Origin: Bradyrhizobium canariense
Lineage (GTDB): Bacteria; Pseudomonadota; Alphaproteobacteria; Rhizobiales; Xanthobacteraceae
DNA length: 64,000 nt
Reading direction: 5' to 3'
Assembly (NCBI RefSeq): GCF_900105125.1
Contig: NZ_LT629750.1
Span: forward strand, 3,844,001 to 3,908,000
Part shown: one piece after another, positions 1 to 64,000 of the stretch
Position numbering within the stretch: position 1 is the first letter of the stretch
How the letters are laid out: every line of letters begins with the position of its first letter
The notes under the pieces: model-generated
Told to the model about the DNA's origin: nothing
Databases searched by the model: none
The model's input: the letters and a program-made list of their open reading frames with translations, nothing else
Made by a program: the position numbers and the translations under genes

Positions 1-752
1 GCGGTCGCGGCATCGACCACCTTCTTGAAGGCGGGATCATCCCGGCGCAGCATGATGCCGTAGGGTTCGGGCTTCGAGAAGGCATCCGTCGAAATGACAT
101 ACGCGTCCGGATCCTTCGACCCGGCAACGAGGCTTGCCAGCAGGATGTCATCCATCACGAACGCTACGGCGCGATCGGTCTCGACCATCAAAAACGCTTC
201 GGCGTGATCCTTGGCTGCGATCACGTTGACGCCGAGGTTGCGCGCGACATTAGCCTCGGTCAGTTGCTTGATATTAGTGGTGCCTGCGGTCGAGACCACC
301 GACTTGCCTTTTAGATCGTCGATCGAGTTGATCTTGCCGGCTTTCTTGGAGACGAAGCGACTCGCGGTCAGGAAGTGGGTGTTGGTGAAGGCGATCTGCT
401 TCTGACGCTCGGCATTGTTGGTGGTCGAACCGCATTCGAGGTCGATGGTGCCGTTAGCCAGCAGCGGAATGCGGGTCGATGACGTCACCGGATTGAGCTT
501 GACCTCGAGCTTGTCGAGCTTCAGCTCCTTTTTCACGGCGTCGACGATTTTGTAGCAAATGTCCATGGCGAAGCCGATCGGCTTCTGATTATCGTCCAGA
601 TAAGAAAACGGTATCGAGGAATCGCGAAAGCCTAAGGTGATCGCGCCGGTTTCCTTGATGTTTTTCAGCGTACCTGTCAGTTCTTCGGCATTCGCCTGCC
701 CCATGAAGAATGCCGCGGCGAGCGTAAGGCCAATCATGCGCTGGTGTTTCAT
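1..752 (-). CDS. Family 3 amino-acid ABC transporter substrate-binding protein (3' end outside window)
   Basis: This is the start of a periplasmic solute-binding protein of the SBP_bac_3 family (glutamate/aspartate or general amino-acid type), which hands ligand to an ABC permease. About 250 residues are visible and the C-terminus lies beyond base 1. Residues 1-22 form a signal peptide ending in ANA. They are followed by the family fold, with the ligand-site signature T-T-N-N-A-E-R after ECGS near residue 110 and the hinge stretch KGKSVVSTAGTT near 150. The ATG at 752 follows an AAGGAG ribosome site by about 8 bases; the next Met (737) is inside the signal peptide. The permease and ATPase genes are not in the window, so the substrate is inferred from the family only. 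Confidence 0.88.
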   Translation of the reverse strand, partial: MKHQRMIGLTLAAAFFMGQANAEELTGTLKNIKETGAITLGFRDSSIPFSYLDDNQKPIGFAMDICYKIVDAVKKELKLDKLEVKLNPVTSSTRIPLLANGTIDLECGSTTNNAERQKQIAFTNTHFLTASRFVSKKAGKINSIDDLKGKSVVSTAGTTNIKQLTEANVARNLGVNVIAAKDHAEAFLMVETDRAVAFVMDDILLASLVAGSKDPDAYVISTDAFSKPEPYGIMLRRDDPAFKKVVDAAT

Positions 753-1077
753 TCGTGCTCTCCTTGCTGGGATATCCTGGGTCGAAAAGCCTTGACTGCT
801 GCTCCCAATGGTCAGGCTGACCGGCTGGTTGCCTGCATAGATCGAGCCAACGCAAAGCGTTGCGATGTTTGGACGTCATTCTGGGCTATAAAATCGGCCG
901 ATGACAAGGGATGCGCCGAGCGTTTCGGGTGCTCGCCGTACTAATTGCCTAGAGCGATTTGCTCCCCCAGCGACTTCTCAGAGGCGGCTACCGCCGTCGC
1001 TTGATGCGACCGGGCTGGAATGCCATTGTCAGGGCGGGGAAATCGCGGCTCTTTGGGCCTCAAAAGCTGTTTCAATC
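753..1077. other. Divergent intergenic region with no recognised gene
   Basis: These 325 bases separate two divergently transcribed genes. The downstream monooxygenase frame stays open back to an ATG at 901, but the residues encoded before 1078 do not resemble the family and no ribosome site precedes 901. I therefore treat the segment as promoter and leader DNA. No RNA gene or clear operator was seen. Confidence 0.5.
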
Positions 1078-2463
1078 ATGACAAAAGAAATACGGCTCAA
1101 CGCCTTCGCCATGAACTGCGTGGCGCATCAATCGCCGGGGCTATGGACCCATCCGCGCGACCGCACCGCCGACTACAATCGGCTGCCCTATTGGACTCAT
1201 CTGGCGAGAACGCTGGAGCGCGGACGGTTCGACGGGCTGTTTCTTGCCGACGTGCTCGGCGTCTATGACGTGTTCGGCGGCAGTCCGGACGCGGCACTGC
1301 GCAACGCCACGCAAACGCCGGCCAATGAACCCTTGCTGCTGATTCCGGCGATGGCGGCTGTGACCGAGAACCTCGGCTTCGGAGTTACCAGCAATCTGTC
1401 CTATGAACCGCCCTACCCGTTCGCGCGGCGGATGTCGACGCTCGATCATCTCACGGAGGGGCGGATCGGATGGAACGTGGTGACGGGCTATCTCGACAGC
1501 GCGGCCCGCGGCGCCGGCAAGGACAAGCAGACCGCGCATGACGACCGCTACGATGTCGCCGACGAATATATGGAGGTGGTCTACAAGCTCTGGGAAGGAA
1601 GCTGGGAAGACGATGCGGCGCTGCGCGACCGCGCCCGGAGCATCTTTGTCGACCCTTCGAAAGTGCATCGCATCCAGCATGAGGGAAAGAATTATCGGCT
1701 CGATGCCATTCACTTGAGCGAGCCGTCGCCGCAGCGCACGCCGGTGCTGTACCAGGCCGGCACCTCGCCACGCGGACGGCAATTCGCCGCCCGGCACGCC
1801 GAATGCGTGTTCATGTCGGGCCCATCGGCCAAGGTCATCGCGCCGCGTGTCGCGGCCATTCGCACCCTCGCCGCGGAGTTCGGCCGCAACCCGGCTGAAA
1901 TCCTGATGTTCAGCATGATGACGATCATCCTCGGACGCACCGAAGCCGAAGCTGCGGCTAAATACGCCGAGTATCGCCGACACATCAGCGCCGAGGGTGC
2001 GCTCACGCTGATGTCCGGCTGGACCGGCGTCGATTTCTCGACCTACGATCTCGATCAGGAAGTGCGCCACGTCCAGAACGACGCCGGCCGCACTGCGATG
2101 GACAACATCACCCGCGCCGATCCGGATCGGGTCTGGACCGTGCGCGAGGTTGCCGAGCACGTCGGTATCGGCGGCATCGGCCCTGTGGTGGTTGGCACGC
2201 CCGATAAAGTCGCCGACGATATTGAGGCCTGGTTCGAGCAGACCGATGTCGATGGCCTCAACGTCGCCTTTGCGATCTCGCCCGGCGATTTTGAGGATAT
2301 CAGCGACATGCTGGTCCCGGAATTGACTAAGCGTGGACGCTACAAGAGCGCCTACCGAACAGGCACGTTGCGGGAGAAACTGTTCGGCCAAGGCCGCGCA
2401 CGGCTCGCCGCGCCGCATCCGGCAGCACAATATCGGCCGCAGGCGGCAAGAGCTGCGGAATAA
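1078..2463 (+). CDS. NtaA/SnaA/DszA-family FMN-dependent monooxygenase
   Basis: The product is a 461-residue flavin-dependent monooxygenase of the luciferase-like NtaA/SnaA/SoxA(DszA) group. These enzymes use FMNH2 from a separate reductase to oxidise chelators, sulfonates or sulfur heterocycles in the cytosol. Family hallmarks are the N-terminal LNAF-x-MN-x-VAHQSPGLW block, WTHLARTLERGRFDGLFLAD, LSTL/MSTLDHLTEGRIGWNVVT near residues 125-145, and the LYQAGTSPRGRQFAARHAE block near 235. The length matches the family (about 440-470). The start at 1078 is chosen because homology begins at MTKEIRLNAF; an in-frame ATG at 901 is judged too early. No reductase gene lies next to it, so the substrate is unknown. 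Confidence 0.85.
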   Translation: MTKEIRLNAFAMNCVAHQSPGLWTHPRDRTADYNRLPYWTHLARTLERGRFDGLFLADVLGVYDVFGGSPDAALRNATQTPANEPLLLIPAMAAVTENLGFGVTSNLSYEPPYPFARRMSTLDHLTEGRIGWNVVTGYLDSAARGAGKDKQTAHDDRYDVADEYMEVVYKLWEGSWEDDAALRDRARSIFVDPSKVHRIQHEGKNYRLDAIHLSEPSPQRTPVLYQAGTSPRGRQFAARHAECVFMSGPSAKVIAPRVAAIRTLAAEFGRNPAEILMFSMMTIILGRTEAEAAAKYAEYRRHISAEGALTLMSGWTGVDFSTYDLDQEVRHVQNDAGRTAMDNITRADPDRVWTVREVAEHVGIGGIGPVVVGTPDKVADDIEAWFEQTDVDGLNVAFAISPGDFEDISDMLVPELTKRGRYKSAYRTGTLREKLFGQGRARLAAPHPAAQYRPQAARAAE

Positions 2464-2516
2464 GTTTTGGATTGATGTCATCGTGGGCGAAGTGAAGTGA
2501 CGCAGCCCACCTGTCC

Positions 2517-2597
2517 GTCATTCCGGGATGGTGCGCTAGCACCAGACCCGGAATCTCGAGATTCCGGGTTCGATACTTCGCATCGCCCCGGAATGAC
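2517..2597. repeat. Palindromic intergenic repeat, family A, copy 1
   Basis: The element is bounded by GTCATTCCGGG and CCCGGAATGAC in inverted orientation. An internal GACCCGGAATCTCGAGATTC hairpin sits near its centre. Related copies lie at 5098-5180 and 12501-12578, with a decayed copy near 55990. It sits between convergent genes. Confidence 0.85.
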
Positions 2598-2614
2598 AGT
2601 TAGATAAATCGCGA

Positions 2615-4279
2615 TCAATTCACCGAATTATTGACCACCACCTCGATCAATTTCGTTCCAGGCCTGCTGAACGCCGACGACAATGTGGACTTCAACTCCT
2701 TGGGGTCGGTGACCTTGATTGCCTCCAGCCCGAGCGATTTTGCGATACCGGTGAAATCCACCGGCGGATCGACAAAATCCATGCCGACATAATGATCGTC
2801 GCCGTGAAACGCCAGCAACCGCTGCTTGATGATGCGATAGCCGCCATTGTTCACGATGATGAAAGTCAGCGGCAGCTTGTGATTGGCCGCGGTCCACAGC
2901 GCCTGGATCGAATACATCGAACTGCCGTCGCCGGAGAAGCACACCACCGGCCGGTCGGGATTTGCCAGGCTCACACCGACCGAAGCCGGAAGTCCCCAGC
3001 CGATGCCGCCGGATGCAAGCGCGTGATAACCGTAGCGATCGCGGTGCGGACGCAGCGCGGTTATCTGTCGCGAGGATGTCAGGCCTTCATCGACAAGAAT
3101 GGCATTCTCGGGCATCGCTTCGACCACCTGCAACGCCAACCAGTCCGGATCGATCGGCGAGCGATCCCTTGCTTTGGATATCTCTTCGACCAGCACCTTG
3201 CGCCGCACGGTCCAGTTCTTCGACGCCAGCGCGGCGATACCCTGTTTGGCGCGGGCTTCGAGCGCTGAGCCGCCCGCGGCCTTCAGTGCCGGGATCAATG
3301 CACGGAGCGTTTCCTTCACATCGGCTTTCAGCGCGATCTCGGCGCCATAATTCTTGGCAAGGTCCCAGTCGACCAGGCCGACCTGAACGATGGACATCCC
3401 ATCGGGCAACGGGTCGACCTCGCTATAGACAGACATGCGCAAGGGATCGGCGCCAAGCACGATCATCAGATCGTACGGCGACAGCACGTCGCGAACCTGC
3501 TTCTGCAGGCGTGACAGCGCGCCCATGAAGCACGGGCTTTCCGACAGGAATTGCGCGCCATAAGGCGTCGAGCACTGATAGGCGGGAGCGCCGAGCGTCG
3601 CCGCCAGCGCAGCGGCTTCCTGCAGCGCATCGCTTTTCACGATCTCGTCGCCCGCGATGATGACCGGATTTTGCGCCCGGAGGATACGCTGCGCCAGCGC
3701 CTGCAAGGATTCATCGGAAGGCCTGACGCGCGCATCAACGCGGGTCGAGCGGCCGAGTTCGATGCCGGCTTCCGCGTTGAGGATATCACCGGGCAGCGAA
3801 ATAAACACCGGCCCGGTCGGCGGCGTGGTCGCGATCTTGGCGGCGCGGCGCACGATACGTGGCAGGTCTTCCAGACGCGTGACTTCGACGGCCCATTTCA
3901 CCAACGGCTCGGCCATCTGCACCAGCGGCCCGTACAGCACCGGCTCCATCAACCCATGACCCTGCTCCTGCTGGCCGGCAGTCAGGATCATCGGCGTGCC
4001 CGTGAACTTGGCATTGAACAGCGAACCCATCGCATTGCCGAGCCCCGGCGCGACGTGGACGTTGCAGGCGACGAGGCGCCCGGAGGCGCGGCTGTAGCCA
4101 TCGGCGATCGCGACCACCAGGCTTTCCTGCATCGCCATCACATAGGTGAGATCGGGATGATCCTTGAGGGCGTGCATGATCGGCAGCTCGGTGGTGCCGG
4201 GATTGCCGAACAGATGCGTAATTCCCTCGTCCTTGAGCAAGGCGAGGAACGCCGAGCGCCCGGTGATGCGATTCTTCAT
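2615..4279 (-). CDS. Thiamine diphosphate-dependent enzyme, benzoylformate decarboxylase-like
   Basis: This 554-residue protein has the three-domain architecture of ThDP decarboxylases. The N-terminal pyrimidine-binding domain carries GNPGTTELP at residues 25-33 and the catalytic Glu52 in MQES. The central domain is NAD/FAD-fold-like, and the C-terminal PP domain has GDGSSMYS followed about 25 residues later by NNGGY (Mg-ThDP motif). The GNPG-x-x-ELP and VH-x-A-x-G-x-GNAMG blocks are closer to benzoylformate decarboxylase (MdlC) than to acetolactate synthase, which suggests decarboxylation of a 2-oxo acid with an aromatic or branched chain. The ATG at 4279 follows GGAGGAGA. An in-frame upstream start (4327) has no ribosome site. 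The exact substrate is uncertain. Confidence 0.85.
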   Translation of the reverse strand: MKNRITGRSAFLALLKDEGITHLFGNPGTTELPIMHALKDHPDLTYVMAMQESLVVAIADGYSRASGRLVACNVHVAPGLGNAMGSLFNAKFTGTPMILTAGQQEQGHGLMEPVLYGPLVQMAEPLVKWAVEVTRLEDLPRIVRRAAKIATTPPTGPVFISLPGDILNAEAGIELGRSTRVDARVRPSDESLQALAQRILRAQNPVIIAGDEIVKSDALQEAAALAATLGAPAYQCSTPYGAQFLSESPCFMGALSRLQKQVRDVLSPYDLMIVLGADPLRMSVYSEVDPLPDGMSIVQVGLVDWDLAKNYGAEIALKADVKETLRALIPALKAAGGSALEARAKQGIAALASKNWTVRRKVLVEEISKARDRSPIDPDWLALQVVEAMPENAILVDEGLTSSRQITALRPHRDRYGYHALASGGIGWGLPASVGVSLANPDRPVVCFSGDGSSMYSIQALWTAANHKLPLTFIIVNNGGYRIIKQRLLAFHGDDHYVGMDFVDPPVDFTGIAKSLGLEAIKVTDPKELKSTLSSAFSRPGTKLIEVVVNNSVN

Positions 4280-4603
4280 ATGTCTCCTCCAGCCCGCGGC
4301 CGTTGCCGCCGGGATCGGCGACAACATGGCCGATCTCCGAGGGTAAGATCAATGGAGGCCAATCATGGCTGCCCTGCGCTGCCGGGAGCGATGGCACCCG
4401 CCAAGGTGCGGTCAGGACCAGGAATGCATAAAACAGGCAGGATCTTTTGGGGCGCGCTCACCTCGCCGCCGATCGGGCCTGGCTCAATACGACCTGCGAA
4501 ACTCGCGACCGCCGCGCAACGGCTCGATCGGGCTTTTGCGGGTTTGGAGGGATACGAAATGAGGGCAGGCTAACCGGCGCATAAAATTCAACAGAGACGT
4601 TGG
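4280..4603. other. Intergenic region, no supported gene
   Basis: This stretch lies between two minus-strand genes. A plus-strand frame of 65 codons starts at 4365 after a GGAGG-like sequence, but its Arg-rich translation has no recognisable features and it runs against both neighbours. I do not call it. The promoter of the ThDP enzyme presumably lies at the left end. Confidence 0.4.
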
Positions 4604-5086
4604 CTAGAACATCCCTTCACGGTCGATGCGCTTCTTCTTTTTCGAACGTTGCCAGACCACACCGGGAAAACCTTTCAGCGGCACCAGCGGCTCGCCGGTA
4701 TAGGCCCATTCCTGCAATTCCTCGATCGCGAGATGGTAGAGCGGTTGCCGGCCGGTCCGGGCCGAGAGCAGCGCGCGCGAAATATTCACCATGTGTGGTG
4801 AACGCGCACGTTCGTAAAACAGCGGCGTGCCGCAATGCGCACAGAAACTCCGTGCGATCTTTGAAGTCTTGTCCTCGTAACGGGTGATATTGGCGTCGCC
4901 TTTGGTGATGCGGAATCGTTTGCGCCAGCTTCCGACATAGGTGGCGTAAGCAGCGCCATGCGCGCGGCGGCTTGCTGCCGAATGATCGTGAAAGGCCCAG
5001 CGGGCCGGGACATCGATCTCGAAGCAGACCTTGCCGCACAGGCATTGGCCGGTCGCGATACCTGCTGTTCTGGCTGCTTTTGCCAT
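4604..5086 (-). CDS. GFA/CENP-V-fold protein with degenerate zinc site
   Basis: The 160-residue product resembles glutathione-dependent formaldehyde-activating (GFA) family proteins, small zinc proteins of the Mss4-like fold. The first ligand pair is present as C15-x-C17-G, and the last pair as C82-A-H-C85-G-T-P. The central CHC-x-x-C motif expected near residues 33-38 reads H33-D-H-S-A-A-S39, so two or three conserved cysteines are gone although the following R-R-A-x-G-A is kept. The C-terminus ends in a Lys-rich tail (RSKKKKRIDREG). The ATG at 5086 follows GAGGAACG. The fold call is firm; catalysis as in classical GFA enzymes is doubtful because of the missing ligands. Confidence 0.75.
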   Translation of the reverse strand: MAKAARTAGIATGQCLCGKVCFEIDVPARWAFHDHSAASRRAHGAAYATYVGSWRKRFRITKGDANITRYEDKTSKIARSFCAHCGTPLFYERARSPHMVNISRALLSARTGRQPLYHLAIEELQEWAYTGEPLVPLKGFPGVVWQRSKKKKRIDREGMF

Positions 5087-5097
5087 TTACGTTCCTC

Positions 5098-5180
5098 GTC
5101 ATTCCGGGGCGATGCGGTAGCATCGAACCCGGAATCTCGAGGTTCCGGGTTCGCTCGTTTCACTCGCGCCCCGGAACGAC
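5098..5180. repeat. Palindromic intergenic repeat, family A, copy 2
   Basis: It starts GTCATTCCGGGG and ends CCCCGGAACGAC, with the internal ACCCGGAATCTCGAGGTTCC hairpin of the family. It lies just upstream of the GFA-fold gene and downstream of the old yellow enzyme gene, between two minus-strand units. Confidence 0.85.
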
Positions 5181-5209
5181 GGCCTCATCCGTATCGCCTC
5201 GCAGTGACG

Positions 5210-6337
5210 TCACGCCTGCTCCAGTTCGTCATGCTCAGGATAATCGGTATAGCCCGTCTCCTCGCCCCCATAGAAAGTTGCCCGATTGTAGGGCGTCAGC
5301 TGGTATCCGCGCGCGAGGCGGCGCGGCAAATCCGGGTTTGAAATGAAGATACGCCCGAACGCGATCGCATCGGCGTGACCGGCGGCAATCGCGGCTTCCG
5401 CGGTTTCGCCGGTAAAACCGCCGGCGGTAATCAGCTTGCCGCTCCAGATCGGCCGAAACAGCACCATCGCCGAAGGCACGTTCTGATGGTTGACCTCGGC
5501 CCGCCCTGCCCCGCTTGAGCGCGGCTCGATGAAATGCAGATAGGCAAGACCAAGCGGATCGAGCGACTTGATGACATGGGTGTAAAGCGGCATCGGATCG
5601 GCCTCGCCGCTGTCGTTGGCGATGCCATAGGGCGACAGCCGCACGCCGACGCGGTCGGCGCCCCAGATTTCGATCACGGCACGCGTGACCTCCATCAGGA
5701 AGCGCGCGCGGTTCTCGATCGATCCGCCATATTGGTCGGTGCGCAGATTGGTGCGCGATTGCAGGAATTGTTCGATCAGATAGCCATTGGCGCCATGGAT
5801 TTCGACGCCATCGAACCCGGCCGCGAGCGCGTTGCGCGCGCCTTGCCGATAGGCCTCGATGACGCTCGCGATCTCGCCGGTCTCGAGCGCCCGGGGCGTC
5901 TCATATTGCGCGGGCTTTCCGTCCGCCGTCATCGTCTTCAGTTCTGCCGAGATCGGCACCGCCGACGGCGCAACCGGCAAGGCACCTCCGGGCTGCAACG
6001 AGGAATGCGAGACGCGCCCGACATGCCAGAGCTGGAGGAAGATCACACCACCCTTGTCATGAACTGCATCGACAACCTGGCGCCAGCCGTCGATCTGCGC
6101 GTCCGAATAAATGCCGGGGACGCCGGGATTGCCGAATCCCGTCGCTATGACCGGCGAGGCTTCCGCGATGATCAGGCCGCCCGGCGTGGCGCGCTGGCTG
6201 TAATATTCCACATTGAGCGGCCGCGGCGCGAGGCTCGGTTTCGCCGCCCGCATTCGCGTCAACGGCGCCATCACGATGCGATGCCTGAGCTGGTAGGGTC
6301 CGATCTGCAGCGGTGAAAACAGCAAAGGGTATTTCAT
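5210..6337 (-). CDS. Old yellow enzyme family NADH:flavin oxidoreductase (NemA-like)
   Basis: The product (375 residues) is an FMN-dependent ene-reductase of the old yellow enzyme family, which reduces activated C=C bonds or nitro groups with NAD(P)H. Recognisable blocks are the N-terminal LFSPLQIGPYQLRHRIVMAP with LTRMRA, LQLWHVGRVSH (FMN and substrate His region), GFDGVEIHGANGYLIEQFL, RTDQYGGSIENRARF and the FMN phosphate region AFGRIFISNPDLPRR. The family length is about 360-370. The start at 6337 is chosen because MKYPLLFSPLQIG opens the fold; upstream in-frame Mets (to 6412) would overlap the promoter of the divergent regulator. The ribosome site is modest (GGGGCAGG). Confidence 0.9.
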   Translation of the reverse strand: MKYPLLFSPLQIGPYQLRHRIVMAPLTRMRAAKPSLAPRPLNVEYYSQRATPGGLIIAEASPVIATGFGNPGVPGIYSDAQIDGWRQVVDAVHDKGGVIFLQLWHVGRVSHSSLQPGGALPVAPSAVPISAELKTMTADGKPAQYETPRALETGEIASVIEAYRQGARNALAAGFDGVEIHGANGYLIEQFLQSRTNLRTDQYGGSIENRARFLMEVTRAVIEIWGADRVGVRLSPYGIANDSGEADPMPLYTHVIKSLDPLGLAYLHFIEPRSSGAGRAEVNHQNVPSAMVLFRPIWSGKLITAGGFTGETAEAAIAAGHADAIAFGRIFISNPDLPRRLARGYQLTPYNRATFYGGEETGYTDYPEHDELEQA

Positions 6338-6445
6338 GCCTGCCCCAAAAAGATTTTCTGTCGTCTGGATATGGTACCGGTTCATCTTGTTCGCAAAAGG
6401 CTTCAGTGGCAATCTGCCATCACAGACCGACAGAGCAAGTTATCC

Positions 6446-6829
6446 ATGCAGAAATCCAGCGACAGGGCGCTTCCGTCCCTCAGTGTTCGCATCGACCTTG
6501 ACGCGGAGGGCCGCATCGGGCCGGGCAAGATCCAGTTGCTGGAAAACATTCACGCCTGCGGCTCGATTTCGGCTGCCGGGCGCGCGATGGACATGTCCTA
6601 TAAGCGGGCATGGGATCTGGTGGACGAGATCAATCGCATCTGCCGCCATGCCGCGGTCGAACGCCAGACCGGCGGCAAGAACGGCGGCGGCGCCGTGCTG
6701 ACGCCATTCGGCGTCTCGCTGGTCGCGCGTTACCGCAAGATCGAGCGCGACGCGGCTAGCGCGGTCAAGAAGGAACTCGCGGCCTTGCGGTCCGACATCG
6801 GACGGCCGAAGAAAAGCGCAAGCCGGTAA
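6446..6829 (+). CDS. ModE-type winged-helix regulator (DNA-binding domain only)
   Basis: The 127-residue protein matches the N-terminal LysR-like winged-helix domain of ModE: GPGKIQLLENIHACGSISAAGRAMDMSYKRAW is the helix-turn-helix, followed by GGKNGGGAVLTPFG in the wing. It stops after about 125 residues, so the molybdate-binding Mop domains of full ModE are absent. Such single-domain proteins may regulate molybdenum-linked genes or respond to other signals. It diverges from the old yellow enzyme gene, about 108 bases apart. A lone ModA-like gene lies at 11.7 kb and a DUF2478 gene at 16.8 kb. A molybdenum role is an inference from these. Confidence 0.82.
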   Translation: MQKSSDRALPSLSVRIDLDAEGRIGPGKIQLLENIHACGSISAAGRAMDMSYKRAWDLVDEINRICRHAAVERQTGGKNGGGAVLTPFGVSLVARYRKIERDAASAVKKELAALRSDIGRPKKSASR

Positions 6830-6855
6830 GAATCGTATCGACGAGAAAAAGGAAA

Positions 6856-6883
6856 GGGAGTGGCAGCCAAAACCGCCACTCCC
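6856..6883 (-). terminator. Rho-independent-type terminator between convergent genes
   Basis: A 9-base stem GGGAGTGGC/GCCACTCCC with a 10-base loop lies between the convergent ModE-like and aldehyde dehydrogenase genes. Read on the minus strand it is followed by a pyrimidine run CTTTCCTTTTTC, so it best serves the aldehyde dehydrogenase transcript. Confidence 0.65.
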
Positions 6884-6907
6884 GAATGTAACAACGCTTG
6901 CGGTTGC

Positions 6908-8404
6908 CTAGCCGGTCTTGATCCAGACCGCCTTGACGTTGAGATATTCTTCCAGGTGCTGCTTGCCTGACTCACGGCCATAGCCGCTCATCTTATAGCC
7001 GCCGAACGGCACCGCTGGATCCATCGCCTGATAGCAATTGACCCAGACCGAGCCGGCGCGGAGCGCCTTCGCGACCTGATGCGCCTTGCTGACATTAGTG
7101 GTCCAGACACCGCTGCCCAACCCGAAGGACGTGGCATTGGCACGCTGGATCAGATCGTCGCCGTCCTTGAACGAAATCGCCGAAATCACCGGTCCGAAGA
7201 TTTCTTCCTGCGCGATCCGCATGTTGTCCTGGACGTCGGCGAATACGGTCGGCGGCACGAAGTACCCCTTCGACAGCGCACCCTCGGTCAGCCTGGCGCC
7301 GCCGGCGAGCGCCTTGGCGCCTTCCTTCTGGCCGATGGCGAGGTAACCGGACACACGCTCCAACTGCTGCTCCGACACCAGCGGTCCGATCTGCGTATTG
7401 GGATCGAGGCCGTTGCCGACCTGCAGCTTCTTGCCATATTCGGCAACGCGGCCGACGAACTCGTCATAGATCTTGTGCTCGACGAACAGGCGGGTGCCTG
7501 CGCTGCAGATCTGGCCGGAATTGGCGAACACCGCCATCGCCGCGCCCGGGACCGCCTGATCGAGATCGGCATCGGCGAACACGATGTCAGGCGATTTGCC
7601 GCCAAGCTCGAGCGACACGCGCTTGAGGTTGCCGGCCGAAGCCCTGATGATCGACTGCCCCGTGACGTGCGAACCGGTGAAGGCGACCTTGTCGACACCG
7701 GAATGCGAGGCAAGGGCCGCGCCCGCGGTTTCGCCATATCCCGGCACCACGTTGACGACTCCAGGCGGAATGCCTGCTTCCATCGCGAGTTCCGCCAGAC
7801 GTAATGAGGTCAGCGGCGCCTCTTCCGCCGGTTTGAGGATCACGGTGCAGCCGGTCGCGATCGCGGGGCCGATCTTCCAGACGCTGGCGCCGAGCGGACC
7901 GTTCCAGGGAATGATGGCGCCGACGACGCCGACGGGCTCCTTCAGCGTGTAGGAGAAGACCTCGCCGGGCAGCGAGTTCTCGATGGTCTCACCGAGCAGC
8001 GAGGTCGCCTGCCCCGCGTAATACCGGAGCATGCCGAGCACGCGCAGCTTGTTGCCGCGGGTGCGGCTGATCGGCGCGCCCATGTCGAGGGTGTCGAGCT
8101 GCGAAAGTTCTTCAAAATTCTTCTCGACCAGATCGGCGAGCTTGAGCAGCAGGGCCTGCCGCTCGAACGGCTTGACCTTGCTCCACGGTCCTTCGAAGGC
8201 GCGGCGTGCGGCGGCAACGGCGCGATTGATATCCTCCGCGTCGCCCTCGGCCACCGTCGCCAGCAATTCGCCGGTCGCGGGATTATGCGTCTCGAATTTC
8301 TTGCCGGAAGCAGCGTCCACCCATTTGCCGTCGATCAGCATTTTCTTGTAGGAACCATCCGCATAAGGATGGCGCGTTATCGGAATCGCTTGCGTCACAG
8401 CCAT
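6908..8404 (-). CDS. NAD(P)+-dependent aldehyde dehydrogenase
   Basis: This 498-residue enzyme oxidises an aldehyde to an acid in the cytosol. It carries the standard ALDH features: PWNGPLGASVWKIGPA and KPAEEAPLTSL of the NAD fold, FTGSHVTGQSI, the general base Glu in LELGGKSPD, and the catalytic Cys in NSGQICSAG around residue 300. The C-terminal oligomerisation strand PFGGYKMSGYGRE is also present. The start at 8404 is preceded by GGGAG. The frame remains open upstream to 8500 but reads through promoter-like AT-rich DNA. The coding strand has the motif AATATAACGA 49 bases before the ATG, shared with two other units here. Closest type: betaine/vanillin/phenylacetaldehyde ALDHs; substrate not deducible. 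Confidence 0.92.
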   Translation of the reverse strand: MAVTQAIPITRHPYADGSYKKMLIDGKWVDAASGKKFETHNPATGELLATVAEGDAEDINRAVAAARRAFEGPWSKVKPFERQALLLKLADLVEKNFEELSQLDTLDMGAPISRTRGNKLRVLGMLRYYAGQATSLLGETIENSLPGEVFSYTLKEPVGVVGAIIPWNGPLGASVWKIGPAIATGCTVILKPAEEAPLTSLRLAELAMEAGIPPGVVNVVPGYGETAGAALASHSGVDKVAFTGSHVTGQSIIRASAGNLKRVSLELGGKSPDIVFADADLDQAVPGAAMAVFANSGQICSAGTRLFVEHKIYDEFVGRVAEYGKKLQVGNGLDPNTQIGPLVSEQQLERVSGYLAIGQKEGAKALAGGARLTEGALSKGYFVPPTVFADVQDNMRIAQEEIFGPVISAISFKDGDDLIQRANATSFGLGSGVWTTNVSKAHQVAKALRAGSVWVNCYQAMDPAVPFGGYKMSGYGRESGKQHLEEYLNVKAVWIKTG

Positions 8405-8453
8405 GTCTGCACTCCCTTGAGATCGACCGGTAATATATCGGCCGGCATTCGGA

Positions 8454-8463
8454 TCGTTATATT
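8454..8463 (-). promoter_or_regulatory. AATATAACGA motif, copy 1 (upstream of aldehyde dehydrogenase)
   Basis: The minus strand reads AATATAACGA exactly as at 13024-13033 and 13141-13150, each on the coding strand of the next gene. Here the minus strand also offers a sigma70-like pair, TTTACG and TACAAT spaced by 17 bases, just upstream of the motif. The motif would then lie near or after the transcription start and could be an operator. Confidence 0.45.
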
Positions 8464-8612
8464 CAAAATTGTACAACGGCTGCGCGAAACCGTAAAGCAC
8501 GCTCGCCGTTTGTAGAGAGCGTCAAACGAAGACCTCCCATGCCGTTTCGTACGTGGCGGTCAGATCGTGTTAGCCTAGTTAGTGTTGCCACATTTTCGTC
8601 CGGAGAACGCCC

Positions 8613-9464
8613 GTGCCACATGCCGCGATTTCGCCAAACAATGTTGCCGTAATCACCGGAGGTGCTTCCGGCATTGGACTCGCCGCCGCGATACGGTTTG
8701 GCCGCCTCGGCATGAAAGTCTGCATCGCCGATCTCGGGACCAACCGCCTCGCCGAAGCTGCAACGAAATTGTCATCTGTGGCGACAGGCGGCCCCGACAG
8801 CATCATGGTGGCGGCCGTTGACGTCAGCCGTGCCGAAGACGTCGCGGGGCTGGAAAGCGCAGTACAAAAACGCTTCGGCGGCACCGATATCCTGATGAAC
8901 AATGCCGGCGTTCAGCCCGGCAGCAAGATGTTCGGTCCATCGGAGAATTGGCAGCGCGTTCTCGCTGTCAACCTCTGGGGCGTCATCAACGGTTCGCAGG
9001 TGTTCGCACCGCACATGATCGAACGCGGGCGGCCGGGCCTGATCATCAATACCGGCTCCAAGCAGGGCATCACCACGCCTCCCGGCGACCCCGCCTACAA
9101 CGTTTCCAAGGCGGGTGTGAAAGCCTTCACGGAAGCGCTGCAACACGAATTGCGAAACGCGGAAGGCAGCCAGATCAGCGCGCATCTGCTGATCCCCGGT
9201 TTCGTCTTCACCGGCCTTACCGCCAAGGGCCGCACCGAGAAGCCGGCCGGCGCCTGGACGCCGGAGCAGACCGTCGACTTCATGATCGAAGGTATCAACG
9301 CTGGGGATTTTTATATCCTGTGTCCGGACAATGATGTGCCGAGGAAGCTCGATGAGCGGCGCATCCTGTGGGCGGCGGGTGACATCGTCGAGAACCGGCC
9401 GGCACTTTCGCGATGGCATCCTGATTACGCGGAAGCTTTTGCTAAATTTGTGAAGAAGAAGTAG
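8613..9464 (+). CDS. SDR family oxidoreductase
   Basis: This 283-residue classical short-chain dehydrogenase has the Rossmann motif T-G-G-A-S-G-I-G at residues 15-22, the NNAG strand (MNNAGVQPGS) and a catalytic tetrad around TGSKQG and Y-N-V-S-K (Tyr-x3-Lys near residues 155-159). The C-terminus is longer than usual and ends in a Lys-rich tail. It starts at GTG 8613 after a GGAG site. It stands alone on the plus strand, convergent with the orphan pqqA. The substrate is unknown; an alcohol or carbonyl from the neighbouring oxidation genes is a guess. Confidence 0.87.
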   Translation: MPHAAISPNNVAVITGGASGIGLAAAIRFGRLGMKVCIADLGTNRLAEAATKLSSVATGGPDSIMVAAVDVSRAEDVAGLESAVQKRFGGTDILMNNAGVQPGSKMFGPSENWQRVLAVNLWGVINGSQVFAPHMIERGRPGLIINTGSKQGITTPPGDPAYNVSKAGVKAFTEALQHELRNAEGSQISAHLLIPGFVFTGLTAKGRTEKPAGAWTPEQTVDFMIEGINAGDFYILCPDNDVPRKLDERRILWAAGDIVENRPALSRWHPDYAEAFAKFVKKK

Positions 9465-9543
9465 CTGAAAACGCCGCGACTCCAGCAACGGCAACACAAA
9501 ATGTGTGGCGTTTCCGGAGCCGGGCCAGTGGTTGCGAAGTCTC

Positions 9544-9624
9544 TTACTTGCGCGCTGCGCAAGCGTACATGTTGATTTCCATGCCGACCGGCACTTCAAC
9601 GATCTTCGGTGCTTTCCAGGCCAT
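9544..9624 (-). CDS. pqqA: PqqA, precursor peptide of pyrroloquinoline quinone (orphan copy)
   Basis: The 26-residue peptide begins MAWKAPKIVEVPVG and has the diagnostic Glu16-x3-Tyr20 pair (E-I-N-M-Y), the two residues that PqqE cross-links to build the PQQ skeleton. It ends C-A-A-R-K. The ATG at 9624 follows a GGAG site by about 8 bases. PqqA is the ribosomal substrate for PqqD/PqqE/PqqF and is normally first in pqqABCDE. Here the minus strand downstream runs into a convergent SDR gene and no pqqB-E gene is in the window, so this is a stand-alone copy. It is divergent from a PQQ-dependent sorbosone-type dehydrogenase gene, which fits extra PQQ supply for that enzyme (inference). Confidence 0.93.
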   Translation of the reverse strand: MAWKAPKIVEVPVGMEINMYACAARK

Positions 9625-9969
9625 TTTGAGATCTCCAGCTGTTTGCGGCGTGAACGCCGAACGCCGGCGAAGCTACGTCCACGAGCGAAATATCGCAAGC
9701 GTGCGTTGCGGCATCGATCGTTCACCCTAGATAGCTAAACTAAGGAAATGCCGGTCGTCGAACTTCCGCTCCCGCTTTGAAAATGCGGAAGAATTACGGG
9801 CCCGGTCGCTCTCCACAGGCGACGCCGATCGCGTGACCGCCGGGCCGTCATTTCTTCCTCCATATAACGCCTGCCATTTGACAATACGCCTGACCAGCGC
9901 ATTGATAGCGGTATTCCCCGACAGCGGGTGATCACCCGTTAGAATTGGGGGCATCCAAGGGAGGCATCC
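9625..9969. other. Divergent pqqA / sorbosone dehydrogenase control region
   Basis: These 345 bases hold the promoters of pqqA (leftward) and the PQQ enzyme (rightward). A 14-base perfect palindrome lies at 9925-9938. No additional gene is supported; short open frames on either strand lack ribosome sites. Confidence 0.5.
9925..9938. promoter_or_regulatory. Perfect palindrome CGGGTGATCACCCG, candidate operator
   Basis: The 14-base palindrome sits 31 bases upstream of the sorbosone dehydrogenase ATG (9970), between the likely promoter and the GGGAGG ribosome site. It has no loop, as expected for a dimeric regulator site rather than a terminator. The regulator is unknown. Confidence 0.4.
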
Positions 9970-11238
9970 ATGAAGCTTCATTTGCTAGCGACGGTGGCTA
10001 TCTCAACGCTGGCCGCATGGCCGGCTGCTGCACAGCCGGCGCCGCCGGCTCCGAACGCACTCGACACATTAGGCGCGATGCATCAGACCGGCAGCACGGC
10101 TGATTGGCCTGAAGTCCCGCAGACCGGCCAGAAAGCCGATCAGGTCAAGCAAAACCTTACCAAAATCAAGCTGCCTCCGGGCTTCCACATCTCGCTCTAC
10201 GCGCTGGTGCCGGACGCCCGCCATATTGCGGTCGGCCCGCAGGGCGTCGCAACCTTTGTGGGCACACGCAAGTCGAAGGTCTGGGTGGTGACCGATCGCT
10301 CGCGCGGCGGCGTGGGTGACGAGGTGAAGGAGTTCGCGCCGACCCTGCCGAAGAAAATTCCCAACGGCGTGTGCTTCTCGAAAGACGGCTTCCTGTACAT
10401 CGCGGAGCAGAATCGCGTGCTGGAATACGCCGCCGCCGAGTTCTTCTATGAAAGCGCCGACGTCGTCGCAGGCGCCGTCGTACCCGAGGGCGAGCTGATC
10501 CCGAAATCCGAGGAGAGCTACAACCATACTGCGCGGGTCTGCAGAGTCGGACCGGACAACAAGCTCTATATTCAGCTGGGCCAACCCTACAACGTGCCGG
10601 CAAAGGACAAGTTCGACCTTTATCGCAAGGTCGGCATGGGCGGAATCATCCGCATGGATCGCGACGGCAAGAATCGCGAGGTCTACGCGGTGGGGCTCCG
10701 CAATCCGGTCGGCATGGACTTCAGCCCGAAGGACAAGTCGCTCTGGACCAACGACAACCAGGTCGACGGCATGGGTGACGAACAGCCGCCCGGTGAGATG
10801 GATCACATCACCGCGCCGGGTCAGGATTTCGGCTTTCCCTGGTATGGCGGTGGTCATACCCGGACCGTGGAGTACAAGAACGACACCCCGCCCGCCAATG
10901 TGGTGTTTCCTGAAGTCGAACAGGCGGCCCATGCGGCGGACCTCGGCCTCATCTTCTACACCGGCTCGATGTTCCCCAAGAAATATCAGGGCGCCATTTT
11001 CTCGACCCAGCATGGTTCCTGGAATCGGACCACGCCGGTTGGCGCACGGCTATTGGTCACCTACGTCAAGGAGGATGGCCATGTCGCGGGAAAATCCGAG
11101 CCGTTCGCGGAGGGCTGGAACGACAACGGCTATTATCTCGGCCGTCCCGTCGACGTCGCGCAATTGCCCGATGGCTCGCTGCTGGTCTCGGACGATCTCG
11201 TTGGTGCGCTGTATCGCATCTGGTACGACGGCAAATAA
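9970..11238 (+). CDS. PQQ-dependent sugar dehydrogenase, sorbosone dehydrogenase family
   Basis: The 422-residue product is an exported beta-propeller dehydrogenase of the L-sorbosone/soluble glucose dehydrogenase family, oxidising an aldose or aldehyde with PQQ in the periplasm. A signal peptide (residues 1-21, ending AAA-QPA) is followed by the domain, with typical propeller blocks ALVPDARHIAVGPQG, VYAVGLRNPVGMDFSP, LWTNDNQVDGMGDE and the C-terminal HGSWNRTTPVGARL and PDGSLLVSDDLVGALYRI. A GGGAGG ribosome site precedes the ATG. The next gene encodes a c-type cytochrome, the likely electron acceptor, and an orphan pqqA is divergent. The substrate cannot be read from sequence. Confidence 0.9.
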   Translation: MKLHLLATVAISTLAAWPAAAQPAPPAPNALDTLGAMHQTGSTADWPEVPQTGQKADQVKQNLTKIKLPPGFHISLYALVPDARHIAVGPQGVATFVGTRKSKVWVVTDRSRGGVGDEVKEFAPTLPKKIPNGVCFSKDGFLYIAEQNRVLEYAAAEFFYESADVVAGAVVPEGELIPKSEESYNHTARVCRVGPDNKLYIQLGQPYNVPAKDKFDLYRKVGMGGIIRMDRDGKNREVYAVGLRNPVGMDFSPKDKSLWTNDNQVDGMGDEQPPGEMDHITAPGQDFGFPWYGGGHTRTVEYKNDTPPANVVFPEVEQAAHAADLGLIFYTGSMFPKKYQGAIFSTQHGSWNRTTPVGARLLVTYVKEDGHVAGKSEPFAEGWNDNGYYLGRPVDVAQLPDGSLLVSDDLVGALYRIWYDGK

Positions 11239-11314
11239 TGATCTGAGATCGATGGATGGCTCCCTGATCGGGAGCCATTCACCTTTTCACGCGACAGGCT
11301 CACGAGGGTTTAAA

Positions 11315-11671
11315 GTGATTTCGCCACATCCAGGGACGACCCCGGTGATCGTCCGGCTGATTGCTTCGGTTTGTCTGCTCGCGGCAGGCGGCAGCATGTG
11401 CAGTGCCGGCGACATCAAGGCCGGCCGCACCAAGGCGCTGATGTGCCAGGCCTGTCATGGCCTCGACGGGCTATCGAAAACCCCGGACGCGCCGAACATC
11501 GCCGGTCAAACCGAGCCATATCTCGTTACCCAACTGCAGGCATTCAAATCCGGCACGCGAAAGAACGACGCGATGTCGGTGGTTGCGCCATCGCTGTCCG
11601 ACGCCGATATCGAAGACCTCGCCGCCTATTTTTCGGCGATCGAGATCACCGTCGGCAAGCTCCCGCAATAG
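11315..11671 (+). CDS. Class I c-type cytochrome, single haem
   Basis: A GTG start at 11315 after GAGGG gives a 118-residue exported protein with a hydrophobic signal stretch (residues 11-29) and a haem site C-Q-A-C-H near residue 47. An LSDADIEDLAAYFSAI helix near the C-terminus is typical of the cytochrome c553/c4 fold. The axial Met is probably M in NDAMSVVAP. It lies 76 bases after the PQQ dehydrogenase on the same strand and is its probable electron partner. A later GTG (11345) is an alternative start that leaves a shorter signal peptide. Confidence 0.85.
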   Translation: MISPHPGTTPVIVRLIASVCLLAAGGSMCSAGDIKAGRTKALMCQACHGLDGLSKTPDAPNIAGQTEPYLVTQLQAFKSGTRKNDAMSVVAPSLSDADIEDLAAYFSAIEITVGKLPQ

Positions 11672-11683
11672 GCGCGATCTGGA

Positions 11684-12487
11684 TTATGGCGCGGCCGGCA
11701 GCGCGACCGGAATAAAGCCATACGACTTCAGCGTCGCCTGCCCCTGCGGCGACAACAGATACATCGCGAAATCGGCGCCGCCGGGCTGCGCCTTGCGTGA
11801 GACCGTCAGGCCGTATTCGGGGCCGACGGAAAGCTCCGGCGGTAGTCCGACCGATTTGTAGTTCGGCGAGGTTCTGACGATCTCGCGTGCGCCTGAACAA
11901 TAATAAATGAACAGATCGATCTGGTGATCATCGAGCGCGACCAGCAGTCGCGGACGCCCGTTGACTGGAGTCGTTATCGCGGGACCGCCGAATAATTGCT
12001 GCGCCTTACCGGAAAGCGTTTGGAAAGCGCCGGGCCGGATCGCGTCGATCTTGCGAAACATCTCCCAGGTGTAGTCGCCGGCCGGATCGGAAACCGGCGT
12101 CGATGTGCCTATCTTGATATCAGGCCTCAGCAGCGTCTCGACCAGACTGCCGCTGTCGACCACACTGTCGGCCATGGTCACGACGCACAGGGCATTGCGC
12201 GCGAACATCACGCTCGGACCGGATATACCGGCATCGGTCAGGACCTGCGCGTGAGGCAACGCGGCCGAAGCGAAGACATCGAACGCCTCGCCCTTTTGCA
12301 GACGTTCGCGCAGCACGCCGGATGGTCCCCACACTGGGGCGAAGCTGCTGCCGTATTGTTTGCTGAAATCGGCGAAAACAGCCGTGAAGGCGTCCTTCAG
12401 GCTGCCGGCCGCCATGACGCGGATATCTGTCGCGGACGCGGACGACGAAGCCAACCCAATCATGACCGCCACCAGCCAGGCACGCAT
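11684..12487 (-). CDS. ModA-like molybdate/anion-binding protein, no permease nearby
   Basis: This 267-residue exported binding protein is of the ModA/WtpA type (SBP_bac_11). A signal peptide (residues 1-20, ASSSASA) is followed by the signature AAGSLKDAFTAVFADF, then GPSGVLRERLQKGEAFDVFASA and TSP-x-x-x-P/D-P-type STPVSDPAGDYTWEMF. These are the oxyanion-contacting loops. modB and modC are not present, so it is a lone binding protein. The start at 12487 (MRAWLVAV) is chosen because upstream residues in the open frame are translated from an intergenic palindromic repeat. It runs convergently into the cytochrome c gene. Molybdate is the default ligand; other anions are possible. Confidence 0.82.
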   Translation of the reverse strand: MRAWLVAVMIGLASSSASATDIRVMAAGSLKDAFTAVFADFSKQYGSSFAPVWGPSGVLRERLQKGEAFDVFASAALPHAQVLTDAGISGPSVMFARNALCVVTMADSVVDSGSLVETLLRPDIKIGTSTPVSDPAGDYTWEMFRKIDAIRPGAFQTLSGKAQQLFGGPAITTPVNGRPRLLVALDDHQIDLFIYYCSGAREIVRTSPNYKSVGLPPELSVGPEYGLTVSRKAQPGGADFAMYLLSPQGQATLKSYGFIPVALPAAP

Positions 12488-12500
12488 GGAATTATTCCAC

Positions 12501-12578
12501 GTCATTCCGGGATGGTCCGAAGGACCAGACCCGGAATCTCGCGATTCCGGGTTCGTGCTCCGCACGTCCCGGAATGAC
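12501..12578. repeat. Palindromic intergenic repeat, family A, copy 3
   Basis: It runs from GTCATTCCGGGATGG to CCCGGAATGAC, with the ACCCGGAATCTCGCGATTCC centre. It lies immediately upstream of the ModA-like start and extends that open frame artificially. Confidence 0.85.
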
Positions 12579-12620
12579 GATGCATGAAAATTGGCCCCGC
12601 GTCACTTGCCGCAAGGTCGC

Positions 12621-13004
12621 CTAATGCGCCCGGAGCGCCATTTTCTGCGCCGGCTGGGCCACTAAAGCCTCGCCGAGTTCGCTTTGCTGGTCGCGCGGGA
12701 TAGAAAAGCAGACGCTGAAGCCGTCGACGGTACGCAGCGTCACCATGCCCTGCGTGGGATCGGACGATTGCTCGACCACCCATGACGCCAGCGGATATGC
12801 GTAGCGCAGGCTTTGATCGCCAAATCGGGTTTGAAGAGCCTTGTCGATCAATCCCGGCAGGGTCATCGCCAGCGCGCCGACCTGGTTCAGCGATAGCCGG
12901 ATCGTCGCCGGCTTGCCGTTGGAATCGACAAAACCGAGCGAAATGGCGTCGCCATCGGCTGCGACCTCGCAACTGGTGAGCGCCTGGGTTTCGATCTCCA
13001 TCAT
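12621..13004 (-). CDS. Hypothetical protein, 127 residues
   Basis: I do not recognise this family. The protein is soluble and acidic to neutral, with no signal peptide or membrane segment; alternating strands (AISLGFVDSNGKPATIRLSL, GMVTLRTVDGFSVCFSI) suggest a mostly beta fold. Start codons at 13004 and 13001 are both possible; a GGGAG site lies 4-7 bases upstream. Its coding strand has AATATAACGA 19 bases before the start, shared with the divergent aldehyde dehydrogenase, so the two may be co-regulated. Confidence 0.7.
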   Translation of the reverse strand: MMEIETQALTSCEVAADGDAISLGFVDSNGKPATIRLSLNQVGALAMTLPGLIDKALQTRFGDQSLRYAYPLASWVVEQSSDPTQGMVTLRTVDGFSVCFSIPRDQQSELGEALVAQPAQKMALRAH

Positions 13005-13023
13005 CAAGCTCCCGGACCGTTAT

Positions 13024-13033
13024 TCGTTATATT
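13024..13033 (-). promoter_or_regulatory. AATATAACGA motif, copy 2
   Basis: The exact 10-base motif lies on the coding strand of the 12621 gene, preceded eight bases upstream by GATATA. It is one of three copies in front of units of the oxidation island. Confidence 0.45.
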
Positions 13034-13140
13034 CTCTGGAATATATCGCTATCCCGCCGGCCGCGTCCAGCCGGTATTAAAGTCAGCCGGACCGCCGCCG
13101 GACCCGGTAGTCCGCCTCCCGCATTCGTGATATACATAAA

Positions 13141-13150
13141 AATATAACGA
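13141..13150 (+). promoter_or_regulatory. AATATAACGA motif, copy 3 (upstream of aldehyde dehydrogenase)
   Basis: The exact motif lies on the coding strand 39 bases before the ATG at 13190, preceded by GATATA at a spacing of six bases, so it resembles copy 2 over a longer span. Either an operator or an unusual promoter element would fit. Confidence 0.45.
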
Positions 13151-13189
13151 GGCCTATGGAAAAGGTCCGTACACAGGGAGAGCAAAGCC

Positions 13190-14596
13190 ATGAGTGATTT
13201 CAAGCTTCTCATCGACGGCAAGATGGTAGCCGGCGACCAGACCATGCCGGTCCTCAATCCCGCGACCGAAGAGGTGCTGGCGCAATGCCCGCGCGCCTCC
13301 AAGGACCAGCTCAATGCCGCCGTTGCCGCGGCCAAGGCGGCGTTTCCGGCCTGGTCGGCGACCCCGATCGAAGAGCGCCGCAGGCTTGTCACGAAAATGG
13401 CCGACGTCATCGAAGCCAATACCAACGAGCTGGCGCGCCTCCTGACCAGCGAGCAGGGCAAACCGCTCGCGGATGCCACCGGCGAGGTCATGGGCATGGC
13501 CGGCTTCTTCCGCTATCTCAGCTCGCTCGACCTGCCGATGCGCGTGATCGAGGACAGCGGCGATCGCCGCGTTGAGGCCTATCGCCGCCCGCTCGGCGTG
13601 ATCGGCGCCATCATTCCCTGGAACTATCCGCTGCTGATCCTCAGCTTCAAACTGCCTTCCGCGCTCTTGGCCGGCAATACGCTGGTGGTGAAGCCGGCGC
13701 CGACCACCCCGCTGTCGACGCTGAAATTTGCCGAGCTGGTCAAGGATATCCTGCCCAAAGGCGTGTTGAACGTCATTGCCGACGCCAACGATCTCGGCGA
13801 CTTAATGACCAAACATCCCGACATCCGCAAGATCTCCTTCACCGGATCGACCGCGACGGGCCAGAAGGTGATGGCGAACGCAGCAGCGACTTTGAAGCGC
13901 ATCACGCTGGAACTGGGCGGCAACGATGCCAGCATCGTGCTCGACGACGTCGATCCGAAGAAGGTCGCGCCCGGCATTTTCGAAGGCGCGTTCCAGAACT
14001 CGGGCCAGGTCTGCCTCGCCATCAAGCGGCTCTACGTCCACGAGTCGGTCTATGACGAAATCTGCAACGAGCTGGTGGCGATTGCCAAGAACACGGTGGT
14101 CGACGACGGATCGAAACAGGGCACCAAGCTCGGGCCGCTGCAGAACAAGATGCAGTACGAGAAGGTGAAGGGTTTCCTCGAAGACGCGCGCAAGAACGGC
14201 AACGTGATTGCCGGCGGTTCGGCGATGGATCGTCCCGGCTATTTCATCGAGCCGACCATCGTGCGCGACATCAAGGAAGGCTCCAGGCTGGTTGACGAGG
14301 AACAGTTCGGACCGGTGCTGCCGGTGATCAAATATTCCGACAATGAAGACGTGATCCGCCGCGCCAACGCCACCAATTACGGCCTCGGCGCTTCGGTCTG
14401 GTCGTCGGATACCGCGCGCGCCCACAAGATCGCCAGCCGTATCGAGGCTGGAACGGTCTGGATCAACAAGCATCTCGACATGGCGCCGCATATCCCGTTC
14501 GGCGGAGCTAAGCAGTCGGGCATCGGTACCGAATTCGCCGAGGAAGGTCTCGCCGAATTCACCCAGCTCCAGATCATCAACGAAGCACGCACCTAA
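13190..14596 (+). CDS. NAD(P)+-dependent aldehyde dehydrogenase
   Basis: This 468-residue ALDH has all catalytic elements: IPWNYPLLILSFKLPSALLAGN, KPAPTTPLSTL, FTGSTATGQKV, Glu in LELGGNDASIV and Cys in NSGQVCLAIKRLYVH. The C-terminal strand is PFGGAKQSGIGTEF. The short QVCLAIKR variant and GGND resemble aldehyde dehydrogenases that act on small aliphatic or amino-aldehydes, but the substrate is not fixed. The start follows CAGGGAG. It is divergent from the 12621 gene with a shared control region containing two AATATAACGA motifs, and is followed by a strong hairpin and another ALDH gene. Confidence 0.92.
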   Translation: MSDFKLLIDGKMVAGDQTMPVLNPATEEVLAQCPRASKDQLNAAVAAAKAAFPAWSATPIEERRRLVTKMADVIEANTNELARLLTSEQGKPLADATGEVMGMAGFFRYLSSLDLPMRVIEDSGDRRVEAYRRPLGVIGAIIPWNYPLLILSFKLPSALLAGNTLVVKPAPTTPLSTLKFAELVKDILPKGVLNVIADANDLGDLMTKHPDIRKISFTGSTATGQKVMANAAATLKRITLELGGNDASIVLDDVDPKKVAPGIFEGAFQNSGQVCLAIKRLYVHESVYDEICNELVAIAKNTVVDDGSKQGTKLGPLQNKMQYEKVKGFLEDARKNGNVIAGGSAMDRPGYFIEPTIVRDIKEGSRLVDEEQFGPVLPVIKYSDNEDVIRRANATNYGLGASVWSSDTARAHKIASRIEAGTVWINKHLDMAPHIPFGGAKQSGIGTEFAEEGLAEFTQLQIINEART

Positions 14597-14607
14597 CTGA
14601 TGCAGAA

Positions 14608-14634
14608 GACCGCTGCGGCGACGCCGCAGCGGTC
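14608..14634 (+). terminator. Strong hairpin after aldehyde dehydrogenase
   Basis: A perfect 12-base stem GACCGCTGCGGC/GCCGCAGCGGTC with a three-base loop lies 12 bases after the stop codon. No T-run follows, so it may be a transcript-stabilising hairpin or a weak terminator. Confidence 0.5.
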
Positions 14635-14795
14635 AAGCCCGTGACGGAAGTAACTACCGTCGAGCATTTCTTCCGTCGTTTTGGAATTCAGGACAATGCG
14701 TTGCTCGGGTGAGCCGAGCCTGCACAACGCCTAACGCCTCGAAATTCGGCGTCGTTCCTAAAAAACCGGCTAGTTCCGGAACCAGGGAGAATGTC

Positions 14796-16316
14796 ATGTA
14801 TCAAGAAGCGATCGAGAAAGTCTCCAAGCAGGTACTCATCCGAGACCGATACGAAAATTTCATCGGCGGCAAGTGGGTGGCCCCGACGGAAGGGCGCTAC
14901 TTCGACAATCCCAGCCCGATTACGGGCAAGAAACTCTGCTCGGTTCCGCGCTCCTCCGCGGCCGACATCGAGCTGGCGCTGGACGCGGCGCACAAGGCCA
15001 GAGATGCCTGGGGCAAGACGCCGGTGGCCGAGCGCTCCCGCCTGCTGAACAAGATCGCCGACAAACTGGAAGCCAATCTCGACCTGCTGGCGCTGGTCGA
15101 GACGCTGGACAACGGCAAGCCGATCCGCGAGACGACTTATGCGGACATGCCCCTGGTCGTCGATCACTGGCGCTATTTCGCCAGCGTCATACGTGCCCAG
15201 GAAGGCGGCATTTCGGAAATCGATGCCGAGACGGTCGCCTATCACTACCACGAGCCGCTCGGCGTCGTCGGCCAGATCATTCCGTGGAATTTTCCGATCC
15301 TGATGGCGACCTGGAAACTGGCGCCGGCACTTGCCGCGGGCAATTGCGTGGTGCTCAAACCGGCTGAGCAAACGCCGCTCGGCATCCTCGTCGTGATGGA
15401 GCTGATCGCCGATATCCTGCCGCCCGGCGTCGTCAACGTCGTCAACGGTTTTGGTGTCGAGGCCGGCAAGCCTCTGGCGCAAAACAAGCGGATCGCGAAG
15501 ATCGCCTTCACCGGCGAGACCACGACGGGGCGGCTGATTATGCAATACGCGTCCGACAATATCATTCCGGTCACGCTCGAACTCGGCGGCAAGTCGCCGA
15601 ACATCTTCTTTGCCGACGTCGCCGGTGCGGACGATGAGTTTTTCGACAAGGCACTCGAAGGTTTCGCCATGTTCGCCCTCAATCAGGGCGAGGTCTGCAC
15701 CTGCCCCAGTCGTGCGCTGGTTCAGGAGTCGATCTACGACAGGTTCATGGAACGCGCGGTCGCCCGGACCAAGAAGATCAAGCAGGGCCACCCGCTCGAC
15801 GCGACAACCATGATCGGCGCTCAGGCCTCGAACGATCAGCTGGAGAAAATCCTGTCCTATTTCGACATCGGCAAGCAGGAAGGCGCGAAAGTGCTGACCG
15901 GCGGCAAGCGTGCGCAGCTCGGCGGCGAGATCGCCGAGGGCTATTACGTCGAACCGACGATCTTCGAAGGCAACAACAAGATGCGCGTGTTCCAGGAGGA
16001 AATCTTTGGGCCGGTCGTATCGGTGACGAAGTTCAAGGATGAAGACGAGGCCCTCGCCATCGCCAACGACACGCTTTACGGGCTTGGCGCCGGCGTCTGG
16101 ACCCGTAACAGCAATCGCGCCTACAAGTTTGGACGCGCGATCCAGGCCGGTCGCGTATGGACCAACTGCTATCACGCCTACCCGGCCCATGCCGCCTTCG
16201 GCGGCTACAAGGCGTCCGGTATCGGCCGTGAAAACCACAAGATGATGCTCGATCATTATCAGAACACCAAGAACATCCTGGTGAGCTACGGCACCAAGGC
16301 GCTTGGTTTCTTCTAG
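14796..16316 (+). CDS. Aldehyde dehydrogenase, ExaC/AldB/AcoD-like
   Basis: The 506-residue protein belongs to the acetaldehyde-type ALDHs (ExaC of Pseudomonas, AldB of E. coli). It carries [20 protein letters not shown] at the N-terminus, [16 protein letters not shown], the Glu in LELGGKSPN, the catalytic Cys in [15 protein letters not shown] and the C-terminal [11 protein letters not shown]. The double-Cys VCTCPSR block is typical of the subgroup, which in other bacteria works with PQQ ethanol dehydrogenases. The start at 14796 is preceded by GGGAG; upstream in-frame residues (from 14709) look non-coding. A DUF779 gene follows, a common partner of this ALDH type. Likely role: oxidation of acetaldehyde or similar products. 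Confidence 0.92.
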
Positions 16317-16347
16317 GATCTGGCGGGAATAAATAGAAATTGGAAAC

Positions 16348-16427
16348 GTCATTACGAGCGAAGCGAAGCAATCCAGGGCAACGAAGGAAGAGCTGGATTG
16401 CTTCGTCGCTTTGCTCCTCGCAATGAC
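16348..16427. repeat. Palindromic intergenic repeat, family B
   Basis: It runs from GTCATTACGAGCGAAGCGAAG to TTGCTCCTCGCAATGAC, with inverted inner arms (AAGCAATCCAG and CTGGATTGCTT). A half copy lies at 62453-62488. It separates the aldehyde dehydrogenase and DUF779 genes, and its right arm extends the DUF779 open frame artificially. Confidence 0.85.
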
Positions 16428-16442
16428 GAGAGGGATCTGGTT

Positions 16443-16823
16443 ATGGTCAATCGCGTCGAGATCACCAATAAGGCGGCCGAAATGCTGGCGCGGCTAAAAA
16501 GCCAGCACGGCGCGCTGATGTTTCATCAGTCGGGCGGCTGCTGCGATGGCTCGTCGCCGATGTGCTACCCGGCGGGAGATTTTCGTGTCGGACCACAGGA
16601 CGTGCTGCTGGGCGAGATTGCGGGCTGCCAGTTTTATATCGGCGCAGCACAATTCGAATATTGGCGGCACACCCAACTGATCATCGATGTCGTGCCGGGG
16701 CGCGGCTCCGGCTTTTCGGTGGAAGCGCCTGAGGGCGTCAGGTTCCTCACGCGCAGCCGCGTCTTCACCGATGAGGAAGTAAGCCAACTCGAGGCGGCCG
16801 GACCACCCTCGCGGGCGGCCTGA
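16443..16823 (+). CDS. DUF779 domain protein
   Basis: This 126-residue protein matches DUF779, a small Cys-rich family often encoded beside ExaC/AldB-type aldehyde dehydrogenases. The hallmark LMFHQSGGCCDGSSPMCYP lies at residues 26-44, followed by GCQFYIGAAQFEYWRHTQLIIDVVPGRGSGFS and the C-terminal LTRSRVFTDEE. The clustered cysteines suggest metal or redox chemistry, but the function is unknown. The ATG at 16443 is chosen because residues before it come from a palindromic repeat. It is 126 bases downstream of its presumptive partner ALDH. Confidence 0.88.
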   Translation: MVNRVEITNKAAEMLARLKSQHGALMFHQSGGCCDGSSPMCYPAGDFRVGPQDVLLGEIAGCQFYIGAAQFEYWRHTQLIIDVVPGRGSGFSVEAPEGVRFLTRSRVFTDEEVSQLEAAGPPSRAA

Positions 16824-16840
16824 TAGAAAAAAGGCTCATC

Positions 16841-17407
16841 ATGTTTGACTCCCAATGCGATCTCGCGGCGCTGGTCTACGAACAGGACCAGGATCCCGAT
16901 CAAGTCCTGCGCGATTTTGCCGCCGACCTGAATGCCCGAGGCTCTCGCGCGGTCGGGCTGGTGCAGCTTGGCCACCATTGCGTCGATGCGCCGAAACTAT
17001 CTGCAATGCTGGTGCATACCGGCGAAGAACTGCAACTGTTCCAGGATCTCGGCACTTGCGCGGCGGGCTGCAGGCTGGATGTCGGCCAGTTGCTCGACGC
17101 CGGCAGCCAGGTGGCGAGCGCCATCGATCAGGGGGCTGACCTTGTGATCGTCAATCGCTTCGGCCGCCAGGAGCGTGAAGGCAAAGGTCTTTCATATCTG
17201 GTGGAGCGGGCGTTGAGCGCCGATATTCCTGTCGTGATCGCCGTGCCCAGCCACCGGTTCGCGGACTGGATCAAGTTTGCTGACGGCATGAGCGTAAAAC
17301 TCCGCTGCAACCGCGAGGCCCTGGACGCGTGGTGGAACGCCGTCTCGGCGCGGAACGCCGGATTCGTCCGCCGGGATCACCAGACCGTCTGCGAAGTTCT
17401 CAAATAG
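16841..17407 (+). CDS. DUF2478 domain protein
   Basis: The 188-residue protein belongs to DUF2478. Conserved blocks visible are LAALVYEQDQDPDQVLRDFAADL near the N-terminus, GLVQLG, a Cys-rich turn C-A-A-G-C-R-L-D, VIVNRFGRQEREGKGL and IPVVIAV. The Rossmann-like pattern with NRFG-x-x-E-x-x-G resembles nucleotide-dependent enzymes such as those handling molybdopterin guanine dinucleotide, but no Walker A motif is present and no function is established. It begins 17 bases after the DUF779 stop, so the two are probably co-transcribed. A molybdenum connection is suggested only by the ModE-like and ModA-like genes in the same 10 kb. Confidence 0.8.
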   Translation: MFDSQCDLAALVYEQDQDPDQVLRDFAADLNARGSRAVGLVQLGHHCVDAPKLSAMLVHTGEELQLFQDLGTCAAGCRLDVGQLLDAGSQVASAIDQGADLVIVNRFGRQEREGKGLSYLVERALSADIPVVIAVPSHRFADWIKFADGMSVKLRCNREALDAWWNAVSARNAGFVRRDHQTVCEVLK

Positions 17408-17487
17408 ATCCCGCTTTGGAACACAGGCACTGCACGGGATCCTTGCGTCGTGAATTAACGGGCAACGCGCGAATGTGGGAGAAGCCA

Positions 17488-18102
17488 ATGAATCCGGCAA
17501 CAACAGCCATCGTCCTGATCGAATATCAAAACGACTTTACGACGGAGGGCGGCGTTTTTCATGATGGTGTCAAAGACGTCATGCAATCGAACAACATGCT
17601 CGCCAACACAGTGGAAGTCGCGAACAAGGGTCGTGCCGCAGGCGCAACTGTCATGCATGCGCCTATAACCTTCGCTGAAGGTTACGGCGAGCTTACCGGC
17701 AAGCCTTATGGAATTCTGAAGGGCGTTGTCGACAATAAAGCCTTCCGCAAGGGATCGTGGGGCGCGGCGATCGTCGACGTGTTGAAACCGCACCCCGAAG
17801 ACATCGTTGTCGAAGGGAAACGCGGTCTTGATGCCTTTCCCAGCACCAACCTCGATTTCATTTTGCGAAGCAAGGGAATCCAGACCGTGGTGCTGGCTGG
17901 CTTTCTCACAAACTGCTGCGTGGAATCAACCATGCGTAGCGCATACGAACGTGGATTTGACGTCGTAACGCTGAAGGATTGCACGGCGACGCTGAGCCAA
18001 GAGGCACAGGACATGGCGCTAACTCACAACTTTGGAATGTTTTCGCATCCCATGAATCATGACGAGTTCTTGAAGTCGCTGGCCGGAAGTTTCGCTCGGT
18101 AA
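17488..18102 (+). CDS. Isochorismatase-family cysteine hydrolase
   Basis: This 204-residue alpha/beta hydrolase of the isochorismatase-like superfamily cleaves C-N bonds in small amides through a Cys-Lys-acid triad. The nucleophile is Cys144 in T-N-C-C-V-E-S-T and the Lys is K111 in VVEGKRGLD. The acidic residue is Glu12 in IEYQNDF, where many members have Asp. The ATG at 17488 follows GGGAGAAG; an in-frame ATG at 17473 is less well placed. It is monocistronic. Substrates in the family include nicotinamide, N-carbamoyl amines and biuret, and none can be chosen here. Confidence 0.87.
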   Translation: MNPATTAIVLIEYQNDFTTEGGVFHDGVKDVMQSNNMLANTVEVANKGRAAGATVMHAPITFAEGYGELTGKPYGILKGVVDNKAFRKGSWGAAIVDVLKPHPEDIVVEGKRGLDAFPSTNLDFILRSKGIQTVVLAGFLTNCCVESTMRSAYERGFDVVTLKDCTATLSQEAQDMALTHNFGMFSHPMNHDEFLKSLAGSFAR

Positions 18103-18359
18103 CTTCTGGATGCAGTGAGATCCCGGACGAAAAGATTCAATTGTTCGACGACGGCCATTTCGTCAGGGATCGATTGCCAAAAAATTGACGCATCCATCTG
18201 CGAATTCAGATTGCCGTGCATGGGCAGCCGCGATGGCCGCTGTCCCGAGTTCAATGGAAGAACCGCAGCCCGCCCGACGCCGGTCGGCGGCTTGGCGCCG
18301 CGATACAAATTTATAATTTGGGCTCGGATGCGAACGTCTGAACTGCGCAGAGGTGCACT

Positions 18360-20156
18360 ATGCCGCGGACATATTTGTCATCGATCGGTTCAACTTCCCG
18401 ATGGTCTTGTGGACGGAGTCTCCTTGTCACTGCGGTGATAACGTTAATATCGTGGTCGGCGGCGACGCCAACCCAAGCGGCTGCCGGCAGTTGCAGGGGC
18501 GACGCAGCCGGCATCACTCTGCCCGACGGCTTCTGCGCTACGATCTTTGCAGACAACATTGGCCACGCCCGCCAAATGGCAGTTGCGCCTGATGGAACAC
18601 TCTACGTCAACACCTGGAGCGGCATCTACTACAACAACGGCCCCGTTCCAGCGGGCGGCTTTGTCGTCGCGCTGAAGGACACGCACGCGGACGGCCGCGC
18701 CGACGTCATCGAACGGTTCGGTGAAACGGTCGCAAGTGGCGGGCACGGTGGCACCGGCCTCGTATTCTACAACGGCATGATCTACGCCGAGATCAACGAC
18801 CGCATCGTGCGCTACCCACTCGCACCAAACGAGGTCGCACCCAAGGGCGCAGGGGAAACGGTCGTCTCGGGCCTGCCCACCACCGGCGACCACCCGATGC
18901 ATCCCTTCCTGATCACGCCGAAGGGCGATCTTTTCGTTGACCTTGGCTCGGCCACGAACGATTGCGAGAAGCAGAATCGATTCCCTCACTCGCCGGGGAA
19001 TGATCCCTGCACCGAGAAGATGACTCGCGCCGGTATCTGGCGCTACGACGCGAACAAGACCGACCAGCACTTCTCGCCAGCCGAGCGATTTGCGAGCGGC
19101 ATTCGGAACAGCGAAGGACTCTCGCTTGATGCCGCCGGCCGCATCTTCGCCACACAGCATGGACGGGACCAACTCCGCGAGGATTGGCCGGAGCTTTATT
19201 CAGCGCAGCAGGGTCAGGCGTTGCCGGCTGAAGAGCTTGTCGAGCTGCGACAGGGTGCCGATTACGGTTGGCCGGAATGCTATTTCGACAACGCCCAGAA
19301 GAAGCTGGCGCTCGGGCCGGAGTATGGCGGCGACGGCGGCAAGAAGATCGGTGTCTGCGCCGAGCGGCAGGAGCCAGTCGCATTCTTTCCGGCACATTGG
19401 GCGCCCAATGATATGAAGATCTATCTCGGCAACACCTTCCCGAAAGCCTATCAGGGCGGCGCCTTTATCGCATTCCACGGTTCCTGGAACAGAGCTCCCG
19501 GGCCGCAAGGCGGCTACAACATCGTGTTCCAGCCGCTTGCCGATGGCAAAGCAACCGGGGCCTATACTGTCTTTGCCGATGGTTTTGCCGGCACCGTGAA
19601 AGATCCCGGTCGTGCAGCGTTCCGGCCTTCGGGGCTGGCGGTCGCTCCAGACGGTGCGCTCTTTATCTCGGATGACGTGCACGGAAGAATTTGGCGCGTC
19701 ACCTACCAAGGCGGCAACCCCGAAGCCGCGGTCGCGGCGGCGCCCGCGCCCGCAGGCGTGGCCCCGGCAACCTCTTCAGCTGATGCGCGGCCGCCGGAAG
19801 GCGTCCATCCCGACGCAGGGAAAGCCACCGCCGCGCTACCCGTGCCAAAGGGTTTCACGCCAGAGCAGGTCGCGCTCGGAAGCCGTGTTTTTCACGGAGA
19901 AGTGGCGGACGGCACCTGCGGCGGCTGCCATGGTGCCGACGGAAAGGGATCACCGGTCGCTCCGGATTTGACAACCGGAAAATGGCTCTGGAGCGACGGA
20001 AGCTTGCAGGGCCTGGAGACGACGATCAAGAACGGCGTGCCTGAGCCGAAGGCCCATCCCGGCGCCATGCCGCCGATGGGTGGTGTCGTCCTTTCGCAAG
20101 CTGACCTGGACGCCGTTTCCGCTTACGTCTGGGCGCTCGGTCACAAAACCCCGTGA
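18360..20156 (+). CDS. PQQ-dependent sorbosone-type dehydrogenase fused to cytochrome c
   Basis: The 598-residue product joins two modules. After an Arg-rich N-terminus and a hydrophobic export segment (residues 20-41, ending TQA) comes the sorbosone/glucose dehydrogenase beta-propeller (about 50-450), with FASGIRNSEGLSLD, GADYGWPECYFD and FHGSWNRAPGPQGGYN. An Ala/Pro-rich linker (about 455-490) leads to a cytochrome c domain with C-G-G-C-H near residue 522 and an axial Met in AMPPMGG. Electrons can therefore pass within one chain. The ATG at 18360 follows AGAGG. It is a distant relative of the 9970 gene, which uses a separate cytochrome. The substrate is unknown. Confidence 0.9.
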   Translation: MPRTYLSSIGSTSRWSCGRSLLVTAVITLISWSAATPTQAAAGSCRGDAAGITLPDGFCATIFADNIGHARQMAVAPDGTLYVNTWSGIYYNNGPVPAGGFVVALKDTHADGRADVIERFGETVASGGHGGTGLVFYNGMIYAEINDRIVRYPLAPNEVAPKGAGETVVSGLPTTGDHPMHPFLITPKGDLFVDLGSATNDCEKQNRFPHSPGNDPCTEKMTRAGIWRYDANKTDQHFSPAERFASGIRNSEGLSLDAAGRIFATQHGRDQLREDWPELYSAQQGQALPAEELVELRQGADYGWPECYFDNAQKKLALGPEYGGDGGKKIGVCAERQEPVAFFPAHWAPNDMKIYLGNTFPKAYQGGAFIAFHGSWNRAPGPQGGYNIVFQPLADGKATGAYTVFADGFAGTVKDPGRAAFRPSGLAVAPDGALFISDDVHGRIWRVTYQGGNPEAAVAAAPAPAGVAPATSSADARPPEGVHPDAGKATAALPVPKGFTPEQVALGSRVFHGEVADGTCGGCHGADGKGSPVAPDLTTGKWLWSDGSLQGLETTIKNGVPEPKAHPGAMPPMGGVVLSQADLDAVSAYVWALGHKTP

Positions 20157-20197
20157 AGACCGAGCTCGCGAGGTCGGAGGGAGCTCGACGACTATTT

Positions 20198-20404
20198 TTA
20201 GAGTGTTTCCTGCTTGTGCCCGCATTGCTTGCAGACAAACTTGACGCGAACCTCGCCTTTCGCCGCCTGGACACGGTTCGGCGCGCCGCATTTGCCGCAG
20301 ATCGCCTCGATGCGGGTATTACCCTGCTTGATGACGATGTTCTTCTTTTCCATCGTCTCGCGGATCAGGCGCTCGGCCTCTTCGCGCATCGATTGCTTCG
20401 ACAT
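20198..20404 (-). CDS. Small zinc-ribbon protein
   Basis: The 68-residue protein has a charged helical N-terminus (about 1-28, SMREEAERLIRETMEKKN) and a C-terminal ribbon with C-G-K-C-G near residue 36 and C-K-Q-C-G near residue 58. That spacing fits one Zn site. It may bind nucleic acid or a protein partner, but the function is unknown. The ATG at 20404 follows TAGGAG. It is convergent with the fused PQQ dehydrogenase, 41 bases apart. Confidence 0.82.
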   Translation of the reverse strand: MSKQSMREEAERLIRETMEKKNIVIKQGNTRIEAICGKCGAPNRVQAAKGEVRVKFVCKQCGHKQETL

Positions 20405-21040
20405 GAGCTCCTACCTGCCATTGGAAATACGAACCGGGGCGTCTTACCACACCCGCATTGCATTTTCTTGAGGCTGGAGGCCAAATATTCGCGGCTGTGC
20501 CGCCATTTTGATGTCGGGCCAGGTTCAGGCCACGTGACCGGCCTGACAGATCACCGATCCGCCAACGCGCAGGACCGCAGGTGCGACAGCCCCCCGGTCC
20601 CAACTATGAGTCGCCTATAATTTCTTGTGAAAGGAAATCATCTTCTCGGCTATCTCGGGCACTTCGGCCTGAGAAGGGCTCGCCACTTCGGATAGAGCTC
20701 CACGTTGGAGCACAAGCGTTGTATTTTCTCGATCGACGAAATGAAGATCCATATTCCAGTTATCGGGGCTGATCAGCTCGGGATTGGGATGCCCGCATCC
20801 TGCGCCAGAAGCGTTCCTGCACGTAGCAGCTTTGTCAGAAAATCAGAGGCGCGTGACATCTGTAACAATGGATTCGCTCAGCCACACGCGCGGTTCACTC
20901 AGTGAATTAAAATTTAATCAGGCCTCGCTCTCGCAGAGTTGAGCAGAGGATTGATCGCATGCCAGTGGCGATTTGCCAAAGCGATGGCCACCTCTACTGG
21001 GACTCGTGGTTGGGAGCGATATCTCGGACGGAGAATGGTT
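20405..21040. other. Long intergenic region without recognised gene
   Basis: This 636-base region lies between the divergent zinc-ribbon and Gly-rich protein genes. It is lower in GC than its surroundings, especially 20620-20900. Open frames on both strands are short, lack ribosome sites and give no family-like translation. A weak inverted repeat (CAGGCC/GGCCTG) lies near 20530. I see no RNA gene. Confidence 0.4.
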
Positions 21041-21511
21041 ATGTTGCGCAAGACAGTTATCGCGTTGTTAGCAGTTGCGTCTGTTGGCTTGGCTTCGCCA
21101 ACGATGGCGTTGGCTCGTGGCGGCGGAGGCGGAGGAGGAGGAGGAGGAGGTCACGGAGGCGGCGGCTTCGGCGGTGGCGGCTTCCACGGCGGCGGATTCG
21201 GTGGCGGTGGATTCCATGGTGGAGGCCTTGGCGGCTTTGCAGGTGGATTCCACGGTGGCCAGATGGCCAGCGGATTCAATGGCGGCGGTTTCCGTGGCGG
21301 TGAATTCCACGGCGGCGGATTTCATGGTCACGACTTCGGACGCCGTTTCGGATTCGGCGGCGGCTTCTACCCATATGGCTACTACGACGATTACGCTTAC
21401 GATTATCCGGACAGCGATACGTACTACGACAACGGCAGTTGCTATGTGGTTCAGCGACGTGTGCACACCACGCATGGCTGGCGCTTGCAACCCGTTCAAG
21501 TGTGCGGTTGA
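21041..21511 (+). CDS. Secreted glycine-rich repeat protein
   Basis: The 156-residue exported protein has a signal peptide (residues 1-23, MLRKTVIALLAV... ending ALA) and then about 85 residues of Gly-rich repeats built from GGGGFHGGGFGG units with His and Phe. The C-terminal domain contains Tyr/Asp-rich YGYYDDYAYDYPD and two cysteines (SCYVVQRRV, VQVCG). The ATG at 21041 fits a GGAGA site; 21035 would lie too close to it. Similar Gly/His-rich envelope proteins occur in rhizobia without assigned function; metal binding or surface association are possibilities. A good terminator follows at 21588. Confidence 0.8.
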   Translation: MLRKTVIALLAVASVGLASPTMALARGGGGGGGGGGGHGGGGFGGGGFHGGGFGGGGFHGGGLGGFAGGFHGGQMASGFNGGGFRGGEFHGGGFHGHDFGRRFGFGGGFYPYGYYDDYAYDYPDSDTYYDNGSCYVVQRRVHTTHGWRLQPVQVCG

Positions 21512-21587
21512 TGGGCGATCGCAGATTGACGTTGATCGCGATCTGGAACGGTCGGCCAACAGATTGAACTTCGGTGACCGTCAAACG

Positions 21588-21626
21588 ACCTCAGCACGCA
21601 CTCTCTCGTGCTGAGGTCCTTTTTTT
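21588..21626 (+). terminator. Rho-independent terminator
   Basis: An 11-base stem ACCTCAGCACG/CGTGCTGAGGT with an eight-base loop is followed by CC and seven T. It ends the transcript of the Gly-rich protein gene. Confidence 0.85.
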
Positions 21627-21674
21627 CACGAGCGCGCATACGCTATCGCTGTCGCTGTCTCGACCTTTCGTTTT

Positions 21675-21748
21675 GAGCATGATTTCCTCGCAAACGCTTC
21701 GCGTTTGTCGCGCGAGAAAACCGCTACCCACTTTTCCGGGTCATGCTC
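21675..21748. repeat. Palindromic intergenic repeat, family C
   Basis: It is bounded by GAGCATGA and TCATGCTC, with the inner inverted pair CAAACGC/GCGTTTG and the CCGCTACCCACTTTTCCGGG segment. It lies between convergent genes. Elements of this type are common in Bradyrhizobium genomes. Confidence 0.75.
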
Positions 21749-22160
21749 AGGTCTCAACGATGACGTAACTGTCCTCGATGTGAACCGTGAAGGTCTCGGC
21801 CACATAGGGACCCTTCACCAGTTCCTCACCGCTCTCGATCGCGACCGGATAGGAGCGCACCTTGACGCGCTTCGGATCGAACCAGGATTGCCCGTTGCGC
21901 ATGTCGAATTCCCAGCCATGCCAGGGACAGCGCAGCAATTCGCCGACCCGCGAACGCTGATAGACTCCGGGCTCCGGCGAGGTCAGCCGCGCCACGCATG
22001 CGGCCTTCTCCAGCGGCGCGCCTTCGTGCGGGCAGCGGTTGAGCAGTGCAAAGAACTCGCCGTTGACGTGGAACACGACGATATCGCGGCCGTCCACATC
22101 GACCACCTTGTTGCCGCCAAGCGGGATGTCTGTGGTGCGGGCGACGATATGACGGGCCAT
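21747..22160 (-). CDS. Rieske [2Fe-2S] domain protein (ferredoxin-like)
   Basis: This 137-residue stand-alone Rieske protein binds one [2Fe-2S] cluster through R-C-P-H-E-G near residue 44 and R-C-P-W-H-G-W-E-F near residue 80. It has no transmembrane anchor, so it resembles the ferredoxin component of aromatic dioxygenases. It is the last gene of a three-gene minus-strand unit after two amidohydrolases (17 bases from the second), which suggests a role in the same catabolic route, for example electron transfer to an oxygenase encoded elsewhere. The ATG at 22160 fits the domain start; upstream frame residues overlap the neighbouring gene. Confidence 0.87.
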   Translation of the reverse strand: MARHIVARTTDIPLGGNKVVDVDGRDIVVFHVNGEFFALLNRCPHEGAPLEKAACVARLTSPEPGVYQRSRVGELLRCPWHGWEFDMRNGQSWFDPKRVKVRSYPVAIESGEELVKGPYVAETFTVHIEDSYVIVET

Positions 22161-22177
22161 CTTGGCTGGACTTGCGA

Positions 22178-23290
22178 TTACAGTTTGTAGAGCGCGCGGG
22201 CGTTGCCGTTGAAGATCTTGGCCCGCTCGGTTTCCGACAGCGGCGTCTTGAACGCAAACCGCGGATCGTCGAAATCCCAATGCGGGTAATCCGACGAGAA
22301 CAACAGGCGGTCCACGCCGACCCAGTCGATCAGCGATCGCAGATGCTTCGCCTCATCGGGCTCGTCGATCGGCTGCGTCGTGAACCAGAAATGCTCCTTC
22401 ACATATTCGGAAGGACGGCGCTTCAGATGCGGGACTTCGTCGCGGAAGTGCTCGAAATGCCGGTCCATCCGCCACGTGGTCGAGGGAATCCAGCCGAAGC
22501 CCCCTTCGATGAACACGATCTTGAGGCGCGGGAAGCGCTCCGGAATGCCTTCAAGCACGAGGCTCGTGAGTTGAGCTGAGACCGAATGCGCGTTGCTCTG
22601 GTGCTCCTCGACATAAAAAGACGGCCAGCCGCCGCCAGTCGGCGCATGTCCGCCATAGCCGCCCACATGAATGCCGAGCGGCAGGTCGAGTTCCTGGGCA
22701 CGCGCGTAGATCGGCCAGTAACGGCGGCGGCCGAGCGGTTCATTGGCGCGCGGCGACACATTGATCTGGATATATTGCCCGACCTTGGCGCAGCGCTCGA
22801 TCTCGGCAATCGCTGCCTCCGTGTCGTCCTGTCCGACCAGGATCGAGGCTTTCAGGCGCGGCTCGCGGCTGGTCCAGTGCGCCAATTGCCAATCATTGAC
22901 GGCGCGCTGGATCGCCGCGCCGAATTCCAGGTTCTGCTGCGAGAAGATAAAGAGATCGAGCACCTGCAGGATGCCGAATTCGACATCGAGCGGATCGAGG
23001 TGCTGCTTGCGCATGAAATCGAGATCCGATCCGGGCGGCCCGCCAGTCGGCGGCCACGCGTCACGGCGCGCGATCAAGGGCGAAGACCGCGGATAGGGCG
23101 TGGTGCCGATATAGGGCGTCCGCAGATGGTCGCCGTAAGTTTTCAAGTGCTCCTGCCAGCGCCTGGCCAGGAACGGATTGAGATCGGAGCGCGCATGCAA
23201 GCTCGGATGCACATCGCAATCGATGATCCGCAGCCGGCTCTTGGCGGAGGCTTCCTTCTCAAGGATGGGGCGGTCGATGACGTCACTCAT
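22178..23290 (-). CDS. Amidohydrolase_2 family metal-dependent hydrolase
   Basis: The 370-residue TIM-barrel protein is of the amidohydrolase 2 family (ACMSD, gamma-resorcylate decarboxylase relatives), which decarboxylates or hydrolyses ring-derived acids with one metal. Ligands are visible in I-D-C-D-V-H at residues 23-28, LGIHVGG near 225, and SSDYPHWDFDD near 330. The FLFSSDYPHW block and the length fit the family. It lies 25 bases after its paralogue (23316) and 17 bases before the Rieske gene. Aromatic ring-cleavage product processing is an inference from the family and the Rieske neighbour. Confidence 0.87.
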   Translation of the reverse strand: MSDVIDRPILEKEASAKSRLRIIDCDVHPSLHARSDLNPFLARRWQEHLKTYGDHLRTPYIGTTPYPRSSPLIARRDAWPPTGGPPGSDLDFMRKQHLDPLDVEFGILQVLDLFIFSQQNLEFGAAIQRAVNDWQLAHWTSREPRLKASILVGQDDTEAAIAEIERCAKVGQYIQINVSPRANEPLGRRRYWPIYARAQELDLPLGIHVGGYGGHAPTGGGWPSFYVEEHQSNAHSVSAQLTSLVLEGIPERFPRLKIVFIEGGFGWIPSTTWRMDRHFEHFRDEVPHLKRRPSEYVKEHFWFTTQPIDEPDEAKHLRSLIDWVGVDRLLFSSDYPHWDFDDPRFAFKTPLSETERAKIFNGNARALYKL

Positions 23291-23315
23291 GCGATCCTCC
23301 TTCGGACAGCGTGTT

Positions 23316-24377
23316 TCATGCGGCGAGCTTCAGCCGCGGAAAGGTTTCAAGCGGATTATCGGCGCACATGCGCGAGACAAGACCGGCGGGCAGATGCGGC
23401 GGTATCGCGTCATCGCCGTCGAATTGCCAATGCGGGTAATCGGACGCAAACAGGAACATCTTGTCGGAGCCGATCTGCTCGATGACATCGGCGACACCTG
23501 CCGCGTCGGGCGGAGCATCGAATGGCTGCATGGTGACACGGATATGGTCGCGTATGATCGCCGCCGGTTCGCGTTCGACCCAGGGCACCTCGACACGGAC
23601 GCCGCGCCAGGTCTTGTTGGCGCGCCACATGAAGGCCGGCAGCCAGCTCACACCTGATTCCATCAGCACGACCTTGAGGCCGGGATATTTGCCGAACACA
23701 CCCTCGTAAATCAGGCTGAGCACCTGCGCCTGAAACGCCTGCGCTTCGGCCATGTAATATTCGTAGCGATAGGACGGCCAGCCGACCGAACTCGGCGCGC
23801 TCCGATACTGGCTGCCGGCATGAATGGCGATTGGCAGTTTATATTTTTCGGCGGCCTGCCAGACCGGCCAGTAATGCCGCCGACCAAGCAAACTCTCGCC
23901 TTGCGCCAGCACCAGGATCGAAACGAACCTGTTGTCGCCAGCGCGGCGTTCGATTTCCTCGATCGCGAGATCCGGCGCCTGCAGCGGAATCACGATCGAT
24001 GCGCGCAGCCGGGAATCCTGCGCCAGCCATTCGGCCGCGATCCAGTCATTGATCGCCTTGCAAAAGGCGGCTGCCATATAGGGATCGTACACCGCCTGCG
24101 CGCCATAAAGCACATTGCAGATCGCGTGCGAGGCGCCGAGCTGGTCGAAGGCCCCGCGTTGCACCATCGCGAGGTCGCAACCCGGCTTGCCATGGGCCGG
24201 CCGCCAATCGGCTCGGCCAGACAGCGGCATGTTGGGCGGATAGCTCGTGAGATCGAGACCGTCGATCGCCCGGCTCACGACCTGTTCTTTCCAATGATCG
24301 TCGAGATAAGGCAGCAGCGTGGTGCGCGTTCCGCCCACCGCGGGATGAATGTCGCAATCGATCCGCGTGGCCGCCAT
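23316..24377 (-). CDS. Amidohydrolase_2 family metal-dependent hydrolase (paralogue)
   Basis: This 353-residue paralogue of the next gene has I-D-C-D-I-H-P at residues 5-11, AIHAGSQ near 200 and FASDYPHWQFDGDD near 310, the metal and active-site blocks of the amidohydrolase 2 family. The two proteins share order of motifs but differ widely elsewhere, so they may act on different intermediates or form a heteromer. The start at 24377 has AGGG eight bases upstream; an ATG at 24383 is too close to that site. It heads the three-gene operon. Confidence 0.87.
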   Translation of the reverse strand: MAATRIDCDIHPAVGGTRTTLLPYLDDHWKEQVVSRAIDGLDLTSYPPNMPLSGRADWRPAHGKPGCDLAMVQRGAFDQLGASHAICNVLYGAQAVYDPYMAAAFCKAINDWIAAEWLAQDSRLRASIVIPLQAPDLAIEEIERRAGDNRFVSILVLAQGESLLGRRHYWPVWQAAEKYKLPIAIHAGSQYRSAPSSVGWPSYRYEYYMAEAQAFQAQVLSLIYEGVFGKYPGLKVVLMESGVSWLPAFMWRANKTWRGVRVEVPWVEREPAAIIRDHIRVTMQPFDAPPDAAGVADVIEQIGSDKMFLFASDYPHWQFDGDDAIPPHLPAGLVSRMCADNPLETFPRLKLAA

Positions 24378-24675
24378 GGACATTTCCCTGGATGTCGTTC
24401 CCGTATTTAGCGTTTTTGGCGGCTATTTCCTGCCGCGCGGCGAATGTGCCTCCGTCGATCCCCCAGCGCAAGGGTCAGATAGAGGTCAGACGGCGCAGAT
24501 CAGGCTGACCTGAAGAGCGATTTCGCATGGATGCATCACCCATCCACAACTCTCCGTGAGAGATTGTGGCGCGACGACAATTCCGTTTCCTGATTGCACG
24601 CTCCTTGCATGTTAGCTGAAGCGAAGAATGAGCTGCTCATCGCGAGCGTGGATGGCTTGAGAGATTGGATTGCAA

Positions 24676-26190
24676 ATGGACAACAAAATGGGACGTCGGG
24701 ATTTTTTGGGTACGGTCGCGCTTGCAGGCGCCGTCGTTGCGACGACACGCTCACCGTTCATCAGCCCGGCTGCAGCCGCTTCAGAGGCCGGCGGTGAGAT
24801 CACTTCGAAATCGGCCACCGAATTGGCCGCGGCGATCCGATCCAGGAGCCTCAGCTCCAAAGCCATCGTCGAAGCGCATCTCGAGCGGATCGCCAAGGTC
24901 AATCCAAAGCTCAATGCCATCGTCCAGTTGACCGCCGATTCCGCGCGCAAAGAGGCGGACGAATCCGATGCGGCCCTAGCCCGCGGCGAAATCAAGGGAC
25001 CGCTGCACGGCGTCCCCATCACTATCAAGGATACGCTGGAGACCAACGGCGTGATCTGCACCGGCGGCACCAAAGGCCGCGCGAATTTCGTTCCCAAGGC
25101 TGACGCCACGGCAGTTGCCCGGCTTCGTGCCGCCGGCGGGATCATCTTGGGCAAGACCAACGTACCGGAATTGGCCGGTGCGATCGAAACCGACAATCTG
25201 GTCTATGGACGCACCAACAATCCTTATGACCTCGGCCGCACGCCGGGCGGCAGCAGCGGCGGCGAGGCCGCGATCATCTCCGCCTGCGGTTCGCCGCTCG
25301 GTCTCGGCACCGACGCCGGCGGCAGCATTCGAATTCCGGCGCATTTCTGCGGCCTTGCGGCGATCAAGCCGACCTCCGGCCGCGTGCCCCGAACCGGCCA
25401 ATTCCCGATGCCGCTCGGCGCCCGCAACGCAGTGTTTCACGTCAGCCTGATCGCTCGAAAAGTCGAAGACCTCGCATTAGCGCTGCCTGTCATCGCAGGG
25501 CCCGACTTCCGCGATCATTCGATTGTCGGAATGCCGCTGATGGATCCGAAAGGGGTGACGTTAAGCGGACTGAAACTGGCCTATTTCGAAGATGACGGCA
25601 TGGCGACGCCGACCAAGGAAATCAGCGCAGCGGTCCGCGATTCCGCCAAGGCCTTCATGGATGCCGGGGTCAAGGTCGACGAAAACCGGCCGCCGGACGC
25701 CGGCAAAGCCGGCACCGTGTATTTCGACATGAGCCGCGGCGATGGCGGCGCCGGCACGCGCGCGTTCCTCAAGAGCATCGGCAGCGATCCGATCTCGCCG
25801 CTGTTCGAGCAGGCCCTGACCCATTCGGTCGCGCCGGCAATGGCCAACACCACCGATGCCCTCGCCGCATTCGTGCGATGGGATCTCTTCAGCAATTCAA
25901 TGCTGCGCTTCATGGAGAACTACGACGCGATTCTTTCCGCGGTGGCGCCGTTTCCGGCATTGCCGCACGGCACCAGCTTCGATGAAGAGAATCGCAAAGG
26001 ATTTGGCTACGCGCAGGCCTACAATCTGACGGGATGGCCGACCGCAACCGTGCGCGTCGGCACTTCGCCCGAAGGGCTTCCGCTCGGCGTCCAGGTCGCT
26101 GCCCGGCCGTGGCGCGAAGACGTCGCGTTGGCGCTGGTTCAGCACCTCGAACGAACCTTTGGCGGGTGGAAGATGCCCGCCGCAATTTAA
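24676..26190 (+). CDS. Tat-exported amidase, amidase-signature family
   Basis: This 504-residue amidase has the Ser-cisSer-Lys triad: Lys in GVPITIKDTLE, cis-Ser in PGGSSGGE and the nucleophile Ser in GTDAGGSIRIPA. A twin-arginine signal (G-R-R-D-F-L-G-T-V followed by a hydrophobic run ending PAAAA, about residues 6-36) indicates export folded to the periplasm. The start at 24676 is an ATG with a weak ribosome site; ATG 24688 is a possible alternative that keeps the Tat motif. It is divergent from the amidohydrolase operon. Family substrates are amides such as nitrile-derived or indole acetamides; none is assigned. Confidence 0.9.
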   Translation: MDNKMGRRDFLGTVALAGAVVATTRSPFISPAAAASEAGGEITSKSATELAAAIRSRSLSSKAIVEAHLERIAKVNPKLNAIVQLTADSARKEADESDAALARGEIKGPLHGVPITIKDTLETNGVICTGGTKGRANFVPKADATAVARLRAAGGIILGKTNVPELAGAIETDNLVYGRTNNPYDLGRTPGGSSGGEAAIISACGSPLGLGTDAGGSIRIPAHFCGLAAIKPTSGRVPRTGQFPMPLGARNAVFHVSLIARKVEDLALALPVIAGPDFRDHSIVGMPLMDPKGVTLSGLKLAYFEDDGMATPTKEISAAVRDSAKAFMDAGVKVDENRPPDAGKAGTVYFDMSRGDGGAGTRAFLKSIGSDPISPLFEQALTHSVAPAMANTTDALAAFVRWDLFSNSMLRFMENYDAILSAVAPFPALPHGTSFDEENRKGFGYAQAYNLTGWPTATVRVGTSPEGLPLGVQVAARPWREDVALALVQHLERTFGGWKMPAAI

Positions 26191-26276
26191 AGCGCCGGGT
26201 GTTATCTCGTCCGGCGACAAATCAGTTCCAACTACCGTGCGGATGCGGGAAATAGTTTCGCATCCGCTGCAAGGCG

Positions 26277-27263
26277 TTATTCGATGACCTCGTCGGCCAG
26301 TGCGAGCAAGGAAGGCGGCACTTCCAGCTTCATCGCTTTGGCCGTCTTCAGGTTGAGCACAAACAGATAGCGCGTCGGCTGCTCAAACGGCAATTCACCG
26401 GGGCGCGCGCCTTTGAAAATGCGATCGACGAGTGAAGCCGCGCGATCGAATGACTCCTTCAGGTCCGGCCCGTATGACATCAGGCCCCCTTCCCGGGCGA
26501 ACACATCATATTCGTAGATCGAAGGAATGCTCCGCCGCTTGGTGTAGTCGAACACGCGCTCAACGTTGACGTTGGTGAGCAAGTCCGAAACCATCAGCAG
26601 CGCGTCCGGTCGATCGCAATCCATCATGGCGAATGCCTGATTGAAATCATCGGGCTTGCGTACGCTTGCAGGCTGGATGGTGATGCCAAAGGCTTGCGCG
26701 GCCCCGACAGATGCGTCGTAGCGCAGCGTCATTCCCAGATCGTCCTTGTTCCACATCACCGCGACGCGACGGATGCCCGGTGCCAGCTGCTTGAGCAATC
26801 CGAGACGCTTCGTGGTCAGCGTGCTCGCCACGTCGGAAATGCCGGTGATGGTACCTCCCGGCCGATCGAGATGGTCGACAAGGCCCGTCGCAACAGGGTC
26901 GCCAGCGCCATAAGCGACAACCGTGGAAATACCGGATTGTTTTGCAGCAATTGCTGTCGGATAGCCGATGGTGACGACGACATCGACCTTTGCGGCTTTC
27001 AGATCGCCCAGCAACTGCGGAAGTGCGGAGAATTCCGCGAACCTGCCGCGAGGGCCCTCGAGCTCCAAATTCTGGCCGAGAACGTACCCATACCTCGCGA
27101 GCGAAGCCAACAAGAGCTTCACGTCAGGAGACATGTCGGAACTCGGCACACCCGGGCTCAACATGGCTAGGCGATAAACCTTGGTTGGGCTTTGGCCGAA
27201 TGCCACACGAGGCGCCGCCATGATGGCGCCGCCGAGCAACGCGATAAACCAACGTCTTTTCAC
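26277..27263 (-). CDS. ABC transporter substrate-binding protein, ABC_sub_bind (TrpX-like) family
   Basis: The product (328 residues from GTG 27263) is an exported binding protein of the PF04392 family. It has the usual R-R-W-F-I-A-L-L-G-G start of this group followed by a hydrophobic export segment to AFGQ, then YRLAMLSPG, VDVVVTIGYPTAIAAKQ, DPVATGLVDHLDRPGGTITGIS and the C-terminal ELPFEQPTRYLFVLNLKTAKAM. Members bind aromatic amino acids or remain uncharacterised. A GTG at 27281 is an alternative start. No permease or ATPase is adjacent, so it is another lone binding protein. Confidence 0.87.
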   Translation of the reverse strand: MKRRWFIALLGGAIMAAPRVAFGQSPTKVYRLAMLSPGVPSSDMSPDVKLLLASLARYGYVLGQNLELEGPRGRFAEFSALPQLLGDLKAAKVDVVVTIGYPTAIAAKQSGISTVVAYGAGDPVATGLVDHLDRPGGTITGISDVASTLTTKRLGLLKQLAPGIRRVAVMWNKDDLGMTLRYDASVGAAQAFGITIQPASVRKPDDFNQAFAMMDCDRPDALLMVSDLLTNVNVERVFDYTKRRSIPSIYEYDVFAREGGLMSYGPDLKESFDRAASLVDRIFKGARPGELPFEQPTRYLFVLNLKTAKAMKLEVPPSLLALADEVIE

Positions 27264-27529
27264 AGCATTGATCCCGAACACAGCGGCGGCCCGCCCGGAC
27301 TACCACTGCGTCATCTCTGGTATAGCGGCAGCCGCATCCTGCCAACTCCTAATGTTTCCATGAACAGCCTCACCGCCCGGCGTTGACCCACGTTGGAACC
27401 AACGGAGGCCGATATGTGGCAGACGCATCCTTCGCCAGCGCGAACTCGCGCACGACGACGAAATCCATCTCGCCGAATTTTACGAAGTTTACCTTTGTAG
27501 TCTGGCTTGGTATTTGCTAGACTTCGGGC

Positions 27530-27982
27530 ATGAGCAAACGAAAAGCGGAATCCGACGCCGCCCGCGCCTCGGCTTTGGCAACGGAACTGCACACGCTGAG
27601 CAGCAAACTCAAGCGGCGGCTACGCGAGCTGGCTTCGGCCGGAGATCTCACGCCGTCACAAACATCGGTGCTGATGCATCTGAACCAGAACGGGTCCATG
27701 ACGGTCACTACCCTCGCTCGGATGGAGGGCGTCCGCTCGCAATCCATGGGCGCCACCATTGCCGTGCTCGAAACCGCCGGATTGGTGAAGGGATCACCGG
27801 ATCCCGCGGACGGCCGGCAAACGATACTGTCTCTGACAGCCGCCTGCCGCGAATTGATCCGAAGCGGCCGCGCGGCGCGGCACGATTGGCTGTTTCACGC
27901 CATTCAAACCAAGCTTACGCCGCAGGAACAGGAGCAACTCGCTGCGTCGATGAGCCTGCTCAACCGCATCGTCGATACCTGA
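27530..27982 (+). CDS. MarR family transcriptional regulator
   Basis: The 150-residue winged-helix protein has a helical N-terminus and the core LTPSQTSVLMHLNQNGSMTVTTLARMEGVRSQSMGATIAVLETAGLVKGSPDPADGRQTILSLT, the MarR recognition helix and wing (D-P-A-D-G-R-Q). It is the first gene of a unit with a hydrolase-like protein, a small membrane protein and an MFS exporter, and probably controls them. AT-rich sequence and an AGTCT/AGACT pair lie between 27500 and 27527 and may hold its operator. Confidence 0.87.
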   Translation: MSKRKAESDAARASALATELHTLSSKLKRRLRELASAGDLTPSQTSVLMHLNQNGSMTVTTLARMEGVRSQSMGATIAVLETAGLVKGSPDPADGRQTILSLTAACRELIRSGRAARHDWLFHAIQTKLTPQEQEQLAASMSLLNRIVDT

Positions 27983-28043
27983 CAAACCGGCCCCTCTGCC
28001 TTGCGGCCGCGGCCGACGAATGATTCCAACCATGGAGAACGAT

Positions 28044-28625
28044 ATGACCATCAGTATGCTCGATGCGAACACCGCTTTGCTCGTCATCGATTTGCAAAAG
28101 GGCATCGTCGGCCTGCCGACGGTGCATCCGATGGCCGACATCGTGCAGAAAGCCGTTGGACTGACCGCCACCTTTCGGAAGCACGATTTACCGGTCGTGC
28201 TCATCAACGTCGATGGCGGGCCGCCAGGTCGTACCGAACAATCCCTTAGTACCCGTGCGTTTCCCCCAGGCTGGGCCGATCTCATTCCCGAACTCAACCA
28301 GCAACCAAGTGACCACCTCGTCACGAAGCGGACGCGGGGCGCTTTCACCCATACCGACCTCGATAAATATCTGAGGCAGCGCAATATCACCCAGGTCGTG
28401 ATCGCAGGCGTCGCTACCGGCAGCGGCGTCGAATCCACAGCGCGGCACGCCCACGAACTCGGATTCAACGTCGCGCTCGCCATCGATGCCATGACGGACA
28501 TGGACGCCGATATTCATCACAACAGCGTTGCGCGAATCTTTCCCAAGCTGGGCGAGACCGGCACGACGCAACAGATCATCGATCTCCTCGATGCACCATC
28601 GCGTAGCGAAAAAGGGAACGCCTGA
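28044..28625 (+). CDS. Isochorismatase-fold protein lacking the catalytic cysteine
   Basis: The 193-residue protein has the isochorismatase fold with Asp16 (VIDLQKG) and Lys95 (VTKRTRGAF), but the position of the nucleophilic Cys is Gly128 in T-G-S-G-V-E-S-T. Compare T-N-C-C-V-E-S-T in the gene at 17488. In this superfamily true isochorismatases (PhzD, EntB) also lack the Cys and use the Asp, so vinyl-ether hydrolysis or a non-amidase role is more likely than amide cleavage. The ATG at 28044 follows GGAGAAC. It sits 61 bases after the MarR gene and two bases before the next gene. Confidence 0.82.
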   Translation: MTISMLDANTALLVIDLQKGIVGLPTVHPMADIVQKAVGLTATFRKHDLPVVLINVDGGPPGRTEQSLSTRAFPPGWADLIPELNQQPSDHLVTKRTRGAFTHTDLDKYLRQRNITQVVIAGVATGSGVESTARHAHELGFNVALAIDAMTDMDADIHHNSVARIFPKLGETGTTQQIIDLLDAPSRSEKGNA

Positions 28626-28627
28626 CC

Positions 28628-28957
28628 ATGGAATCGCTTCATTATCTGGCTTATTTCGGCGGCGGTGCTGTCCTCACCAACGCCGTTCCACATCTCGTCA
28701 GCGGCGTGATGGGACGCCCGTTTCAGAGTCCGTTCGCCAAGCCGCCCGGCGAGGGACTTTCCTCGTCGACCGTGAATGTCCTCTGGGGCTTCTTCAACCT
28801 GGCGATCGGATACCTGCTGGTCTGCCACGTCGGCGATTTCGATCTGCACGCCCTCGATGACGCGGCCGCGCTGGGATTGGGCATTCTTCTGTTCGGTGTA
28901 ATGATGGCCCGCATGTTCGGCCGGTTTCACGGTGGCAACTCACCCGTTCAGGAGTGA
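28628..28957 (+). CDS. Small integral membrane protein, hypothetical
   Basis: The 109-residue protein has about three hydrophobic segments (residues 5-27, 47-67 and 77-97) separated by a polar PFQSPFAKPPGEG loop. I do not recognise a named family. It starts two bases after the upstream stop and overlaps the MFS gene by four bases (GTGA), so it is translationally coupled within the MarR-led unit. Confidence 0.75.
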   Translation: MESLHYLAYFGGGAVLTNAVPHLVSGVMGRPFQSPFAKPPGEGLSSSTVNVLWGFFNLAIGYLLVCHVGDFDLHALDDAAALGLGILLFGVMMARMFGRFHGGNSPVQE

Positions 28958-30192
28958 GCGGCGGCGTGGAAGGCATATTCCGCTCGCTGCAGAATCCGAA
29001 CTACCGGATCTGGGCCGCGGGCGCGTTGGTATCCAACATCGGCTCGTGGATGCAGCGCACCGCGCAGGATTGGATCGTCCTCACCGAACTGACGCACCGG
29101 AATGCAACCGCCGTCGGCATCGTGATGGGATTGCAATTCGGCCCGCAGATCCTGCTGCTGCCGCTCACGGGTTTTGCCGCTGACCATCTCGACCGGCGCA
29201 AGCTCCTGTTCTGCACGCAGGCCGCGATGGGGCTGCTCGCGCTCGGCCTCGGGCTGCTGGTGGTCACGGGCCTGGTACGGCTGTGGCACGTCTACGTCTT
29301 CGCGTTTCTGCTGGGCTGCACGGCCGCCTTCGATTCACCGGCACGGCAGACCTTCGTCGCCGAGCTCGTCGACGAGCGCCATCTTCCCAACGCCGTAGGA
29401 CTCAATTCAACGTCCTTCAACGCCGCGCGCATGATCGGGCCTGCGATTGCCGGCGGCCTGATCGCCGGGGTCGGCTCCGGATGGGTATTCCTGATCAACG
29501 CCTTCTCCTTCCTCGCGGTGCTGTGCTCGCTCAGTTTCCTGCGCCTCGATCAACTAAAACCCGGCCATCGCGCCGTTCGCACCCGTGGCAGCTTCGTTGA
29601 GGGCTTTCGCTACGTGTTGCGGCGACCGGATCTCAAAGTCATCTTGTTGATGCTGTTTCTGGTCGGCACGTTCGGATTGAATTTTCCGATTTTCATCTCG
29701 ACCATGGCGGTCAGCGTGTTCCACGCGGGCGCCGGCCAGTATGGATTGCTGACTTCGATGATGGCGGCGGGATCGGTGACGGGCGCGCTGATGGCTGCAA
29801 CGCGGGCGAAGCCGGGAATTCCTGTTCTGCTCGCGGGCGCGGCGACCTTCGGCGGCGGCTGCGCGGTGGCGGCGGTGATGCCGAGCTATATGCTGTTTGG
29901 ACTGGTTCTCTTCGTGATCGGCATTGCCGCACAGACGCTGACGACATCGACCAACAGCCTCGTGCAGACATCGACCGAGCCCGGCATGCGCGGCCGCGTG
30001 ATCGCCATTCTGCTCGCGATCGCATTGGGCGGCACGCCGATCGGCGCACCGATCGTGGGTTGGGTTGCCGACACCTTCGGACCGCGCTGGGCGCTCGGCG
30101 TCGGTGCTGCGGCCGGTCTTCTCGCCGCGGCGGTCGCGGTCATCTATCTTGCGAGGCACCGGCATCCCGCCCTCGACGCGGGATCAGCGTAA
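28954..30192 (+). CDS. MFS transporter, EntS-like MFS_3 family
   Basis: The 412-residue membrane protein has about 12 predicted helices and the pattern of MFS_3/EntS exporters: LQNPNYRIWAAGALVSNIGSWMQR-type first helix (with NIGSWMQRTAQDW), the DHLDRRKLL loop between helices 2 and 3, and FDSPARQTFVAELV. It starts at GTG 28954, overlapping the previous stop by four bases. The last residues (HRHPALDAGSA) look like read-through into a palindromic repeat. As the last gene of a MarR-led unit it is probably an efflux pump; its substrate is unknown. Confidence 0.87.
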   Translation: MSGGVEGIFRSLQNPNYRIWAAGALVSNIGSWMQRTAQDWIVLTELTHRNATAVGIVMGLQFGPQILLLPLTGFAADHLDRRKLLFCTQAAMGLLALGLGLLVVTGLVRLWHVYVFAFLLGCTAAFDSPARQTFVAELVDERHLPNAVGLNSTSFNAARMIGPAIAGGLIAGVGSGWVFLINAFSFLAVLCSLSFLRLDQLKPGHRAVRTRGSFVEGFRYVLRRPDLKVILLMLFLVGTFGLNFPIFISTMAVSVFHAGAGQYGLLTSMMAAGSVTGALMAATRAKPGIPVLLAGAATFGGGCAVAAVMPSYMLFGLVLFVIGIAAQTLTTSTNSLVQTSTEPGMRGRVIAILLAIALGGTPIGAPIVGWVADTFGPRWALGVGAAAGLLAAAVAVIYLARHRHPALDAGSA

Positions 30193-30253
30193 GGGCGTTA
30201 CCCGACGAACGCGGACGGCGAGGAGATCACCGACCGCGTTACGGTGTGCCCGT

Positions 30254-31003
30254 TCAGACCTGGGTGATGCCGCCATCCGCGACCAGATCGATGCCGGTGC
30301 TGTAGCTGCTATCATCGGACGCCAGGAACAGGACGGCCGAGGCCATCTCTTCGGGGCGACCGATGCGGCCGAGCGGCGTGATGCCCGCGAAAAACGCGCG
30401 CGCGCCGTCGGCCTCTTCTTTGGTCTTGAACTGGCTGTCGATGATCGGCGTGTCGACCGCACCGGGTGAAAGCGTGTTGACGCGGATACCGCGGTCCTTC
30501 AATTCCATCGCCCAGGTGCGCGCGAAAGAACGCAGGGCTGCCTTGGTAGCGGCATAGGTGCCGTGCTCGGGCAAGCCCTTCAGATGCAGGCCGGAAGACA
30601 CCAGCACAATCGATCCGCCCTTGCGCAAGAGGGGAAACGCCTTCTGCACGGTGAAGTAGACGCCGCGGGCATTGATCCCGAACGTCTTGTCGAAATGCGC
30701 TGGTGTTGCGTCCTGCGTCAACTTGCGCTCGACAAAACCGGCACTGGCGACAACGATATCAACCGCGCCTTTGACATCTTTTACGGTCTGATAAAGCCGG
30801 TCGAGGTCATCGAGATCGGCAACGTCGGCTTGCACGGCGGAGACGTTCTTGCCGATTTCGGCCTTCGCCTTGTCGAGTTCGCCCTGGCGCCGTCCGACAA
30901 TGAACACATAGGCGCCTTCCTCGACGAATTTTTTGGCCGCCGCCAAACCGATACCGCTGGATCCACCGGTGATGACGGCAACTTTTCCATTTAGCTTGGA
31001 CAT
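30254..31003 (-). CDS. SDR family oxidoreductase
   Basis: The 249-residue classical SDR has T-G-G-S-S-G-I-G at residues 12-19 (NADP-type R-R after the second strand: VGRRQGE), ASAG in place of NNAG, a Ser in VSSG and Y-A-A-T-K near residues 150-154. The C-terminal LVADGGITQV is the usual ending. It is divergent from a LysR regulator gene at 31258, a frequent arrangement in which the regulator controls the SDR. The natural substrate is unknown. Confidence 0.9.
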   Translation of the reverse strand: MSKLNGKVAVITGGSSGIGLAAAKKFVEEGAYVFIVGRRQGELDKAKAEIGKNVSAVQADVADLDDLDRLYQTVKDVKGAVDIVVASAGFVERKLTQDATPAHFDKTFGINARGVYFTVQKAFPLLRKGGSIVLVSSGLHLKGLPEHGTYAATKAALRSFARTWAMELKDRGIRVNTLSPGAVDTPIIDSQFKTKEEADGARAFFAGITPLGRIGRPEEMASAVLFLASDDSSYSTGIDLVADGGITQV

Positions 31004-31093
31004 GACATAGACCTGTTCCTGTTTGAGGGGGCGCGACGCCGTTCGGCGAAGTCGCGCCGTTTGAGATGTCGATGGTGACGAGGAGCCGGCGCG

Positions 31094-31159
31094 TTATCTG
31101 CTCCAGCGGCCGGATTCGAAATCGGCTTTGAAGGCATCGAGGCGGTCTTGCAGGGCCAT
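31094..31159 (-). pseudogene. 21-codon remnant of a peroxiredoxin-like gene, or small peptide gene
   Basis: A minus-strand frame with a good GGAG ribosome site encodes 21 residues beginning MALQDRLDAFKADFE. This closely matches the opening helix of AhpC/TSA-type peroxiredoxin-like proteins (MxLQxxLDAFKAxFE). The frame ends in TAA after S-G-R-W-S-R and no thioredoxin-fold residues follow. It precedes the SDR start by 90 bases on the same strand, so it may be a fossil 5' end or a short leader peptide. Confidence 0.5.
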
Positions 31160-31257
31160 GGGAAATCTCCGCTAGTTTGGGTTGGCCCGCAGAATCTGGT
31201 TCATTTGCCTGAAAAGGGGTATATGGCAAAGATGGACATTATTTATTTGGATTACAA

Positions 31258-32139
31258 ATGAGTGACCGCTTACAGGAATTGGCCGTGTTCGTGCGCGCGG
31301 CGGAAAGCGGCAGCTTTTCCCGCGCCGCCCGCGAACTCGGCCTGTCGCAACCATCGGTTTCGCGCATCATCGGAGAGCTGGAAGCGCGGCTTGGCGTCAC
31401 GCTGCTTCTGCGCACCACGCGCCGCATCACCGTGACCGACGCGGGCGCATTGTTTCTCGATCGCGCCCGCGAGATCCTGGCCGAGATCGAGGACGCGGAA
31501 GACGCCGCGCGCGGGCTCGATTCACTGCGCGGCCTCATCCGTCTCGCCATTCCCGTGGTCTACGGCACGCGCGAGATCATCCCTCGCCTGCCAAAGTTTC
31601 TGGCCGCGCATCCCATGCTACGCGTCGAGATGTCGGTTGCCGACCAGCGACAGGATCTCGTTGCCGATGGCGCTGATATCGCCATCCGCCTAGGCGACTT
31701 GGATGACTCCGTATTCGGTGCGCGCAAGCTGGAGACGCTGGAACGAATGCTGGTGGCGTCGCCGGCCTATCTGAAGGCACGCGGCACACCGAAAACGCCG
31801 GCGGATCTCGCCGCGCACGATTGCGTCTTTGGTCCCGGCAATTTCGGCCGCGATAGCTGGTCGTTCCGCCGCAACGGCACCGAGACGTCAGTGGACGTCC
31901 GCGGACGCATTCATACCAATTCGGGTCCCGGCGTTTTCGCGAGCGTGATGGCGGGCCTAGGGATCGCGATGGTCTCGACGGTCATGGCGGGGCCTGAAGT
32001 AAAGGCGGGTGTGCTGGTGCCGCTGCTGCGCAGCTACAAGCTCTCATCCGTGGACGTGCACGCGGTCTTTCCCGGCGGCCCGCGCCCATCGACAAAAGTC
32101 CGCGCCCTGGTCGATTTCCTGGTTGAAGAGCTTAAATAG
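31258..32139 (+). CDS. LysR family transcriptional regulator
   Basis: This 293-residue LTTR has the N-terminal helix-turn-helix (residues 1-60: FVRAAESGSFSRAARELGLSQPSVSRIIGELEARLG) and a substrate-binding co-inducer domain (about 90-290, with IRLAIPVVYGTREIIPRLPKFLAAHP). The C-terminal LRSYKLSSVDVHAVFPGGPRPSTKVRALVDFL block is typical of the CrgA/DmlR branch. It is divergent from the SDR gene and likely regulates it and itself. The upstream 50 bases are AT-rich. Confidence 0.92.
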   Translation: MSDRLQELAVFVRAAESGSFSRAARELGLSQPSVSRIIGELEARLGVTLLLRTTRRITVTDAGALFLDRAREILAEIEDAEDAARGLDSLRGLIRLAIPVVYGTREIIPRLPKFLAAHPMLRVEMSVADQRQDLVADGADIAIRLGDLDDSVFGARKLETLERMLVASPAYLKARGTPKTPADLAAHDCVFGPGNFGRDSWSFRRNGTETSVDVRGRIHTNSGPGVFASVMAGLGIAMVSTVMAGPEVKAGVLVPLLRSYKLSSVDVHAVFPGGPRPSTKVRALVDFLVEELK

Positions 32140-32156
32140 CCCGGTCGCGCCGCGCT

Positions 32157-32618
32157 TTAGTCGCGATGGTTGAAAGCGGCCACAAAATCTTCGGACACGA
32201 CATACTCCAGCGCCTTGCGCAGCGAAGCTGACTTCGCCGTGCCAAACGCCGACTCGAATCCCTCCTGGGCACGTTTCCAAAGGGGCGCCGATTCCTCGAG
32301 CTTCCGTCTCCCGGCGGCCGTCAAGGCGACGAGACGGTTGCGGCGGTCAGCCGGGTCGATACGGACTTCGACCAAACCGTCACGCTCGAGCGGCTTCAGA
32401 TTATGCGTCAGCGCCCCCCGGTCCATGACCAGCGCCTCGGCCAATTCCCCAAGCGCCGGCGTTCCGGTCCGGGCGATTTGGTTAAGGATGGCCCGCTGAG
32501 TGGTCCGCAATCCGCAAGGCTCCAATGCAGAATCATAAAGCTGCGAGACGCGCCGCGTCGCCTTGCGTAACGCCGTGCAATTGCAAAGGCTTTTCTGCTT
32601 CTCGTTGCCAGTCGCCAT
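32157..32618 (-). CDS. MarR family transcriptional regulator
   Basis: The 153-residue MarR protein has a helix-turn-helix LRTTQRAILNQIARTGTPALGELAEALVMDRGALTHNLKPLERDGLVEVRIDPADRRNRLVALT (about residues 45-110). The wing motif D-P-A-D-R-R-N-R is clear. An N-terminal C-N-C pair (SLCNCTALRKATRRVSQLYD) is characteristic of a MarR subgroup and could sense oxidation. The start at 32618 is preferred; an earlier in-frame ATG (32663) lies inside the operator palindrome. It is divergent from a tautomerase gene with two palindromes between them. Confidence 0.9.
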   Translation of the reverse strand: MATGNEKQKSLCNCTALRKATRRVSQLYDSALEPCGLRTTQRAILNQIARTGTPALGELAEALVMDRGALTHNLKPLERDGLVEVRIDPADRRNRLVALTAAGRRKLEESAPLWKRAQEGFESAFGTAKSASLRKALEYVVSEDFVAAFNHRD

Positions 32619-32648
32619 GTTTTCCGCTCCGGAAATCAACCTTGCTAT

Positions 32649-32666
32649 TATTTGCATATGCAAATA
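32649..32666. promoter_or_regulatory. 18-base perfect palindrome, MarR operator candidate
   Basis: The sequence TATTTGCATATGCAAATA reads identically on both strands. It shares the core TTGCATATGCAA with the palindrome at 32679-32692, their centres about 28 bases apart. Both lie in the 95-base divergent region between the MarR and tautomerase genes, so autoregulation plus control of the tautomerase is likely. Confidence 0.75.
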
Positions 32667-32678
32667 TATCTGTTATTG

Positions 32679-32692
32679 CTTGCATATGCAAG
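32679..32692. promoter_or_regulatory. 14-base perfect palindrome, second MarR operator candidate
   Basis: CTTGCATATGCAAG repeats the core of the first palindrome. It lies 21 bases upstream of the tautomerase ATG and would block its ribosome-site or promoter-proximal region when bound. Confidence 0.72.
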
Positions 32693-32713
32693 TAATGATC
32701 AATGGAGAGACCG

Positions 32714-33097
32714 ATGCCCCTGGTACGTATCGACCTTCAAAAGGGAAAAGACGCAAAGTACCGGCAGAAGGCCGGGCAAATCGTTTACCAAGCCATGGTT
32801 GAAGCCACCGGCGTTCCCAACAACGACCACTTCCAGATCATCGGCGAGCACAGCGCCGAAAACTTCATCTTCGACCCTGATTACCTCGGCATCCACAGGT
32901 CCAGCGATCTCATTATCGTGCAGATATTCTTCAATGAGGGTCGTTCGGTCGCGCAGAAGCAGGCGCTCTACAAGGCGATCGCCGAAGGGCTCTCCGCTTC
33001 GCTGCAGGTCCGGCCGGAAGATGTTTTCATCAGCCTTGTCGAGGTGAAGAAGGAAAACTGGTCTTTCGGCAACGGCGTTGCGCAATACGCGGCCTGA
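32714..33097 (+). CDS. Tautomerase family protein (Tautomerase_2 type)
   Basis: The 127-residue protein belongs to the tautomerase superfamily, whose catalytic base is the N-terminal proline exposed after Met removal. That fixes the start at 32714 (M-P-L-V-R-I-D), preceded by GGAGAG, rather than the ATG at 32702. The length, about twice that of 4-oxalocrotonate tautomerase, and blocks VEATGVPNNDHFQII and DLIIVQIFFNEGRSVAQKQALYKAIAEGL match the MSAD-like Tautomerase_2 group. The neighbouring MarR regulator and shared palindromes indicate inducible expression. The substrate is unknown. Confidence 0.9.
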   Translation: MPLVRIDLQKGKDAKYRQKAGQIVYQAMVEATGVPNNDHFQIIGEHSAENFIFDPDYLGIHRSSDLIIVQIFFNEGRSVAQKQALYKAIAEGLSASLQVRPEDVFISLVEVKKENWSFGNGVAQYAA

Positions 33098-33140
33098 TTT
33101 CCGCAAAACGCCAGCCGATGCCGATCGCCCTCGAGACCGC

Positions 33141-33839
33141 TCAAACCTCCAGCCACTCCTTGCGGACGGCGGAATTCTCGCCGAAATCGGCCGGCTTTCC
33201 CTCGAATACAATCCTGCCATGGCCCATGACGTAGAGCCGTGACGAGATCTTGAGGGCGATCGCGAGTTTTTGCTCGACCAGCAGAACCGAAACGCCGCGC
33301 CGCGCGATCTCGGCCAGCAGTTCGCCGACCTGCTCGACCAGCTTGGGCGCCAACCCTTCGGTCGGTTCATCGATCAGCATCAGGTCCGGATCGCCCATCA
33401 AAGTGCGGCACATCGTCAGCATCTGCTGCTCGCCACCGGATAACACGCCGGCCGAAGTATCCTGCCGCGCCTTCAGGTTTGGAAACAGGCCGAATACGTC
33501 TTCAAAATTCCAGCGGCCGAATTTGCCCGAGCGCTTGAGGCCCAGTTCGAGATTCTGGCGTACCGTTAGCGTCGGAAACACCTGCCGATCCTCCGGCACA
33601 TAACCGATGCCGCAATGCGCGACCTGGTCCGGGCGCAGACCGGCAATGTTCTGGCCGCGAAATTTGACAGTGCCCTGGGCTGCGACCAGCCCCATGATGG
33701 ACTTGCAGGTGGTCGACCTTCCGACACCGTTACGTCCCAACAGGCTGACGATCTCACCATCGCCGACATGAAGCGCCACGCCATGCAGGATGTGGCTCTG
33801 GCCGTAATAGGCATGGAGATCGCTGACTTCGAGGATCAT
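33141..33839 (-). CDS. livF: Branched-chain-type ABC transporter ATPase LivF, Walker A Lys replaced by Arg
   Basis: This 232-residue ATPase of the LivF family would energise uptake of branched-chain amino acids, amides or aromatic acids. Walker A reads G35-R-N-G-V-G-R41-S-T, where residue 41 should be the ATP-phosphate-binding Lys; the codon at 33717-33719 is AGG instead of AAG. The signature VLSGGEQQML, Walker B LMLIDEPTEGLAPK and the terminal VLLVEQKLAIAL switch region are intact. Its start overlaps the livG stop by four bases (ATGA), and it is the last transporter gene of the operon. The paired LivG keeps a normal Walker A. The K-to-R change would be expected to impair hydrolysis at one site. 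Confidence 0.9.
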   Translation of the reverse strand: MILEVSDLHAYYGQSHILHGVALHVGDGEIVSLLGRNGVGRSTTCKSIMGLVAAQGTVKFRGQNIAGLRPDQVAHCGIGYVPEDRQVFPTLTVRQNLELGLKRSGKFGRWNFEDVFGLFPNLKARQDTSAGVLSGGEQQMLTMCRTLMGDPDLMLIDEPTEGLAPKLVEQVGELLAEIARRGVSVLLVEQKLAIALKISSRLYVMGHGRIVFEGKPADFGENSAVRKEWLEV

Positions 33840-34591
33840 GCCGCGTCCAACGTACCAAGATAGGCTTCCTGAACCGCGGGATTGGCGCGCACGGCCTGCG
33901 GCGGCCCCGATGCGATCACCCGGCCATAGACCAACACGGTAATCACGTCGGCAAGGCCGAACACCACCTTCATGTCGTGCTCCACCATCACGAGGGTCTT
34001 GCCTGCGGAAACGCGGCGGATCAATTCGACGGCGTTGTCGGTCTCGGTGTTGCTCATCCCCGCGGTCGGCTCGTCAAGCAGAATGACGGAAGCACCGCCC
34101 GCGATCGTCATGCCGATCTCGAGCGCGCGCTGATCGGCATAGGATAACAGTCCCGCTGCGGTGTCGCGGCGCGAGGCGAGGTTCAGCTCTTCCAGCATCC
34201 GGTTGGTGCGCTCGGTCAGCTCGCGCTGAAGCCAGAGCGGAGTCCAGAACGAGTAGCGATGGCCCATGCTCCACAACAGCGCGCAGCGCAGATTTTCGAA
34301 CACCGATAATCGGTGGAAGATCGAGGTGATCTGGAAGCTGCGCGACAGGCCCATTCGGTTGATCTTGTGCGGCGGCAATTGATCGATCCGGGTGCCGTTC
34401 AGCAAGACCTCGCCGGTGGACACCCGAAAGCGCCCGCTGATCAGATTGAACAGCGTGGTCTTGCCCGCTCCGTTCGGGCCGATGATGGCGTGACGCTCGC
34501 CCTTGGCGATATCAAGGTTTACGCCGCGGATGATTTCGAGATTGCCGAACGCCTTGCCGACATTCCGCAGGCCGAGCGCGACGTCGGTCAT
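33836..34591 (-). CDS. livG: Branched-chain-type ABC transporter ATPase LivG
   Basis: The 251-residue LivG-type ATPase has an intact Walker A G-P-N-G-A-G-K-T-T near residue 40, the LivG insertion with MGLSRSFQITSIFHRLSVFENLRCAL, the signature LLSYADQRALEIGMTIAGGASVILLDEPTAGMS and the His switch MVEHDMKVVFGLAD. The C-terminal NPAVQEAYLGT is typical of LivG. It overlaps livM upstream and livF downstream by four bases each, so all are co-translated. Confidence 0.93.
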   Translation of the reverse strand: MTDVALGLRNVGKAFGNLEIIRGVNLDIAKGERHAIIGPNGAGKTTLFNLISGRFRVSTGEVLLNGTRIDQLPPHKINRMGLSRSFQITSIFHRLSVFENLRCALLWSMGHRYSFWTPLWLQRELTERTNRMLEELNLASRRDTAAGLLSYADQRALEIGMTIAGGASVILLDEPTAGMSNTETDNAVELIRRVSAGKTLVMVEHDMKVVFGLADVITVLVYGRVIASGPPQAVRANPAVQEAYLGTLDAA

Positions 34592-35871
34592 GCCACGCTC
34601 CGCTGCGGCTTGAGTTCGAGCATCAGACTTTCCCAGACGCGCCGGAACGATTGCGCCTCAAGCCGCAGCCAGAAAATCCCGACCAAAAGACAGGCGGTCG
34701 CCGACAGCCACGGAAGAGCGGCGTGAATGTCGATCTTGCTGCCGAACAGGATCAGCGATTTGCCCTGCGCCGCACCGATCGTGAGGAACGATGTCAGTTC
34801 CACCAGACCGACAAAGCCAAACACCATCAAAATGCCGGGCGCAACGACCCTGAGATAAGGCACCGCGAGCCGGCCTAGCCGCCCGGCACGGACGATCGGA
34901 GCGTGGGCCATCACCAGACCCATGATTCCGCTCGGCGCAAAGATCACCATGGTGATGAAGAGCACGCCGACATACACCAGCCAGGAATTGGACAGCAGAC
35001 TGACGCCGCTTTGCAGCAGCGTAATCAGGACCGCGCCCAGGATCGGACCGCCGAAGGCGCTGGATCCGCCGATATAGGCCATCAGCAACGCGTTGGCCGA
35101 AAGTGGTGCTGCCAGCGCGTCGAAGGTCACGATCTCATAGGTGATCGCGTACAGTCCGCCGCCGATCCCGGCAAAAAAGCCGGATAGCGCGAATTGCAGA
35201 AAGCGCACCATGCGCGGATCGTAGCCCACGAACTGCACGCGCTCGAAATTGTCGCGTGACGCATTCGCCATCCGGCCGAGCGGCGTCATCGTCAAAAAGA
35301 ACATCGCCAGCGCCGACAACAGCGTCCACGCGAGAATGAGGTAATAGACCTCGATGCCGTGGGCGTATTTGAGACCGAACAGGCTGTGGTCGATCATGCG
35401 GTTGGTGTTGACGCCGCCCTCGCCGCCAAAGAAATGATGAAACATCAGCGCCGAGGTGACCATCAACTCGCCGATCCCGAGCGTGATCATCGCAAACGCA
35501 GTCGCCCGTTGCTTGGTCGCCATATAGCCGAACACGATCGCGAGCCCGAGCCCGGACAATCCCGAAAGCAGCGGAACGATTTCCATCGGCAGCGGCAATT
35601 CGCCTGCGCCGGCCATGTTGAGAAAATGGATGGTCGCGTAGCCGCCAATGCCGAAGAAGGTCGCATGGCACAGCGAGAACAGGCCGGCCTGCCCGAGCAG
35701 CATGTTGTAGGACAATGCCAGGATGCTCATCATGCCCATCTGGCTCAGCATCGATACGACGAAACCGGAATGCCGCCCGGTGTGATAATTGTAGAACGTC
35801 CACGGCGCCATCATCGCCACGACAAGCAATGCAATCCAGATCCAGCCTTGTTTGAGCCCGCCTGCCTTCAT
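34588..35871 (-). CDS. livM: Branched-chain-type ABC transporter permease LivM
   Basis: The 427-residue inner-membrane permease has about ten or more hydrophobic segments and LivM hallmarks: ALSYNMLLGQAGLFSLCHATFFGIGGYA, GPLGRMANASRDNFERVQFVGYDPRMVRFLQFALSGFFAGIGG and AYIGGSSAFGGPILGA. The C-terminal part (after about residue 310) adds two more hydrophobic stretches, making it longer than many LivM proteins. It overlaps livH and livG by four bases. Confidence 0.92.
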   Translation of the reverse strand: MKAGGLKQGWIWIALLVVAMMAPWTFYNYHTGRHSGFVVSMLSQMGMMSILALSYNMLLGQAGLFSLCHATFFGIGGYATIHFLNMAGAGELPLPMEIVPLLSGLSGLGLAIVFGYMATKQRATAFAMITLGIGELMVTSALMFHHFFGGEGGVNTNRMIDHSLFGLKYAHGIEVYYLILAWTLLSALAMFFLTMTPLGRMANASRDNFERVQFVGYDPRMVRFLQFALSGFFAGIGGGLYAITYEIVTFDALAAPLSANALLMAYIGGSSAFGGPILGAVLITLLQSGVSLLSNSWLVYVGVLFITMVIFAPSGIMGLVMAHAPIVRAGRLGRLAVPYLRVVAPGILMVFGFVGLVELTSFLTIGAAQGKSLILFGSKIDIHAALPWLSATACLLVGIFWLRLEAQSFRRVWESLMLELKPQRSVA

Positions 35872-36815
35872 GTGTCGCGCGTTCCCATCAGGCCGCGCGG
35901 CCGAAACAGCAGCATCACGATCATCATCGCGAACGGCAGCAGCGCACCGATGCGGGCGACCGGAACGGTCAGGATTTCCGTGAACAGATTGTCACCGGAG
36001 ACCGCGATGCCGAGCGGCTTGATGAGATCGAGCAGCGAATAATTGATCACGACGGCGAAGGTCTGGATCAGTCCCATCAGGATGGAGGCGATGAAGCAAC
36101 CGGCGAGCGAACCAAGACCGCCGAACACGACGACGACAAAGACAATCGGCCCCATCGCGTCCGCCATGCCCGGCTCGGTGGTTTGATAGTTTCCACCGAT
36201 CACGCCTGCGAGCCCCGCGAGCAGACAGCCGCCGGCAAAGACGATGGTGAATACCCGGGGCACATTGTGGCCGAGCGCGCTCGCCATTTGCGGATGCGTC
36301 AGGGCCGCCTGGATGACAAGGCCGATGCGGGTTTTCTTCAGCAACACCCATGTCGCCACCAGCATACCCACGGAAACCAGCAGCATGAAGCCGCGATAGG
36401 CCGGGAAGTTGGCGCCATAGATGGTGAAGAGCGGAAAATCGAGGCTCGGCGGCACGCGATACGCCATCGGCAGCATGCCCCAGATCATCTGCACGCCACG
36501 CTGGACGATGAACACGAGGCCGAACGTGAACAGTAGCTCGGCGATATGCCCGTTATGATGAACGCGGCGCAGGCCCCACACCTCGATGGCGGCGCCGATC
36601 AGCCCGCAAAGGATCGGTGCGATAATGAGGGCCGGGAAGAAGCCGATGAACCGACTGACGGTGAATGCCAGATACGCCCCGATCATGTAGATGCTGGCAT
36701 GGGCGAAATTCAGCACGCCCATCATGCTGAAAATCAGCGTCAATCCGCTTGCCAGCATGAACAGCAGCATGCCGTAGACCAGACCATTGAACAGGGAAAC
36801 GAGGACTATCTCCAT
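35868..36815 (-). CDS. livH: Branched-chain-type ABC transporter permease LivH
   Basis: This 315-residue permease of the LivH family has the N-terminal NGLVYGMLLFMLASGLTLIFSMMGVLNFAHASIYMIGAYLAFT and the C-terminal SLAGCFIASILMGLIQTFAVVINYS blocks and about eight hydrophobic segments. It follows the binding-protein gene by 41 bases and overlaps livM by four bases. Confidence 0.92.
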   Translation of the reverse strand: MEIVLVSLFNGLVYGMLLFMLASGLTLIFSMMGVLNFAHASIYMIGAYLAFTVSRFIGFFPALIIAPILCGLIGAAIEVWGLRRVHHNGHIAELLFTFGLVFIVQRGVQMIWGMLPMAYRVPPSLDFPLFTIYGANFPAYRGFMLLVSVGMLVATWVLLKKTRIGLVIQAALTHPQMASALGHNVPRVFTIVFAGGCLLAGLAGVIGGNYQTTEPGMADAMGPIVFVVVVFGGLGSLAGCFIASILMGLIQTFAVVINYSLLDLIKPLGIAVSGDNLFTEILTVPVARIGALLPFAMMIVMLLFRPRGLMGTRDT

Positions 36816-36856
36816 GATCGCCTCGTTCCCCCGTTGCTCGACCTCTCAGGCGGTGC

Positions 36857-38104
36857 TCAATTTTCCGGCCGCTTCATCTTGCAGATCGTCGGCAGCGTGA
36901 GATCGGCGGCACTCGCCGTCATGATGTTCTTCCAGCCGAAACCGGTGTGTTCGGAATCGAATTTCACGTCCTTGCTGAAGACGCCGACATAATACGGCAT
37001 CAGCAACTGGTGATCTTCCTTCCGCATGATGTTTTCCTGGCCCACCAGATCCTTGTAGTGCATGTCCTCAAGCGCCAGCGCCACCTTCAGCGGGTCGGTC
37101 GAGCCGGCCTTGTTGATCGCGTCGGAGAGCATGTCGATCATGGTCAGGAAGTTGAGCGTCGAGAAATCGGTCTGATGGTCAACGCGCCAGTCGCTGGCGA
37201 GCTTCTCCGCCTCGGCGCTTTTCTGATCGACCGCGACGTTGCCGTTGAACTCCATCACCGATGTCAGGCGGTTCTCGCCGGCCGCGCCAATCGCGGTCGG
37301 GCCTCCGATCAGGTGCGCCAGGAATGTATCGAAACGTACATTGAGACCGTCATCGACCGCCGCCTTGATCAGCAGATTGAGGTCGCGGTTATAATTGCCG
37401 GTGACGACGCTCTGGGCACCGGAGGCCTTGATCTTGGCCACGTAGGGCGTGAAATCCTGCACCTTGCCGAACGGCATCAATTCGTCGCCGACAATTTCGA
37501 TGTCGGGCCGCAGTTTCGCCAGCCATTTCTTGCTGTCATGCTGGATCGACTGACCGAACAGATAATCCTGATTCAACAGGTAGACCTTCTTCAGGTCTAC
37601 CGGCAGCGATTTGATCCGCGCCGCCGCGCGCATATCGACGCTGCCCGCAAACCGGAAGTGCCAGAAGTCGCACTGCTCGTTGGTCAACTCGGTCGCCAGC
37701 GCGCCGCAGTTCAAATACAGGATGCGATTATCCGGATTGCGCGCGTTATGCTTGGACACGGCGTCGATCAGCGCCGAGCCGACATTGGAGCCGGTGCAGT
37801 GCATGACGAACGGAATATTCTGGTCCGTCATGTTTTTCAGCGCGATCAATGCTTCGGCCGGCTGCAGCTTGTCGTCGAACGGAACAAGTTCGAACTTCCT
37901 GCCCAGCGCCCCGCCGGCAGCGTTCTTGCGCGCGATAATGAATTGAAAGGCTTTGAGAAATTCATCGCCACCGGAGGCGAAGGGCCCGGAGAACGGATCG
38001 GTATAGGCTAGCTTGATGGTTTCCTCGGCGACCGCCGGACGTCCAAAAGACAATAGCCCCAGGACCAGAAAAGAATAGCAAACAAGGCGCAAGCAACCGC
38101 TCAT
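36857..38104 (-). CDS. ABC transporter substrate-binding protein, LivK/AmiC-like (Peripla_BP_6)
   Basis: The 415-residue periplasmic binding protein has a signal peptide (residues 1-26, ending AVAE) and the two-lobed Peripla_BP_6 fold: IKLAYTDPFSGPFASGGDEFLKAFQFII, LKNMTDQNIPFVMHCTGSNVG and KVYLLNQDYLFGQSIQHDSKKWL. Its ABC operon is of the Liv type, but the pocket residues differ from LivK, so ligands such as amides or aromatic acids are as likely as leucine. It is the first gene of the five-gene operon, with an inverted repeat 20 bases upstream of the start. Confidence 0.9.
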   Translation of the reverse strand: MSGCLRLVCYSFLVLGLLSFGRPAVAEETIKLAYTDPFSGPFASGGDEFLKAFQFIIARKNAAGGALGRKFELVPFDDKLQPAEALIALKNMTDQNIPFVMHCTGSNVGSALIDAVSKHNARNPDNRILYLNCGALATELTNEQCDFWHFRFAGSVDMRAAARIKSLPVDLKKVYLLNQDYLFGQSIQHDSKKWLAKLRPDIEIVGDELMPFGKVQDFTPYVAKIKASGAQSVVTGNYNRDLNLLIKAAVDDGLNVRFDTFLAHLIGGPTAIGAAGENRLTSVMEFNGNVAVDQKSAEAEKLASDWRVDHQTDFSTLNFLTMIDMLSDAINKAGSTDPLKVALALEDMHYKDLVGQENIMRKEDHQLLMPYYVGVFSKDVKFDSEHTGFGWKNIMTASAADLTLPTICKMKRPEN

Positions 38105-38123
38105 CGCGTCCCTCCCCTATGCC

Positions 38124-38141
38124 CTATCCATTTTTGGATAG
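38124..38141. promoter_or_regulatory. Inverted repeat CTATCCA-TTTT-TGGATAG upstream of the Liv operon
   Basis: The perfect 7-base arms with a four-base spacer lie 20 bases before the binding-protein start, in an AT-rich region, with a further TTGGATTAG half-site at 38152. No T-run fits a terminator for the minus-strand operon, so an operator for a dimeric repressor is more likely. Confidence 0.55.
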
Positions 38142-38355
38142 ATATTCTTTCTTGGATTAGAGAGTACATCGCGGATGAGGCGAGTCAATCGGCAGGCTTC
38201 ACCGAAGGCCCAATCAACGGCTACGAATGGGCAGATGCTCTGGTTCGTCAGATCCGTCTGTCACATGACAGCGTGACGCTGATCGCGCTCTCCGCACCAA
38301 CGAAGCCGAGCTGCGAAACATGTCATGCACATGCTGCCCGATTCGGATTTAATCG

Positions 38356-39306
38356 CTACTCGATTTTTAAACCGGACGATTTAACGGCCGCCGCCCAACG
38401 CGTATCTTCGCTTGCGAGAAATGCGCCGAATTCCTTTGGTCCCATGTCGCGGGGGATGGCGCCCAGATTGGCAAACTTTTCGGCCATCTCGGGCGTTCGC
38501 ATGACCTTGTTGATCGCAGCGCCGAGTTGGTCGACCCGCTCTTTCGGTGTCGCGGCGGCGACGACGATGCCGAGCCAGGCCGACAGATTGATTTCGGGAA
38601 AGCCTTCTTCCGCCAGGGTAGGCGTGTCCGGGAATGCCGGCACCCGCTTGGCATAGGCGCTCGCGAGCAGCCGCATCTTGCCGGCGCGGATGAAGGGCTC
38701 GGTCACGGCAACCGTATCCATGGCAACGCCGACGATGCCGGCCATGAGATCGTTCATCGCAGGCGGGCTGCCCTTGTAGGGGACGTGCAAGATCGTAATT
38801 CCGGCACGCTGCTTGAAGACTTCCATGCCGAGATGCGACAGCGTGCCGTTGCCGGACGAAGGATGCGCGAGCTTGTCCGGGTTCGCCTTGGCGTAGGCGA
38901 TCAATTCAGGCACGCTTTTGATCGGCAGCGATGGATTGACCACCAGCAGCAACGGCAGATCGGCGACCAGCGCCACCGGCGCCAGGTCCTTGAAAGTGTC
39001 GTAGCCGACGGTTTTATACATATGCGGGTTGACAACCAGCGAGGCCAGCGGCGCTAGCACCATGGTGTGGCCGTCGGCCGGCGATTGCGACAGCGAAGCC
39101 AGCGCCATGCTGCCGCCCTGCCCCGGCCGGTTTTCGACGATGACGGTTTCGCCGAGCGCCGGAGCGAGCCGGTCAGCCAGCAGACGCGCCACCAGGTCGG
39201 TTGCCTGTCCCGGCGGAAATCCGACCAGGATATGCGTCAGCTCGGCGCTCCGCGCCTCGGCGAACGTCAAAACAAGAGCCATGACAGCCATCAACAATCG
39301 CCGCAT
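38356..39306 (-). CDS. Tripartite tricarboxylate transporter binding protein (Bug/TctC family)
   Basis: The 316-residue exported Bug protein has a signal peptide (residues 1-20), the family blocks LVGFPPGQATDLVARLLADRLAPALGETVIVENRPGQGG, PADGHTMVLAPLASLVVNP, HVPYKGSPPAMNDLMAGIV and PKERVDQLGAAINKVMRTPEM. TctA and TctB membrane partners are not nearby, as is usual for the many orphan Bug genes. It follows the CoA-transferase gene by 17 bases on the same strand, suggesting uptake of the acid that is then activated. Confidence 0.9.
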   Translation of the reverse strand: MRRLLMAVMALVLTFAEARSAELTHILVGFPPGQATDLVARLLADRLAPALGETVIVENRPGQGGSMALASLSQSPADGHTMVLAPLASLVVNPHMYKTVGYDTFKDLAPVALVADLPLLLVVNPSLPIKSVPELIAYAKANPDKLAHPSSGNGTLSHLGMEVFKQRAGITILHVPYKGSPPAMNDLMAGIVGVAMDTVAVTEPFIRAGKMRLLASAYAKRVPAFPDTPTLAEEGFPEINLSAWLGIVVAAATPKERVDQLGAAINKVMRTPEMAEKFANLGAIPRDMGPKEFGAFLASEDTRWAAAVKSSGLKIE

Positions 39307-39323
39307 GCCGCACCTTCCGTGAA

Positions 39324-40544
39324 TTAAATGGTCCCAGCCTTACGCAGCCGCTCGATCTCCTGAACGTTCAGGCCAAGCGCGCCGTAAATCTCGTCGTTAT
39401 GCTGGCCGAGCGAGGGGCCTGCGCGCCGCACCGAAACCGGGGTTTCCGAAAAACGCGGCACCACGCATTGCATGCGGACGTCGCCCAACTCTTCGTCGGC
39501 AACGCTCACGATCGCTTGCCGCGCGATGAAATGAGGGTCGGCGAAAATATCGGCCGCATCATAGATCGGTGAAAAGCCGACCTCGTGCGCCTGCAGGCGG
39601 TTGCGCAGTTCGTCCAGTGTGAGACGCGAGATGGCGTCGCTTACGATTTTATCGATCGCGTGATTGTTTTTCACCCGCGCGGGATTGTCGATGAAGCGGG
39701 CGTCAGAGATCAGATCTTCGAGTTCAAGCGCCTTGCAAAACCGCTCGAAGATGCTTTGCGTCGACGCCGCGATCGATGCCCATTTGCCGTCGGCGGTCGC
39801 ATAGATATTGCCGGGCGCGGCGTACTGGCTGCGGTTGCCGCTCGCCACGCGCACGGCGCCAAGCTGGTCGTATTCGATGGCCAGGAACTCGAGCGTGCGC
39901 ATCATCGCTTCGGCGACCGCGCAATCAATCTCCTGGCCGCGCGCGGCCGGATTGTCCTTGATGCGGTACAGCTCCGCGAGCACGCCAATGGCGCCGAACA
40001 GCCCGCCGATCGGATCCGAGATCGGGTAACCGAGATGCAGCGGCGTGCCGCCGTCCTCGCCGCACATCCGCGTAAAGCCGCTCATCGCTTCAAACACGCG
40101 CGCAAAGCCGGGGGTACTGCGATAAGGCCCGGTTTGACCGAAGCCGGTGACACGCAGGATCGTCAGCCGCGGATTGATATCCTGCAGCCAGGCCCGCGTA
40201 ATCCCCCAGCCGTCAAGCGTGCCGCTGCGAAAGTTCTCGACCAGAACATCATGTTGCGCGACAAGGCGGCCAAGCAGCGCCTTGCCGTCGGGTTTACGCA
40301 GATCGAGCGTGATGCCCTTCTTGTTGCGATTGGTGACCTTCCACCATAGCGGGACGCCGTCCTTGTGCGGCGCAAGCCGACGCAAGGCGTCACCGGTCTC
40401 CGGCATCTCGACCTTGAGCACTTCGGCGCCGAGATCGGCGAGCAAGGTCGAGGCAAACGGCCCCGCGATCACCGTCGAAATATCGAGAATGCGCAGCCCA
40501 GTGAGCGGACCGGAAGGAGCGGTGGCGTCGAACGTTTCTGACAT
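39324..40544 (-). CDS. CaiB/BaiF family (family III) CoA transferase
   Basis: The 406-residue family III CoA transferase moves CoA between carboxylic acids. Blocks visible are LRILDISTVIAGPFASTLLADLGAEVLKVEMPETGD, the R-R...NRNKKGITLDLRKPDGKALL stretch, VENFRSGTLDGWG and the catalytic Asp region GYPISDPIGGLFGAIG near residues 170-185. It forms a unit with the downstream Bug-type binding protein and is divergent from a LysR regulator with a perfect palindrome between. Substrate acid unknown. Confidence 0.92.
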   Translation of the reverse strand: MSETFDATAPSGPLTGLRILDISTVIAGPFASTLLADLGAEVLKVEMPETGDALRRLAPHKDGVPLWWKVTNRNKKGITLDLRKPDGKALLGRLVAQHDVLVENFRSGTLDGWGITRAWLQDINPRLTILRVTGFGQTGPYRSTPGFARVFEAMSGFTRMCGEDGGTPLHLGYPISDPIGGLFGAIGVLAELYRIKDNPAARGQEIDCAVAEAMMRTLEFLAIEYDQLGAVRVASGNRSQYAAPGNIYATADGKWASIAASTQSIFERFCKALELEDLISDARFIDNPARVKNNHAIDKIVSDAISRLTLDELRNRLQAHEVGFSPIYDAADIFADPHFIARQAIVSVADEELGDVRMQCVVPRFSETPVSVRRAGPSLGQHNDEIYGALGLNVQEIERLRKAGTI

Positions 40545-40574
40545 CCCTTATCCTACCGCCGCGCTATCCTATGC

Positions 40575-40588
40575 GATATGATCATATC
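40575..40588. promoter_or_regulatory. Perfect palindrome GATATGATCATATC, LysR-site candidate
   Basis: The 14-base palindrome contains an ATA-N6-TAT arrangement fitting a LysR T-N11-A style site. It sits in the 80-base divergent region between the CoA transferase and LysR genes, 36 bases before the LysR ATG. Confidence 0.55.
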
Positions 40589-40624
40589 CGATAAAACAGT
40601 ATTACCGGATTGGCATATCCCGCC

Positions 40625-41527
40625 ATGGATATCAAGCAGCTGAAAACCTTCGTCGATGTGGCGGCCAACGGCAGTTACGCGCGGACGGCCGCCATTGTCG
40701 GCATCGCCCAGTCGGCGCTCAGCCGCCAGATGGCGGCGCTGGAACGCGGCATCGGCGGCAGGCTGTTTCACCGCACCGGACGCGGCGTGGTGCTGACCGA
40801 ACTCGGCGAGCGCATGTTGCCGCGCGCCCGTACGCTGGTCGCCGACGCCTCCGCCTGGGAGATCGCGGCCAGACAGGAACGCGCGGAGCCCCATGGCGAG
40901 GTCACGCTCGGGGTGGTGCCGGTCGCCTCGCGCGGGCTGATCGCCTCGCTCGCCGCCGAACTGCGCAACCACTATCCCGGCATTCGGCTGCGCGCGCTCG
41001 AGGCCTATAGCGGCCAGGTCGAGGAATGGCTGGGATCCGGACGCGTCGAGATCGCGATCTACAATCGCTACCGGCGCGGACGCGTCGCGAATGCCGAATC
41101 GCTGGCGCGCGCGGACGTTCATCTGATCGCGCGGCGCGATCACCCGATGGCGCGACGGCGTGAGCTCGCGGTTCGCTCCTTTGCCGAGATTGCTTTGGCG
41201 ATGCCGGTACGCCCGAACAGCCTGACCAGCCTGCTGACGGGACTAGCTGCGTCACAGCATTTCGAGCTCGACATCCGCTTCGAAGCCGGCTCGACCCCAC
41301 TGATCAAGGACGTGATGCTGGCATCCGACCTTGCCACGGTCTCGTCCCGCCATGTATTCGCACGGGAGATCGCGTCCGGCGAACTGGTCGCCATTCCCGT
41401 CGTGCGGCCAAAGATCGTGCAGACGACCTGGATGTCCCTGAGTTCGCAGCATCCGCCATCCGCCGCGGCTCAGATCGTAACGCGTCTCATTCGCCAGCTG
41501 GCTGCACGGCCGCGCGCGGCGAAGTAA
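40625..41527 (+). CDS. LysR family transcriptional regulator
   Basis: The 300-residue LTTR has its winged helix at residues 1-60 (LKTFVDVAANGSYARTAAIVGIAQSALSRQMAALERGIGGRLFHRTGRG) and a co-inducer domain from about residue 90. The start at 40625 (MDIKQLKTF) matches the family; an upstream TTG is unlikely. It probably controls the divergent CoA-transferase/Bug unit. The ligand is unknown, perhaps the acid handled by that unit. Confidence 0.9.
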   Translation: MDIKQLKTFVDVAANGSYARTAAIVGIAQSALSRQMAALERGIGGRLFHRTGRGVVLTELGERMLPRARTLVADASAWEIAARQERAEPHGEVTLGVVPVASRGLIASLAAELRNHYPGIRLRALEAYSGQVEEWLGSGRVEIAIYNRYRRGRVANAESLARADVHLIARRDHPMARRRELAVRSFAEIALAMPVRPNSLTSLLTGLAASQHFELDIRFEAGSTPLIKDVMLASDLATVSSRHVFAREIASGELVAIPVVRPKIVQTTWMSLSSQHPPSAAAQIVTRLIRQLAARPRAAK

Positions 41528-41610
41528 GTGTTGAACCTCGCTTACAGACGCGCATGCTGCGCTTTTCCGGCAGCCAACGGGTCCGCGGGCGGTAAAAGGG
41601 AGTTTCACCG

Positions 41611-42801
41611 ATGTTTTTCAATATGACGCGGTCGGTTAGCCGCATCGTATTCGCCGCGGCCGCCGCGTGCGGTCTGTTTTCCGAAATCGGGACAGCGAAG
41701 GCGCAGTCGGCTTTCTATCAAGCATCTGCTGCTGTCATCGCCGGGACGCCCGGTACCGTCATCCGCCAGGAGGCGATGTTTGGCGCACCCGCCGGCGCAT
41801 CTGCCTACCGGGTGCTCTATCGGTCGACCACACCCGATGACGTGCCGATCGCGGTCTCCGGCGTCATTATTATTCCGGCGGGCGATCCTCCGCCAGGGGG
41901 CTGGCCGATTGTCGCCTGGGCTCATCCCACCACTGGAATCGTGCCGCGCTGCGCGCCTTCGCTTGCGATCTTCATCTTCCAGCAGATCGCCGGGAGCAGG
42001 GAATTGCTCGAGCAGGGCTATGCGATCGCGGCGACCGACTATCCCGGCCTCGGGACCCCAGGTCCGCATCCGTATCTCGTGGGAGAGAGCGAAGCGCGCG
42101 CCGTGATCGATTCCGTGCGGGCCGCGCGATCGTTTCCAGGCTTGGCCAATTCCAGCCGTTACGCGGTGTGGGGACATTCGCAAGGCGGCCAGGCCTCGCT
42201 CTTTACCGGCATGATATCGAAAAGCTACGCACCGGAATTGCAGCTCGTGGGCGTGGCCGCCGCCGCGCCCGCGACCGATCTGGCAACGCTGATGACCGAC
42301 GACCTAAATACGTCGGGCGGCCGCAATCTCACCGCGATGACGGTGTGGTCGTGGTCGCGGGTGTTTCGCGCGCCGATCGACAGCGTTATAGCGCCCGCGG
42401 CAATGCCGACCGTCAACCTGCTCGCGACGGAATGCATTGAGTCGCTGTTCGACATTTTTGTCCGCAACAAAACATCGGAACCGCTGGCGCAGGAATTCCT
42501 GACGGTTGCGAATCCGGCCACGATCGAACCATGGCGATCGCTGCTCGTCCGCAACACGCCCGGCGTGCTGCCCAGCTCGCTTCCGGTATTTCTCGCGCAG
42601 GGATCGACCGATGGTCTGGTACGGCCGCAGGTGACGTTGGATTATATGCATCGCCTCTGCGAAGCGGGAAGCCGCGTGCGGATGCTCGTCATGCCGAACG
42701 TCAATCACGGCTTCGCCGGCCGTGATAGCGCCAGCGCGGCTGCCGGCTGGATGGCGGACCGATTCGCGGAACGTCCGGCCCCCAGCGATTGCCCCGGCTG
42801 A
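41611..42801 (+). CDS. Exported alpha/beta hydrolase, secretory lipase-like
   Basis: The 396-residue product has a signal peptide (residues 1-32, ending TAKAQ) and an alpha/beta hydrolase fold related to LIP-type secretory lipases. The nucleophile lies in G-H-S-Q-G-G near residue 190, the acid in GSTDGL near 331 and the His in NVNHGFAG near 368. A long variable cap (about 200-300) is present. GGGAG precedes the ATG by eight bases. It is transcribed alone. The family cleaves esters or amides of lipids and alcohols; the substrate is unknown. Confidence 0.85.
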   Translation: MFFNMTRSVSRIVFAAAAACGLFSEIGTAKAQSAFYQASAAVIAGTPGTVIRQEAMFGAPAGASAYRVLYRSTTPDDVPIAVSGVIIIPAGDPPPGGWPIVAWAHPTTGIVPRCAPSLAIFIFQQIAGSRELLEQGYAIAATDYPGLGTPGPHPYLVGESEARAVIDSVRAARSFPGLANSSRYAVWGHSQGGQASLFTGMISKSYAPELQLVGVAAAAPATDLATLMTDDLNTSGGRNLTAMTVWSWSRVFRAPIDSVIAPAAMPTVNLLATECIESLFDIFVRNKTSEPLAQEFLTVANPATIEPWRSLLVRNTPGVLPSSLPVFLAQGSTDGLVRPQVTLDYMHRLCEAGSRVRMLVMPNVNHGFAGRDSASAAAGWMADRFAERPAPSDCPG

Positions 42802-42939
42802 GCCGAATGGCCCGGAAACCGCCATTCCACATATGTGGAATTTTTTTACGCGTATTGGCGGGACGACGGCTCTCGCCGTAACCTGACGGCAAATGTCCTC
42901 CATGTCAGAGGATCGTCAGGGTTTGTCAGGGAAACGTTC

Positions 42940-44139
42940 ATGAAAGTCTTCATCTTCGATCTGCTCGCCTATGGCGAACAACTCGACCATCTCAAGGTCG
43001 GCAGCGAGCTGCCCTACCCGTTGTCGAACCGTTACTTCAAGGCCGATGTGGCCGTTCGCACCTATGCCGAGCACCTCGAAGCCTGGGAAGAGCTCGACAA
43101 GCTCGGCTATGACGGCGTCGGCTTCAACGAGCATCACTGCTCGCCTTACGGGCTGATGAACTCGCCGAACCTGATGGCGGCGGCGGCCGCGCAACGAACG
43201 AAAAAGCTGAAGCTGCTGATTTATGGCAATCTGCTGCCGCTGCACGAACCGCTGCGGCTCGCCGAAGAACTGGCGATGCTCGATTGCCTGTCGAACGGCC
43301 GGCTGATCTCGGGCTTTGCCCGCGGCATTCCGCGCGAATACCAGGTGCACAACGTGCCGCTGAAGGATTCCCGCGCGCGTTACGAAGAGGCCTACGAGAT
43401 CATCACCCGTGCCTGGTCGGAGGATATATTTTCCTACGAGGGAAAATTCTGGTCCTACAAGGACGTCGCGCTCTGGCCGCGCCCGGTGCAGAAGCCGGGT
43501 CCGGAAATCTGGATTCCGATCGTCGGCAGCAAGGAATCGATCGAGTTCGCCGGAAAGAAGAACGCCGTCATCACGCCGGGACTGGCGCGCGGCGGCCTGC
43601 AGGAAGACATCATCCGCTATTTCGCCAAATGCCTCGCCAACAATGGACATCAAATCACGCCCAATCATCTTTCGATTGCGTTGTCCGCCTATGTGGCCGA
43701 CAGCAAGGCGGAAGCCGTGCGCGAATTCGCGCCCTACCACCTCTATTTCAACCGCACGCTGTTCAGCCACGGCAACTTCACGGAAACCGCCAAGCAACGC
43801 GACGCCGGTTATGTCTCGCAATCATCAAATGATTACGTGCGCCCGGAGAACATGAAGGCAGCGGCGGGGTTGCGCGAAGATTATCGCAACATGACGATGG
43901 CGGATTTCGAACGGCAGGCCGAGAACATGCCGCTCGGCACCGCCAAGGAAGTCACGGAACGCATCATCAGCGCCGCGGAGGCCGCTGGCGCCAACCAGGT
44001 GCAGATCAGCCTGAACCGTGGCGCGCTGCCGCATGAAATGTTCATGGAGCAGATCCGGCGCTTTGCGCGCGAAGTGTTGCCGGCGCTGCAGGCCCATGAA
44101 GTGCGTCGGGTTCCGCTTGGAGAGGACGTCGCGGCGTAA
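42940..44139 (+). CDS. LLM-class flavin-dependent monooxygenase
   Basis: The 399-residue protein is a bacterial-luciferase-like monooxygenase with FMNH2 use expected. Blocks are KVFIFDLLAYGEQLDHL at the N-terminus, YDGVGFNEHHCSPYGLMNSPNLMAAAAAQRTKKLKLLIYGNLLPLHEPLRLAEELAMLD and GFARGIPREYQVHN. The ATG at 42940 is preceded by AGGGAA; an upstream in-frame ATG at 42835 is not supported. A strong hairpin ends it, and an AAHS transporter gene follows after 176 bases. Oxygenation of a transported aromatic or cyclic compound is a reasonable guess. Confidence 0.88.
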   Translation: MKVFIFDLLAYGEQLDHLKVGSELPYPLSNRYFKADVAVRTYAEHLEAWEELDKLGYDGVGFNEHHCSPYGLMNSPNLMAAAAAQRTKKLKLLIYGNLLPLHEPLRLAEELAMLDCLSNGRLISGFARGIPREYQVHNVPLKDSRARYEEAYEIITRAWSEDIFSYEGKFWSYKDVALWPRPVQKPGPEIWIPIVGSKESIEFAGKKNAVITPGLARGGLQEDIIRYFAKCLANNGHQITPNHLSIALSAYVADSKAEAVREFAPYHLYFNRTLFSHGNFTETAKQRDAGYVSQSSNDYVRPENMKAAAGLREDYRNMTMADFERQAENMPLGTAKEVTERIISAAEAAGANQVQISLNRGALPHEMFMEQIRRFAREVLPALQAHEVRRVPLGEDVAA

Positions 44140-44174
44140 CGGTGCCAATCCGCCGCGTTACCCGATTTGATCTC

Positions 44175-44205
44175 GGCCCATGGCAAACCGGTTTTGCCAT
44201 GGGCC
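44175..44205 (+). terminator. Hairpin terminator after the monooxygenase
   Basis: A 13-base stem GGCCCATGGCAAA/TTTGCCATGGGCC with a five-base loop lies 35 bases after the stop codon. The tail TGTTGTGCTG is only moderately T-rich. Confidence 0.6.
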
Positions 44206-44315
44206 TGTTGTGCTGATTGAAGAGGACAGGCTTTTCGGACAATCATATAACAATAATAAAATGTGTGTCGGCCAAGGGGAACGACACCGCACTAAAAACC
44301 ACAGGGAGGGTAGCC

Positions 44316-45665
44316 ATGAGCGGTGAACTGCGGTCACCCGTCGAAGAGGCGCTGGAGAACCAGCCATTCGGCGCGTTGCAACTGCGCGTCGTTCTGCTGT
44401 GCGCGCTGGTGCAGGCGTTCGACGGGTTCGATCTCGGCACCATCGGGATGGCGGCGCCTTCGCTGTCGAAAGCATGGGGCGTCGCGCCACAGCTTTTCAC
44501 TACCGCATTCGTGATGTCGAGCGTCGGCATTCTGGTGGGCGCGCTCGCGTCGGGTCCATTGGGTGACCGCTTCGGGCGCAAGCCGCTGCTCATCATCAGC
44601 GTCGCCTTCATTGGCGTCTTTTCGGTGATGAGTGCCTTTGCGTGGTCGATCCCCTCGATCACCGCCATGCGATTTATGACCGGGCTCGGTATCGGCGGTG
44701 CGATGCCGGTCACGGTCGCGCTCACCTCCGATTACAGTCCGATCAACCGGCGCGGCACGCTGATCATGCTGATGTTCTGCGGCAATACGCTCGGCGGCTT
44801 CCTTGGCGGGCAGCTCGTCGCGCAGATACTTCCGATCTACGGCTGGCAGAGCATCTTTTTCGCCGGCGGCATTCCACCGCTGCTGCTGATTCCCTTCCTG
44901 ATGATTTTCCTGCCGGAATCGCCGCGGTTCCTGATCGTCCACCGCGCCGACGCGCCGGCGACACAGGATATCTTGCGGCAGCTCAACGTCAGTGCGCAGG
45001 CGGCGGCATCGAAAATGGTCGACGTCGCCAAGGGCAATCCGGTGGCGCAGCTCTTCACCGGCGGCCTGGCGCTGACGACGATCCTGGTCTGGATCGTGTT
45101 CTTTGCCAATCTCCTGAACATGTATCTGTTCAGCTACTGGATGCCGACGGTGCTGACGCTGTCCGGCCTGAAGCCTGAAAATGCGATCTTCTCGGCCAGC
45201 ATGTTCCAGCTGGGCGGCATCCTCAGCACCGCGCTTCTCGGCCCGATGATCGACCGCTTCGGAGCGCCGCGCGTGCTGGCATGCAGCTTCGCATCCGGCG
45301 TGATCTTCATTCTCACCATCGGTCTGTACAACCTTCCCGCGCCCGTCATCATGATTCCGATCCTTGGCGCAGGGGCGGCCATGATCGGGAGCCAGCTCGG
45401 CGCCAACGCGATGGTCGCGGCGCTGTATCCGGCGCGGATCCGTTCGACCGGCGTGGGCTGGGCGCTCGGCATCGGCCGGCTCGGCGGCATCGCCGGACCG
45501 GCGATCGGCGGCACATTGCTGGCGTTCGGCCTGCCGCCAAAGCAGATCTTCCTGTGCGCCTGCGGCCCGGCGCTGATCGCCGCCTGCGCCACGGTTCTTT
45601 TGACCATGAAGGCCGCGCGGAATCGCGAAATCGTCGTCGCCGCACCGCAGACGCGGGCGGCTTGA
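44316..45665 (+). CDS. MFS transporter, aromatic acid:H+ symporter (AAHS) family
   Basis: The 449-residue permease has about 12 predicted helices and AAHS/BenK/PcaK-type features: FDGFDLGTIGMAAPSLSKAWG in helix 1 (the DGFD-x motif), GPLGDRFGRKPLLIISV between helices 2 and 3, and RFMTGLGIGGAMPVTVALTSDYSP. These imply proton-driven uptake of an aromatic or related carboxylate. The start at 44316 follows GGGAGGG. Two SDR genes follow closely (20 bases, then a four-base overlap), so the unit couples import to oxidation. Confidence 0.9.
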   Translation: MSGELRSPVEEALENQPFGALQLRVVLLCALVQAFDGFDLGTIGMAAPSLSKAWGVAPQLFTTAFVMSSVGILVGALASGPLGDRFGRKPLLIISVAFIGVFSVMSAFAWSIPSITAMRFMTGLGIGGAMPVTVALTSDYSPINRRGTLIMLMFCGNTLGGFLGGQLVAQILPIYGWQSIFFAGGIPPLLLIPFLMIFLPESPRFLIVHRADAPATQDILRQLNVSAQAAASKMVDVAKGNPVAQLFTGGLALTTILVWIVFFANLLNMYLFSYWMPTVLTLSGLKPENAIFSASMFQLGGILSTALLGPMIDRFGAPRVLACSFASGVIFILTIGLYNLPAPVIMIPILGAGAAMIGSQLGANAMVAALYPARIRSTGVGWALGIGRLGGIAGPAIGGTLLAFGLPPKQIFLCACGPALIAACATVLLTMKAARNREIVVAAPQTRAA

Positions 45666-45684
45666 ACCGGATGCCGCTGAACCG

Positions 45685-46563
45685 ATGATGGATTTCTCCG
45701 GCAAGACCGCGTTCGTTACCGGCGGCGCCAGCGGCATTGGTTTTGCGCTTTGCCGCGCTTTCGGTCAGCGCGGCATGAGCGTCGCGATTGCCGATGTCGA
45801 GGCGGAAGCGTGCGCGAAGGCGGTCGAAACGCTGCGCAATGAAGGTATCCGGGCAATCGGAACAAGCTGCGACGTGTCCGATCGCAACTCGCTTGCCGGG
45901 GCCGCGAACAGGACTTTTTCGGAATTGGGCAAGGTTCACGTCCTCTGCAACAATGCCGGCGTATCCCGCGCGGGGCCGATCGAAAGCATCGCCGCATCCG
46001 ACTGGGAATGGGTGATCGGCGTCAACCTCAAGGGCCTGATCCACGGCCTGCAGATCTTTCTGCCGCACATAAAGGCGCATGGCGAGACTGGCCATATCGT
46101 CAACACGGCATCGATGAACGGCGTGGTGGGCGCGCCGCTCGCGGGGCCCTATAGCGCCACCAAATTCGCGTCCGTCGGCATATCCGAGGTGCTGGCCGCC
46201 GAACTCGAGGACAGCCTGATCGGCGTCAGCGTGCTGTGCCCCAGTTGGGTCAAGACGCGCATGCTCGACAATGGCCGCAATCGCCCCGCCCATTTCGGCG
46301 GTCCTATTTCGCTGGATGCAGACGGAGCCAATGCCGAGCGCAACAAGCGCTATGCCAAGGCGCTGGAAAACGGCCTCGATCCGGCCGACGTCGCAAAACT
46401 CGTGATCGAGGCGATCGAAACCCGCCGGCTGTATATCTTCACGCATGCCGATCGCCGCAGCGATGTCGAGCGGCGCTTCGAGCTGATGATGGAGGGTTTT
46501 GAGGCGTTGGCCGAGAAGCCGGCCGAACCGCCGCAACGTCAAGCAGAATCGAAACGGCGATGA
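45685..46563 (+). CDS. SDR family oxidoreductase
   Basis: The 292-residue classical SDR has T-G-G-A-S-G-I-G at residues 12-19, CNNAGVSRAGP near 90, a Ser in NTASMNG and Y-S-A-T-K near residue 155. The extended C-terminus (ADRRSDVERRFELMMEGFEAL) is shared with the next gene's second part, so the two are tandem paralogues. It lies 20 bases after the AAHS gene and overlaps the next gene by four bases (ATGA). Confidence 0.9.
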   Translation: MMDFSGKTAFVTGGASGIGFALCRAFGQRGMSVAIADVEAEACAKAVETLRNEGIRAIGTSCDVSDRNSLAGAANRTFSELGKVHVLCNNAGVSRAGPIESIAASDWEWVIGVNLKGLIHGLQIFLPHIKAHGETGHIVNTASMNGVVGAPLAGPYSATKFASVGISEVLAAELEDSLIGVSVLCPSWVKTRMLDNGRNRPAHFGGPISLDADGANAERNKRYAKALENGLDPADVAKLVIEAIETRRLYIFTHADRRSDVERRFELMMEGFEALAEKPAEPPQRQAESKRR

Positions 46564-47406
46564 TGAATTTTTCCGGCAAGACCGCTTTTGTCACGGGCGC
46601 CGCCAACGGCATCGGCCTTGGCCTTTGCCGGGCATTGGCACGCAACGGCGCCAATATCGTGCTCGCCGATATCGAGCAGGCGCAGCTCGAAATCGCGCGC
46701 CGCGAGCTTTCCACCTTCAACGTCCGTACCCATGCCATCGAGGTCGACGTGTCAGATGCGGCCGCCTACGAGCGCGCCGCGGATGAGGCCGAAGCCGAGT
46801 TCGGCAATATCCATTTGCTGTTCAACAATGCCGGCGTGTCGCTGGGCCCAAAGCCGCTATGGGAGGTCACGCCGGAACAATGGGAATGGATTTTTGGCGT
46901 CAATATCCATGGCGTCCTCAACGGCATCCGCGTTCTGGTGCCGCGGATGCAAAGGCATGGCGAGGCTGGTCATGTCGTCAACACCGCCTCGATCGGCGGC
47001 CTGCAGGTTAACCCGAAGCTGCGCAATGGCTCCTATGCCATGACGAAATACGCCGTCGTCGCAGCTTCCGAGGCGCTGGCGCTCGATCTCGAAGGCACAA
47101 ACCTTGGCGTTTCCGTGCTTTGCCCTGCCCCTCGTCGCCACCACGCTTCATGCCTCGTCGCGACGCCGCCCGGCGCGATTGGGCGGCGCTTACGAACGAC
47201 CCGGCGCCGACATTGCGAAGGCCTGGCAATCCGCCGGGCTGTCTCCCGACGACGTCGGACGGCGCGTTCTCGATGCCGTTGCGCGCTCCGAGTTCTTCAT
47301 CTTCACGCATGAAGAACCGCGGGCCTGGATCGAAGCGCGGCATGCGCGGCTCCTGGCGGGCTTTGATTCGATCGCACGCTACAACGCCGGCGAAGGCACG
47401 AGCTGA
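46560..47406 (+). pseudogene. SDR family oxidoreductase with a +1 frameshift
   Basis: The first 188 or so codons encode a normal SDR: T-G-A-A-N-G-I-G at residues 12-19, NNAGVSLGP, NTASIGG and Y-A-M-T-K. After LGVSVLCPA the reading frame shifts. The expected C-terminal part (LVATTLHASSRRRP, then SEFFIFTHEEPRAWIEARHARLLAGFDSI) continues in the +1 frame to a TGA at 47404-47406, while the original frame continues as Arg-rich nonsense to 47312. One extra C in the run GCCCCTC near 47127 accounts for it. It is either a recent inactivating mutation or a sequencing error. Confidence 0.85.
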
Positions 47407-47429
47407 CCCGGCACCTCGATTGATCGGGG

Positions 47430-48191
47430 TTAGTCGATCGCGCCAGAAAAATGCGACAGCCGCGCGCTCTCGGCGCGAAGCGCGGCAAGGATTTTGGTCA
47501 AATTCTTCTCGATCCGTTCCTGCGGACCGGCCACCCCGATCGCAAGCCGCCGGTGTGTGGGTGGCGTCGGCATCATCATGCCGATAACGCCGACGCCGCG
47601 CGTCACCATCCCGCGCGACAGGCAATAGCCGTCGCGACGGACCTTTTCGATTCCGGCCTTCAGCCGATCGAGCGACGACACGCCGCGTTCGATCTTTTTC
47701 AGTTTGACCGTTCGCCGGTAGATCCGCGCGATATCCTGGTCGGTCTCTTCACTCAGCAACGGCCAGCCGACGCCCGAGTGCACCAGCAAAACTTTCGTGC
47801 CCACCATCGTGTAGTACTGCAGCGGTTGCCTGGCGCGGATGATGTCGACGATCTCGACATAGATGTCCGTCACCGTCCCCAACAGGATGGTTTCTCCGAC
47901 CTTGCGTCCAATCCGGCGCACCGCTTCCTGAACCGGTCCGGTCTCGTAATTTTCCGATGTCACCCAGCCGCCGAGCTGCGAAAGCCGCAGCGTCGGCAAA
48001 TAGGCGCGCGAGGTGCTCTCGAACGACAGGTAATTCAGTTGCGCCATGGTCTTTAACAGCGCCGCCGCGCTCGAGGTCGGCATGCCCAGCGCGTCGACGA
48101 CATCCTTCAGCCGGAGCGGACATTGCCGTTCGCGGAATAATTCGAGAATATCGAAAACCCTGCGTGCTGATTTCGTCAGTTCGTTCGACAT
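47430..48191 (-). CDS. IclR family transcriptional regulator
   Basis: The 253-residue IclR regulator has an N-terminal winged helix (residues 7-65: SARRVFDILELFRERQCPLRLKDVVDALGMPTSSAAALLKTMAQLNYLSF) and a C-terminal effector domain (about 80-250, with LGTVTDIYVEIVDII, and CLSRGMVTRGVGVIGMMM). The start at 48191 is chosen by homology; the frame is open to 48347 without similarity. It converges on the frameshifted SDR and may control the transporter/SDR unit. Confidence 0.9.
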   Translation of the reverse strand: MSNELTKSARRVFDILELFRERQCPLRLKDVVDALGMPTSSAAALLKTMAQLNYLSFESTSRAYLPTLRLSQLGGWVTSENYETGPVQEAVRRIGRKVGETILLGTVTDIYVEIVDIIRARQPLQYYTMVGTKVLLVHSGVGWPLLSEETDQDIARIYRRTVKLKKIERGVSSLDRLKAGIEKVRRDGYCLSRGMVTRGVGVIGMMMPTPPTHRRLAIGVAGPQERIEKNLTKILAALRAESARLSHFSGAID

Positions 48192-48217
48192 GGCCCCAAG
48201 GCTGCTCCCCGAGGCTG

Positions 48218-48529
48218 CTACGGCGCGTATTCGATGTGGGCGCGGATCGAATGACTGGCCTGGTCGATCCAGCCAAATTTTTGCACGGCCGCGATCATGT
48301 TCGACAGGCCCTCCTGCCACCACGCTTCCGATTTGAGCGACGGCCATTCGCGCAGCGCCTTTTCGGAAATCCAGGCATGCTCGCGATCGCTGCTGACAGC
48401 CATGTGCCCGAGCAGCTCGGCCTGCGTCGTGCCGTCAAGCGAACCTTCGATGCGAACCGAGAACGCCCGAAAATTGCTGACGTCGTCGATTTCGATGGAG
48501 CGGCTTGAGGCAATAATGCGAATGATCAT
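48218..48529 (-). CDS. Hypothetical protein, 103 residues
   Basis: I do not recognise a family. The protein is soluble and Trp-rich in its second half (HAWISEKALREWPSLKSEAWW), with an N-terminal strand-rich segment (MIIRIIASSRSIEI). It lies 26 bases upstream of the IclR start on the same strand, so the two may be co-transcribed. The ribosome site is weak. Confidence 0.65.
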   Translation of the reverse strand: MIIRIIASSRSIEIDDVSNFRAFSVRIEGSLDGTTQAELLGHMAVSSDREHAWISEKALREWPSLKSEAWWQEGLSNMIAAVQKFGWIDQASHSIRAHIEYAP

Positions 48530-48731
48530 GGTTTAGTTCTCAATCCTCAGCCAGTCCTTCCGACGGCGAAAGCCGTGCGCCGCTGCGACGCTTGGTGCGT
48601 TGCGGGACAGGGTCGAATAACACCATCTGACCGCGCAACCGAGCGAAAATCTGTCGCAATACGTGAGTTGCTTCAACCCCGTCATAACCATCCGCACCAC
48701 CACGACGCACATAGGCGACTCTCGCGTGCGC

Positions 48732-48753
48732 CGTTAACGATGGAATATTAACG
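48732..48753. promoter_or_regulatory. Inverted repeat CGTTAA-N10-TTAACG upstream of a secreted protein gene
   Basis: Six-base arms flank a 10-base spacer 56 bases before the ATG at 48810. TTAACGAT resembles a CtrA half-site (TTAACCAT) with one mismatch, so control by the cell-cycle regulator is possible but weakly supported. Confidence 0.3.
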
Positions 48754-48809
48754 ACTGCGAGTGCTTATCCACCAGAGTTCACGGGCAAAGCCGTGCGAGG
48801 AGTGCAGAC

Positions 48810-49898
48810 ATGAAATTCTATTCCAGCCTGGCTGTCGTCGCGATGCTTTTGAGCAGCGCGGCAGCTACGCGCGCGCAAAACCTTCCGTCCTACATGGCGC
48901 CAATCTCCGGCCTGACCACCACGACGCCGGCCGATATCGCGACCAAGGACGTGCTGGCGCTGAATACGGGCATGTTCGAACTCTATGGCGACGCAGGAAA
49001 GGTCTTTCAGGCCAATATCCTGGCCAAGCATCCCGTGATCCTCGGCCTGTTCTCCGGCTCCGGCGGACGATTTACGCTCTATCGTCCCGGCATGGCGCCG
49101 CTCGACGCACCGCAGGTGCCGGTCGTCTATCAGCTATTGAAATCGGTTGGTCACAGCACGATGGCGCTGGCGGAGGTTGTCGGGCCTTATCTGGATAATC
49201 CCGCCAATACGTCCTGGCGCGGATCGATGCTGGCGTATCGCAGCCGGATGCAATCGGCGCTCGACGGCCTGGACACGACGCCGATGCAACCCGAGTGGCG
49301 CGACAACAATCGCACCATCCTGAAGAACAACATTGCATTCATGGACGATTGCGTCGCCAAGGGCGTCATCGCTTTCTCGTCTCTGGAAGCCTTCGGCAAG
49401 AAGCAGGCGCCTTATCTGGCTAAAAACGTCGCTTGGGCGGCGCAGACCCAGGTCAATCACTGGATGACCGTGCTTGCGGACTGGAAAACCATGCTCGGGC
49501 CCGACTGGGACAAGGCCTACGCGGCGAGCAACACGATCTATGTCGCGCGCCAGAACAACGTGCTGTTTAGCGTGCTGGCGCAGTTCTTCCCCCCGGAAGC
49601 GATCAACGACCGACTGTTGCTGATCGAGACGGTCTCCTTCACGACCACGCAGGCCGACATGCTGGATTCGCTGACCCGCATCATCGCCGATCGCTCCGTC
49701 GGCTCGCTGTTCTTCGGCAACTACCACTTGATGGACTATGAGCTGATGGGGGGTGATGCGCGCGCCGCGATCATTGCGGAAAGCGGCAAACGGGGAATGA
49801 CGCCGTTCCTTCCGCCGGTGGTGCCGTTCGGTTCGCATCAATGGCCGACTTTGGTGACGCCGGGACCGGGTCCCGCATCGATCGCCGACCTTAAATAA
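48810..49898 (+). CDS. Secreted protein of unknown function
   Basis: The 362-residue protein has a signal peptide (residues 1-22, ATRA-QNLP) and a soluble, mostly helical body with many Trp and aromatic residues (e.g. NHWMTVLADWKTMLGPDWDKAY). One Cys (MDDCVAKGVIAF) and no haem or metal motif are seen. I do not recognise the family. GAGGAG precedes the ATG. It lies about 200 bases before the exported molybdenum hydroxylase operon on the same strand. Confidence 0.75.
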   Translation: MKFYSSLAVVAMLLSSAAATRAQNLPSYMAPISGLTTTTPADIATKDVLALNTGMFELYGDAGKVFQANILAKHPVILGLFSGSGGRFTLYRPGMAPLDAPQVPVVYQLLKSVGHSTMALAEVVGPYLDNPANTSWRGSMLAYRSRMQSALDGLDTTPMQPEWRDNNRTILKNNIAFMDDCVAKGVIAFSSLEAFGKKQAPYLAKNVAWAAQTQVNHWMTVLADWKTMLGPDWDKAYAASNTIYVARQNNVLFSVLAQFFPPEAINDRLLLIETVSFTTTQADMLDSLTRIIADRSVGSLFFGNYHLMDYELMGGDARAAIIAESGKRGMTPFLPPVVPFGSHQWPTLVTPGPGPASIADLK

Positions 49899-50104
49899 TT
49901 CCGGACGGCGCGCGATACCTGTCGGGGCAGGATCGCGCATTGTCCCCTCGCTCGTGCGAACCGACGCGATCATTGGTTGTAAACGTCGCGCACTATTCTA
50001 CTGTTCGCAACGAATCAATCTTAACCGTTGCGGGCTTAGCGTGGCGCTTGCCTGTAATTGATTCCTGCGTCGGTGCCCCCGGCGGTTTGACCAAAGGCGG
50101 AAAT

Positions 50105-52882
50105 ATGCGGCCCTCGCGACGCGAGTTCGTGAAGTGGATAACGGCGAGCGGAATTTCGCTCAGCCTGTCGCGGCTGGCGGCGGCCACCGAAACCGGCTTC
50201 GACGCGCATGAGACGCTGCCGGGACGGCAAAACTGGAATCCGGCAGCCAAGGGCCTCGGCCGCATCGACGGCGTCGCCAAAGTCACGGGATCGAAACTCT
50301 ACGCCTCCGATTATCGCGCTGCGGATATGCCGGGCTGGCCGAAGGCGACTTCGCATGCACTGCTGGTGCGGGCGCCGGATGCGACCCATGTCTATATCGG
50401 CATGGACCCCGCCCGGCTATCCGGAGCGCTCAAGCCTTCGGTGATCGTGACCGCGGCCGATCTGGAAAAAATCGGCACCCGCGTTCCGGAATTCTATACT
50501 GGCGACCTGTTCTGCCCGGTCGGCAAGACGCCGATCTATATGGGCCAACCGGTGGCGCTCCTGATCTTCGAAAAGTTCGACGCCTTCGACCAAGCGCGGC
50601 TGGCGCTGCGCGACGGGACGTTCGTCAAATTTGGCGAGGAAACCGGCCCTGTTAGCTTGCCCGACTACGGCACCTTTCGGTTCACCCGCGTGGCCGGCGC
50701 GACGCCCGACGCGCCCGATGTCTATTCGCCGATCCAGGCCGGCTGGGTCAGCCCAAAGCGTTTTCAGGATACGACGCTGCCGGTGTGGTCGCCGCTCGCC
50801 AGGGAGACCCAGCCTGCTTATGGCAAGGCCGCCGCGCTGGGCGACCAGATCCGCGCCGAACTCGCCGCGGACAATCCGGCGCTATTGGTACTGGACCGCG
50901 AGTTCGACACCCAATCGGTCGATCCGATGTTTCTGGAGCCGGAATCCGGCCTCGCCTGGTACAACAAGAGCGACGGAAAACTGGAACTGGTGATCGGCGT
51001 GCAGTCACCCTATGAGGCGGCGGAGTCGATCGCGTTTCTGTTGGGCAAGGCCCGCGCGCCGTTCAGGCCGGCGCATATCAAGGGCCATTTCGCCTATTGC
51101 GGCGGCGGCTTCGGCGGACGCGACCACACCTCGTTCATTTTTTACACCGCGCTGGCGGCGATGTTCTTTCCCGGCCGCCCGGTGCGCCTGGCGCATGACC
51201 GCTATCAGCAGTTTCAGGGCGGCATCAAGCGCCACCCGATCAATATGCGCAGCCGGATCGGCGTCGATCGCGCCACCGGCAAGATCACCGCTTTCGCAGC
51301 CGATCATGTGCTGGATGGCGGCGGCCTGAAGAATTTTTCCGCCAACGTCGCGGTCGTGGCCGCGACCGCGGCAATCGGCATCTATGACATTCCCAAGGTC
51401 GATGTCACCTCGGTGGCACTGCATACCCGCGGCGTCACCGCGGGCTCGATGCGCGGCTACGGCACGCTGCAAACCTTGACGGCACTGGAAGTGCTCATCG
51501 ACGAAGCCGCATCCGCGCTGCCGCTTGACCCGATCGAGTTCAGGCGGCGCAACGCGCTGAAACAGAACGGCCGGACCATGGTGGGAAATCCGTACAGCGT
51601 CTCGGTCCGCACCACCGAGATCCTGGACAAGCTCGAAAAGCATCCGATCTGGACGCAGCGCGCCGGGGAGAAGGCGCGCGTACAAACAAAGGATACGCTG
51701 GTCGGCACCGGCGTCGCCTGCGTCACCAAGGATTACGGCACCGGCGGGGATAGTTCGAACGGGCGCGTGGAAATCAGCCCCGAGGGGCGGATTTCGATCT
51801 ATTGCGACCATGTCGAGATGGGCAACGGCATCGGCACTGCGCTGGCCAACCGGGTGGCGCTCCATCTCGGTGGCGTCGCCGACGAGATCGCGGTGGCGCA
51901 GGTCGGCGCCTTCGATGCACTCGCGCTGGTCACATCCGGCGATCAATACACCATGGACCAGAAGACGCAGGACGCCGCCGAGAAGAATCCGCATTGGGTG
52001 CCGGCGATCTCTTCCCCTACCAGCGCCTCGATCGGCGCCCATGTCGGAACCCATGCGTCGGCCGAGGCCGCGCGCATCATCTTCCGTTTCGGCCTGTGGC
52101 CGGCGGCGCTGGAACTGTGGCACATCGCGCCGCACGATCGGCGTGCCAAAGATTGGGCCAAAGCGAGCTGGCAGGATGGACAACTTACCATGCCGGGCCA
52201 GACGCCGCTTTCGTTGCCGGCGCTGGCCGCAACCGCGCATGCGCGTCATTTCGTGACCGGCGCGGTCACCCACAGCTTTTCCCGCTGGGCCTGGTCGCGC
52301 GCGCGCTTTCCGATTGGCGGCGAACAATTCACCGCCGAGATCGATGCGCTGGCCTTGCGCAAGGGCGGCGGCAAATTCGCTGCCATCAAGCGAACCGGCG
52401 TCAAATTCCCGCCGACCCACAATAACCAGAGCGGAAACACCTACACCTCGATGTGCGGCACCTTGGTCCGGGTCGAGATCGAGCGCGCCAGCGGCGCGTT
52501 GCGCATCGCCAAGGCCTACAGCGTGTTGGAATGCGGCCAGGCGCTGGTGCCTGAGGTGGTGCTAGGCCAAGCGCAGGGCGGTTTCGCGATGGGCGTCGGT
52601 TATGCGCTGTTGGAAATGCTGCCACCCTACGAAGGCGGCCCCGGCAATGGACAATGGAATCTCGGCCAGTATCTGGTCGCGCGCGGATCCGACCTGCCGC
52701 TGCGCGACCTCGAAATCGAGATGCTGCCGCCGCTGACCCCGGACGAACCGCCGAAGGGCATGGCGGAAGTCGTGATGATCCCGGTGGTTCCGGCGCTTCT
52801 GAACGCCATCTTCGACGCCACCGGGCGCCGCTTCCAATCCCTGCCGGTGACGTCAAGCATGCTCAAGGGAGCACTCGCGTGA
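50105..52882 (+). CDS. Molybdopterin-binding subunit of xanthine dehydrogenase-family oxidoreductase (Tat-exported)
   Basis: The 925-residue large subunit resembles isoquinoline 1-oxidoreductase/aldehyde dehydrogenase beta subunits that bind molybdopterin cytosine dinucleotide. A Tat signal (S-R-R-E-F-V-K-W-I at residues 4-12) suggests export. Cofactor blocks are YCGGGFGGRDHTSF near residue 335, TAGSMRGYGTLQ near 445, EMGNGIGTALANRVALH near 575 and the catalytic Glu in KGMAEVVMIPVVP near the C-terminus. The start at 50105 puts the Tat motif at the N-terminus. It overlaps the [2Fe-2S] subunit gene by four bases. No FAD subunit is present, so electrons should leave through the iron-sulfur and haem subunits. 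Confidence 0.9.
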   Translation: MRPSRREFVKWITASGISLSLSRLAAATETGFDAHETLPGRQNWNPAAKGLGRIDGVAKVTGSKLYASDYRAADMPGWPKATSHALLVRAPDATHVYIGMDPARLSGALKPSVIVTAADLEKIGTRVPEFYTGDLFCPVGKTPIYMGQPVALLIFEKFDAFDQARLALRDGTFVKFGEETGPVSLPDYGTFRFTRVAGATPDAPDVYSPIQAGWVSPKRFQDTTLPVWSPLARETQPAYGKAAALGDQIRAELAADNPALLVLDREFDTQSVDPMFLEPESGLAWYNKSDGKLELVIGVQSPYEAAESIAFLLGKARAPFRPAHIKGHFAYCGGGFGGRDHTSFIFYTALAAMFFPGRPVRLAHDRYQQFQGGIKRHPINMRSRIGVDRATGKITAFAADHVLDGGGLKNFSANVAVVAATAAIGIYDIPKVDVTSVALHTRGVTAGSMRGYGTLQTLTALEVLIDEAASALPLDPIEFRRRNALKQNGRTMVGNPYSVSVRTTEILDKLEKHPIWTQRAGEKARVQTKDTLVGTGVACVTKDYGTGGDSSNGRVEISPEGRISIYCDHVEMGNGIGTALANRVALHLGGVADEIAVAQVGAFDALALVTSGDQYTMDQKTQDAAEKNPHWVPAISSPTSASIGAHVGTHASAEAARIIFRFGLWPAALELWHIAPHDRRAKDWAKASWQDGQLTMPGQTPLSLPALAATAHARHFVTGAVTHSFSRWAWSRARFPIGGEQFTAEIDALALRKGGGKFAAIKRTGVKFPPTHNNQSGNTYTSMCGTLVRVEIERASGALRIAKAYSVLECGQALVPEVVLGQAQGGFAMGVGYALLEMLPPYEGGPGNGQWNLGQYLVARGSDLPLRDLEIEMLPPLTPDEPPKGMAEVVMIPVVPALLNAIFDATGRRFQSLPVTSSMLKGALA

Positions 52883-53430
52883 CCACAGTGAACATCATGA
52901 TCAACGGTCACGCGCACGGCCCGACGGATGTGCGGGACGATCTGACCATGAACGATTACCTGCGCGAATACCTCGGGATGACCGGCACCAAGTTCGGCTG
53001 CGGGGCCGCGCAATGCCTGAGCTGCGCGATCATTATCGATAACCCCGACGGAACGAGCTCCACCAGCCCGACCTGTATCGTTCCGGCGGTAAGCTTTGAC
53101 GGAAAAGCGATCCGCACGGTCGAAGGCCACGCCAAGGACGGCGAACTGTCGGATTTGCAGAAGGCTTTCATCGAACATTTCGCTTTCCAGTGCGGTTACT
53201 GCACCGCCGGATTCCTCAATGAGGGGCAGGTTCTGCTGGAACAGCTGACGAAGACGCCGGTAGCGCGCGACGACCTTGAGAAAACCATTGCGGATGCGCT
53301 CGACAGCCACCTGTGCCGCTGCACCGGCTACATCAAATACCACGAGGCGGTGCGCGACGTGATCCTCGCGGATTCGAAGCGCTACCTGGTGGAAAACAAG
53401 GAGTTGAACTTAAGGGCAACGCGAAAATGA
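52879..53430 (+). CDS. [2Fe-2S] subunit of xanthine dehydrogenase-family oxidoreductase
   Basis: The 183-residue small subunit carries two [2Fe-2S] clusters: the plant-type site C-G-A-A-Q-C-L-S-C near residue 41 with its fourth Cys in SPTCIV, and the helical-domain pair FQCGYC near residue 106 and CRC near 150. The GTG start at 52879 overlaps the previous stop (GTGA) and the next gene overlaps by four bases, so all three are translated together. It passes electrons from the molybdenum site to the diheme cytochrome. Confidence 0.92.
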
Positions 53431-54044
53431 AATCCGAGATGCGGTTTCAGGTGCTGGTCTCGGCCGCGTCGCTGACGATGAGCCTGCTTACGGGTTACGC
53501 TTTTTCCGAGACCGCGCCGAACACGCTCGCCAGCCCGGAGAGCTTCGCTGCGATCAGCGACGTCGACAAACGGTCGGCTGCAATATTCACCGAGCTTGGC
53601 AAGGTCCTCACCAATCCGCGCTGCGTGAACTGCCATCCGGCCGGCGACCGCCCCCATCAGGGCAACCAGAGCCGGCTGCATCAGCCCCCTGTCACGCGCG
53701 GTCCAGACGGTCATGGCGTCGGGAACATGCATTGTTCGGTTTGCCATCAGGCGGCGAACTTCGAACCGGGCCGCGTGCCGGGCCATCCGGAATGGCATCT
53801 CGCGCCGCGTGAGATGGCATGGGAAGGCAAGACGCTGAGCGAGATCTGCGCCCAGCTCAAGGATCCCGCGCGCAACGGCGGCCGGAAGGTCGAAGATCTC
53901 GTCCATCACATCGGCGAGGACACGCTGGTCGGCTGGGCCTGGGCGCCCGGCTTCGGCCGCTCTCCTGCGCCCGGCACGCAGAAAGAAGCGGGCGCGCTGG
54001 TCGAGGCGTGGGTGAAAACCGGCGCAGCGTGCCCGGCTCCGTAA
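53427..54044 (+). CDS. Diheme c-type cytochrome, partner of the molybdenum hydroxylase
   Basis: This 205-residue exported protein has a signal peptide (about residues 1-27) and two haem sites, C-V-N-C-H near residue 69 and C-S-V-C-H near residue 108. A Pro/Gly-rich C-terminal part carries the block [17 protein letters not shown]. Proteins of this kind are annotated as the third subunit of isoquinoline 1-oxidoreductase-type enzymes. It is the terminal gene of the operon and is the obvious route for electrons to the respiratory chain. Confidence 0.85.
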
Positions 54045-54250
54045 AAGGCTTGTCCGGCACTAGAAAATTAGCGGATCGCTACGCCACACGTCGCTGACGA
54101 TATTTTCGCTGTTTGGCCATTCCCGGCGCACGAGCGCGTCGCGTCGCGTTTCGCAATCCGAGGCGCAAGCCTGCGAACAATCGCCGTCGGGCTTCCAGCG
54201 GTTGATCGAGTCAGCAGGATTCCCGAGCTTCGGAAACGATTTCACCGGAA

Positions 54251-54325
54251 TGGTGGGCGCGACAGGGATCGAACCTGTGACCCCTACCATGTCAAGGTAG
54301 TGCTCTCCCGCTGAGCTACGCGCCC
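54251..54325 (-). tRNA. tRNA-Val (anticodon GAC)
   Basis: The minus strand folds as a cloverleaf: acceptor stem GGGCGCG/CGCGCCC, D arm GCTC-AGCGGGA-GAGC, and anticodon stem CTACC/GGTAG around a loop T-T-G-A-C-A-T with anticodon GAC. The T arm contains GGTTCGATCC. The 3' CCA is encoded. The gene stands alone between the cytochrome and cpdR. Confidence 0.95.
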
Positions 54326-54419
54326 TAAAACCAGTCGTGTCGGGTGGGGTCCGTATATCGGCTCCAAGGCGGGCAGGCAAGGACGCTCACCGGCATCTTG
54401 GGGTTATCTGGGGGCCGAA

Positions 54420-54779
54420 TCAGGCCGCCAGCATCTTGTTCACTTCGCTGACCAATTCGCGAAGGTGGACGGGCTTGGACAATACTTTGGCGTTCTTCGG
54501 CGCTTCTGAATCGGAGTTGAGCGCCACCGCGGCAAAGCCGGTGATGAACATGATCTTGATGTCGGGGTCGAGTTCCGAGGCGCGGCGTGCCAGCTCGATG
54601 CCGTCCATTTCGGGCATCACGATATCGGTGAGAAGCATCTCGAACGGCTCCTCGCGCAACCGCTGGTAGGCCGACATGCCGTTGTCGTGAGGGGAAACCT
54701 GAAAACCGGCATTTTCCAGCGCCTTGACCAGAAAGCGGCGCATGTCGTTATCGTCTTCGGCGAGGAGGATTTTGTGCAT
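54420..54779 (-). CDS. cpdR: Response regulator CpdR
   Basis: The 119-residue single-domain receiver matches CpdR, which in alphaproteobacteria is phosphorylated through CckA-ChpT and, when unphosphorylated, directs substrates such as CtrA and PdeA to ClpXP. Visible are the acidic pocket AEDDNDM at residues 7-13, the phospho-acceptor Asp in LLTDIVMPEMDG near 52, and the TGF/K pair (FITGFAAVAL and LSKPVHL). It has no output domain. The start at 54779 (MHKILLAEDD) is canonical. It is divergent from the N-formylglutamate amidohydrolase gene, an arrangement seen in related genomes. Confidence 0.9.
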   Translation of the reverse strand: MHKILLAEDDNDMRRFLVKALENAGFQVSPHDNGMSAYQRLREEPFEMLLTDIVMPEMDGIELARRASELDPDIKIMFITGFAAVALNSDSEAPKNAKVLSKPVHLRELVSEVNKMLAA

Positions 54780-55083
54780 GGCGGTTGATCGTCGAATCCG
54801 AATAAGAGGATGAGCCCGTTCACTAAGCCCGACAGAGAGTAAATTTCGGGTGAAAAGGCTTAGGCCGCGGTCGGCTGCGCGCACCGCAATTTGTGGACCG
54901 GAACGCCGCGCAAAGCAATCGAGGCAAGTGTTTTCCGCATCTCAGAGACGTTCCAGCCGGTTTTGGATTTTTTTCGCTTGGCAGAATGGCTGTGATTACC
55001 GACAATGAGTCCCCATAAAACTTCCGTTTTTCTGGCAGAATCAAGACCTCCGGAGCAGCGGATTCCAGGGACGGCGCCCGAGG
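54780..55083. other. Divergent cpdR / N-formylglutamate amidohydrolase region
   Basis: These 304 bases carry the two divergent promoters. There is no additional gene, repeat or clear operator that I can support. An AT-rich stretch near 54960-54975 is the likely promoter zone. Confidence 0.4.
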
Positions 55084-55971
55084 ATGACCCAGTTGGAAGG
55101 CGAACTGTCGCCCCCGTTCGAGATCGTGGAGCCGGCCGCGTGGCGGGCGCCGATCATCTTCAATTCGCCTCATTCAGGCTCGGTCTATCCGCACGATTTC
55201 CTGAACGCGTCGCGGATCGATCTCGCCGCGCTGCGCCGCTCCGAAGATTCGTTCATGGACGAGTTGATCGAAGGCTTGAGCGAACGCGGCTTTCCGGTGA
55301 TCCGGGTCAACTTTCCCCGCTCCTATGTCGACGTTAACCGGGAGCCCTACGAACTCGATCCGCGGATGTTCACCGGGCGGTTGCCGAGCTTCGCCAATAC
55401 GCGATCGATGCGCGTCGCCGGCGGTCTCGGCACCATCCCGCGCGTGGTCGGCGACGGACAGGAGATCTATCGCGAGCGCCTCAGCGTCGACGACGCGCTG
55501 GCGCGGATCGAGGCGCTCTACAAGCCCTATCACCGCGCATTGCGGCGACTGATCAACAAGGCCCATCAGGCGTTTGGAACGGTGGTGCTGATGGATTGCC
55601 ATTCAATGCCCTCGATCGGCGTGTCGCGGGACGAGCCGCGGCGGCCAGACATGGTGATCGGCGACCGCTACGGCACCAGCTGCGCGCCGCTGCTGCCCGA
55701 CATGGTCGAGGAAACCATGCGCGCGCTGGGCTATTCGGTCGGCCGCAACAAGCCCTACGCCGGCGGCTTCATTACCGAGCATTACGGCAATCCCGCCAGC
55801 GGATTGCATACCGTGCAGCTTGAGCTCAACCGCGCGATCTATATGGACGAAAGGCGGCGCGAGCGCGGGCCGCGATTCGCACAGGTGGCCGCAGATTTCG
55901 CGATACTGGCCGATGCTTTGGCCGCCGTTCCGCTCGGCGATCTCGGGCCGTTCCAGGCGGCGGCGGAATAA
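55084..55971 (+). CDS. N-formylglutamate amidohydrolase
   Basis: This 295-residue FGase-family enzyme hydrolyses N-formylglutamate or a related N-formyl/acyl amino acid with a metal. Blocks are APIIFNSPHSGSVYP near residue 22, EDSFMDELIEGL, FPRSYVDVNREPYELDPRMF near 80 and MDCHSMPS near 175, which supply the metal and catalytic residues. The C-terminal TEHYG-x-P and VQLELNRAIYMDE complete the family. The ATG at 55084 is the first after a GGATTCCAGGGAC leader. The gene is divergent from cpdR; no hut genes are nearby. Confidence 0.9.
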   Translation: MTQLEGELSPPFEIVEPAAWRAPIIFNSPHSGSVYPHDFLNASRIDLAALRRSEDSFMDELIEGLSERGFPVIRVNFPRSYVDVNREPYELDPRMFTGRLPSFANTRSMRVAGGLGTIPRVVGDGQEIYRERLSVDDALARIEALYKPYHRALRRLINKAHQAFGTVVLMDCHSMPSIGVSRDEPRRPDMVIGDRYGTSCAPLLPDMVEETMRALGYSVGRNKPYAGGFITEHYGNPASGLHTVQLELNRAIYMDERRRERGPRFAQVAADFAILADALAAVPLGDLGPFQAAAE

Positions 55972-55989
55972 AAGCGTTTCATTTCTTTC

Positions 55990-56055
55990 GTTATTCCAGA
56001 TGCGTAATTCTGCATCGGAGGATTCCGGGTTCGCATTTCTTGCGCTCTGGAATGC
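55990..56055. repeat. Decayed palindromic intergenic repeat, family A
   Basis: It has GTTATTCCAGATGCG at the left, GGATTCCGGGTTCGCA in the centre and TCTGGAATGCC at the right, a degraded version of the family A copies at 2517, 5098 and 12501. Confidence 0.6.
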
Positions 56056-56085
56056 CGGCCCAAAAGAAAGAGTGACTGCCAAAAG

Positions 56086-56172
56086 AAAAAAGGGCCGCTT
56101 GAATGACAAGCGGCCCAAGTCTAGGGAGGAAACGCCCAAGGAGGGCAGCGATAGCGCGAGGCGCTACCGCAC
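56086..56172 (-). ncRNA. mmgR: MmgR / alpha-r8 (suhB-type) small RNA
   Basis: Read on the minus strand, the RNA has a short 5' hairpin GCCC-TCCTT-GGGC, an unpaired stretch GTTTCCTCCCTAGAC, and a 10-base terminator stem GGGCCGCTTG/CAAGCGGCCC ending in six U. The unpaired UUUCCUCCCU is the conserved decamer of the alphaproteobacterial alpha-r8 family (MmgR of Sinorhizobium, Rfam suhB), an Hfq-linked riboregulator. A sigma70-like promoter fits: -35 TTGCGC (56207-56202), 17 bases, -10 CATATT (56184-56179). The next gene rightward is an inositol-monophosphatase-family gene, the synteny for which the Rfam family is named. The 5' end is estimated from the promoter. Confidence 0.85.
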
Positions 56173-56178
56173 CGCAAC

Positions 56179-56207
56179 AATATGCGACCGCGCTGCACAA
56201 AGCGCAA
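56179..56207 (-). promoter_or_regulatory. Promoter of the MmgR-like sRNA
   Basis: The minus strand has TTGCGC at 56207-56202 and CATATT at 56184-56179, 17 bases apart, about seven bases upstream of the inferred sRNA start. Confidence 0.6.
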
Positions 56208-56508
56208 GAGTTTTTAACTGATTTCCCATGCAAATTTCGCCGGGCTTGCGCGCGAGCAACACATGGCCCGACCCTGCCATTTTCCTTCAGCTTCAATAAC
56301 TTAGATCGACAGTTAGGAAGCAGGCTTCATAACTCCCAGGCCGTTCTCGATTTCGTGATCGGCATGGTTACCAAAAATGCACCGCTGCCCGCGGCAGACT
56401 CGTGCATGCAAAATACCAGTGCTGAGCGCCGGATAGCCGTGCGGGACGTGCTGGATTGGGCTAGGCAATGGCCGAAGCAATTTTCGCACTTCCCTTTAAG
56501 GAATAGCC

Positions 56509-57291
56509 GTGACGGTCATCGATTTTACAGCCTTTATCGGCCGCCTTGCGACCGCCTCCGGCGAAACCATCCTGCCGTTCTTCCGGACCTCGCTGAGCAT
56601 CGACAATAAAAGCGTCAGCCATGATTTCGATCCGGTGACCGAAGCGGACCGCGCCGCGGAGGCAGTGATGCGGCGGCTGATCAAGGCCAATTTTCCCCAG
56701 CATGGCATCGTCGGCGAGGAATTCGGCAGCGAGCACGAAGATGCCGAATATGTCTGGGTGCTGGATCCCATCGACGGCACCAAATCCTTCATCGCCGGCT
56801 TCCCGATCTGGGGCACGCTGATCGCACTCTTGCACAGGGGCACGCCAGTGTTCGGCATGATGCACCAGCCCTATATCGGCGAACGTTTCAGCGGTGACAG
56901 CGGCTCGGCGCATTACCGCGGGCCGACGGGCGAACGGAAGCTGGCGGTGCGGCGCTGTGCTTCGTTACAGGATGCAACGCTGTTCACCACCAGTCCGCTG
57001 CTGATGAATGCCACCGATCGCGCCACTTTCGGCCGCGTTGAACAAGCGGTGCGGCTGACCCGTTACGGCGGCGACTGCTATTCCTACTGCATGCTCGCCG
57101 CCGGCCATCTCGATCTTGTCATCGAGACCGAACTGAAACCCTACGATATCGCGGCGCTGATCCCGATCATCACCGGTGCGGGGGGCATCGTCACCACCTG
57201 GGAAGGCAAGCCCGCACAAGGCGGCGGCCGGATCATCGCCGCCGGCGATCCGCGCGTGCACGAAGCCGCGCTCAAATTACTCAACGGCTAG
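56509..57291 (+). CDS. hisN: Inositol monophosphatase-family phosphatase, histidinol-phosphatase type (HisN)
   Basis: The 260-residue Mg-dependent phosphatase has all metal motifs: GEEFG near residue 69, D-P-I-D-G-T-K-S-F near 85-93, GGDCYSY near 187 and the ELKPYDIAALIPII block near 208. The DGTKSFIAGFPIWGTLI run is typical of the HisN-type histidinol-phosphatase rather than SuhB. It starts at GTG 56509 after AAGGAA. It is downstream of the MmgR-type sRNA and is transcribed away from it. Histidine biosynthesis is the favoured role; inositol phosphate hydrolysis is the alternative. Confidence 0.87.
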   Translation: MTVIDFTAFIGRLATASGETILPFFRTSLSIDNKSVSHDFDPVTEADRAAEAVMRRLIKANFPQHGIVGEEFGSEHEDAEYVWVLDPIDGTKSFIAGFPIWGTLIALLHRGTPVFGMMHQPYIGERFSGDSGSAHYRGPTGERKLAVRRCASLQDATLFTTSPLLMNATDRATFGRVEQAVRLTRYGGDCYSYCMLAAGHLDLVIETELKPYDIAALIPIITGAGGIVTTWEGKPAQGGGRIIAAGDPRVHEAALKLLNG

Positions 57292-57310
57292 CTGGTGCCA
57301 GGCCAGCGCC

Positions 57311-58201
57311 CTATTGCGCGGCGCTACGCAAATGCTCGACCAATTGCTTTGCCGGCCGCGGCAGCGACTTGAAGCTGCGCGCGCAGATGACAAGCTTGCG
57401 GTTGGCCCAACTGTCCCTGATCCTGACCGTTGCGATCGGCATGGATTGTGCGCAGCGCCTCGCGGCGGCTTCCGGAACGACCGCGATGCCGACATCCGCC
57501 GCCACCATCTGGCAGATCGCATCAAAGTCTCGCAGGCGAGCCCGGAAACGCAGGCGCATGCCAAGCCGCGCGGCGTGTTTGGCGATATGCAGCTGCAGCG
57601 CGGTCGAATTCGTCAAACCGACGAAGTCGTGATCGGCGACTTCCTGAAAATCGATCTGGCGGCGACCGGCAAACGTCCCGCGCCGCGCCGTCACCAGCGT
57701 CAAGCGATCCTCGCTAAAAACAAACCGCTCGACATTTTCAGGCAACGCATGTTCGGCGGCAAAGCCGAGATCCGCCGCGCCGGTCGCAATCGCCGCGGCG
57801 ATATCGGTGCTCTCGCGTTCCTCGACATCGACATTGGTGTCGGGATGTGCGCGCAAGAACGCCGCGAGCGCCTTGGGCAGATGCTCCGACAGGCCGGAGG
57901 TATTGGCGAGCAGGTGAACGCTGGCCTTGGCGCCGCTGGCGAAGGCGGCGAGATCGCCGCGCATCGCATCGACATGGTGGATGACGACACGGGCGTGATC
58001 GAGCAGGCTTTCGCCCGCTGCGGTCAGCTCGACGCCGCGGCGGCCGCGCTTCAAAAGCATGACGCCGAGCGCGTCTTCGAGCCCCTTGATCCGAGCGCTT
58101 GCCGAGGCCAGCGCGAGATGGGCTGCAAGCGCCCCGCGCGTGATGCTGCGCGCATCGGCCACCGCGATAAACAGCTGCAGGTCAACCAGGTCGAAACGCA
58201 T
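57311..58201 (-). CDS. LysR family transcriptional regulator
   Basis: The 296-residue LTTR has an N-terminal helix-turn-helix (FIAVADARSITRGALAAHLALASASARIKGLEDALGVMLLKRGRRGVELT) and a co-inducer domain from about residue 90. It is convergent with the phosphatase gene and divergent from the interrupted TSUP permease gene 260 bases away, which it may once have regulated. Confidence 0.9.
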   Translation of the reverse strand: MRFDLVDLQLFIAVADARSITRGALAAHLALASASARIKGLEDALGVMLLKRGRRGVELTAAGESLLDHARVVIHHVDAMRGDLAAFASGAKASVHLLANTSGLSEHLPKALAAFLRAHPDTNVDVEERESTDIAAAIATGAADLGFAAEHALPENVERFVFSEDRLTLVTARRGTFAGRRQIDFQEVADHDFVGLTNSTALQLHIAKHAARLGMRLRFRARLRDFDAICQMVAADVGIAVVPEAAARRCAQSMPIATVRIRDSWANRKLVICARSFKSLPRPAKQLVEHLRSAAQ

Positions 58202-59019
58202 GGCGGTTTCTGTAAATCCCAGCCTTCGTCATAGCCGAAGGCTTAATCTGTAACCTCCAGATTGTGCCGATTAGGCGGATCGGTCAATGTGGCAGTGCCG
58301 CCAATTTGAAGTCCTGCGGTGCCCGCGGCAAATTCGATCAGGAACTTCAAATCGAGAAGCGGCACGGCAAGCCGTGATCGGCTAGTGCCCCTTTGCTTTC
58401 CGAAGTTCGCGCAAGGAGGTGCTGCAACGGTTCACGAATTTCGGAAAGTGGGCACTAGTTATGTTCGAGCCTCTCCTGCTTCTCATCGCCGCGGCGTTTC
58501 TGCTCGCGGGCTTCATCAAAGGCGTCATCGGCCTTGGCTTGCCGACGGTGTCGATGGGCCTGCTTGCGGTGACGATGCCGCCGGCGCACGCGCTTGCAAT
58601 CGTGATCGTGCCCGCCGTCGTCACCAATATCTGGCAGACTTTTGTCGGCCCTTATCTGCGCGACATCATCCGGCGGCTGTGGCCGTTAATGCTGGGAACA
58701 GTGGTTGGCATCTGGCTGAATGCGGGATCGCTGACGGGACCTTACGCGCGCTACGGCACCGTCGCGCTCGGCATATTGCTGGTGATCTATGCGATCATCG
58801 GCTTGAGCAAATTCAGCGTCACGGTGGCGCGCGGCAACGAAAAATGGGTCGGCGGGATCGTCGGTCTCATCACCGGCGTGATTTCCGCCGCAACCGGCGT
58901 GCAGGTGATCCCTTCAATGCCGTTCATGCAGGCGATCGGCATGGAAAAGGACGAACTGGTGCAAGCGCTCGGGGTGTTCTTCACCGTCGCGACGCTTGGG
59001 CTGGCCTTCAACCTCACTA

Positions 59020-59867
59020 GGTGGTGTGGACACTTATCGCATCCATAAGATGATGGCTGCGAGAGTGATGACGGCAAGGTAATTTCGAGCGGTCTTTTCG
59101 AAGCGGGTGGCGACGCGGCGGAATTGCTTGAGCTTGGAGAAGCAGCATTCGACAAGATGGCGCTGGGCATAGAGATGTTTGTCGAGCGGATATTTGAGCG
59201 CGCGTGACGGGTTGTTGGGGATGACGGCGAGCGCTCCCTTGGCGGCGATGGCTTCGCGCAAATGATCGGCGTCATAGGCTGTATCGGCCATAACGATCTC
59301 GGCGGGCAATCCCTCGATCAATGCGGCGGCTTGCGGTGCATCGCCCTTCTGACCTGCGGTAAGCGTGAAGCGCACCGGACATCCCAGGCCGCGAACGGCC
59401 AGATGTATCTTGGTGCTCAGGCCGCCGCGCGAGCGGCCAAGCGCCTGATCTTCAGACCCCCTTTTTTCGCCCCGGCAGCGTGCTGATGCGCCCGGACGAC
59501 GGTGGAATCGACGATCAGATATTCGAAATCCGGGTCGTCGGACATCGCCTCGAAGATCCGCCACCAAACACCCTTGATGCTCCATCGACTGAAGCGCCGG
59601 AACACGCTGTTCCAATCCCCGAACGCTTCCGGAAGATCACGCCAGGGAGAGCCCGTCCGCACGATCCACAGCACACCTTCCACGAACATCCGGTTGTCGC
59701 GCCCGGTGGAGCCTTTCTGGTCAGGCCGACCTATAATCAGAGGCGCCATCCGCTCCCAAGCCGCATCGCTCAAAACCAACCGATCCATCACACCCAAGGC
59801 CGCCTCCCAAAAAGAAGCCTTGAATCTGATTTGCTCCTAAAAGGGAATCCTTAGAGTCCACACCACC
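59020..59867 (-). mobile_element. IS5-family insertion sequence (IS427-type) in the TSUP gene
   Basis: The element is about 848 bases with terminal inverted repeats GGTGGTGTGGAC, which continue with one mismatch (ACT against TCT). It is flanked by CTAG at 59017-59020 and 59867-59870; the palindromic flank means the duplicated target could be TA or CTAG. It encodes one transposase in two overlapping frames on the minus strand. The ends and the reconstructed host gene are intact, which points to recent insertion. Confidence 0.93.
59034..59797 (-). CDS. IS5-family transposase, two frames joined by -1 frameshifting
   Basis: The first frame (59797 down to 59417) encodes the N-terminal part with the W-R-D-L-P block and the first catalytic Asp in LIVDSTVVRAH. 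The second frame (to 59034) encodes the second Asp in MADTAYDADHL and the Glu in VECCFSKLKQFRR, completing the DDE triad. They overlap at a GCGAAAAAAGGGGG run near 59460, a classic slippery site for -1 frameshifting, and the frames are offset as required. All catalytic residues are present, so the element may still be active. Confidence 0.9.
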
Positions 59868-60044
59868 TAGCGCGGGACTGCTCAATGCATCGACCGCGCT
59901 GCCGGGCGCGGTTGCGATGGCGTGCTCTTTCGCCGGCATGTTCATCGGACAGGCGGTGCGCTCGCGGATACAGCCCGAAGACTTCCGCCGCTGGTTCCTG
60001 ATCGCGATGATCTTTCTCGGCATCTATCTCGTCGGCAGCGCCAT

Positions 60045-60692
60045 CTATAATATCGATCGCGCCTGAAGCGTGGCGATGCGGACGCCGAGATAGACCAACA
60101 GGCAGCCCAGCGCGCGGTTGATCCAGGGCAAAACGCGGCTGGATTGGCGGATGCGGCCCGCGGTACTTGCGGCGAACGCGGCCACGCCAAGGCACCACAG
60201 CGTGCCGTTGAATACGAAAATCAGACCGAGCAGCAGGAAGGCGATCGCCTTGTGCGACGCATCCGCCGCCACAAATTGCGGCAGGAAGGCGAGAAAGAAC
60301 AGCGCCACTTTCGGGTTAAGCACATTGGTCAGCGCGCCCTGCCAGAACACCTGGCGCAGCGAGGCCGCGTCGCTTGCGATCGCTGCACTGTCATCGGGCG
60401 CATGCGCATGCGACAGCAACATTTTCATGCCGATGAAGCAGAGATAGGCCGCGCCCGCCCATTTGATTAGCATAAAGGCGGCCGATGAAGCCATCAGCAG
60501 GGCCGACAGGCCGATCGCGGCAGCGAAGACGTGAACCAGGCAGCCGCAGCCGATGCCGATAGCCGCCGCGGCGCCACCGCGCCATCCCGACTGCACGCTG
60601 CGGCCGACGATATAGGCCGTGTCAGGCCCCGGCGTGACGTTGAGCAGAACCCCGGAGAGAACGAACAGCCAGAGATCGTGAATGCCGAGCAT
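60045..60692 (-). CDS. LysE family amino-acid exporter
   Basis: The 215-residue membrane protein has about six hydrophobic segments and the LysE/RhtB signature NVTPGPDTAYIVGRSVQSGWRGG at residues 18-40, with GALTNVLNPKVALFFLAFLPQF near 120-140. These proteins export amino acids or homoserine lactone-like compounds. It is convergent with the interrupted TSUP gene and lies 13 bases downstream of the alpha/beta hydrolase gene on the same strand. Confidence 0.92.
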   Translation of the reverse strand: MLGIHDLWLFVLSGVLLNVTPGPDTAYIVGRSVQSGWRGGAAAAIGIGCGCLVHVFAAAIGLSALLMASSAAFMLIKWAGAAYLCFIGMKMLLSHAHAPDDSAAIASDAASLRQVFWQGALTNVLNPKVALFFLAFLPQFVAADASHKAIAFLLLGLIFVFNGTLWCLGVAAFAASTAGRIRQSSRVLPWINRALGCLLVYLGVRIATLQARSIL

Positions 60693-60704
60693 TTTCGACG
60701 TCCC

Positions 60705-61652
60705 TCACCCGAACAACGGCGTACCCGGCACGAAGGCGTCGAACGCCGCCCAGAATTGCGAACGGTAACGATCCTGCTCCTGCAAGATCTCGTGTTTCGA
60801 GCCAGCGATCACGAGATGCGAGCCGGCACGCAGATGATAGGCGAACTCCTCGATCGCCGGCGTCGAAACCACGGCATCGTTGCTCGCGGCCAGCATCAGG
60901 ATCGGCTGGCGAATCTGCGAGGGATAATGCATGGCGCGAAAGCCGCGCATCGCGGTGAACGCGGTATCGGCCCAGGCCACCGTCGGCGCCGCAATGCCCA
61001 GCGTCGGGTCTTCCTCGAGGATCGCCGCGTTGCGGGCGTAGCGCACGGGATCGCTGGTCAGGGGATTGTTGACGAACGACGACACGCCGACCAGCTGATC
61101 GTTGCCGCCGGGGACGTAGCGGCCGCCCTGGCCCGTGAGCCGCATGATCCGCAACAACGCGCGCGGCAGAAACGAGGTACGGCGTCCGGGCAGATCGATC
61201 ATCGGGGCCGACAGCACCATGCGGTCGAACCAGCGCTTGCCGGCATGCGCCACCCGCAGCATCACAGCGCCGCCCATCGAATGCGCCAGCGCAAAGTACG
61301 GCGGCGGGCAATCCGGCATCACCACCTGCTGGACGAAGGTTTCGACGTCGATTTCGAAATCAGAGAAATCGCGGACATAGCCCTTGCGTGGATCGCGCAA
61401 TCGCCGCGAGGAGTGGCCCTGCCCGCGCCAGTCGATCATCGCCACCGCGAAACCGCGGTCGCGCAGGTCGCGCACGGTCTCGAAATATTTTTCGATCTGT
61501 TCGCCGCGCCCGGTAAACACGCAGACGGTGCCTTTGCGATTGGCAGGCGGCGCCCAGCGCGCGAAACGCAATTCCGCGCCGTCAGGCGTCTTGATCGTGC
61601 CGCTGACAACATCTTCCGGAACGGGATTGGCGGGAATCGAGACAAGCGTCAT
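60705..61652 (-). CDS. Alpha/beta hydrolase, lysophospholipase (PldB)-like
   Basis: The 315-residue cytosolic hydrolase has the oxyanion and strand pattern GTVCVFTGRGEQIEKYFETVRDLRDRGFAVAMIDWRGQGHSSR, the nucleophile Ser in A-L-A-H-S-M-G-G near residue 129, the acid in ASNDAVVSTPAIEEF and the His in GSKHEILQE. The TGRGEQIEKY and DWRGQGHS blocks mark the PldB/monoglyceride lipase group. The start at 61652 is an ATG; a GTG at 61679 is possible. Confidence 0.88.
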   Translation of the reverse strand: MTLVSIPANPVPEDVVSGTIKTPDGAELRFARWAPPANRKGTVCVFTGRGEQIEKYFETVRDLRDRGFAVAMIDWRGQGHSSRRLRDPRKGYVRDFSDFEIDVETFVQQVVMPDCPPPYFALAHSMGGAVMLRVAHAGKRWFDRMVLSAPMIDLPGRRTSFLPRALLRIMRLTGQGGRYVPGGNDQLVGVSSFVNNPLTSDPVRYARNAAILEEDPTLGIAAPTVAWADTAFTAMRGFRAMHYPSQIRQPILMLAASNDAVVSTPAIEEFAYHLRAGSHLVIAGSKHEILQEQDRYRSQFWAAFDAFVPGTPLFG

Positions 61653-61769
61653 GGCGGGGACCGGATAGGCGAAAAGCACTGAAAATCAAGGGCGTGAGCA
61701 GCAAAAAGCAGCGCGTTCCGGCCCTCTTGAACGCCCTCAAGCTCCTCCCATATCACCTTCGTGCAGGCC

Positions 61770-61872
61770 GCTACCAGTGTTTCGCAGGCCGAAACAAGGC
61801 TGCACATAGACGAAAGCCCGGCCCGATGGCGGGCGGGTTAACCGAAACAGTCGCTCAATGGAGGACTATCCT
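61770..61872 (+). promoter_or_regulatory. Possible ROSE-like RNA thermometer in the Hsp20 leader
   Basis: The leader ends in TCGCTCAATGGAGGACT just before the start, where TCGCTC can pair imperfectly with the GGAGGA ribosome site in the manner of ROSE elements (YUGCUC.../GGAGGA). An upstream GC-rich hairpin (GCCCGGCCCGATGGCGGGCGGG) fits the stacked stem-loops of such leaders. Rhizobial Hsp20 genes are classic ROSE targets. No fold was calculated. Confidence 0.4.
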
Positions 61873-62349
61873 ATGCGTACTTATGATCTAGCCCCGTTTT
61901 ACCGTTCCACCGTCGGCTTCGACCGCTTCTTCTCGCTGCTCGATCGAGCCACCGCCGACGGCAGCCCCGGCTACCCGCCCTATAATATCGAGCGTACCGG
62001 CGAGAACGACTACCGCATCACGGTTGCCGTATCCGGCTTCGCGCAGGGCGAGCTTTCGATCGTCGCGAAGGAAAACACGCTGACGATCAAGGGCGAGAAA
62101 TCAGCCAATGAGAACGGCAAGGACAAATCCGAGGTGCTCTATCGCGGCATCGCGGCCCGCGCCTTCGAGCGCGTCTTCCAGCTTGCCGATTTCGTGCAGG
62201 TAAAGAACGCCTCGCTTGAGCACGGTCTGCTCCATGTCGATCTCGTCCGCGAGATTCCCGAGGCCAAGAAGCCCCGCAGCATTCCGATTACCTCCGGCGC
62301 TCAGGCTCCGCAGGTCGTTGACGGCTCGGCCGAGAAAGTCGCCGCCTAA
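61873..62349 (+). CDS. Small heat shock protein, Hsp20 / IbpA class A
   Basis: This 158-residue alpha-crystallin-type chaperone binds unfolding proteins in the cytosol. The core domain (about residues 35-130) contains PPYNIERTGENDYRITVAVSGFAQGEL and FERVFQLADFVQVKNASLEHGLLHVDL, with the C-terminal I-P-I motif (RSIPI) needed for oligomer assembly. A GGAGG site precedes the ATG. Heat induction through an RNA thermometer is possible. A clean terminator follows. Confidence 0.93.
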   Translation: MRTYDLAPFYRSTVGFDRFFSLLDRATADGSPGYPPYNIERTGENDYRITVAVSGFAQGELSIVAKENTLTIKGEKSANENGKDKSEVLYRGIAARAFERVFQLADFVQVKNASLEHGLLHVDLVREIPEAKKPRSIPITSGAQAPQVVDGSAEKVAA

Positions 62350-62386
62350 CACGGTTCGATTTTCGGCAGATATTTGCTGAAACGAA

Positions 62387-62415
62387 AACGCCCCGGGGAA
62401 ACCGGGGCGTTTTTG
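62387..62415 (+). terminator. Rho-independent terminator after the Hsp20 gene
   Basis: AACGCCCCGG/CCGGGGCGTT with a short GGAAA loop is followed by TTTT, about 38 bases after the stop codon. Confidence 0.85.
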
Positions 62416-62452
62416 TCTGTTAGCACAGCGAAATAATCCACAGGCATGGCAA

Positions 62453-62488
62453 GACTGGATCGCTTCGTCGCTTGCTCCTCGCAATGAC
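62453..62488. repeat. Half copy of palindromic repeat family B
   Basis: ACTGGATCGCTTCGTCGCTTGCTCCTCGCAATGACG matches the right arm of the element at 16348-16427. The left arm is missing. Confidence 0.65.
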
Positions 62489-62494
62489 GCGACC

Positions 62495-63205
62495 CTATTC
62501 CAACCCCTGCACCTTCGGCATCTCCTGCGTCGGCTGGATGATCTGTGGCGCCGACGGCTTTGCCTCGACGGTGGCAGGAGCTGCGGGCGCCGGGGCCGGC
62601 GACACCTCAGCCGGTTTTACCTGGTTGGCGGCCGACTGCTGCGCCGGTACGGGTGCCGGAGCGGGCTTCTCTGCCAGCGGCTTCGGCTCGCCAAGACGCG
62701 GCGGCATTGCCTTGGGCAGCGGCACCGGCGGCGTACGGCTTGCCATTTTCGGGACGGACTCCGGCGGCCTTGCCTCGTCCGTGACCGCGCCCACCGGCGG
62801 CAGGCGCGCTGGCGGTCCGTAGGCGGCGGCCGAACCATCGTGGTAATTCGCGCCGAAATGGTCCGCCGGCATGAAACGGACAATCCGCCCGTCGCGAGCA
62901 TCGATCACCAGGCGGCCATCGTCGCCGCGCCGATTGATCACGGAAATCGTATAAAAGAAGCCGCGCTGCCGCGGAATTCCGAGCGGCGAAAACCCGCTGT
63001 CACGCAGCACCGTGTAGACCTCGGTCGCCGGCAGCAATCTCGGACCGTAACCGGGGCCCGCCGGGGGCATGGCGGCGTAGGGCCCGTTGAAATCGGAAAC
63101 GGCCGCGTAGCCCGGAGTTCCGCCGGGGGCCTGCACCTGAGCATTTGCGGAGGTGGCGGCCAGAACAAGCCCCGCCAACATGACCCATCCCGTGAACAGC
63201 TTCAT
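62495..63205 (-). CDS. Exported proline-rich protein, hypothetical
   Basis: The 236-residue product has a signal peptide (residues 1-22, TSANAQ) and a small folded part with YTVLRDSGFSPLGIPRQRGFFYTISVINRRGDDGRLVIDARDGRIVRFMP (about 60-115), resembling PepSY-like or SH3-like periplasmic modules. A long Ala/Pro-rich tail (about 130-236) follows. AGGAG precedes the ATG at 63205. The frame continues upstream, but those residues have no signal and overlap the gltB promoter side. Function unknown. Confidence 0.78.
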   Translation of the reverse strand: MKLFTGWVMLAGLVLAATSANAQVQAPGGTPGYAAVSDFNGPYAAMPPAGPGYGPRLLPATEVYTVLRDSGFSPLGIPRQRGFFYTISVINRRGDDGRLVIDARDGRIVRFMPADHFGANYHDGSAAAYGPPARLPPVGAVTDEARPPESVPKMASRTPPVPLPKAMPPRLGEPKPLAEKPAPAPVPAQQSAANQVKPAEVSPAPAPAAPATVEAKPSAPQIIQPTQEMPKVQGLE

Positions 63206-63661
63206 CACCCGTCGCTCCTGTAAAGCCCCCGGTCCCGGAGCGTTTTCGCTCCATGGTCTTGCCGGCAATTTCGTTGTGGAATCCGGCAGTCCTTTGGCCG
63301 GATCGCGGCACGCTTGCCTCAAATCGGGGAAGCGGCCGTTTGGCCACGTCACCTGCGGATCTGTCATGCGGCCGGGGACTTTCACGTGCTTGTATGATAG
63401 AAAAAAATTTGGCATGGTCGGGGTTAGGACAGCATCACTGTCTCAATTTCGGCGCGAGCCCGGCACAGGGATTGCACTGAAAGTCGGGTGCGCACGCGCC
63501 AGGAAGTTAAAAGGCAAGGTCGTTCATACGGGACGTCTGAACGCCCAGGCCTTAATTCTGAAATTGCGGCTCGCGAAGGACGAGCGGTGGCCCGGTGGGT
63601 ACCGCAAGCGCCCAAGGTGCGCCGACGGTGAGGCCCTTGCCGGATTGAGAGGACTTTTAAG
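63206..63661. other. Divergent region upstream of gltB
   Basis: These 456 bases lie between the proline-rich protein gene and gltB. A plus-strand frame of 170 codons crosses it, but its translation is Arg/Cys-scattered and shows no family-like block, so I treat it as non-coding. An AT-rich stretch near 63395-63415 is the likely promoter zone. No RNA element was identified. Confidence 0.4.
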
Positions 63662-64000
63662 ATGAGCGGGTCGGAATTCGAGCGCGAAAACATCGTGACG
63701 GATGTGCTGTCGGCGGCCCCGGATTCAAAACCGGCCGAGCCCGCCCGCGAACATACCTGGCGCCCGCCGGCTGAGGGACTTTACGACCTCAGCCTGGAAA
63801 AGGATTCCTGCGGCGTCGGCTTCATCGCCAACATCAAGGGCAAGAAGTCGCATCAGATCGTCTCCGACGCGATCAGCATTCTCTGCAACCTCGAACATCG
63901 CGGCGCGGTCGGCGCCGATCCGCGCGCCGGCGACGGTGCCGGAATTCTGGTGCAGATTCCGCACGCCTTCTTCGTGCGCAAGGCCGCCGAGATCGGCTTC
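63662..64000 (+). CDS. gltB: Glutamate synthase large subunit, N-terminal part (3' end outside window)
   Basis: The first 113 codons of NADPH-GOGAT alpha subunit are visible. GltB is made as a precursor, and Cys50 in D-S-C-G-V-G-F-I-A-N becomes the N-terminal nucleophile of the glutamine amidotransferase domain after the propeptide is removed. LCNLEHRGAVGADPRAGDGAGIL is the conserved Ntn-hydrolase block. It converts glutamine and 2-oxoglutarate to two glutamates in the cytosol. A GAGG site precedes the ATG. The gltD partner is beyond the window if present. Confidence 0.93.
   Translation, partial: MSGSEFERENIVTDVLSAAPDSKPAEPAREHTWRPPAEGLYDLSLEKDSCGVGFIANIKGKKSHQIVSDAISILCNLEHRGAVGADPRAGDGAGILVQIPHAFFVRKAAEIGF

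Follow-up and report, generated by a model that had tools for sequence, protein, structure and literature searches.

An orphan pqqA divergent from a GSDH-type dehydrogenase gene in Bradyrhizobium canariense probably supplies PQQ precursor in trans

The stretch of Bradyrhizobium canariense DNA analysed here (64,000 nucleotides, hereafter the window) carries a short pqqA gene on the minus strand, divergent from a predicted dehydrogenase gene which is followed by a cytochrome c gene. The relevant features are:

9544..9624, minus strand: orphan pqqA, 26 codons plus stop, with the Glu16/Tyr20 cross-link pair
9633..9636, minus strand: ribosome-binding site of pqqA, GGAG, 9-12 nt upstream of the ATG
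9671..9699, minus strand: promoter-like element of pqqA, CTTGCG-N17-GTAGCT, beginning at -75
9878..9969, plus strand: conserved block before the dehydrogenase gene, with TTGACA at 9878 and the palindrome CGGGTGATCACCCG at 9925-9938
9970..11238, plus strand: GSDH/AA12-like dehydrogenase, 422 aa, PF07995 at 43.8 bits, N-terminal export signal assigned by eye
11315..11671, plus strand: cytochrome c that may accept electrons from the dehydrogenase, PF00034 at 37.1 bits, start GTG at 11315 or 11345

The open reading frame at 9544-9624 translates as MAWKAPKIVEVPVGMEINMYACAARK. Both models of the PqqA family score this peptide above their cut-offs (TIGR02107 of NCBIfam, 46.3 bits, E 2.5e-12, cut-off 20; PF08042 of Pfam, 40 bits, cut-off 21.1), and the Glu-x3-Tyr cross-link pair typical of the family is present as Glu16 and Tyr20. 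The six frames of the window contain 1,032 short stretches (start codon to stop, 20-40 aa, nested starts counted), and no other combines Glu16 with Tyr20, which, together with the TIGR02107 score, rules out a chance open reading frame. Ribosome-binding sites comparable to the GGAG precede most of the 50 pqqA copies listed. A sequence-only reading of this DNA had described the locus as a 26-codon pqqA with the cross-link pair and a ribosome site, and the family models bear this out. In the six pqqA copies that stand beside a dehydrogenase of the window type, changes are mostly synonymous (pooled pN/pS about 0.16 from pairwise comparisons, which are not independent), the most changed copy being that of the metagenome-assembled genome (MAG) locus L092. 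This value and the conserved promoter-like element make a pseudogene unlikely. No Rfam family reached the gathering threshold within 8400-12600, and a generic scan of 9400-10050 returned no terminators. A search of 72,556 plasmid records gave one match at E <= 0.01, a Leisingera pqqA, with a 26-residue query that is weak for this purpose.

The B. canariense genome (7.84 Mb, single contig) contains four pqqA copies, one in an operon and three orphans. The operon is a complete pqqABCDE with all components over cut-off (PqqB 384, PqqC 357, PqqD 79.7, and PqqE 602 bits), and its pqqA, at 6538101, lies 2.7 Mb from the window copy. Counted genome-wide, there is one pqqB (E <= 1e-30) and one pqqE over cut-off, both at 6.53 Mb and outside the window; pqqC and pqqD were identified within the operon. 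We call a pqqA an orphan if it has no maturation genes beside it while such genes are present elsewhere in the genome, as is the case for the window copy. The sequence-only reading had thus correctly placed this pqqA apart from pqqB-E, and the pqqBCDE operon on which its idea depended does exist elsewhere in the genome. It had also spoken of a second, dispersed copy; the gene is a dispersed extra pqqA, but it is one of four copies and not of two. Since the operon is 2.7 Mb away and encodes the identical PqqA peptide, the window copy can act only in trans.

The two other orphans have different surroundings. The one at 2349477 has Calvin-cycle genes (named by eye) on one side and, on the other, an AraC-type regulator together with a gene of the methanol-dehydrogenase family (770 bits). 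The one at 3077460 belongs to a cluster that also encodes TIGR03863 and TIGR03866, both proteins of PQQ-alcohol catabolism, and a PQQ dehydrogenase (630 bits). The layout of the pqqABCDE operon (L008, 9099-11924) is much like that of the window: its pqqA (9099-9179) encodes the identical peptide and, like the window copy, stands divergent from a GSDH-type gene followed by a cytochrome c, that GSDH-type gene being 41 percent identical to the window dehydrogenase. The operon copy differs in that pqqBCDE follow it and in that CTGGCGAAC...TTAGTTTA takes the upstream place of CTTGCG-N17-NTAG. In DNA sequence the window pqqA differs from the operon pqqA at 7 of 81 bases and from an orphan of another genome at 4 of 81. 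These differences and the orphan-type upstream element do not favour a direct recent copy of the operon gene.

The dehydrogenase gene begins 345 bp from pqqA. Its product is recognised by PF07995, the GSDH model of Pfam (43.8 bits, cut-off 25), and also by DUF7133 (30.1 against 27); the Pfam TrAA12 model gave no match at E 0.001. A search of solved structures with the ortholog profile, which consists of 30 rows (two for the window sequence and 28 more, among them 25 orthologs), returned the PQQ sugar dehydrogenases 6i1q (2.3e-13), 6jt5 (5.9e-11), and 2g8s (5.1e-9) among 13 hits at E <= 0.001, one of which (LRP4, 8s9p) is not a PQQ enzyme. With the single protein sequence, the same kind of search was weak (best 0.0018). 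Alignment A1 leaves out L095, L100, and L101, i.e., 3 of the 28 orthologs, and L117, at 26 percent, was not counted as an ortholog. His186, Arg244-Asn245, His348, Arg353, and Arg392 are invariant in all 30 rows, and in the profile alignment to 6i1q and 6jt5 a His and the motifs GLR(N/D), HGS..R, and RPV stand opposite these residues. The AA12 label of the protein and the roles assigned to its invariant residues are our assumption. pqqC is over cut-off in 19 of the 27 genomes with a dehydrogenase ortholog (27 of the 28 ortholog loci were covered). All eight genomes without it are MAGs, and all six that are not titled as MAGs have it. The same 27 genomes yielded pqqA in 15 cases, compared with 50 of 149 genomes for a sample of the order, which includes five genomes of the genus and was searched at a stricter E-value. 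Use of PQQ by the enzyme is probable as judged from its sequence relatives. For the divergent PQQ dehydrogenase that the sequence-only reading had seen here, the divergent arrangement is confirmed, the family is GSDH, and the cofactor is assigned by similarity. A comparable cytochrome c gene follows the dehydrogenase gene in the relatives G052 and G024. The wider surroundings (window 2615-16316) are rich in aldehyde- and aromatic-type metabolism, with a benzoylformate-decarboxylase-like enzyme, aldehyde dehydrogenase genes, and an SDR, and also contain ModE- and ModA-like genes.

Eight dehydrogenase homologs at a level of at least 85 percent are available (the window, G024, G052, and L089 to L093). 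Six of them have an adjacent pqqA, L091 and L093 being the two without. None of 23 orthologs at 61-83 percent has pqqA in the flank examined, where some flanks are short and the detector was built from peptides of this genus; the dehydrogenase thus does not need a neighbouring pqqA. G024 keeps the whole block of neighbours. G052 retains the dehydrogenase, cytochrome c, and pqqA genes, with pqqA flipped, although the other flanks differ, which suggests that this trio has been retained for function. pqqA is divergent from the dehydrogenase gene in the window, G024, and L090 and has the opposite orientation in G052, L089, and L092, pointing in L089 and L092 as the dehydrogenase gene does. In L092, a tRNA-Cys gene (2864-2937) lies just upstream of this pqqA and is a possible integration site. 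L090 contains a second pqqA downstream of the dehydrogenase gene (8015-8095), which differs at 3 of 81 bases from the orphan beside the methanol-dehydrogenase-family gene of the B. canariense genome.

Orphan copies are widespread in the genus. pqqA is present in 115 of 117 genomes sampled, 111 of which have two or more copies; in a sample of the order outside this genus, 23 of 45 pqqA-positive genomes have at least two. For closer analysis, 26 of the 117 genomes were chosen for having 1-3 contigs (G060, G065, G093, G094, G104, and G107, also with 1-3 contigs, were left out). They contain 62 pqqA genes: every genome has one copy next to its single pqqB (26 in all), and the other 36 are orphans, of which each genome has between one and three. 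All 36 orphans preserve the E16/Y20 pair. Linkage was judged against TIGR03075 hits (E <= 1e-60) and matches to the window dehydrogenase (E <= 1e-20), which together average 9.3 per genome. Of the 36 orphans, 24 have a PQQ-dehydrogenase-type gene of this set within 2 kb (0.22 expected and at most 4 in 5,000 random placements), 26 within 10 kb (expected 0.82, maximum 6), and 34 within 25 kb (expected 1.84, maximum 7), the linkage being loose, at 18-22 kb, for eight of them. The association of pqqA with a PQQ-dehydrogenase-type gene that had been noticed at this one locus extends strongly to the orphans of the genus. Closeness is not special to orphans, since 11 of the 26 operon copies have a gene of this set within 2 kb as well. 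In G016, an orphan more than 25 kb away by this comparison stands just upstream of a membrane-bound PQQ glucose-type dehydrogenase gene (TIGR03074, 890 bits), a family outside the comparison, and near the G018 orphan at 1959503 no PQQ dehydrogenase was found.

We grouped the 36 orphans by distances and gene order, with about 18 kb of surroundings covered for 15 of them and the remainder placed by distance and short stretches; genes in the loci of relatives were called with a codon-usage script. The locus types are:

Type 1, 16 orphans: divergent from a TIGR03075 gene, 0.9-1.8 kb away
Type 2, 7 orphans: TIGR03075 gene 18-21 kb away
Type 3, 2 orphans: PQQ-alcohol-catabolism cluster
Type 4, 3 orphans: beside a methanol-dehydrogenase-family gene and Calvin genes
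Type 5, 3 orphans: beside the window-type dehydrogenase gene
Type 6, 2 orphans: beside another GSDH-type gene and a multicopper oxidase gene
Type 7, 2 orphans: next to a gene for a molybdenum enzyme; one of the two has a TIGR03075 gene 1.5 kb away as well
Type 8, 1 orphan: beside a membrane dehydrogenase gene

With about eight locus types behind the 36 linkages, most of which are orthologous, the counts do not represent independent events.

Of the 16 loci of the commonest type, 15 carry a lanmodulin gene 0.2-0.7 kb upstream of pqqA and in the same orientation, with the TIGR03075 PQQ-dehydrogenase gene near (L082 9584-10024, minus strand; L024, L026, L120-L122, and L124-L132). The lanmodulin of G002 scores 186 bits with NF053806 (cut-off 135) and 1.2e-33 with PDB 6mi5. 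The family match was run for L082, and the other loci were assigned by similarity to it.

Most orphans share an upstream sequence that the operon copies lack. The pattern CTTG(CG/AA)-N17-NTA (N16 in one case), starting at -67 to -78, precedes 31 of the 36 orphans of the 26 genomes, while shuffled controls gave a mean of 0.27 and a maximum of 3 in 300 shuffles, and none of the 26 operon copies has it. Most operon copies carry CTGGCGAAC...TAnTTTA at the corresponding place. The element is missing from five orphans, those of the GSDH/multicopper, molybdenum, and membrane-dehydrogenase types. We defined the element on viewing 24 orphan copies, 21 of which have it; it is also present in all of 13 further copies (L120-L132), which are orthologs of the already viewed L082 and thus provide a weak hold-out. 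A stricter version, RCTTGCG-N17-NTAGNTT, has two exact matches in the B. canariense genome, both upstream of an orphan pqqA, one of them being the window copy (9670-9700, minus strand); read backwards, it has three. In the third orphan of this genome the element takes the form CTATCC, which falls outside the stricter pattern. We read the element as resembling a sigma-70-family promoter; a generic scan of 9400-10050 returned no sigma-70 consensus site for the window pqqA.

Multiple pqqA genes have been described before. In Methylorubrum extorquens AM1, which differs in being a methylotroph, the orphans pqqA2 and pqqA3, like the window copy, are dispersed away from the maturation genes; their expression changes with the lanthanide source, fourfold between NdCl3 and Nd2O3, the direction being worded inconsistently in the source (PMC11317620). 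Two pqqA genes of AM1 fall more than pqqBCDE (PMC6414531). Strain RH AL1 has three pqqA copies, lowered with Nd (PMC10848612), strain FJNU-6 has five, three of them separate (PMC9851590), and a Pseudomonas has two (PMC10467086). In M. aquaticum, pqqA1A2 respond to methanol and pqqBCDE respond differently (PMC5784242). Methylophilaceae resemble the window genome in having several pqqA copies, 3-12, and one copy of most other pqq genes, with one extra pqqA located on a genomic island together with extra pqqDE (PMC4109929). The kind of gene found here is thus known from methylotrophs and others. Another case is Methylovorus, a betaproteobacterium, unlike the host of the window. Methylovorus sp. 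MP688 has multiple pqqA as B. canariense does, namely five copies with different responses (Ge et al. 2015, as cited in PMC11317620, PMC9851590, PMC6520949, and PMC10467086). PMC11317620 also cites Methylovorus as a case in which PqqA is rate-determining. Neither a genus-wide linkage of orphans to PQQ-dehydrogenase genes nor a shared upstream element was found in print in searches of the open-licence PMC literature.

We consider it probable, at about 0.7, that the window pqqA is a working orphan copy, i.e., an independent mini-gene whose peptide is processed in trans by the enzymes of the single operon. PqqE, acting with PqqD, joins the Glu and Tyr of PqqA by a cross-link, and each PQQ made consumes one PqqA while the enzymes of the pathway are catalytic. 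Extra pqqA can therefore raise PQQ output without duplication of the pathway. The 26 codons would be expressed from the gene's own promoter-like element and ribosome site, the peptide would be accepted by PqqE and processed by PqqD/PqqE, PqqB, and PqqC of the pqqABCDE operon, and the additional substrate would raise PQQ supply. The linkage to PQQ enzymes may reflect either selection for matched supply or inheritance with a PQQ-enzyme cluster. In this general form, as precursor added in trans, the dosage idea of the sequence-only reading appears to stand.

Its narrower form, in which pqqA and the divergent dehydrogenase gene would be induced jointly and precursor delivered only when that enzyme is made, is not supported and seems improbable. 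The divergent arrangement over 345 bp, kept in G024 and L090, and the general linkage of orphans to PQQ-dehydrogenase-type genes are what such control would predict, and there are precedents for it: PhaR is reported to regulate a pqqA and an exaA that lie apart from each other in B. diazoefficiens (PMC6201568), and RpoE6 to regulate pqqA and exaA fusions jointly in Azospirillum (PMC12826043). Against it, the window pqqA has its own orphan-type element, which differs from the block at 9878-9969; this block is alignable in eight sequences, the window and seven relatives, including L091 and L093, which have no pqqA. For this reason pqqA and the dehydrogenase gene have, as far as their upstream sequences indicate, separate control regions, and no operator common to both was found. 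The opposite pqqA orientation in G052, L089, and L092 also argues against joint control, as does the occurrence of CTTGCG-N17-NTA(G/T) in the 250 nt upstream of just one unrelated gene among the predicted genes of the window and 17 loci. A shared PhaR-type site was considered, using a consensus from the B. diazoefficiens site table (PMC6201568), and 9465-9970 of the window contains no match; the site occurs in 2 of 24 orphans (mean of shuffles 0.26), in 0 of 26 operon copies (mean 0.14), and upstream of 3 of the 9 dehydrogenase genes tested, that of the window not being one of the three. Within the block itself, the 14-bp palindrome is perfect in the window only, the generic scan placed its one sigma-70-like site at 9918-9945 on the plus strand (0.4 expected), and the predicted RNA fold, a hairpin of -23.5 kcal/mol (z -1.6), is not exceptional. 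The palindrome is flanked by CCCC and GGGG.

Common descent is a less remote alternative, though one we hold tentatively: pqqA cassettes would have been inherited or transferred with PQQ-enzyme clusters and expressed singly, so that only the total pqqA dose matters. It would explain why the element is alike whatever the neighbour, why G024 shares a long conserved block, and why pqqA occurs beside close dehydrogenase orthologs only; the trio that G052 keeps amid differing flanks, with pqqA flipped, speaks against it. Both this account and local control are narrower forms of the supply of precursor in trans, so their odds are not exclusive of it. It is quite unlikely, by comparison, that the orphan peptide serves a purpose other than that of PQQ precursor, for instance in the handling of lanthanides. 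Involvement of PqqA in lanthanide uptake has been suggested for M. extorquens (PMC11317620), and lanmodulin genes accompany the commonest orphan type, but no lanmodulin match was found in the window, and conservation of E16/Y20 in every orphan is as expected of PqqE substrates. That the window copy is a decayed, untranscribed duplicate is the least credible account, given its conserved reading frame with mostly synonymous changes and the conserved promoter-like element and ribosome site.

Beyond the window copy, the genus orphan may be a modular supply cassette of about 160 bp (element, ribosome site, and 26 codons), placed and kept beside PQQ dehydrogenases of at least two families and often beside lanmodulin, which would tune precursor supply through copies tied to PQQ enzymes. 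We offer this generalisation as a speculative one. The two families are the TIGR03075 alcohol/methanol type, in several locus kinds, and the GSDH type of the window; one further orphan, without the element, stands before a TIGR03074 membrane dehydrogenase gene. The broader question is why a genome has several pqqA genes and one set of PQQ-making enzymes. The genus makes this question testable, with two or more pqqA in nearly all genomes sampled, orphans mostly near PQQ-enzyme genes, and a recognisable upstream element. PQQ-dependent enzymes not yet recognised as such may also be easier to spot by an orphan pqqA in their neighbourhood.

Some further PqqA-like sequences stand out. Those at L079 (8998-9093) and L081 (about 8770-8850) extend further at the C-terminus; both are located next to a molybdenum hydroxylase-type gene, and neither has the shared promoter-like element. 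In G126, G133, G139, and G142, pqqC is over cut-off and TIGR02107 gave no match at E 0.05, which points to a divergent or unrecognised PqqA. L080 contains a PqqA-like core (8768-8824, minus strand) just upstream of a membrane-bound PQQ dehydrogenase gene; it keeps the Glu and Tyr, has no nearby ATG, and lies inside a longer open frame.
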